From assembly GCA_012032815.1 (NCBI GenBank), contig JAAUQD010000013.1, positions 1 through 36,678 of the forward strand: a DNA stretch of 36,678 nt. Direction: 5' to 3'. Positions within the stretch are counted from its first letter, which is position 1. The number at the start of each line of letters is the position of its first letter. The position numbers were made by a program, and so were the translations under genes. Source of the stretch: Flammeovirgaceae bacterium (lineage in GTDB: Bacteria > Bacteroidota > Bacteroidia > Cytophagales > Cyclobacteriaceae). The notes below the pieces were generated by a model. It was given only the letters and a program-made list of their open reading frames with translations. It searched no databases and was not told where the DNA came from. Positions 1 through 36,678 of the stretch are shown one piece after another.

Positions 1-2646
1 CACTTGGATACATTGCTTCTGACATTGTTGCCCGTTATAAGCGACTTAAAGGATTTAATGTTTTACATCCCATGGGTTTTGATGCTTTTGGATTACCGGC
101 AGAGCAATACGCCCTCGAGCATGGCATTCCTCCGGCTGTATCAACAGCCCAAAATATTGAAAACTTCAAACGGCAATTAAACAACATCGGTTTTTGTTAT
201 GACTGGAGCCGCGAAGTACAAACCTGCGATCCAAAATATTACAAATGGACACAGTGGATTTTTCTCCAGATTTTCGACAGCTGGTTCAATCGTCAAACAA
301 ATAAAGCGGAGCGAATTGAGTCACTCATTTCCACTTTAGAAAAAGAAGGAAATATCAATCATCCCTTTCCTGATTCAGCAACCAAAAAAAAGCGACATTA
401 ACGACACCATCACAGCTTCAGAATGGAATGCCGCGGATCAGAAAACGAAACAAGAGATTCTAATGCGGTATCGGTTGGCGTATCTCGCGTATTCTGATGT
501 GAATTGGTGCGAAGCATTGGGTACCGTGTTGGCGAATGATGAAGTAATAAACGGAGTGAGTTACCGCGGTGGACATCCGGTAGTGAAAAGACAAATGCGT
601 CAGTGGAGTCTGCGCATCACCGAATATGCCGAGCGCTTATTGAAAGGTCTTGACGAAATTGACTTCAGTGAAAGTATGAAGGAGATTCAGCGGAACTGGA
701 TTGGTAAAAGTGTTGGAGCATTGATTGATTTTGAGATTAACCTCAACCAAACTGATGAGGTTAAAACCCTGACCGTATTCACTACGCGCCCCGATACCAT
801 TTTTGGTGTTGACTTTATGGTATTGGCACCGGAACATGATTTTGTTAAAGACATTACCACTTCGAATCAAGAGAAAGAAGTTGAAAAATATTTGAAGTAT
901 GTTGAAAGTCGCTCGGAGGTTGAGCGAATGGCGGAAGTCAAAAAGATTACCGGCTGCTTTACGGGTGCCTATGCGACTCATCCTTTTTCAAAAAAGCAAA
1001 TTCCGGTTTGGATAAGCGAGTATGTTCTGGCAGGGTATGGAACCGGTGCCATCATGGCAGTTCCTTGCGGAGATGAACGTGACCATAAGTTTGCCCAACA
1101 TTTTAAGATTCCCATTACTAATATTATTGGTGCACACTACTCTGGTAAAGAAGCCAACCCGACCAAAGAAGCAATACTTGAAAACTCAGATTTTCTGAAT
1201 GGGATAGTTATGAACCAGGCTATTGATGTCGTCATAGAAAAACTTGAACAAGAAGGAATCGGTAAGCGAAAGACAAATTATAAAATGCGTGATGCCGGTT
1301 GGAGCAGGCAGCGGTATTGGGGTGAACCTTTTCCGGTAGAGTTCAAAGACGATATTCCATACCCTATGGATTTGAAAGACCTGCCTTTAGAGCTACCTGA
1401 GTTAAGCAATTTCAAACCTTCGGGGTCGGGTGAAGGACCTTTAGCAAATCTGGACGGCTGGATAAATTTTGAAAAGGGGAAAAAACGGGACAGCAACACC
1501 ATGCCAACGCATGCGGGTGCCGCCTGGTATTTTCTGCGATATATGGATCCACATAATGAAAGTGAGTTTGCCGGAAAAGAAGTGCTTGATTATTGGAACC
1601 AGGTGGATGTATATATTGGTGGATCGGAACATGCGGTTGCGCACCTTCTCTATTCACGACTCTGGGTAAAAGTATTGCACGATTTAGGCTTCCTGAATTT
1701 TGATGAGCCATTTAAGAAGCTGATCAATCAGGGCAAGATAACTGGTGACTCACGGTATGTGTATAGAATCAGGGGCACCAACAAATTCGTATCTGATGGA
1801 TTGAAAAAGGATTATGAAACCGATGAACTTCGTGTGGATGTAAACATGGTGAATGGTCTTGAATTAGATACTGAAGCCTTCAGGAACTGGAAACCTGATT
1901 TCGCAAAAGCCGAATTCATTCTAGAAGAAGATGGCAAATACTTATGCGGTTCAGCCATCGAGAAAATGAGTAAGTCCTATTTTAATGTGGTCAACCCGGA
2001 TGATATAATTTCCAATTATGGAGCCGACACATTGAGGATGTATGAAATGTTCCTCGGGCCGCTGGAACAATCCAAACCCTGGAGTACCAGTGGCATTGAT
2101 GGCGTGTTTAAATTTTTGAGAAGGTTCTGGAATCTGTTTTATGATAACCAGGGAAATTTTTCGGTTATAAATGAAGAACCCACACGCGATGAATTAAAAG
2201 TCTATCACAAAACGATAAAAAAAGTCGCTCATGACATTGAAAACTTTTCGTTCAATACTTCGGTAAGTGAGTTCATGATATGCACAAATGAGTTGAGCGC
2301 GTTAAAATGTAATAAACGGGCCATCCTTGAACCGCTTGTTATCACGCTGGCACCTTTTGCTCCTCACTTTGCTGAGGAATTGTGGCACCAGCTTGGACAC
2401 CATAAAACTGTTTTTGATGCCGCCTTCCCGGAGTATGATGAAAAATACCTTGTGGAAGATTCTTTTGAATACCCAATTTCAATCAATGGGAAAGTGCGGG
2501 CAAAAATGAATTTCTCATTAGACATGCCTAAATCGGATATTGAAAAACTAGTCTTGGCCTCAGACGCCATCCAAAAATGGACCGAAGGCAAATCACCAAA
2601 AAAGGTGATTATTGTTCCGGGTAAAATTGTGAACCTGGTTTACTGA
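1..2646 (+). CDS. leuS: Leucyl-tRNA synthetase, 5'-truncated by window edge, with one apparent frameshift at the A8 run 384-391
   Basis: Reads [41 protein letters not shown]; editing and catalytic domains follow, including KMSKS ([10 protein letters not shown]). Deleting one A from 384-391 joins ...DSATKK to [40 protein letters not shown]... in frame. Confidence 0.97.
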
Positions 2647-2711
2647 CCCCGCTTCCCTAATATTAAAATAATGAAATAAACATACATCAGTAAGTGTATT
2701 CGTTATGCATT

Positions 2712-2727
2712 TGGATTACCTAATCCA
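2712..2727. promoter_or_regulatory. Inverted repeat TGGATTA-CC-TAATCCA upstream of the FabH-like gene
   Basis: Perfect 7-bp arms with a 2-nt centre in the leuS-fabH intergenic region; function unknown. Confidence 0.3.
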
Positions 2728-2817
2728 TATATAAAGGATACAACCTCAATAAAATTAAAGGGTCTTTAATTGTTAATTTCTTACCTTGGTCTCCAATAAT
2801 TTTACAATTGTAATCGT

Positions 2818-3816
2818 ATGAAGTACTCAAAAATTGTTGGCCTTGGTCATCATGTTCCTGACACCGTTATCACTAATGAATACCTAACTAATTTGATCGA
2901 TACTACCGATGAATGGATTGTGGAACGTACGGGTATTAAAGAGCGAAGATATATCGATCATACAAAGGATACGGTTGCCAATATGGCTGCAAGAGCTACT
3001 CGCATGGCCCTTAAGCGGGCCGGTCTAACTGAAAAGGACATTGAGTTTATTGTTTTTGCCACTATAACTCCCGATTACTTTTTCCCAGGTTCTGGTGTCC
3101 TCTTACAACGTGAACTTGGTTTAGAAGGAATAGGTGCATTGGATATTCGCAATGCGTGCTCAGGATTTATTTATGGTCTTTCGGTAGCTGATCAATATAT
3201 TAAAACAGGAGCGTATAAAACCGTATTAGTCATAGGCGCTGAAATCCAATCCACTGCATTAGACCTCACAACGCGTGGAAGAAATACGGCTGTCATTTTC
3301 GGTGATGGTGCTGGCGCAGCGATTTTGCAATCGTCTGATAAGCCGGGTGTTCTTTCCACTCATCTCCATGCAGATGGTCGCTATGCAGAAGAGCTTTATG
3401 TTAAAGATCCCGGAAGTAGTCGCCCCCACAAGGAGCGCCAGCCAGAGCAAATTCTTGACACCTCATCGTTTAAAGTATTTATGAACGGTAACCAGGTGTT
3501 TAAACATGCCGTGGTTCGTTTTATGGAGGTTATCAATGAAGCCCTAAATGCGAATAACCTGAAGAAGGAGGATATTTCTCTCTTGGTTCCGCATCAGGCT
3601 AACCTTAGAATCAGTCAGTTCATTCAAGAAAAGTTAGGGCTGACGGATGACCAGGTGTACAATAATATAATGCGTTTTGGAAACACAACAGCCGCATCAA
3701 TTCCGATTGCCATGAGCGAGGCTTTTGGTGAGGGAAAGATAAAAGAAAACGATTTGGTTTGCCTGGCTGCTTTTGGCAGTGGGTTCACATGGGCATCATC
3801 ACTAATTCGCTGGTAA
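2818..3816 (+). CDS. 3-oxoacyl-ACP synthase III family protein (FabH-like)
   Basis: Thiolase-fold KAS III features: DTTDEWIVERTGIKERR, DIRNACSGFIYGL (active Cys), PHQANLRI, GNTTAASIP. Confidence 0.92.
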   Translation: MKYSKIVGLGHHVPDTVITNEYLTNLIDTTDEWIVERTGIKERRYIDHTKDTVANMAARATRMALKRAGLTEKDIEFIVFATITPDYFFPGSGVLLQRELGLEGIGALDIRNACSGFIYGLSVADQYIKTGAYKTVLVIGAEIQSTALDLTTRGRNTAVIFGDGAGAAILQSSDKPGVLSTHLHADGRYAEELYVKDPGSSRPHKERQPEQILDTSSFKVFMNGNQVFKHAVVRFMEVINEALNANNLKKEDISLLVPHQANLRISQFIQEKLGLTDDQVYNNIMRFGNTTAASIPIAMSEAFGEGKIKENDLVCLAAFGSGFTWASSLIRW

Positions 3817-3828
3817 GTTTAACTCAAT

Positions 3829-4053
3829 ATGAAAACAACAAAATACAATCCAAGTCCCTTAGAAGTTGACGTTGCCAATGCATTAGTCATCCTTCAAAAG
3901 GAAATAGAAATCCACTTACAAGGCAATAAAATCGTAACTATTGAAAGTAACCTTAAACGTGATAATCCTATAGTCACCATGAAGCTCGAAGATAATGATG
4001 GAGATCTCCATGAGTTAGTTGTGCGAATTGTACAAATCCCTGATAAGTTTTAA
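3829..4053 (+). CDS. Small conserved-looking hypothetical protein (74 aa)
   Basis: ORF begins 12 nt after fabH-like stop; acidic/beta-rich composition; no family recognised. Confidence 0.6.
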   Translation: MKTTKYNPSPLEVDVANALVILQKEIEIHLQGNKIVTIESNLKRDNPIVTMKLEDNDGDLHELVVRIVQIPDKF

Positions 4054-4169
4054 ATTTTTAAGCTCCAATTATCCTATTCAAAAAGTACCGCAACTAACTG
4101 TATGCACAGGCCTTATAATTCAAGTATATTGCAAACAACCTGTTTCATTAAATTCCGTTTACAATTGAA

Positions 4170-5837
4170 TTGAAAGCGATGCGCAAATTCGGAATAGCTG
4201 TTGTAGCCCTTATTCTTGGTCTGGTTGTATTTTCGTTTACACCGCCTGCCGATCGTTATTTCCAAATCGCCAAGAACCTTGACATTTTCGCTTCAGTATT
4301 TAAGGAAGTTAATTCTTTATATGTTGACGAAACAAATCCGAATATTCTTATAAAAACAGGGATTGATGCTATGCTTCAATCGTTGGATCCCTATACCAAC
4401 TATGTTCCGGAAGATGAAGTTGAGGATTTTCTTACAACTATTACAAGTCAGTATGGAGGAATAGGTGCGCTTACAACGGTATTTGAGAATCGAACCGTCA
4501 TATCAATGGTTTATGAAGGCTTCCCCGCTTATAAAAATGGTTTAAAAATTGGAGACGAAGTAATAGCAGTAGATGGTATAGAGATTGAGCCACTATCAAC
4601 TGACGAAGTCAATCAACTTACCCGAGGACAAGTAGGTACAACCATAACCCTTACGGTAAAACGTTTTGGAGTAAACAATCCGCTTAATCTTCAATTTAAA
4701 CGCGAGAAAATTAAAATCAACAATGTCCCCTATTCAGGTATGCTCAATACAGATGTCGGATATATTGAGCTTACTATATTTAATCCGGATGCCGGACGTG
4801 AAGTGAAAAATGCGTTGGTGAAACTGAAAGAGCAAGGAGCTAAAAATATCATTTTGGATTTGAGGGGTAACCCGGGGGGTTTGTTAATTGAGTCGGTCAA
4901 TATTTGTAACCTGTTCATTCCAAAGGGTAAAAAGGTAGTTACCACAAAAGGCAAAACCACAGACAGCAATGTCATATACGAAACATTGAATGAACCGATT
5001 GACCTGGACATTCCGGTGATTGTGTTGATTGATCGTGAAAGCGCATCGGCATCAGAAATTGTTGCTGGGACATTACAGGATTATGATCGAGGTGTTATTC
5101 TTGGTGAAAAGTCTTTCGGAAAAGGTTTAGTCCAGGTAAACCGACAATTACCCTACAATTCACAAGTTAAAATTACCACGGCAAAATATTATACGCCCAC
5201 CGGGCGGTGCATTCAGGTTCTTGATTATAGTCATCGCAAAGAAGACGGTAGTGTAGATGCCATCGCAGATTCAGTTAAGAGGGTATTTAAAACATCCAAT
5301 GGCCGCGATGTTTTTGATGGAGGTGGTGTTGATCCTGACGTAAAAGTAGGTGGCAATGATATATCATCATTTACAGAACACCTGGTTAGCAAGGGTTTCA
5401 TTTTTGATTATGCAACAGAATATGCGTATACACGGCCAACCATTCCAGCAGGCAAAACATTCAGTTTAAGTGACAAGGAGTATCTTGAATTTGCGGAATG
5501 GATGAAACAAAAAGACATAGGCTACATTTCTCCGCTTGAATTGCAAGTCAATAAATTAACTGTACAAGCCCATCGGGAAAAATATTATGAAGTAGTAGGA
5601 ACACAGCTTCAGCAGGTAAAATCAAAAATTCAGGAAAGCCATAAGAATGACCTGTTCTTTTTTAAACCTGAAATAAAAAAACAATTGGAAGAAAATATTG
5701 CCTCCCGATTCTACCTGGGTTCAGGGAAATCAGAGGTTGGTTTAAGTAAAGATCCGGATGTTCAACGGTCAATAGAATTATTCAACCAACCCGATGAATA
5801 CATAAAGATTTTAGGCAGCACCAATAGTAAAAAATAA
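4170..5837 (+). CDS. S41 family C-terminal processing peptidase (PDZ plus protease); the start may be ATG at 4179
   Basis: N-terminal hydrophobic segment, PDZ region, NIILDLRGNPGG, SASASEIVAGTLQDYDRGVILGEKSFGKGLVQ (Ser/Lys dyad). Confidence 0.94.
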   Translation: MKAMRKFGIAVVALILGLVVFSFTPPADRYFQIAKNLDIFASVFKEVNSLYVDETNPNILIKTGIDAMLQSLDPYTNYVPEDEVEDFLTTITSQYGGIGALTTVFENRTVISMVYEGFPAYKNGLKIGDEVIAVDGIEIEPLSTDEVNQLTRGQVGTTITLTVKRFGVNNPLNLQFKREKIKINNVPYSGMLNTDVGYIELTIFNPDAGREVKNALVKLKEQGAKNIILDLRGNPGGLLIESVNICNLFIPKGKKVVTTKGKTTDSNVIYETLNEPIDLDIPVIVLIDRESASASEIVAGTLQDYDRGVILGEKSFGKGLVQVNRQLPYNSQVKITTAKYYTPTGRCIQVLDYSHRKEDGSVDAIADSVKRVFKTSNGRDVFDGGGVDPDVKVGGNDISSFTEHLVSKGFIFDYATEYAYTRPTIPAGKTFSLSDKEYLEFAEWMKQKDIGYISPLELQVNKLTVQAHREKYYEVVGTQLQQVKSKIQESHKNDLFFFKPEIKKQLEENIASRFYLGSGKSEVGLSKDPDVQRSIELFNQPDEYIKILGSTNSKK

Positions 5838-5851
5838 ACGTATTGAATGGC

Positions 5852-5881
5852 AAAAAAATGGCTCATAAGAGCCATTTTTTT
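5852..5881. terminator. Bidirectional Rho-independent terminator between convergent genes
   Basis: Perfect 13-bp inverted repeat AAAAAAATGGCTC-ATAA-GAGCCATTTTTTT between S41 peptidase (+) and glutamine synthetase (-). Confidence 0.9.
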
Positions 5882-8041
5882 ATCGCATAAATAGTAACTC
5901 CCTGTACTTCACCAACGGCCAATCCTCATCATCAATGAGTAACTCCAGATTATCCACAGCATCACGAATTTTAGAAAAATACGTTTCCTTGATCTGGTCG
6001 CAATAAGCATTAGCTCGTTTGTGGGTATCGGTAATCTTATTGACTTTTTTACGCTCGTCAATCATAGCACGTACATTGGTCTTAATGGACTCAATGTATC
6101 CGCTAATTTCACTGATCGTTTTAACGACAGCCTTATTATCAATATTGAGTCCTTTAAGTCCGTTCGCGTTTTGAATCAATTTGTTTTGATAATCAATGGC
6201 AGTGGGAATAATGTGATTCATAGCCAGGTCGCCCATTACACGAGCCTCTATTTGCACCCGCTTAATGTAGCTTTCTAACCTGATTTCATTCCTCGCTTCA
6301 AGTTCGGCATGAGATAAGACCCCAAATTTTTCGAACAACTGAACCGATTCCTTACTGAGATACGCATCAATCGCCCTGGGTGTATTGGTAATGTTGTTTA
6401 AACCCTTCTTTGTGGCATCTTTTACCCACCCTTCAGAATACCCATCGCCTTCAAAACGAATGCTTTTTGATTCTTTAATGTATTTGCGAAGAACATTAAC
6501 GATAGCTAATCGCTTCTCTGTTCCTTTTTCAATTTCTTTTGAAACCGCACTATGAAATTTCTCCAGTTGATCTGCAACAATCAAGTTAAGGGCTGTCATA
6601 GCTGTACCGCTATTGTCGCTGGCACCAACCGCACGAAACTCAAACTTATTTCCGGTAAATGCGAAAGGAGAAGTCCGGTTACGATCGGTGGCATCAAGAA
6701 TAATTTCGGGTATCTGATCAATACCTAATTTCATGTACATATTATCCCCCTTCTCGATTTTGATGTTTCCTTTTTTCTCCAATTCGTCAAGGACTGAAGA
6801 CATTTGGGCACCAATAAACACAGACATAATTGCCGGAGGCGCTTCATTGGCACCTAATCGGAAATCATTACCGGCAGAAGCAATACTAGCGCGAAGAAGG
6901 TCTGCATTGACATGCACTGCTTTTATCGTTGTAATAAAAAAAGTAAGAAACAAAAGATTATCCCTGGCGCTGCTTGACGGGGCAAAAAGATTTATGCCAG
7001 TGTCTGTGATCAATGACCAGTTGTTGTGCTTTCCGCTACCGTTCAGGCCCGCAAAAGGTTTTTCATGAAAAGGACTCTGAGATTATGTCGTTCTGCAACT
7101 CTCGTCATCACATCCATCAGCAATTGATTGTGATCATTGGCTACATTGACCTCTTCAAATAATGGTGCAACTTCAAATTGACTCGGTGCCACTTCATTGT
7201 GTCGGGTACGCAAAGGAATCCCCAACTTCCAGCTCTCAATCTCAAAATCCTTCATGAAATCATAAACTCTCGAAGGGATGCTACCAAAATAGTGATCTTC
7301 CATTTGCTGACCACGAGCCGGTGAATGACCGAACACTGTTCTTCCGCTCATCACTAAATCCGGGCGAGCCATAAACAAGGCCTTGTCAACAACAAAATAC
7401 TCTTGTTCACATCCCAATGAAGCGCTTACATGCTGGATGTCCTTGTCAAATAACTGGCATACTTTCGTTGCAGCATTATCTACTGCTTTCAGCGCCTTAA
7501 GCAATGGTGATTTAGTGTCCAGTGTTTCTCCGGTGTAGGAAACAAATACAGTGGGAATACAAAGTGTACGTCCATAAATAAACATGGGTGATGTAGGATC
7601 CCATGCTGTGTATCCGCGTGCTTCAAAGGTGCTGCGAATTCCACCACTTGGAAAGGATGAGGCATCCGGTTCCTGCTGCACCAGCTCACTGCCTTTAAAT
7701 TTTTCAATACCGGCCAGTGCATCAAAAAATGAATCATGCTTCTCAGCGGTACCACCTGTTAAAGGTTGAAACCAATGCGTAAAATGGGTAACCCCCTTAT
7801 TCATTGCCCATGCCTTTGCTGCCGATGCTACTGCATCAGCTGTTGTTTCATCAATCTTCTCATGATTTTTGATTGCCTGCCTTACCTTATTATAAACAGA
7901 GGGTACCAGAGCAGAGCGCATTTGATCAGGACCGAACACATTTTCACCGAAAAACTTAGAAACCTGGAAGTCAGGAAGTTCAACCGGTAAACGAGGCCGT
8001 TCGCTTAATGTTTTTAGTGCTTCAAATCGTAATAATGCCAT
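5880..8041 (-). CDS. glnN: Type III glutamine synthetase, split by one apparent frameshift near 7067
   Basis: The two ORFs (7043-8041 and 5880-7013) are consecutive parts of one GSIII protein. Adding one G near 7067 (+ strand) gives [32 protein letters not shown]. Confidence 0.95.
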
Positions 8042-8174
8042 AATAGTGGTTGTTTATGCGCCAAAACTATCACATTTTTCTATTTGTGGTCTATTTTTGA
8101 CCCAACAAATAGATTATTTAGCAATATTTTTCGATTGAAGGGTATTTTTTAACCCACTAGACGTACAATTGGAC

Positions 8175-8948
8175 TTATCCCTTTCGTGAAGCTACTTCCG
8201 TGAATTTTGTGTCATAATCGGTGCGTATGGTTCCCATCCACCGGTCCCACCAAAGAAAATACAGTCCATAGTTTCCTACAAAAAACTGGTGGTGCTGATT
8301 GTGGCTTACGGATGTATTAATCCAGCGACCAATTCTTGAGGCAGCAAAACCTGGTGGATAAAGTTCATAGCCGAGATGACCGTATACATTATAGATCATC
8401 ATTATCAATAAGAATCCTGCCATACCCAGCGGATGGACGGGCATTACGATTGCCAAAACCGGAACTATGCCTGCCTCGATAACCGCCTCAATCGGATGAA
8501 AGGCCATGGCTGCCCACGGGGATGGGTTTGTACTGAGGTGGTGTGTTCGATGGGCATGCTTAAAGACGGATTGAAGATGCATTATTCGATGCGCCCAATA
8601 GAAGTACGCATCATGGATAATTATCATAATGGGTATTGATAATATTAAATATAAGATTCCGAATTCTTCAATCTCGAAATAGATTTGAGTGATCCGAATA
8701 AAGCTGGTCTTAAAAACCAGTAGCCCCACCAGTGTAAAGATTACTGCCGTTATAAAAGAATAGATAAATTCCCGCCAATAGTCTCCTCGTTTAGGAAAGA
8801 GCAGTTGAATTTTTCGATAATTCCAGGCTTTCTTCTTAACGATATAATAAATTCCATAGCCAATGGCTGCAAGAATAAAGTAGCGAAGAAACACGACTAT
8901 AAACAACTTTAGTGTAAACTCCTCGGTACCAGAAAAGAGGGAAGGCAT
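8175..8948 (-). CDS. Sterol desaturase / fatty acid hydroxylase superfamily membrane protein
   Basis: His-box motifs HDAYFYWAHRIMH, HRTHH and HNQHHQF with multiple TM segments. Confidence 0.9.
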   Translation of the reverse strand: MPSLFSGTEEFTLKLFIVVFLRYFILAAIGYGIYYIVKKKAWNYRKIQLLFPKRGDYWREFIYSFITAVIFTLVGLLVFKTSFIRITQIYFEIEEFGILYLILSIPIMIIIHDAYFYWAHRIMHLQSVFKHAHRTHHLSTNPSPWAAMAFHPIEAVIEAGIVPVLAIVMPVHPLGMAGFLLIMMIYNVYGHLGYELYPPGFAASRIGRWINTSVSHNQHHQFFVGNYGLYFLWWDRWMGTIRTDYDTKFTEVASRKG

Positions 8949-9021
8949 AGCGAAAAAATAATTTAACTCAATTTAAAACCAAAATAAGGCTTCTATCGTT
9001 TTAATCTCTAAATGATCGATT

Positions 9022-9186
9022 ATGATCAAATTTACATTAAAAAAGAACTCAAATAAGAAAGGGAAGTTGCACCCAACTACCTATTCAAAGAATTTTGGAA
9101 TTGCCCGTTTGAATCTTGAGCAAAACAGGCTGGAAGATAAGGTGCAGTATATTTGGGCCTTAACCAATACAACAAAACCCATTTAA
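9022..9186 (+). CDS. Possible small basic protein (54 aa)
   Basis: ATG..TAA ORF translating to MIKFTLKKNSNKKGKLHPTTYSKNFGIARLNLEQNRLEDKVQYIWALTNTTKPI; below the ORF-track cutoff; no family recognised. Confidence 0.3.
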   Translation: MIKFTLKKNSNKKGKLHPTTYSKNFGIARLNLEQNRLEDKVQYIWALTNTTKPI

Positions 9187-9200
9187 GCCGGGTTTATTAT

Positions 9201-9893
9201 TTAGCTGGATTTCCTGACTGATCCTCCGCTACTCGAATTGGTATTTGTCTTGGAGGGATTACCCCGATAACGAATACTTCCACCACTGCTGGCTCTGGCT
9301 TCGATTTCATTTTTAGCATTCACCCTAATGTCTCCGGCACTGCTGGCTTCAGCATCTACACGATCAGCTTCGAGATTATACGCATCAATTTCTCCGGCAC
9401 TGCTTGCATCGGCATTAAGGTATCCGGTTTTTCCTTCTAATATCATATCTCCGGCACTCGAAGCAGAAGCTGTCGTTTTTGAAGCCTCAATTTTTAATTC
9501 AATATTTCCGGAACTGGATACAGACAGCGTTAGATCAGAAGCTTTAATCACATCCTCTGAATAAAGGTTAGCCGCAGAGCTGCATGAAATCTTTTCTAAT
9601 GAAACATAGGTGACATATACTTTTACATTTCGACTACGGTAGTTTCCATCGCGCATTTCGATAACCAGGTTACTCCCTTTTACTTCGGTCAATACATCCG
9701 ACAATCTCACTCCGCTGGCAATTACCCTGGCACTCTCTTTCGTTCCTTTCTTTAGATATACATCGATGGCTTCCCCTGCCCTAATACCTGAAAATGAACT
9801 CAGATTTCGAGTCTCCGATTCCTGAGCATAAATGAACGTGACAGACAGGAATATACAAACCGATAATGCTACTATTCTCCTCATAAAAATCAC
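9201..9893 (-). CDS. Secreted head GIN-domain (DUF2807) protein with repeated ASSAG motifs
   Basis: Signal peptide MIFMRRIVALSVCIFLSVTFIYAQ; regular SSAGD/SSAGE/SSGGS repeats typical of the beta-helical DUF2807 family. Confidence 0.85.
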   Translation of the reverse strand: MIFMRRIVALSVCIFLSVTFIYAQESETRNLSSFSGIRAGEAIDVYLKKGTKESARVIASGVRLSDVLTEVKGSNLVIEMRDGNYRSRNVKVYVTYVSLEKISCSSAANLYSEDVIKASDLTLSVSSSGNIELKIEASKTTASASSAGDMILEGKTGYLNADASSAGEIDAYNLEADRVDAEASSAGDIRVNAKNEIEARASSGGSIRYRGNPSKTNTNSSSGGSVRKSS

Positions 9894-10041
9894 TGTTTAG
9901 TCTATAGACAGCAAATAATTTGGCCCGTTGCATGGGAAAACTGTCATAACGCTTAATTTTCCCGAGTATGCATTATATATTCGTTTTTTCCATAAATTTC
10001 AGGTAAATTATTAACCTTTATAACCGTTATAATTCAGAATT

Positions 10042-10434
10042 ATGATAAAAGAACAGATCAACGTACTAATCAATCTGGCGGCTAGCGATAATACGGTAGC
10101 AGAAAAAGAAGCAAAAATTATCCATATGATAGGCAAGGCCAATGGCTTATCTAAAGAAGAAGTGGAAGATATGATGAAAAGTCCAAAGCCAATCGGAGAT
10201 CTGTCGGCTTTTTCAGAGGATCAGAAATTTGAAAACCTCTACCACCTTATTCAGTTAATGAAAGTCGATGGACAGGTCTTCAGAAGTGAAATCAGCTTTT
10301 GCGAAGGCGTAGCCCAACGACTAGGTTATCAAAAGGGAGTGGTAGCTGAATTAGCTTCCAAAATTTACAGCGATCCTACAATAACCTCCGATCGCAAGAC
10401 ACTAATGGAACGGGCTAAAAAATATCTTAAATAA
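10042..10434 (+). CDS. TerB-like (tellurite resistance fold) cytosolic protein
   Basis: Helical protein LINLAASDNTVAEKEAKIIHMIGKANGLSKEEV...MKVDGQVFRSEISFCEGVAQRLGY resembling the TerB family. Confidence 0.65.
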   Translation: MIKEQINVLINLAASDNTVAEKEAKIIHMIGKANGLSKEEVEDMMKSPKPIGDLSAFSEDQKFENLYHLIQLMKVDGQVFRSEISFCEGVAQRLGYQKGVVAELASKIYSDPTITSDRKTLMERAKKYLK

Positions 10435-10459
10435 ATTTAAAATTTAATTCCATTTAATG

Positions 10460-10483
10460 AGCCTGGCTAAGCCGGGCTTTTTT
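10460..10483 (+). terminator. Rho-independent terminator-like hairpin
   Basis: AGCCTGGC-TAA-GCCGGGCT followed by a T-tract, just after the TerB-like gene. Confidence 0.7.
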
Positions 10484-12185
10484 ATTTCTTATATACTACC
10501 ATCCCTCCCAATACTGTCATTTCAATTTCGGTTGTTAATAAGTTCTCTTCAGGAATGCTCATTATATCCTGAGAAAAAACAGTAAAGTCTGCCAGTTTGC
10601 CAACCTCAATAGATCCTTTTATGTTTTCTTCAAACGCGCCATAAGCTGCATCCAGTGTATACGAAACCAGCGCCTGCTCGCGGGTCATTTTTTGTTGTGG
10701 CTCAAAACCTCCTTCAGGTTCACCCTTTAGTGTTTTGCGCGATACCGATGCATAAAAACTCGCTATAGGATTGATGGGCTCTACAGGAACATCCGTACCA
10801 TTTATAACCCGGGCACCGGATTGCAACAGCTTTTGCCATACATAAGCCCCGTCTACTATACGTTGCTCTCCAAGCCGATCAATAGCCCACGGCCTGTCGG
10901 ATGACATGTGTATGGCCTGCATAGCGGGTATCACACCCAACTCGGCAAAACGTGGAATATCGTCAAGATGAAGATGCTGAGCATGTTCAATTCGGAATCG
11001 ATGATCGCCAGCTTTCGCGGGGTTTTCTTTGAACGATACTTCATACTGATCTAGAACTTCCTGGTTGGCCCGATCGCCTATTGCATGCGAGCAAACCTGA
11101 AAGCCCTTGTCCAAAGCTTTACGAGAAACTTCGAGGACATACTCCATAGGCATAGTCTCATGACCATAATGACCAGCCCTGTCGGTGTACTCTTCTAAAA
11201 GCCAGGCACCCCGAGATCCTAACGCTCCGTCACAATTCAATTTTATTGATCGGATCGTGACCAGATTTAGAGAATCAACCTCGATACCTTTTTCTAACCA
11301 CTCATCAATTAGCGAGTTATCCCGACCGGTAAGCATAACATATAACCGGATTCCCATTTTTCCTTCATTCTTGAATTTTTTAAATAATTCAATGTTATCA
11401 CCGCTAGCGCCTGCATCGTGGAAACTGGTAATCCCGTTTCGCAAACAGGCTTTTACCGCTAATTCCAAAGCCTGTTCATCGGTTTCTTCCGTTGACTCAG
11501 GCACAAACGCACCAACTAAACTCATCGCCCGTTCATTAAATATGCCTGTAGGATTTCCCAATTCATCGCGAATAATTTCTCCTCCACCATGGAGGTCCCT
11601 ATCCATTTGCTCAATACTCAGCTGGTTGACACCCGCAATCTGCATCGCTTTTGCATTGGCAAACGCTGCATGACCGCTTGCGTGCCGGAGGAAAACCGGA
11701 TTATTCGGTGATACAGAACTTAACAGATGATGGGTTTGAAATCCTTTGACCGTCCTCTCGGGTTTTGTGTCCCATTTATCCTGGTGCCATCCCCTTCCGG
11801 TAATCCATTGACCGGGTTGAGCTTTACTTACCGCCTCACTGACTTTCTCGACCAGTTCTTCATAGCTCTTAACATACATAAGGTCAAGACTAAGTTCGTT
11901 ATAACCTAATCCCATAATATGGCCATGCGACTCAATAAATCCGGGGGTCATGGTCTTCCCGCCCAAATCAATCATCTCCGTATTTTCCCCCTTGTATTTT
12001 TCAGCATCTTTCCATGCCCCCGCAAAAACAATCTTATCGTTTTCAACAGCCACTGCTTCAACAAGAGGGTTAGTCATATCAGCCGTATAAATAGGACCTC
12101 CGGAAATGATTAGATCGGCCGGATCGGTCTTCTCCGAACATGCAATACCGATTAGTAATAAGGCTAAGAAGATATACTTTTTCAT
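10482..12185 (-). CDS. Amidohydrolase family lipoprotein (YtcJ-like)
   Basis: Lipobox-like N-terminus MKKYIFLALLLIGIACSEK; ESHGHIMGLG, SCHAIGDRANQ, HRFRIEHAQH, NGTDVPVEPINP. Confidence 0.92.
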   Translation of the reverse strand: MKKYIFLALLLIGIACSEKTDPADLIISGGPIYTADMTNPLVEAVAVENDKIVFAGAWKDAEKYKGENTEMIDLGGKTMTPGFIESHGHIMGLGYNELSLDLMYVKSYEELVEKVSEAVSKAQPGQWITGRGWHQDKWDTKPERTVKGFQTHHLLSSVSPNNPVFLRHASGHAAFANAKAMQIAGVNQLSIEQMDRDLHGGGEIIRDELGNPTGIFNERAMSLVGAFVPESTEETDEQALELAVKACLRNGITSFHDAGASGDNIELFKKFKNEGKMGIRLYVMLTGRDNSLIDEWLEKGIEVDSLNLVTIRSIKLNCDGALGSRGAWLLEEYTDRAGHYGHETMPMEYVLEVSRKALDKGFQVCSHAIGDRANQEVLDQYEVSFKENPAKAGDHRFRIEHAQHLHLDDIPRFAELGVIPAMQAIHMSSDRPWAIDRLGEQRIVDGAYVWQKLLQSGARVINGTDVPVEPINPIASFYASVSRKTLKGEPEGGFEPQQKMTREQALVSYTLDAAYGAFEENIKGSIEVGKLADFTVFSQDIMSIPEENLLTTEIEMTVLGGMVVYKK

Positions 12186-12315
12186 AAATTAGGATTTCGT
12201 GAAAGATACGAGGTTTTCATAGTTATTGAATTGATCTTTATTTATTTGGTTATTCCATTAGATGAACTGCTATCTTCACTGCTATTAATCGAGATTACAC
12301 CTTTCCATATCTATT

Positions 12316-12998
12316 ATGAAAAAATTATTGTAACTGCATTTTTCACTATCTTTTCAGCCGCTGCCCTTGCTCAAAATGTAGGTCTGTCTTTTTCTTATTT
12401 TCTTCCCCGCAATGGATATTTCTCCACTCCAATAAGTCCATTCTCCTTGCGTGGTGTAGGTGTTGATCTCAACCGTTTTCTTGCCATTGAAACGGGAGGT
12501 TCGTTGTACAGGATGAGTGGGATGAATGTAATCGGACTGCCCTTTGAAAGTAAAGATCCGTTGCTGGGCCCAAACTTTACCGTGTTTGTTCCCGTTGAAT
12601 TGGTCATTCAGTTTAAAGGCAAACAAACTGAGTTCGACATAAAAGGAGGTGGATTTTTCTTTTATGGATTCGATCAAAAACTGGATTACGGAAATATTGA
12701 CCGGGCGATTCGTGGATATGAAGGATGGGATGTTGCTAATTCAGATTTAACATTCAAGAATAACCCGGGATTTGGTTATCATTTTGGAGCTGAACTGACC
12801 ATCTATGTGACGAAGCAAGTTGGAATTTCTTTGGAATGCAACTATTTGGTGGGCAGCGCTAAATTTCCACTCAGTGGATCATACTCCGGAGGTACCATCT
12901 CCGGATCCAATCAAACAATTGTTGCTGATTTCCCAGATTCCAAAGTTGATTTTACCGGACTTGAATTTTCAATTGGTCTGATCTTTCTGGGACGGTAG
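12316..12998 (+). CDS. Outer-membrane beta-barrel-type secreted protein; N-terminus apparently frameshifted
   Basis: The track ORF begins at 12231. Adding one A to the run at 12319-12324 gives MKKIIVTAFFTIFSAAALAQNVGLSFSYFLP, a clean signal peptide; remainder is Gly/aromatic-rich beta-strand-like. Confidence 0.7.
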
Positions 12999-14331
12999 TT
13001 TCGTTCTTCGTGTAATAAAACGTTGCCGGATATTCGCTGAAAGATCCTGGTTCTGATCCATAAGATCTTTTAATGCCCGCTCTGCAATATCCCGGTCATA
13101 GAATTTTTCAGAAATCAGTTTTCCATCTCGTTCATGAAGGGATTCCTGTCGAAAGCCAAAAAAAGTAAAAACGCTCCTGCGGAATATTTTTAACACTATC
13201 CCCATCAATCTCAATTTCATAAAAAATATCGGTCACCACGGTTGACATCTCATTCACCTCCACATTGTACTTACCCAATAATGATCGGGCTTCTTTGCAA
13301 AAATTTGCTAACTCAATTGATTTGGTTTTAGCAATAAAAAGTGTGTCATCTTCATAAGCAGCAGCTGGCATTGTGTAAAATTCAGGGCGTGATCCGGGTG
13401 TCTTATACACCCAATTAAGTTCATAACCGGCATCATGTATTGAAGTGGCTGATTTATTACCCTCTGTAATCTTTGACAAGTCAACCCACATCATTCCCCC
13501 ATTGTCTTTAAAACGGGGAGTTAAGTTTGAAATAAAATTTCCCAATGAGTAGGCGACCAACTGATCGCTTTCCTTTCTCCACTCCATAGGCTGCAAGGTG
13601 TGGGGGTGTGAACCGATCACCAATTTAACACCATGCTTGAAACAAAACTCTGCAATTCGTTTTTGTGACATATTAGGCTGACTGACATATTCAGCTCCCC
13701 AATGTGTAAACACAACAATGGCATCGGGATTTTTTGATTTTGCAACTTCTAAATCTTTTCTGATCAACGCTGTATCAATCATGTTCACCATTGCCGGTGC
13801 CTTCACCGGAAGGCCATTTGTACTGAACGTATAATTAAGTAAAGCAATCCTGATTCCGTTTTTATCTAGTAACAATGGATTATTTTTTTCCGATCTGAAT
13901 CATCAATAAAAGTCCCGGTTCGCTGAATGTTCAGTGAGTCGAGTACTTTAGCGGTTCGAATAATTCCGTCCTTCCCCCGATCTGCACTGTGGTTATTGGC
14001 CGTAACCAACACATCAATCCCGGCTTCTTTAAGAGAAACAGCGAGCTCATCAGGTGCGCAAAACCGGGGATATCCCTTATAGGGCGGACCTGCAAGGGTC
14101 AATTCCAGATTTCCAATTGCAATATCAGCCGATTGAATGGCTGGCTTGATGTATTGAAATGCAGAAGAATAATCATATCTACTCAGTGTACTGTCGTATG
14201 CCCTCTTTATCTGAATATCGTGCTGCATGATATCGCCAATAAATAACAGTGATAAATGAGTGGTGTCCTGCCCTTGTAGTCTTGAGGCAGTTTGCAGAAT
14301 TAAAAAAATGAATAGAAATCTTTCGGATCAT
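12969..14331 (-). CDS. CapA family metallophosphatase-like protein, with three apparent single-base frameshifts
   Basis: Reconstructed from three ORFs: MIRKISIHFLILQTASRLQGQDTTHLSLLFIGDIMQHDIQIKRAYDS...TANNHSADRGKDG...DDSDRKKNNPLLLDKNGIRIALLNYTF...FTHWGAEYVSQP...GSHPHTLQPME...ERFYFFGFRQES. Sites: 14302-14308, 13883-13889 and 13158-13164. Confidence 0.88.
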
Positions 14332-14337
14332 GTTACC

Positions 14338-15009
14338 TCAACTATTTTTTTTATCCGCTACAACAAAAATCCGGTCATTCTTCTTCGGTTCAATGCGCTT
14401 GAAACCTGTAAATGATCCAAAGGCCGGGAGCAGACCCATACTACTTCCAAAATAAAAGCAAGGCAATGTCATCGATTGCCGTCCTTTTCCGGATAATCTT
14501 ACCCCTGGATGAAGGTGGCCCGACAAATTATATCTCCCCGTTTTTACTTGCTTCATAGGTTCATGAGTTAATATAATATTATCCTCCACAAGCTGATCCA
14601 CAACATTTATATTGTTTCTGCTGTATTGAATAGTGCTGAGAATATCATGATTACCCAATACCAATTCATACTTGCATTGGCTAAAGTGCTTTATAATTTG
14701 TCCAAGCACTTCCCACTCTTCATTGTAGTGACTATGAAATAGATCGCCTAAAAATATGGTTCGCTCAGGTTTTGTCCGGTTTAGTAAATCCACGAGTCGC
14801 TCTGAATTATTTTTATTTCCTTTTGTGGGCACAGGTATTCCTGACTTCCTGAAATGATTGATTTTGCCAAAATGCAGATCAGCTATTACCAATGTTTTAC
14901 TCTCCACTAAAAAAAGAGCCTTTTCCGATAACAATTTCATTTTACAATCTGCAATCTCAACGGATAAACTCATTCGCGCTAAAATAGAGCAGGTACTTTC
15001 AGCAATCAA
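14338..15009 (-). CDS. pdeM: Ligase-associated DNA damage response endonuclease PdeM (metallophosphoesterase)
   Basis: LVIADLHFGKINHFRKSGIPVP, FLGDLFHSHYNEEW, LGNHD, LTHEPM, LSGHLHPGV motifs; adjacent to the partner helicase. Confidence 0.9.
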   Translation of the reverse strand: MIAESTCSILARMSLSVEIADCKMKLLSEKALFLVESKTLVIADLHFGKINHFRKSGIPVPTKGNKNNSERLVDLLNRTKPERTIFLGDLFHSHYNEEWEVLGQIIKHFSQCKYELVLGNHDILSTIQYSRNNINVVDQLVEDNIILTHEPMKQVKTGRYNLSGHLHPGVRLSGKGRQSMTLPCFYFGSSMGLLPAFGSFTGFKRIEPKKNDRIFVVADKKNS

Positions 15010-15015
15010 GCAAAT

Positions 15016-17457
15016 TTACCTCCATGCCAAATTCATTTTCTTAATGCGGTCTTCAATACGCTCGGTTGTCAGTTTTTCACGTAATCGATCCACCATGATT
15101 GGGAATGCAAATGGTGTGGGCATGTCAGGTCGGGTAATGACTATTTTTTGTTTCTGAATACGAGCCAGTGCCTTGCGCAAACGTTGCTCTTCCAATTGAA
15201 AATCCATAACTTCTTCATAGGCCTGTGTCAACAAATAATTATGTGAATCGTAATCATGGAATACATCAAAAAATAATTGTGAAGACGACTGTAGGTGGCG
15301 GTCCTTCACGGGTTTACCCGGATATCCTTTAAAGACCAGCCCTGATATTGAGGCAATATCCCGAAATTTCCGCCTGGCCATCTCAGTAGCATTTATGCTG
15401 GCCTGAATGTCTTTTGATAAATCATCAATCCCCAACACATTCGTTTCTACTGCCTCCTCTATCGGAATCGCCTGATCACTCAGCAATTCAAATCCGTAAT
15501 CATTCATAGCGATGGAGAAAGTAATGGGTTGAATTTGTGCAATCCGGTACGCCATTAAAGCTGCCATTCCCTCATGTACAAATCGACCTTCAAACGGAAA
15601 CATATGCACATGAAAGCCTTCGCTTGTTTCTGTATATTCGATTAAGAACTCATTTTCTTTTGGAATATGTGAACGCTTCCTCTGCAAATCCATAAGAGGT
15701 TTTAAAAAGGCTATTTCCACATCCTTTTTACTTTCATTTGAAGCTTCACTTATTTTGAGCCGGAGCATTTCACTAAGCTGCGATGACAAGGGCATGCGAC
15801 CTCCTTGCCATGAAGGCACCATACCCGATTTACGTTTGGACTTTCGTACCTGTGCCTCCATTCCTTTCACCCGAACTAACTCAAGGTTACGTCCTCCAAA
15901 CCAAAAAACATCTCCCGGATGGAGCCGGGAAATGAATGATTCTTCAATTGTACCCAGAAATTTTCCGGAAAGCATTTTCACCCACAATGAACTATCTCCT
16001 ACAATAGTTCCAATTGACAACCTGTGTTGCGTGGCAACTTTTGGTAATTCAACTTTATACAATCCATTCTCTTTTACCACTTTTCGATATTCATCATAGG
16101 CAGTCAATGATTCACCACCAGTAACTATGAAATTTAAAACCCATACCCACTCTTCTTTATCAATCGATTGAAAACTGAAACAGCCCTTTATTTCTTCATA
16201 AATCTTATGAGCATCAAACCCACCACCAACCGCAAGAGTAACCAGGTATTGAATCAGTACATCAAATGACCGGATGTACGGAATTCGATCCTCGACAATT
16301 TTTCGTTTCACCGCTTCACGCAGTGCAGCTCCTTCTACGAGCTCTAACGAATGAGTAGGTAAAAATAAATTCGACTAACAGCACCCGGTTGATGTCCACT
16401 TCTTCCGGCTCGCTGTAGAAAGCGAGCAACCCCTTTCGGACTCCCCCACCTGAATTACAGTTTCTACCGGTCGGAAATCAACTCCCAAATCAAGGCTTGA
16501 TGTACAAACAACCGCTTTTAGTTTTCCTTCGTGCAACTGATCTTCCACCCAGTTGCGCATTTCCTGGCTGATTGAACTGTGATGCATGGCAATCTCTCCT
16601 GAAAGTTCGGGTGCCCGATCGAGTAGCTTATGATACCAGATTTCTGCAAATGATCGCGTATTTGTAAAAATCAAGGTACTTCCACTTCCTTTGATAATTG
16701 GAATTACTTTGTCGATAAGATGAGCTCCAAGATGACCCGACCAGGGCAATCGTTCAACCTCATCCGGTAAAATGGAAATGATCTCTACATCTTTCCTGAC
16801 TTCAGATCGTATGACTTTATAATTCTTTTGCTGATAATAGCTACCAAGCAATGTTTGCAACGATTGATCCATATTCCCAATGGTTGCAGAAATACCCCAA
16901 ATCCTTAAACCCGGAGCTAACGATTTTAGTCTTGAAAGAGCCAGCTCCACCTGAACGCCACGTTTAGATCCCATAAGCTCATGCCACTCATCAGCCACCA
17001 CAACTTGAAGTGACTTGAAAAAATCATCATGTCCCTTTTGTGTCAACAGTATGTGAAGGCTTTCGGGTGTAGTGATTAATAATTCCGGGGGATTTTTGAA
17101 CTGCCTTTCGCGCTGCTTCGGTGATGTATCTCCAGTCCGCACGCCAACTCTCCAATTCAGGTTGAGTTCTTTTATGAGCTCAAGCGCTGAATACTCAATC
17201 TCTTTTGATAAAGCACGTATTGGTGTAATCCAGATAGCCTGAAGGCCATTTTTTATGCTGTTCTTAGAGGTCGTTACCGGGTTGTCTTCCAGCATAATGG
17301 GCACCAATAACGAATAGGTTTTTCCACTACCCGTTGGCGCGTTCACCATGCCGCTTTTTCTTTGATGATATGCTTTCCAGGTTTTGAGTTGGAAATCAAA
17401 GGGCTTCCACCCTCGACATTCAAACCATTGTATTCCTGTCTTCACTATCTTAAGCAC
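15016..17457 (-). CDS. Ligase-associated DNA damage response DEXH-box (Lhr-like) helicase, with two apparent frameshifts
   Basis: N-terminal half NAPTGSGKTYSLLVP, VVADEWHELMGSKRG, SSLDLGVDFRPVE. Correcting the C5 run at 16443-16447 and A5 run at 16361-16365 joins [62 protein letters not shown] to the C-terminal half. Confidence 0.93.
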
Positions 17458-17549
17458 CTCTAAAATTAATGGATCGAGGCAAGCATCATATAATAATACT
17501 TAAAACAATAAACTGATTACGGTGTTATATTGCAATTATATCATACCTA

Positions 17550-18428
17550 ATGGGACAGTACTCTATAAAAGAACTCGAAAAGCTTTCCGGAATTAAAGCA
17601 CATACCATCCGTATTTGGGAAAAAAGGCATCAAATCATTGAGCCAAACCGTACGTCCACAAACATTCGATACTATTCCGATGCGGACCTAAAAAAGATTA
17701 TTAATGTCTCTCTTCTGAACAACCATGGTGTCAAAATCTCCCGTATTGCAGAGATGGACGCGGTGGAGCTGAATAGTAAAATCCAGGAACTAACTTCTCA
17801 AAGTACTGAACACCAGGTTCAAATTGATGCCTTGGTGCTGGCAATGATCAGTCTGGAAGAGGAGAAATTCGAGAAGACTTTATCAGGAATGATTTTGCGG
17901 TTTGGGTTTGAACAAACGGTGGTGGAAATCCTCTATCCGTTTCTTGAAAAAATTGGGATACTTTGGCAAACCAACCAGATAACACCGGCTCAGGAGCACT
18001 TTATCTCAAATCTTGTCCGACAAAAGATGATGGTGGCTATTGATGGACTGGAACTGCCCCCAAAAGATTCGCCTAAGGCGGTATTATTTTTACCGGAAAA
18101 TGAACTTCATGAAATTGGATTGCTTTTCTACTACTATCTGGCAAAGAAAAATGGAATCAGAACCTATTATCTGGGGCAAATGGTGCCACATTCTAATTTA
18201 AAACAAGTTTATGATGTTCATCAACCCGACTTCTTGATTCTATCTTTAATTTCTCCCCTCAGTCAGGATTCAATAGACCGTTATACCAACAGTCTAGCAA
18301 ACGACTTCCCCAATTCAATGATCCTAATATCCGGAAGCGTCATAAACCGTGCTGAAAAGAATAAACATAAAAACATACATTACTTTCGAAACGCCCTGGA
18401 AATCAAGGAGATGCTGAAAATAGGTTAA
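17550..18428 (+). CDS. MerR-type transcriptional regulator with B12-binding domain (CarH/LitR-like photoreceptor)
   Basis: MerR HTH (YSIKELEKLSGIKAHTIRIWEKRH), W-x9-EH motif (WQTNQITPAQEH), and cobalamin-binding ExHxxG-like motif (ELHEIGLL). Confidence 0.92.
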   Translation: MGQYSIKELEKLSGIKAHTIRIWEKRHQIIEPNRTSTNIRYYSDADLKKIINVSLLNNHGVKISRIAEMDAVELNSKIQELTSQSTEHQVQIDALVLAMISLEEEKFEKTLSGMILRFGFEQTVVEILYPFLEKIGILWQTNQITPAQEHFISNLVRQKMMVAIDGLELPPKDSPKAVLFLPENELHEIGLLFYYYLAKKNGIRTYYLGQMVPHSNLKQVYDVHQPDFLILSLISPLSQDSIDRYTNSLANDFPNSMILISGSVINRAEKNKHKNIHYFRNALEIKEMLKIG

Positions 18429-18433
18429 ATTTA

Positions 18434-18528
18434 TTGTTTATTGTTTATTAAAATATATTAAACATTTTATTGCATTATTGAATAATAGTTGTATTTTTGT
18501 TTAATGTTATCAATTTATAATTAAACAA
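18434..18528. promoter_or_regulatory. Cluster of TTGTTTA/TAAACAA heptamers, candidate operator array for the upstream regulator
   Basis: TTGTTTA at 18434-18440, 18441-18447 and 18497-18503; inverted TAAACAA at 18522-18528; near-match TAAACAT at 18459-18465. Confidence 0.5.
18470..18499 (+). promoter_or_regulatory. Bacteroidota-type housekeeping promoter
   Basis: TTG (18470-18472) - N19 - TATTTTTG (18492-18499), matching -33 TTG / -7 TAnnTTTG; about 30 nt upstream of the sigma factor ATG. Confidence 0.6.
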
Positions 18529-18529
18529 T

Positions 18530-19036
18530 ATGTCAACCATCGAATTTAACCAGCAGCTTGAAGGACTTCAATCTTATTTAGTGAATCTTTCGAGGAAGTA
18601 TACTAAAACTCAAGACGACTCCTTGGACCTGGTTCAAGACACACTTCTGCGGGCCATGTCCTACAAGGATAAATTCAGAGAAAATACCAATCTGAAAGGA
18701 TGGCTTTTTACCATAATGAGAAATACTTTCATCAATCAATACCGAAAAAAGAAAAAGGCCAATACATATACTGATTCCTCTGAATCTGGTTTCTATTTGA
18801 ATCAAAAGGACACCTATACATTTAATAGGCCACACAAAAACCTGGAGTATCAGGAAGTATGGGAGAAGACAAATGAAATTCGTGAGGATCTTATAATTCC
18901 GTTTAAGATGTATCTAACAGGATACAAATACAACGAGATAGCCGAACATCTGAACATCCCGCTTGGAACGGTTAAGAATAGAATTTTTCATGCACGCAAA
19001 GAACTTCAAAATAAACTGGTAGGATACGCGAATTAG
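18530..19036 (+). CDS. Sigma-70 family (ECF-like) RNA polymerase sigma factor
   Basis: Sigma2 (DLVQDTLLRAMSYKDKFRENTNLKGWLFTIMRNTFINQYRK) and sigma4 (GYKYNEIAEHLNIPLGTVKNRIFHARKEL) regions. Confidence 0.92.
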   Translation: MSTIEFNQQLEGLQSYLVNLSRKYTKTQDDSLDLVQDTLLRAMSYKDKFRENTNLKGWLFTIMRNTFINQYRKKKKANTYTDSSESGFYLNQKDTYTFNRPHKNLEYQEVWEKTNEIREDLIIPFKMYLTGYKYNEIAEHLNIPLGTVKNRIFHARKELQNKLVGYAN

Positions 19037-19043
19037 TAAAGAA

Positions 19044-20516
19044 GTGAAAAAAGTTGCCGTCATAGGTTCCGGATTTGCCGGATTATCAGCTGCTTCGGTC
19101 CTGGCCAAAGAGGGATTTAGTGTTACCGTATTTGAAAAAAATTCTTCGGCAGGTGGCCGCGCCCGGTCTTTCTCTCAAGACGACTTCCTATTCGACATGG
19201 GGCCCAGCTGGTATTGGATGCCCGATGTATTTGAAAAGTACTTTGGTTTGTTTGATAAAAAGCCGCGTGATTTTTATGATTTGGTACTCCTTGATCCCTC
19301 CTATAGAGTCTATTATGGAAAAAATGACAAGCTGGATATTCCGGCTGGAATGCAACAACTGGGAGCAATGTTTGATCAGCTTGAGCCCGGAAGTTCGAAG
19401 CAATTGTCAGTTTTTTTGAAAGAAAGTAAATACAAATATGATATCGGAATGAAAGAACTGGTGTATAAACCAAGCTTGTCCATTTCAGAATTCATTGATG
19501 TCCGAATCATGAAGGCCGCACTCAAAATGGATGTATTTACTTCTTTATCAAAATATATTCGAAAGCATTTCAAAAATAAAAGACTTATCCAGCTATTGGA
19601 ATTCCCTGTTCTCTTTTTAGGAGCCACCGCTGAAAATACTCCAGCCCTATACAGCCTGATGAATTATGCGGATATGGCGTTGGGAACGTGGTATCCAAAA
19701 GGTGGCATGAACAAAGTGGTTTCGGGAATGGTATCGCTGGCTGAATCACTTGGCGTTGCTTTCCGATTTAACAGCCCGGCACAATCCATTTCATTAAATG
19801 GAAAAAAAGCTACTGGGGTATTTGTAAATGGATATCTTGAGTCGTTTGATTACATCATTGCCGGAGCTGATTATCACCATGTAGAACAAACACTGTTACC
19901 CCAATCGCATCGAAAGTATTCTGAATCGTATTGGCAAAAGCGGGACATGGCTCCTTCCAGCCTGATCTTCTATCTCGGTATAAACAAAAAAATAAAAGGA
20001 TTGCTACATCATACATTATTCTTTGATCAGGATTTTGGTGTGCATAGCAATGAGATTTATAAAAACCCCCAATGGCCAACTGCGCCACAATTCTACATTT
20101 CAAATCCCTCCAAAACAGACGCCAGTGTTGCACCGGAAAATTGTGAAAATATATTTATCTTGATTCCGGTAGCTCCGGACTTAAAAGATACAGAAGCTAC
20201 ACGCCAAAAATACTTTAACATGGTGCTCGACAGGCTTGAGTACATACTTGACGAACCTATCAGACCCAATATTGTATTTAATAGGTCGTATGCCCACAAT
20301 GATTTTAAACAAGACTATAATGCGTTTAAAGGAAACGCTTACGGCTTAGCCAACACATTGCGTCAAACGGCAATACTAAAGCCATCGATTATAAACAAAA
20401 AGATTCCTAACCTGTTTTATACAGGCCAGCTAACTGTACCAGGGCCGGGGGTTCCGCCAGCCATCATATCTGGGGAGTTAGTTGCCAAGGAACTCATTAA
20501 AAGATCTAACCAATAA
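19044..20516 (+). CDS. crtI: Phytoene desaturase (GTG start)
   Basis: FAD-binding VAVIGSGFAGLSAASVLAKEGFSVTVFEKN, C-terminal NLFYTGQLTVPGPGVPPAIISGELVAKEL. Confidence 0.96.
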   Translation: MKKVAVIGSGFAGLSAASVLAKEGFSVTVFEKNSSAGGRARSFSQDDFLFDMGPSWYWMPDVFEKYFGLFDKKPRDFYDLVLLDPSYRVYYGKNDKLDIPAGMQQLGAMFDQLEPGSSKQLSVFLKESKYKYDIGMKELVYKPSLSISEFIDVRIMKAALKMDVFTSLSKYIRKHFKNKRLIQLLEFPVLFLGATAENTPALYSLMNYADMALGTWYPKGGMNKVVSGMVSLAESLGVAFRFNSPAQSISLNGKKATGVFVNGYLESFDYIIAGADYHHVEQTLLPQSHRKYSESYWQKRDMAPSSLIFYLGINKKIKGLLHHTLFFDQDFGVHSNEIYKNPQWPTAPQFYISNPSKTDASVAPENCENIFILIPVAPDLKDTEATRQKYFNMVLDRLEYILDEPIRPNIVFNRSYAHNDFKQDYNAFKGNAYGLANTLRQTAILKPSIINKKIPNLFYTGQLTVPGPGVPPAIISGELVAKELIKRSNQ

Positions 20517-21348
20517 TGAAAGCTATCTTTGATAAAATCTCCATTCAGAGCAGTCGGCTTACCACTCGCGCGTACAGCACATCGTTTTCACTCGGCATCT
20601 ATTGCCTGGCCAAGCCTCTTCGGGATCCCATCTATTCAATATATGGGTTCGTCCGATTTGCAGATGAGATTGTAGATTCATTTCATGGATTCAAAAGGAT
20701 GAATTATTAAAGCGATTCAAAATGATACCTACCTGGCTATTGAAGAAGGGATTAGTTTAAATCCAATCTTGAATAGTTTCCAACATACTGTAAACGAATA
20801 TAAAATTGACCGAGATCTAATCAATAAGTTTCTACTTAGTATGGAAATGGATCTGATTAAAACTGACCACACCAAATCAAGCTACAAAAACTATATCCTT
20901 GGTTCGGCTGAGGTGGTTGGGCTCATGTGCCTGAAGGTGTTTGTACAAGGTGATCAACAGAAATACAATGAATTGAAACCATTTGCCATGAGCCTTGGAG
21001 CTGCATTTCAAAAGTTAACTTTCTTCGTGATTTGCGTGCTGACTATAAAGATCTGGGCAGATCCTACTTTCCGGAAATTAATATAGAGCGATTCGATGAA
21101 TCGGCTAAGGCATTAGTTGAAAAGAGATTAGTGAAGATTTTACCAACGCCTTGAATGGAATAAGAAAGTTACCACGCTCTTCCCGTTTTGGAGTGTACGT
21201 GGCTTATGTCTATTATCTCGCTCTGTTCAATAAAATAAAGAGTGTAAAACCAGAGCAGATTATGGAAAAGAGATTTAGAATTCAAAATCGGTATAAATTA
21301 CAGTTATTGGCAACTTCCTATCTCAAACATCAACTAAACAGGATATGA
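20516..21348 (+). CDS. crtB: Phytoene synthase, interrupted by four apparent -1 frameshifts
   Basis: Parts in three frames: AYSTSFSLGIYCLAKPLRDPIYSIYGFVRFADEIVDSFHGF / DELLKAIQNDTYLAIEEGISLNPILNSFQ / LGAAFQKVNFLRDLRADYKDLGRSYFP / FTNALNGIRKLPRSSRFGVYVAYVYY. Start overlaps crtI stop (TAATG). Confidence 0.93.
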
Positions 21349-21863
21349 CAGATAATGTAATTCTGGTTGATGAATCGGATAATGAATTATCAACCATGCC
21401 CAAATTAGAAGCTCATGAAAAAGGGCTTCTGCATCGTGCTTTTTCAATTCTCATTTTTAATTCAAAAGGTGAGATCCTTTTGCAGCAACGGGCGGAAACA
21501 AAATATCATTCGGCCGGGCTTTGGACCAATACCTGCTGCAGTCATCCGCTTCCCGGTGAAACCAATAAACAAGCCGCCAGACGGAAATTAAAACAAGAAA
21601 TGGGAATTGAAGTCCCCTTGAACTTTCTTTATTCCTTTATTTACAAAACAGAATTAGAAAACAACCTCATTGAACATGAATTTGATCATGTTTATATCGG
21701 GAAGTTTAACGGCAATCCTGTTTTGAATCCTGAAGAAGCACAAGACTGGAGGTGGGAAAGTTTTAATAGTGTTATTGCAGACACTAAATTAAATCCTGAT
21801 AAGTATTCCTACTGGTTCAGGTTAATTCTCGATCGAATAGAATCCGATAAATTAGTTACCTGA
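21345..21863 (+). CDS. idi: Isopentenyl-diphosphate delta-isomerase, type I (Nudix fold)
   Basis: LLHRAFSILIFNSKGEILLQQRAETKYHSAGLWTNTCCSHPLPGE; ATGA overlap with crtB stop. Confidence 0.95.
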   Translation: MTDNVILVDESDNELSTMPKLEAHEKGLLHRAFSILIFNSKGEILLQQRAETKYHSAGLWTNTCCSHPLPGETNKQAARRKLKQEMGIEVPLNFLYSFIYKTELENNLIEHEFDHVYIGKFNGNPVLNPEEAQDWRWESFNSVIADTKLNPDKYSYWFRLILDRIESDKLVT

Positions 21864-22622
21864 TTCTTTACTAAAATCGAAATTGTAATTAAACCACATA
21901 TTGAAACCAACATTATTTTCCTGTTGAGTTCCATTGCTTTTAATAAGATATTGATAATAAGGGCCAAGGATAATTTGAAAATCTTTATTAACCTGATAGC
22001 CCAGGGCAATCTGCGTACGATTCTGGTCTGGCTTATTATAGGTGACTCCATCACCCCAACTGATAAATACTTCGTTCCAGGCTCCCCAAAACCAGCTTTC
22101 CGGTACGATAGTATCTCCTTTAAACGGAGACCAGAATAATATTCTGTACCGAATTCTATTTCTGTAATTTTCAAAACCTTCATTGATCACATCGCCACTT
22201 TGATTCGTTGAAAACTTCTCTATAAACCGTTGCTCCAACCGCAAGCGATGATTAAACGACAACTTACCCGCTTTGTGTTTGTACATGATGTGCTCCCACA
22301 ACCTCTGTTCATCAGCTGGGTAAGTAACAGGTTGCTCCCCATATTGATAATTCCAGATATAGGCGTAGCCGACCGGTACGATGGATAAATTCTTATTGAT
22401 AAATATTTCAAGTCCTGTGCGAGCAAGATATTGCGCGTTTTGAAAGTCGGAATACCTGAACTGACCATCAGAAAATAATCCGAACCGCTTATGAAACTTC
22501 ATCGCTGAATTAATTTGAAACCATTCAGCATCCTGCGTTACTACCTCTTTACTTTGGCTAAAACAATCAAATCCTACACCTACAAGAACCAGTACTATAC
22601 TGTATACCTTAAAACATTTCAC
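21852..22622 (-). CDS. DUF2490 family putative outer-membrane protein
   Basis: Signal peptide ...FDCFSQSKEVVTQDAEWFQINSAMKFHKRFGLFSDGQFRYSD...HRLRLEQRF...YRNRIRYR; ends in an aromatic-rich beta strand region. Confidence 0.8.
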   Translation of the reverse strand: MKCFKVYSIVLVLVGVGFDCFSQSKEVVTQDAEWFQINSAMKFHKRFGLFSDGQFRYSDFQNAQYLARTGLEIFINKNLSIVPVGYAYIWNYQYGEQPVTYPADEQRLWEHIMYKHKAGKLSFNHRLRLEQRFIEKFSTNQSGDVINEGFENYRNRIRYRILFWSPFKGDTIVPESWFWGAWNEVFISWGDGVTYNKPDQNRTQIALGYQVNKDFQIILGPYYQYLIKSNGTQQENNVGFNMWFNYNFDFSKESGN

Positions 22623-22691
22623 AACAATTGGTGTTAATTAATAGCAAATATCTTCAACCTGAATTACAAAAATATCAATATTATTAACTCT

Positions 22692-23963
22692 GAGACCACG
22701 CTCTTTTGGTTTAGGCGGGATTTGAGAATCGTTGATAACGTAGGATTATCCAGAGCTCTTCAGGAAAATAATAATGTATTACCTCTGTTTATCTTTGACT
22801 CGGTCATTTTGAATGAATTGGAAAAACACGATAGACGAGTTGATTTTATTCATCAGACCTTGCTTCATTTAAAACATTCATTCGAAAAACAGGGAAGCTC
22901 TATTCTTATTCTTTATGGCGACCCGGTAGAGATTTTAACATCACTGCATCCCAAAGCTGTCTATACCAATCACGATTACGAACCGTATGGGAGGCAACGC
23001 GATGAAACAATCAAGGAAACATTTGCCAGAGCGAACATACCTTTTGTTTCATTCAAGGATCAAGTGATTTTTGAAAAGGATGAGATCATTAAAGATGACG
23101 GATCACCTTATACGATGTACACACCGTACAGCAAAAAGTGGAAAACAAATCTGGATATCTCAAAAATAAAAATCCAAAAACCCAATCTATCTAATTTGCT
23201 GCGTACTCCACCACTTATTTTTCCAACAATTTCAGAAATTGGATTTGAAAAAACAGATATTAAATTCTCTCTCCCAAAAATTGATCGTAATGTACTAAGC
23301 AACTATTCTCGTAATCGGGACTATCCGGCTCAACATGGAACGAGCCGCCTAAGTGTTCACCTTCGGTTTGGCACAATCGGAATTCGAACACTACTCGGGG
23401 AAGCGTTAAAGCATGGTGATAAATTTCTAAACGAACTGATCTGGCGTGACTTCTACCAGATGATACTCTATCACTTTCCAGCTACTCATAAATCATTTAA
23501 ACCAAAGTACGATCGAATTGAGTGGAGAAATAACATTCTGGAATTTAATCTCTGGTGTAAGGGCAAAACCGGATATCCAATAGTCGATGCCGGTATGCGG
23601 GAATTAAACTCAACCGGTTTTATGCATAATCGGGTACGTATGATTACTGCCAGCTTTCTTACCAAGCACTTGCTCATTGATTGGAGATGGGGGGAATCCT
23701 ATTTTGCACAGAAATTACTTGATTTTGATTTAGCATCAAACAATGGAGGTTGGCAATGGGCATCCGGATCAGGCGTTGATGCCGCCCCTTACTTCAGAAT
23801 ATTCAATCCCTACCTGCAAACCAAAAAATTCGATCCGGAAAATAATTATGTTAAAAAATGGATTCCGGAATTCGGATCACAAGACTATCCTAAGCCAATT
23901 GTAGATCACGAAATGGCAAGACGTAGGGCTTTGGATGTTTACAAAAGAGCATTAACCGAATAA
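22692..23963 (+). CDS. Deoxyribodipyrimidine photolyase / cryptochrome family; exact start unresolved
   Basis: In-frame reading upstream of the track start gives TTLFWFRRDLRIVDNVGLSRAL. C-terminus has NELIWRDFYQMILYHFP, TGYPIVDAGMREL, NNGGWQWASGSGVDAAPYFRIFNP. Confidence 0.93.
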   Translation, partial: ETTLFWFRRDLRIVDNVGLSRALQENNNVLPLFIFDSVILNELEKHDRRVDFIHQTLLHLKHSFEKQGSSILILYGDPVEILTSLHPKAVYTNHDYEPYGRQRDETIKETFARANIPFVSFKDQVIFEKDEIIKDDGSPYTMYTPYSKKWKTNLDISKIKIQKPNLSNLLRTPPLIFPTISEIGFEKTDIKFSLPKIDRNVLSNYSRNRDYPAQHGTSRLSVHLRFGTIGIRTLLGEALKHGDKFLNELIWRDFYQMILYHFPATHKSFKPKYDRIEWRNNILEFNLWCKGKTGYPIVDAGMRELNSTGFMHNRVRMITASFLTKHLLIDWRWGESYFAQKLLDFDLASNNGGWQWASGSGVDAAPYFRIFNPYLQTKKFDPENNYVKKWIPEFGSQDYPKPIVDHEMARRRALDVYKRALTE

Positions 23964-23996
23964 TAACCTTTTGATGCTCTGCTTGTTTAGAATAAA

Positions 23997-24467
23997 ATGA
24001 AAGTATATTCATTCAAACGTAATCTAAAATTACCCATTTCCTTAGAGGATGCGTGGGCATTCTTTTCAAACCCTGAAAATCTCTCGAAGATTACTCCCCC
24101 TGAGATGAGTTTTGAAATCATCAGTATTTCAGGTAAAGAATCAATATATGCCGGACAAATAATAAAGTATCAAGTGAGCATACTCCCATTCCTAAAAGTG
24201 AATTGGGTTAGCGAAATCACCACGGTTAATAAACCTTATTTATTTATTGACGAACAGCGCGCAGGACCCTATTCTTTTTGGCATCATCAACATCACTTCC
24301 ATAGACTCAATGATGGTGTTGAAATGATTGATGAAGTAAACTATAGTGTTCCGCTTGGAATTCTCGGACAACTTGCAAACCGTTTATTTGTTGCCCGTGA
24401 ATTAGAGCGTATCTTTGAATACCGATCGGATGTACTGGTAAAAACCTTTAACGCACAACAAACATGA
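23997..24467 (+). CDS. SRPBCC (START-like/cyclase) family protein
   Basis: LPISLEDAWAFFSNPENLSKITPPEMSFEI...WVSEITTVNKPYLFIDEQRAGPYSFWHHQHHF typical of this family; ATGA overlap with crtZ. Confidence 0.85.
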   Translation: MKVYSFKRNLKLPISLEDAWAFFSNPENLSKITPPEMSFEIISISGKESIYAGQIIKYQVSILPFLKVNWVSEITTVNKPYLFIDEQRAGPYSFWHHQHHFHRLNDGVEMIDEVNYSVPLGILGQLANRLFVARELERIFEYRSDVLVKTFNAQQT

Positions 24468-24958
24468 GCATTTGGTTAATCCTTATCTGTGGATTAATTA
24501 CCATAGGGACTTTTCTCTTCTGGGAATTTGTAGCGTGGTTTACCCATAAATATGTAATGCATGGATTCTTATGGGTATGGCATAAGTCACATCACACGGT
24601 ACATGACCACGTTGTTGAAAAGAACGATTGGTTCGCTGTTGTTTTCAGCTTGCCATCAATAGGCATCTTTTATTATGCGTCATTGATTCGCTATAACCCT
24701 TATTTGCTGGCTGTGGGTCTGGGCATATTCTGCTATGGACTTTTCTATATTTTATTTCACGATGTTATTGTTCATCAGCGAATTCGATGGAGACTTGAAA
24801 ACAAGAGCAGTTATCTTAAACGAATGATCAACGCGCATTATGTGCATCATAGTAAACACACGAAAGATGACTGTGAAGCTTTTGGCTTTTTATATGCTCC
24901 AAAAAAATATGAGCCAAAACAATTCTTTCACAAAAAAGAACGTCAACAAACACAGTAA
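24464..24958 (+). CDS. crtZ: Beta-carotene hydroxylase (fatty acid hydroxylase superfamily)
   Basis: His motifs HKYVMHGFLWVWHKSHH and HDVIVHQR..., HYVHHSKH, characteristic of bacterial CrtZ. Confidence 0.93.
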   Translation: MSIWLILICGLITIGTFLFWEFVAWFTHKYVMHGFLWVWHKSHHTVHDHVVEKNDWFAVVFSLPSIGIFYYASLIRYNPYLLAVGLGIFCYGLFYILFHDVIVHQRIRWRLENKSSYLKRMINAHYVHHSKHTKDDCEAFGFLYAPKKYEPKQFFHKKERQQTQ

Positions 24959-24961
24959 TTC

Positions 24962-25663
24962 TTGTCTGACAGATTTCTATATCTCTCCATTGATCTGCTG
25001 GCCATCTCCATTCCATTAGGATTTAGTTTTTATCCGAAAGCCCCATTTTACAAAAAATGGAAGTTTCTCCTACCTTCCATTATTATTCCGGGCCTGGTTT
25101 TTATTTTATGGGATATTGTATTTACAGACATGGGTATTTGGGGCTTCAATCCCCGGTACGTTTCAGGAATCTACCTGGCTAACCTGCCTATTGAAGAATT
25201 ACTCTTTTTTATTTGTATCCCGTACGCTTGTGTTTTCACCTATGAAGCATTGCGTTTCCTTTTGCCACGAGATTTTCTGGGTGATCATCGAAACAAAATA
25301 ACAGGGACTCTGATTTTTATATTATTCATAACCGGAACCCTTTCACTGGGAAAGTGGTATACGTCAGTAACTTTCTTAAGTACAGCGGTTTTCTTACTCT
25401 TCACTATTACTACTTTTAATTTTTTTCTAGGAAGATTTTATTTTTCTTTTCTGGTTATTCTTGTGCCCTTTTTTATAGTCAATGGAGTTTTGACGGGGTC
25501 AGGTATTGAAGATCAGGTAGTATGGTACAACAATGAAGAAAATCTGGGAATCCGGATCGGAACCATCCCCATCGAAGACATATTCTATGGCATGCTGCTT
25601 CTGCTGATGAATGTTTACCTTTTCGAACTCTTTCAGAAGAGGTATCCTAGTACTTCAGTTTAA
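24962..25663 (+). CDS. Fused CrtYc-CrtYd-type lycopene cyclase (TTG start)
   Basis: Polytopic protein with two homologous halves bearing ANLPIEELLFFICIPYACVFTYE and IRIGTIPIEDIFYGMLLLLMNVYLFE (PxEE/PxED motifs). Confidence 0.9.
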   Translation: MSDRFLYLSIDLLAISIPLGFSFYPKAPFYKKWKFLLPSIIIPGLVFILWDIVFTDMGIWGFNPRYVSGIYLANLPIEELLFFICIPYACVFTYEALRFLLPRDFLGDHRNKITGTLIFILFITGTLSLGKWYTSVTFLSTAVFLLFTITTFNFFLGRFYFSFLVILVPFFIVNGVLTGSGIEDQVVWYNNEENLGIRIGTIPIEDIFYGMLLLLMNVYLFELFQKRYPSTSV

Positions 25664-25711
25664 GTTTTACACTTTCTGGACTTACTTTTATTTTGTTGAA
25701 ATCCCCAGGTT

Positions 25712-25733
25712 ATTGTTGGCTGCTGACAACAAT
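25712..25733. terminator. Possible weak terminator hairpin between convergent operons
   Basis: ATTGTTG-GCTGCTGA-CAACAAT followed by TTT. Confidence 0.4.
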
Positions 25734-25797
25734 TTTAAATCTCCTTATAACGACACAAATCAAATTCAGCTGTGCCTGTTTTAAAATTACTCAGCGA

Positions 25798-28207
25798 CTA
25801 TTCGTACCGAAGCGATGTAGTTGGGTTTGAACGGGCAGCTTTTATAAAATGATAACTGATGGTAAGCCAGGCTATGAGAATGGCCAGCGCTCCACTGATT
25901 AAAAACGCCACCCAGGATAGTTGAATCCTGTAAGCAAAATGTTTCCAACCATCTATCCATGAGGTAGTACGCCATAAACGAGGCAATAACGAAAGCAATA
26001 CCCACGAGCACCATAAACTCTTTGGACAGCAACGAACTAATGGTGGTAACGGAAGCACCCATCACTTTTCGTATGCCTATTTCCTTGGTCCGTTGTTCTG
26101 CCGTAAAAGAGGCAAGCCCAAATAATCCAAGGCAAGCCACCACAATGGCAATCGAGGTCAAAACGGTAATCAGTTCGCTTAGCTTTTGATCTTCCTTAAA
26201 AAGATCATTGTATCGCTGATCAAGAAATCCGTACTCAAAAGGTTCATTAGAAGCATATTCCTTCCAGAGGGTCTCGATTTTGGCAATCGCTTCTTTTGAC
26301 TCTCCTTCATAACGGATCAGTATCCGGTTGGCTGTTGGTGTGTACATTAAAACTAATGGTCTGATGGGGGATTTAAACGACTCAAAATTGAAATCTTTCA
26401 TCACACCGATTATGGTCATGTCAAAAGGTTCAGGACCATTGAAGTTCGTAAGCTTTTGGTTGATCGGATCATCCGTCCAACCCAGTTCTTTTACCGCGGC
26501 TTCATTTAAAACGCATACCGAAGAGTCAGACTTGAATTCTTTTGAAAAATACCGGCCCTTCACCATTTCTATTTTTAAAACCTCTAAATGATCATCATCC
26601 GCAAAGTAGGTACCCATAATTCTGTTGTCATCCGTTCCGGCTGTCTGAAATACCGTAGTGTTGCCAACTCCTGGAAATGGATTATTGGTGTAGCTGGCTT
26701 TGATGATTCCTGATTGCGCGTCCAATTTTTCCTTGAATACTTCCATGTTCTTATCCAGCCTTCGGGTATTGTCAAGAACCATCACATTATGTTTGTCCAA
26801 CCCAATGTGGCGGTCTTTCAAATAATTCAGTTGATCAAACACCACCATTGTGCAAATAATAAGCGCTATGGAAATTGCAAATTGCACGACAACCAATGTA
26901 CTTCGAATGCCTTTGCTTCGTAAACCACTTCTCACCTTTCCTTTTAACACATCAACCGGTTTAAAAGCTGTCAGATAAAAGCAGGGTAACTTCCGGCCAG
27001 TAACCCAACTAAAAGAACAATAGAAGCAATTATCCCTAATGAAGACAGGCTGAACAGATTCTCAATGGTTAAATCCTTTCCTGCCAACAGATTAAATGAA
27101 GGCAGCAAAAGATAAACCGCAGCTACTGCCAGCAGCGTTGCAGCAAAAACATATATAAAAGACTCCGATAGAAATTGAAAGATCAGAGATTTGCGTACTG
27201 ACCCAAGAGTTTTGCGAAGCCCAACTTCTTTAGCTCTCCCGGAAGATCTTGCCGTGGACAGGTTCATGAAATTGATACAGGCGATAATCAGTATGAACAA
27301 TCCGATGGCTCCAATAATATATACATACTTGATATCACTTTTTGGTGTTATATCATCATCCATCTCTGGAGAATACAAATGAGAATCCAGAAACGGTCGG
27401 GAGTAATATCCATATTGACCTCCCTGCTTTTCAAATTCCTCAAATGACATCCCAAATCCTTCTGAAATTTCAGGCCCCACATACTTTAAAACCAATTCCC
27501 TAAGCTTGTCATCAACTTGACTTACAGGCGTCATTGGATTTATCCGGTAATAGGTATATAGCCCATTGTTCGTCCATTGATCGGACTGCATGTTTCTATC
27601 CGATTGTGATGATAACAGAATTTCAAATTGAATGTGTGAATTAGCCGGAGGTTCTTCTGCAATACCGGTAACATGAAACGCCTTGTTATCATTTCCCACC
27701 GTTATTATTTGTCCCAATGATTCATCATCTCCAAAATACTTTTTAGCAGCTGCGGATGTTAGTACAATTGAATTGGGTTCAATGAGTGCCGTATGAGGAT
27801 CACCCTCTAATAATTTGAAACTGAAAAAATCAAAAATATTCGAATCGGCATACAAAAACTTCATACTCAGTAAAGGCCAACTCCTTGTGTTTCATTACTA
27901 TTCCCGACCGCGACATCAGGCGGGTAGACTGTTCTACACCAGGAACTTCATTGATCAGTGCTTCACTAAGTGGAGGACATGAAGAATTTGTTTTGATTTC
28001 CTGTCCGGCAATTTTTCCATGCAGGGCAACGCGATAAATGTTTTGGGCTTCGTAATGAAATTTATCATAGCTAAGTTCATCCATGATGTACAGGCCAATT
28101 AAAAAACTGGCTGTCAGGCCCAGCATGAGCCCAATAATATTCAATGCCGAATATGCCTTTTGACGAACAAAGTTTCTAAAAGCAATTTTTAAATAATTTT
28201 TAAGCAT
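25798..28207 (-). CDS. ABC transporter permease (MacB/FtsX family), with three apparent frameshifts
   Basis: Four ORF pieces in series: MLKNYLKIAFRNFVRQKAYSALNIIGLMLGL...; ...STARSSGRAKEVGLRKTLGSVRKSLIFQFLSES...; ...RTKEIGIRKVMGASVTTISSLLSKEF...; ...WLETFAYRIQLSWVAFLISGALAILIAWLTISYHFIKAARSNPTTSLRYE. Sites: 27854-27858, 26977-26980, 25936-25939. Confidence 0.92.
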
Positions 28208-28277
28208 ATCTTTTAATGGGAAGTTGGATTCAACTATTAGACGCTAAAAGTCAAATAAAGTTGCAGGCATAAAATAA

Positions 28278-30656
28278 TTATTCGTCTCGTAGTACTTTAA
28301 CCGGATTCATTCGGGCAGTTGTGTATGTCTTATATCCTACCGAAACAACGGCTACCACGATTAAAATCAATGAAGAAACAATCAGGGTTACTGCGGTGGT
28401 TGGTAAATAGTAATCCCAGATACTTCCCATTAACATGCCTGCCATTAAAGATCCAAGCACAGATCCCAGAATGCAGGCAATCAACATGATAATGGCAAAC
28501 TCAAGGTTAACCACTTTTGAAATATTGGCAACGGTGGCTCCCATCACCTTGCGCACTCCTATTTCCTTCATTTTCTTAATGATATTCAACGAAACCAGTG
28601 TGAACAATCCTGTTGCTGAAAGAATCAATGCCACAATTCCTAAAAAGACAAACATCTTTACGATATTAATATTTACCGTAGTGGCTTCAATGATTTCTTC
28701 ATCCATATATCTTCCATTATACATGCGATTTGGAAAAATCTCCTTCCAGGTGGCTTCCATGAATTTATTGACTTCCACTATTTTGTCTGGCGGAGCACTG
28801 ACAATAACATGAGCGACATTATCTTTCCCTGCATAGCGAAGCATAACCGGATCAAACTCAGACCACATGCCGTTGTTGTAAACATTCTTTATTATTCCTA
28901 CAACGTAGAGTTTTACGGTATCCATCCAAATGATCTCCGATCCTACCGCATTTTCCCATCCAAACTTTCGTGCAACTTCTTCCGTAACGATGACCGATTC
29001 TTTTCTGTCTGTTTCCGAATCAATTACAAAATCTCTCCCTTCCAACAATGTCAGGCCAACTGTCTTCATGTAATCATCACCAACATTTAAGATATCGACT
29101 TCAATTTCCAACTCACCGCTTTTAATAGGATCGTTATATGCAGATGAATAGAAATGATGCTGAGAGCCCATGATTCTGATGATATCCTCATTTTTTTCCA
29201 GCTCATTTCTGAATATTTCAAATTCGGACGACCCGTTGACATAAGTATAGACAACCCCGTTCTTTGCAAAGCCCAGATCAAACTCCTTTTGAAATTCTGC
29301 ATTCTCCACGAAGGCAAAGCTGCAGACAATACCAATTAGGGAAATAGCAAACTGAAGGGTAAGTAATACCCTTGTAAAGTAATTAGTACCGCCAAATTTT
29401 AACTTTCCCTTTAGAATTTCAACCGGTTGGAATTTGCTAATGTAAAAAGCAGGATAGCCACCTGCTAAAAGTCCTGTTAAGAGGAGAGTCAGTATTAAGA
29501 AAATAGTAAAATCAAGATTAGCGATGTAGCTGGTAGTGATTTTCATTTCAGGCCAGAGTTCATTGAAGGCAGGCACTAAAAGTGTTTCTGCAATGACAAC
29601 ACCTAATAAAAGTGAAAGCAGGCAGATCAACCATGTTTCACCAAGAAATTGAGCAATCAATTGTTTTCGCTCACCACCCATAACCTTTCGCAGTCCAATT
29701 TCTTTCAATCTCCGCGAGGATATGGCTATTGATGTATTTGTGAGATTGAAGCACGCAATGAGTAAAATTAAAATACCCATTAGCCCTGTCCCGATAACGG
29801 CAGCAATCGGAGAGCCTTCGCGGGTCCATGTTCCGGGTACTTCATCGTAGCTATCCCTCTTCCCCATTCCAACAAACGACTCTAATTCAAAACCACTTAA
29901 GACAAAGTCTTCCCTTACGATATTGTTATTTTCTTTATAGGGGTTTATCTGACTTGTGATGGCTTGAATCCTGTCGGGGTTACTTATCTGAACAAATAGT
30001 GTAGCCCGGTACCTCCAATTGCTTTCGTCCAGATCCTTATTTTTAATGAAGTAGTTCTCAAACAGCGTGTATGCCTGATCATTGAAGCTGGAGTTTGAAG
30101 GTTGCTCTTTGTAAACACCACCCACAATAAATTCACGTGATGCGCTGTCTAAAAGTTCAGTTATCATTTTCCCCAGAGCAGGCTCCTTTCCAAAATATTT
30201 GATTGCCACATCTTCACTTATTAATACCCGTCCGGGTTCACCTATTGCCTGCGGAGTTCCTTCAATAAATTCAAAAGAGAAAACATCAAAGAATGCCGCA
30301 TCAACATACGAGAGTGAACCATTGAACGTATTGTCATCAATCCTGAAATTTCCGCCATCAGGAATATAGCGAACTACCCTATCAATATCTTTTACATTTT
30401 CCCGAATAGCATTTCCCAGGGGAAGAGGGGTATATCCAAATTTAGTAACCTGACCTTGAAATTCACGAAGTGAACTCACTCTGTAAATGGAATGCTGATT
30501 GACATGGTGATAGTCAAACTTATCATTAAAATCATAATTATAGTATCCTACAATTAAACAGGCAATTGCAACTGCCATTCCAAGTATATTGATGGAGACG
30601 TATAACTTATTTTTTAGAAGACTTCGAAGTGTGATGAGAAAGTAATTTTTAATCAT
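28278..30656 (-). CDS. ABC transporter permease (MacB/FtsX family), intact
   Basis: MIKNYFLITLRSLLKNKLYVSINILGMAVAIACLIVGYYNYDF...SSRRLKEIGLRKVMGGERKQL...KKMKEIGVRKVMGATVANISKVVNLEF...NPVKVLRDE. Confidence 0.94.
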   Translation of the reverse strand: MIKNYFLITLRSLLKNKLYVSINILGMAVAIACLIVGYYNYDFNDKFDYHHVNQHSIYRVSSLREFQGQVTKFGYTPLPLGNAIRENVKDIDRVVRYIPDGGNFRIDDNTFNGSLSYVDAAFFDVFSFEFIEGTPQAIGEPGRVLISEDVAIKYFGKEPALGKMITELLDSASREFIVGGVYKEQPSNSSFNDQAYTLFENYFIKNKDLDESNWRYRATLFVQISNPDRIQAITSQINPYKENNNIVREDFVLSGFELESFVGMGKRDSYDEVPGTWTREGSPIAAVIGTGLMGILILLIACFNLTNTSIAISSRRLKEIGLRKVMGGERKQLIAQFLGETWLICLLSLLLGVVIAETLLVPAFNELWPEMKITTSYIANLDFTIFLILTLLLTGLLAGGYPAFYISKFQPVEILKGKLKFGGTNYFTRVLLTLQFAISLIGIVCSFAFVENAEFQKEFDLGFAKNGVVYTYVNGSSEFEIFRNELEKNEDIIRIMGSQHHFYSSAYNDPIKSGELEIEVDILNVGDDYMKTVGLTLLEGRDFVIDSETDRKESVIVTEEVARKFGWENAVGSEIIWMDTVKLYVVGIIKNVYNNGMWSEFDPVMLRYAGKDNVAHVIVSAPPDKIVEVNKFMEATWKEIFPNRMYNGRYMDEEIIEATTVNINIVKMFVFLGIVALILSATGLFTLVSLNIIKKMKEIGVRKVMGATVANISKVVNLEFAIIMLIACILGSVLGSLMAGMLMGSIWDYYLPTTAVTLIVSSLILIVVAVVSVGYKTYTTARMNPVKVLRDE

Positions 30657-30819
30657 AATCGAACAGGTTGATACTAGTTAGGACTGGTTAACGATACAAC
30701 AGGTTGCATACTCAAGAATAATGCCCATCAAAAAAATGTGTTAACAGAAGTAATTCTAGTGAGCCTCCGCTATATATTGTTCAGAATCGTACAAATACAG
30801 TCCCATTGCGATCAAAAGG

Positions 30820-30848
30820 AAAAGTCCCGGAGGTGCCGGGACTTTTTT
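30820..30848. terminator. Strong hairpin terminator, possibly bidirectional
   Basis: AAAAGTCCCGG-AGGTG-CCGGGACTTTT, perfect 11-bp stem with T-tract on + strand; lies between the ABC ATPase and the downstream permease on the minus strand. Confidence 0.8.
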
Positions 30849-30899
30849 CTAACCTAAACCTAAACTATAAAGAACGCATCAAGGTTGTGCCTTGAAATC

Positions 30900-31679
30900 T
30901 TATACATGAAAATGCTCTTTGATATTTTCGGTAACGACTTTACCATCAAATAAGTTGATGATCCGATGTGCATAGTTGGCATCATACGGTGAGTGCGTTA
31001 CCATGATAATGGTTGTCCCCTCTTCATTCAATTGAGACAAAAGTTTCATTACTTCTTCGCCATTAGCTGAGTCAAGATTTCCAGTCGGCTCATCGGCTAA
31101 GATCACTCTTGGTTTTGCTACAATGGCACGGGCAATGGCCACTCTTTGTTGCTGACCACCCGAAAGCTGTTGGGGAAAATGGTTTCTCCTGTGCATGATG
31201 CCCATACGCTCAAGAACCTGCTCAACTTTTTGCTTACGCTCACTGCTGGGAACTTTTAAATACAAAAGAGGAAGTTCCACATTTTCAAAAACAGTAAGTT
31301 CATCAATCAAATTAAAGCTCTGAAACACAAAGCCTATCGATCCTTTGCGAAGTTGCGCACGTTGACGCTCACTGTACTTCGACACTTCGTGTTCGCCAAA
31401 ATTGTATTCTCCGTTGGATGGATTGTCCAACAAACCCAGAATATTAAGTAATGTAGATTTACCGCATCCTGACGGACCCATAATCGCTACAAACTCGCCT
31501 TCCTTAATTTCAAGGGTAATATTGTTTAACGCGGTAGTTTCAACCTCTTCTGTGGTATACACTTTTTCCAGACCTTTCAATTTGATCATGACGTTTTTGT
31601 TTTTATGATTTAGATGATTAGAATTAATATATAGTTTTAAAAACATTTCAGATATTGATATAAGACGCTTTTTATTCAA
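30900..31679 (-). CDS. ABC transporter ATP-binding protein (MacB/LolD type); a better start may lie at the internal MIKLKGLEKVYTTEEV
   Basis: Walker A GPSGCGKST, signature LSGGQQQRVAIARAI, Walker B VILADEPTGNLDS. Confidence 0.96.
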   Translation of the reverse strand: MNKKRLISISEMFLKLYINSNHLNHKNKNVMIKLKGLEKVYTTEEVETTALNNITLEIKEGEFVAIMGPSGCGKSTLLNILGLLDNPSNGEYNFGEHEVSKYSERQRAQLRKGSIGFVFQSFNLIDELTVFENVELPLLYLKVPSSERKQKVEQVLERMGIMHRRNHFPQQLSGGQQQRVAIARAIVAKPRVILADEPTGNLDSANGEEVMKLLSQLNEEGTTIIMVTHSPYDANYAHRIINLFDGKVVTENIKEHFHV

Positions 31680-31689
31680 TTAAGTTGCA

Positions 31690-32938
31690 CTAGTTAAGAA
31701 TTAAAACTTCATTATTGCCAAAATTCTCATACGATGAAGTGATCACACGATCTCCTGAACTCAGCCCTTCCAGCACTTCAAAATTCTCCGAATTTTTTCT
31801 TCCAAGCCTGACATCTCTTCTCACAGCTCTGTCATTTCCATCCAGCACAAATACCCAATTTCCACCGGTATCTTTATAAAATCCACCTACCGGCAAAAGT
31901 AATTCTTCAGACGATTGACCCAATTCAATGCGCATGCGAAGCGATTGCCCTCTGCGAATACCCTGAGGGGTTTCACCATCAAACTCCATGTCAACCTCAA
32001 ACCGTCCGTTTTGAATAGTTGGGGTAAATGTAGGTGATCACCAAACTATAATCTTTGTTGGCAAAACTGGTTGATGCATGAAGTCCCGTCTGAATCCGGG
32101 CCAGGTATATTTCATCAATGGGTACACGCACTTTATAACTACCCACAATATCCACCTGCCCCAGTCGCTGTCCGGTAGTAATACCCTGACCAATCTCCCA
32201 GTGTGGTGTGGATAATTGCCCATCAATCGGAGCGCGAATGACCAGGTTATCCAGAATTTGTGCTACACCATCCAAACTTTGTGACATTCTTTTTTCAGAA
32301 TCATTCAATTGTTTGAGCTGACGATTCCTGTCCAGCGAATCGATCTTGTAGGCTTTGTACGTAATCTCCCTTCGCTTGATATTATAAAAATAATCAGCTT
32401 CCACACGCTCAAATTCCTGTGCAGAAATCAACTTCCGATCAAATAATTGTTTTTGTCTTTCATATTGCGGCTTGAGAATCGCCAACTGATTGTCAATTTG
32501 TGCAAGTGTTTCCTGCTGCCGCAGATCATTTTGTGTGATCTGCAGACGGGTTTCTCGCACCCGATTAATACTTTCATTCAATGATGCTTCCTGGCTGAGT
32601 ACACTCAGTTCGCGGTTCAGGTTGGTGAGCTCCATAATCTCGTCCCCCTTTTTCAACATAGAACCGCTTTCCCGTAAAATCCTCTTGATATTTCCTCCTT
32701 CAATGGCATCTAAAAAGATACTGCGGCTTGGTTCCACAATTCCTGTGTAAGGGATGAACTCCTGAAATACACCTCGTTGTATAGTAGCAATGGTGATCTT
32801 CTCTCTGTCTATTTTGAGCTTTGAGCGTCTATCGGCAAAAATGAACTGATACGAAACAAATATTACCAAAAGGGCTATTCCACCAAAAGTGGCTACCCGT
32901 TTCAGCGTCCAAACCTTCTTCTTTATCTTTCGATCCAT
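31690..32938 (-). CDS. HlyD/MacA-type membrane fusion protein with one apparent frameshift
   Basis: ORFs 31997-32938 and 31690-31989; removing one G from 32020-32023 joins ITYIYPTIQNGRFEVDMEFDGETPQGIRRGQSLRMRIELG. Confidence 0.92.
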
Positions 32939-32964
32939 TAATTCTAAATTTCAGGCCTCAATGG

Positions 32965-32980
32965 CCAACAAGTGTGCCAA
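32965..32980 (-). promoter_or_regulatory. Candidate sigma-54 promoter for the efflux operon (imperfect -12)
   Basis: Minus strand TTGGCACA-CTTG-TTGG versus the TTGGCACN-N4-TTGC consensus; the -12 GC position reads GG. Confidence 0.4.
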
Positions 32981-33033
32981 TGCCAATATTCGAACTAATC
33001 AGTTGGAAACATAACCATTTAAGCCATATTGTC

Positions 33034-33067
33034 GTTCACATTTGAACGGCCGCGTCCGCATTCGGAC
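33034..33067. promoter_or_regulatory. Tandem palindromic sites GTTCACATTTGAAC and GTCCGCATTCGGAC, 20 bp apart
   Basis: Both are 14-mers fitting GTYCRCATTYGRAC (5-bp arms, CATT centre) at 33034-33047 and 33054-33067, between divergent efflux and regulator genes. Confidence 0.65.
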
Positions 33068-33190
33068 GAATAAATAATTACATTAGGCCTTTAAAAGTAG
33101 GATTTTAAATGCAATGGCTCCCGGTATCATAATTGTCACGAAGTCAGCTGAATCATCTCATTTGAGACCCATTTAAAAAATTGAGAACCT

Positions 33191-34575
33191 ATGACATCAA
33201 TTAAGCAAGGAAGAATATTAATTGTTGATGATAATGAAGATCTATTAAAGGCGGCCAGAATGTTTCTGAAGCGCCATTTTGGTCAGGTTGATACGGAGAA
33301 AAGTCCGGAAACCCTCCCATCCCTTCTCAGCAATGAGGACTACGATGTGATTCTCCTGGACATGAATTTTACCAAGGATGTAAGTAGTGGAAGTGAAGGT
33401 TACTATTGGTTAGAAAAATATTAGAGATGGATCCCTCAGCTGTGGTTGTTTTAATAACGGCCTACGGGGATGTGCAGATGGCCGTCAAAGCCATTAAGGC
33501 CGGTGCAACTGATTTTGTTTTAAAACCCTGGGAAAATGAAAAAACTGCTGGCTACCATTTATTCAGCCATGCGGTTGCGTGAGTCAAGGGATGAGATAGA
33601 AACCTTGAAAATAAAGAACCAGGAGATCAATCAGGAAATTAATTCTAAGTTCAGTGAGATAATTGGTCAAAGCCAGATCATGCAGCGTATATTCCAAACG
33701 ATCGAGCGTGTTGCACATACCGATGCAAACGTTTTAATCCTTGGAGAAAATGGAACCGGCAAAGAACTGGTAGCAAGAGCCATTCACAGACACTCATCAA
33801 GAAAACACGAGTCATTTGTGTCGGTTGATCTTGGATCAATCACAGAAACCCTTTTTGAAAGTGAACTCTTTGGTCACAAGAAAGGAGCTTTTACCGATGC
33901 GAAAGAGGACCGTGCCGGTCGATTTGAATTAGCGAATAACGGTACATTATTTCTGGATGAAATTGGCAATTTGTCCATGCCGCTCCAGGCCAAACTTTTA
34001 ACCGCAATTCAAAATCGAAGAGTCTCCCGCGTTGGAGCGAACAAGAAATGTCAATTGACACCCGATTGATCTGCGCAACTAATCTTCCTTTGTATGAGAT
34101 GGTCAAGGAAAATCGCTTCAGGCAAGATCTACTTTATCGGATAAATACAATTGAAGTCGAGATTCCACCGCTTCGCGATCGCCTTGAAGATATCCCATTG
34201 CTGGCCAATCATTTTTTAAAACACTACAATGTAAAATATGGAAAAAGTGTAAGTAAGATTGGAGACGGAGCCATGACGCGGCTTCACAAACATCCTTGGC
34301 CGGGGAACATCCGCGAATTGCAGCATTCATTGGAGAGGGCCATCATATTGAGTAATTCTTCGGTTTTACAGCCCGAAGACTTTAATTTTTCCGCTACCAC
34401 AACAAAAGAAAATGATCAGCCCCTGAATCTGGATCATTACAACCTTGAAGATGTTGAAAAATTATTGATACGAAAAGTACTCAAGAAATACAATGGAAAT
34501 ATAACGCAGGCTGCCGCAGAGCTGGGCCTCACGCGTTCATCGCTTTACAGAAGATTGGAGAAATATGGTCTTTAA
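33191..34575 (+). CDS. Sigma-54-dependent response regulator (NtrC family), with three apparent frameshifts
   Basis: Receiver RILIVDDNEDLL...VILLDMNF...VVVLITAYGDVQMAVKAIKAGATDFVLKPW; AAA+ domain LGENGTGKELVARAIHRHS, ESELFGHKKGAFTDA, NNGTLFLDEIGNLSMPLQAKLL; Fis-type HTH ITQAAAELGLTRSSLYRRLEKYGL. Sites: 33414-33418, 33539-33544, 34036. Confidence 0.94.
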
Positions 34576-35911
34576 CGACTTTCGCTTTCGTGTTGCGTTA
34601 CGGGTAATCCTGCTCGGACTTACACTGGCACTAATTATCTTCATGATTAGTCAACCGAACATGATTTTTGCTACCGGTCTTACGGGAGCCGTTCTATTAT
34701 TTCAATTCCTTGAGTTATATCGTTTTGTTTCACAAACCAACAGAAAGCTCACCCGATTTCTCGAGTCTATAAAATATTCGGATTTCATTTCAGGATTTAC
34801 AGCTGATAATAAACTAGGCCGGAGTTTCCGGGAACTCAATACTGCCCTTAATGAAGTATTGGAAGCTTTTAGGAATACCCGATCTGAAAAAGAAGAGCAC
34901 TGGCAGTATTTAAACACGGTGGTTCAGCAAGTTAGAACCGGGATTTTGTCGTTCGATGAGGAAGGTAACATTCAGCTGATCAATGCAAACGCTCGAAAAT
35001 TTATTGGACTTCCAGCCATTAATAACATTAAAGAGCTGGAGAAAATAAACAAGAATCTGTACGATGCCTTAAAGGATGTTCGTACCGGCAAGAGCACGTT
35101 GTACCGTGATCCCAAGGATTTTCTATTGACCATTAACAGCACCGATATCCGCATCCGTGGCCACGAAGTCAAATTGATTACACTTCAAAACATTCAGAAT
35201 GAATTACAGAAACAGGAATTACAAGCCTGGCAAAATTTAACCCGTGTACTTCGTCATGAGATCATGAATTCAATTACACCGATATCTTCGCTTACTTCAA
35301 CATTAAAAGACGTACTTGACCATGATTTAAAAAAGAAAAACGGTCATTATGAACTCAAGAGTGAAGGAGCTGTGGATCTTCGCGAAGGAATCGAAACCAT
35401 TGAATCGCGCAGTAAAGGGTTAATTAAGTTCATTGATGCTTACCGTGAGTACACTTCACTTCCACCCCCGGTTATTAAGACTGTACTTTTAAAAGACCTT
35501 CTTGAGAAAGTAGCGCAATTTCTTAAACAGGAAATTAAAAATTCTAAAATCGAATTTTTGTTAACCTGTCAATCCGAATATTTAACCATACAGGCCGATG
35601 AGGAGATGATCGAACAGGTCTTGATCAATCTTATTAAAAATTCATTAGAAGCAATTGAACATACCTCATCCAGCAAGATTGAATTGAATGGAGGCTATGA
35701 CGAGAATTCGGTAATTATTGAAGTGATTGATAATGGACCCGGAATAATTAAAGAAGCCCTCGATAAAATATTTGTTCCGTTTTTTACAACCAAACAAACC
35801 GGTTCTGGCATTGGTTTAAGTTTATCTCGTCAAATCATGCAAATGCACAATGGAAATCTTACCGTACATTCAGATCCTTACCTTAAAACAGTGTTTACAT
35901 TACGGTTTTAG
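34565..35911 (+). CDS. Membrane sensor histidine kinase (NtrY-like)
   Basis: N-terminal TM pair, PAS-like region, H-box RVLRHEIMNSITPISSL, N/G boxes VLINLIKNSLEAIEH, VIDNGPGI, GSGIGLSLSRQIMQMHNG. Confidence 0.95.
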   Translation: MVFNDFRFRVALRVILLGLTLALIIFMISQPNMIFATGLTGAVLLFQFLELYRFVSQTNRKLTRFLESIKYSDFISGFTADNKLGRSFRELNTALNEVLEAFRNTRSEKEEHWQYLNTVVQQVRTGILSFDEEGNIQLINANARKFIGLPAINNIKELEKINKNLYDALKDVRTGKSTLYRDPKDFLLTINSTDIRIRGHEVKLITLQNIQNELQKQELQAWQNLTRVLRHEIMNSITPISSLTSTLKDVLDHDLKKKNGHYELKSEGAVDLREGIETIESRSKGLIKFIDAYREYTSLPPPVIKTVLLKDLLEKVAQFLKQEIKNSKIEFLLTCQSEYLTIQADEEMIEQVLINLIKNSLEAIEHTSSSKIELNGGYDENSVIIEVIDNGPGIIKEALDKIFVPFFTTKQTGSGIGLSLSRQIMQMHNGNLTVHSDPYLKTVFTLRF

Positions 35912-35962
35912 TATAAAATATTTTCATTCGAAAGTTAATACAGAATCATCATTGACGGCCTT

Positions 35963-36678
35963 TTACTTTGCAATCTGATCCAGTTCAACCATAAGAATGA
36001 TGATTGAATCTTTATGAAAAGGTCCTGAAAATACAAGTTGGTTGCCCGACCAATTGTATGCGGAAATAGAATTTATGTCCCGTATATAATTCATTTTACC
36101 CGATCGGATAAGACCACCCTGCTTTTGAATATCCAATGCAGAGCCTGATACAATCAGACACAGATAGTTTTTCCCGGGTGGATCAAATAATTCAATCTGA
36201 TCCGGACTACGAAGCGGGAATTTCAAAAACTCGGCCGAAAGCCATGGATGAAGACTTTTATCCGATGGAAAAAGCTGAACAAAGTCAAAGTTTTCGTCAA
36301 AGGCCAGGCAATAAAAATAATTTGGCTCGCTTAACTCAATCTCCGCATTAAATTTTGTGCCTGTAGGGTACGGATTATTAAACATATAAATTCCGCTTCC
36401 CTTTGCGGTTACTTGCATTGAGGCTCCCTTGTCAGTTGCTAAAAATATACTGCCGGATATCTCGTTACCCGGGCCGGGTAATAACTCAAATCCGTATAAA
36501 GCAAACTTCTCCATATCATCATACCGAAGCCAGGTGAATCCTTCAGTAGCCCAATTTTTTCCCCAACTATTCACAATTTCGAAGGCTCCTCCAAACTTTG
36601 AGTCATTATAGCCAACAACTGTTACCGCATGTCCACCATATTCTCGATCGGGGTCTGAACGGGCCTGCCAAAAATCAG
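35963..36678 (-). CDS. Papain-like (C1 family) cysteine peptidase with C-terminal DUF4384-like domain, truncated at window edge
   Basis: Reading continues upstream of the track ORF as FWQARSDPDREYGGHAVTVVGYNDSKFGGAFEIVNSWGKNWATEGFTWL (catalytic His and Asn contexts); C-terminal FYCLAFDENFDFVQLFPSDK segment. Confidence 0.8.
   Translation of the reverse strand, partial: DFWQARSDPDREYGGHAVTVVGYNDSKFGGAFEIVNSWGKNWATEGFTWLRYDDMEKFALYGFELLPGPGNEISGSIFLATDKGASMQVTAKGSGIYMFNNPYPTGTKFNAEIELSEPNYFYCLAFDENFDFVQLFPSDKSLHPWLSAEFLKFPLRSPDQIELFDPPGKNYLCLIVSGSALDIQKQGGLIRSGKMNYIRDINSISAYNWSGNQLVFSGPFHKDSIIILMVELDQIAK

Follow-up and report, generated by a model that had tools for sequence, protein, structure and literature searches.

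The locus and its proposed regulator

The DNA analysed here, referred to as the window, is a 36.7-kb stretch (36,678 nucleotides) from a Flammeovirgaceae bacterium. Near its middle, the gene for an orthologue of the B12 light sensor CarH is followed by a short intergenic gap, a gene for an ECF-type sigma factor and the beginning of a carotenoid cluster. The features relevant to this analysis, in order along the window, are as follows.

17550-18428, + strand: carH orthologue, 292 amino acids, with MerR-type DNA-binding and B12-binding domains; the proposed operator binder
18429-18529: carH-sigma intergenic gap, 101 bp, 88% A+T
18434-18465: O1, imperfect inverted repeat TTGTTTAT-N16-TTAAACAT, half-sites 18434-18441 and 18458-18465, upstream of the -33 element
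18441-18447, + strand: second abutting TTGTTTA, mostly within the O1 spacer
18470-18472, + strand: -33 element TTG; 20 of 42 orthologous gaps have a TTG 19 bp ahead of the -7 element
18492-18499, + strand: -7 element TATTTTTG (consensus TAnnTTTG), overlapped by O2
18497-18528: O2, perfect inverted repeat TTGTTTAA-N16-TTAAACAA, half-sites 18497-18504 and 18521-18528
18530-19036, + strand: ECF-type sigma factor gene (Pfam Sigma70_r2, 1e-13; Sigma70_r4_2, 2e-9), the proposed regulated gene
19044-20516, + strand: crtI-type phytoene desaturase gene (NCBIfam CrtID, 737 bits against a cut-off of 640), the first carotenoid gene after the sigma gene

The product of the gene at 17550-18428 matches the Pfam families MerR_1 (1e-14) and B12-binding_2 (1e-10). 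Two sequence motifs, Wx9EH and ExHxxG, define CarH (PMC8156234), and both are found in this protein. The first is represented by W139, E149 and H150, which are invariant in alignments of 13 and of 26 homologues, and the second is the B12-binding motif ELHEIG at residues 185-190, where H187 is invariant and E185 is invariant or nearly so. An AlphaFold2 model of the orthologue (pLDDT 86) has its best PDB matches to the CarH of Thermus thermophilus, TtCarH (5c8e/5c8d, E about 1e-16), at a sequence identity of ~20%. Together, the model and the Pfam matches give the MerR winged helix, the four-helix bundle and the Rossmann B12 domain. The best-scoring NCBIfam model is NF052513, the CarH equivalog, at 85.6 bits against a cut-off of 400; this is a narrow equivalog model rather than the definition of the CarH family.

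Some reading frames in the window appear to be interrupted. At 20516-21340, crtB (phytoene synthase) is apparently broken by frameshifts, and on the minus strand at 15016-17457 a ligase-associated DEXH helicase (TIGR04121) is apparently split into two frames near 16311-16375, the match in the upstream frame covering only about the first 330 of 804 model positions. The broken crtB and the other split genes point to indel errors in the draft assembly or to real decay.

Repeated heptamers and an inverted repeat in the gap

The preliminary description of this locus, made from the sequence by itself, drew attention to an array of TTGTTTA heptamers in the carH-sigma gap. The copies are all present where it had placed them, at 18434-18440, 18441-18447 and 18497-18503, with an exact inverted copy, TAAACAA, at 18522-18528 and a six-of-seven inverted copy, TAAACAT, at 18459-18465. 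That description had also warned that A+T richness raises the number of chance matches. Across the whole window enrichment is mild, with 17 heptamers against 11.4 expected and 7 of 100 shuffles reaching 17. Within the gap there are four copies against 0.28 expected, a density beyond that of shuffles (P(>=4) = 0.00025, from 20,000 shuffles of the gap sequence that preserved its dinucleotides) and one that is unmatched anywhere else in the window.

The repeats are two copies of a conserved 32-bp inverted repeat, TTGTnnAA-N16-TTnnACAA, and their occurrence is beyond chance. With spacers of 10 to 23 allowed, the window contains no inverted pairs of this kind other than O1 and O2, and none of 20,000 local shuffles of the gap produced two. 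In a pattern search of the window's own genome, O2 was the sole exact match to TTGTYYAA-N15..17-TTRRACAA. Beginning within the -7 element, O2 runs across the expected start site and through the leader, and stops 1 bp before the ATG of the sigma gene at 18530.

The heptamer array as a unit was therefore ruled out: its second abutting copy is unconserved, whereas the inverted pair with spacer 16 is conserved. No half-site at the offset of the copy at 18441-18447 is conserved among the orthologous gaps, and this copy is probably incidental. Conversely, the inverted copy at 18459-18465 that had been taken as imperfect is a genuine half-site of O1. The initial repressor-operator proposal withstood the two tests, of density and of conservation, that the preliminary description had set for its refutation. 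What stands of it is a conserved operator that overlaps the Bacteroidota-type promoter of the sigma gene; the heptamer-array architecture does not.

Elsewhere in the window, no site resembling O1 or O2 was found before carH, and none was found before the photolyase or SRPBCC genes at the threshold used. A partly conserved element of a different type lies at 17504-17527; it consists of AACAATTT, a spacer of ~10 bp or more, and GGTTA/TGTTA, and occurs ~45 bp before carH in 21 of 42 loci of the genus.

Conservation in orthologous gaps

Footprinting across orthologous carH-sigma gaps, which the preliminary description had proposed as a check, covered at first 30 gaps from whole genomes and later 46 gaps under 300 bp. 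The inverted pair is common to these gaps, often twice and in a fixed register, with O1 ahead of the -33 element and O2 across the -7 element and stopping ~1 bp short of the sigma ATG. Pairs with spacer 16 are found in 45 of the 46, compared with about 0.4-0.5 in shuffles, although within the genus such shuffle significance is overstated because the homologues are related; the cross-family and genome-wide tests described below are independent of a single-locus alignment. The same number of gaps (45/46) is reached when cores alone are counted, as converging cores 24 bp apart from start to start.

In the set of O2 sites, T-G-T-n-n-A on the left and T-n-n-A-C-A on the right are present in 45 of 45, with variation confined to the two n positions and the flanks; some of this conservation is built in because site choice required six of eight matches per half, and that choice did not favour the invariant core positions over the flanking ones. 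Among 80 named loci (L191-L270), spacer 16 yielded 91 sites, spacer 17 yielded 20, and the other spacers tried yielded 0-6. The spacer-17 sites may thus represent a smaller class that is one base pair longer.

The distance between O1 and O2 is also constrained. It is 63 bp in 16 of 26 orthologous gaps, 62-64 bp in 23 of the 26, and 43-44 bp in two more. The shorter distance between dyads is usual in Algoriphagus, as judged from the named loci, and is found in some other genera. At 10.5 bp per turn, 63 bp corresponds to 6.0 helical turns and 44 bp to 4.2.

The operators of CarH mapped so far in the open-access literature are tandem 11-bp direct repeats (PMC9304148). This form was ruled out at the present locus, as same-strand cores 11 bp apart occur in only 2 of 46 gaps, which is at chance level (shuffles: mean 0.8, maximum 4). 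Two same-strand cores 21 bp, or two turns, apart are seen in 16 of 46 gaps, apparently one at the -33 TTG and the other at the left half of O2; this spacing may reflect a fifth half-site or may simply follow from the promoter.

The overlapping promoter

The TTG-N19-TATTTTTG promoter of the preliminary description, with the third heptamer copy over its -7 element, is present as it had been placed. The -7 consensus TAnnTTTG is known from published work, in which a -33 motif was not found in Flavobacterium (PMC7366714). In 30 of 42 orthologous gaps, TAnnTTTG is exact at the point where the left half of O2 meets the -7 element. In some other families (for example, L040 and L048) the -7 element overlaps the right half of O2 instead.

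Could the conserved bases be nothing but the promoter and translation signals to be expected in any A+T-rich leader, that is, the TTTG of the -7 element together with an A-rich stretch before the ATG? The left half of O2 does overlap TAnnTTTG, its right half immediately precedes the ATG, a position that favours A-rich sequence, and the gap as a whole is 88% A+T. This explanation is nevertheless very improbable. O1 carries the same pair with the same spacer upstream of the promoter, the -7 element can be found at either half of the site, and the distance from site to ATG varies by more than 100 bp between genes. The preference for spacer 16 over all others except 17 in the named loci, and the genome-wide tie of the site to the presence of carH, argue against it as well. 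Slimmer still are the prospects of the inverted repeat acting as an RNA hairpin in the sigma-gene leader instead of as a protein site. In its favour are the complementarity of the two halves and an agreement between them at variable positions 5 and 6 that exceeds that in shuffles; this covariation, pooled over all loci, mixes orientations, chance sites and relatedness and is a hint only. Against this, transcription is expected to start at or downstream of the left half of O2, which would leave just the right half in the RNA, and O1 would not be transcribed from the sigma promoter at all. The stem would consist of ~8 base pairs, mostly A-U, around a loop of 16 nt, and in the oriented O2 set, pairing-breaking C-A mismatches at positions 5, 6 and 9 outnumber the tolerated U-G ones by 17 to 5. 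These mismatches between halves and the position in the leader led us to judge a hairpin unlikely.

Association with CarH

The link between the site and CarH comes from the bases themselves and from the distribution of the site among genomes. The published CarH core is nnnnTnnACAn (PMC9304148), with a TnnACA core also given elsewhere (PMC8156234), and the invariant TGTnnA/TnnACA at both halves of the 45 O2-set sites is exactly this core. Furthermore, 49 of 72 relatives that have carH contain the exact site, compared with 0 of 25 that lack it (p = 3e-10). A phylum-wide sample of 297 genomes gave 44 of 63 with carH against 11 of 234 without (p = 4e-27). When only relatives bearing crtI are considered, 46 of the 67 with carH have the site, compared with 0 of the 6 lacking carH (p = 0.0017). 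Several of the genomes scored as lacking carH are incomplete and the genomes are partly metagenome-assembled; the 23 of 72 carH-bearing relatives without a match concern the exact pattern, and strict patterns miss variant sites.

Control patterns behaved differently in the relatives. The pattern written backwards gave 12 sites compared with 70 for the true pattern. With the spacer set to 20 there were 22 sites, none of them in the window's own genome, and 12 of them belonging to one repeat family in two genomes. This family, in G078 and G093, is a dispersed repeat with ends TTGTCCAAGTC...GACTTGGACAA.

Three lines of evidence, namely conservation in the gaps, the joint occurrence of site and carH, and half-site bases that match the CarH core, make the neighbouring CarH-type regulator by far the best candidate, and the operator is very probably bound by it in the dark. 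A partner always inherited with carH would show the same co-occurrence and cannot be fully told apart from CarH on this basis, and another regulator of the pathway, such as a TetR_C_23 protein or the ECF sigma factor, has to be considered as the binder. Dimeric regulators typically use inverted repeats, the CarH proteins characterized so far use direct repeats (PMC9304148), and in two genomes TetR_C_23 genes follow the operator. These TetR genes, however, lie downstream of the site, as is expected of targets. The sigma factor was ruled out, as three genomes without a detectable sigma orthologue (G069, G073 and G074) keep their sites. With the invariant bases being those of the CarH core, and the site missing from all 25 relatives without carH, including the six that have crtI, a binder other than CarH is improbable.

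Sites at other genes

Sites unlinked to carH indicate which other genes the operator accompanies. Across the order, the exact site precedes the carotenoid sigma gene in 14 loci and is also found before photolyase genes (L117, L120), an SRPBCC-like gene (L118), carH itself (L110) and, in the two genomes already mentioned, TetR_C_23 genes (L116, L119). About five of the sites in the order are inside reading frames and are probably due to chance. In the phylum sample, the site is directly before crtI at five loci (L151, L154, L158, L160, L161), before carH at one (L162) and before an SRPBCC-like gene at another (L156). Among the named loci it extends to Bacteroidales relatives, for example Marinifilum and Ancylomarina.

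Two further gene types are preceded by an exact operator. Named records place the window in Cyclobacteriaceae (Cytophagales), and in another member of that family (L138) the operator at 1501-1532 of the locus stands before a bacteriorhodopsin-like gene at 1600-2346 (PF01036, 6e-42), which suggests control of a rhodopsin by B12 and light. In five genomes (loci L139, L146, L147, L155, L159), an operator, at 1501-1532 of each locus, lies a few tens of bp upstream of a gene for a fasciclin-domain protein (PF02469); no link of such proteins to light was found in the literature searched.

A proposed light-released operator

Taking these observations together, we consider it highly likely that O1 and O2 are operators to which CarH binds in its dark state, with adenosylcobalamin (AdoCbl), so as to block the sigma promoter, and from which light would release it; binder, repression and release are all predictions. 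By analogy with characterized CarH proteins (PMC8156234), AdoCbl-bound CarH would occupy both O1 and O2 in the dark. On O2, which takes in part of the -7 element and the region of the start site, it would block the RNA polymerase of the main sigma factor, and on O1, about six turns upstream on the same face of the helix, it would strengthen CarH binding cooperatively. The two pairs provide four half-sites, one for each DNA-binding domain if this CarH is a tetramer as in Thermus; the CarH of Cystobacter is a dimer (PMC9304148). Light would then break the Co-C bond, so that CarH falls apart and leaves the DNA, and the ECF sigma factor would be made and switch on the carotenoid cluster. The cooperativity, the occupancy by four domains and the action of the sigma factor on the crt genes are steps that we infer.

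Comparison with known operators

The proposed system shares much with those of T. thermophilus and Bacillus megaterium. The TnnACA core is the same (PMC9304148, PMC8156234), as are the domain order, the B12 motifs and the fold of the protein, and in both cases the operator lies over a promoter, which is the core promoter of light-induced carotenoid genes in those organisms and the sigma promoter here. The differences are in arrangement and target. Half-sites form inverted pairs 24 bp apart here, usually two such pairs, but are placed in tandem every 11 bp in T. thermophilus and B. megaterium; and the promoter here is of the -7/-33 type and serves a sigma gene, whereas carotenoid genes are controlled directly in those species. 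No description of a CarH operator from Bacteroidota was found in the open-access literature, and from its sequence this inverted-repeat operator is a new architecture within the known CarH system. A candidate basis for the switch may lie in the DNA-binding wing, where T37 and N38 are invariant in place of the GGH of TtCarH (TNIRxY compared with GGHRLY).

The CarA/CarH operator of Myxococcus xanthus (~55 bp, P crt / PB) is likewise in two parts, one upstream of the promoter and one over it. In the account given in PMC9304148, which cites Lopez-Rubio 2004, it was first described as two inverted repeats. Later work pointed to recognition of 11-bp direct repeats, and the inverted repeats were not conserved among relatives (PMC9304148). 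Unlike that case, the inverted arrangement described here is conserved across a phylum. Classical operators of the MerR family (MerR, SoxR, CueR, BmrR) have dyad symmetry, and a MerR-type DNA-binding domain recognizes them, as proposed here. Their half-sites are much closer together, within the spacer between the -35 and -10 elements, whereas a distance of 24 bp separates the halves here, and O2 is situated over the -7 element and beyond it in the downstream direction. This position and spacing suggest occlusion of the promoter rather than its distortion.

Implications for light regulation in Bacteroidota

Among photoreceptors based on B12, CarH is the one understood best, and it is in common use in optogenetics; its operators have been mapped in only a few phyla. 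A broader proposal, to which we would give an even chance, is that the CarH proteins of Bacteroidota recognize inverted TnnACA pairs 24 bp apart, that one tetramer bridges two such pairs on the same face, and that these sites define a phylum-wide B12-light regulon of carotenoid, photolyase, rhodopsin, fasciclin-domain and SRPBCC genes, with the sigma factor as a relay. The sequence signature would make this light regulon readable from genomes, including its carotenoid, photolyase and rhodopsin genes and their promoters. It also raises the structural question of how CarH, from a family known for direct repeats, may use inverted half-sites 24 bp apart. Furthermore, the short operator and its matching regulator could serve as a light switch in a phylum that has few such tools.
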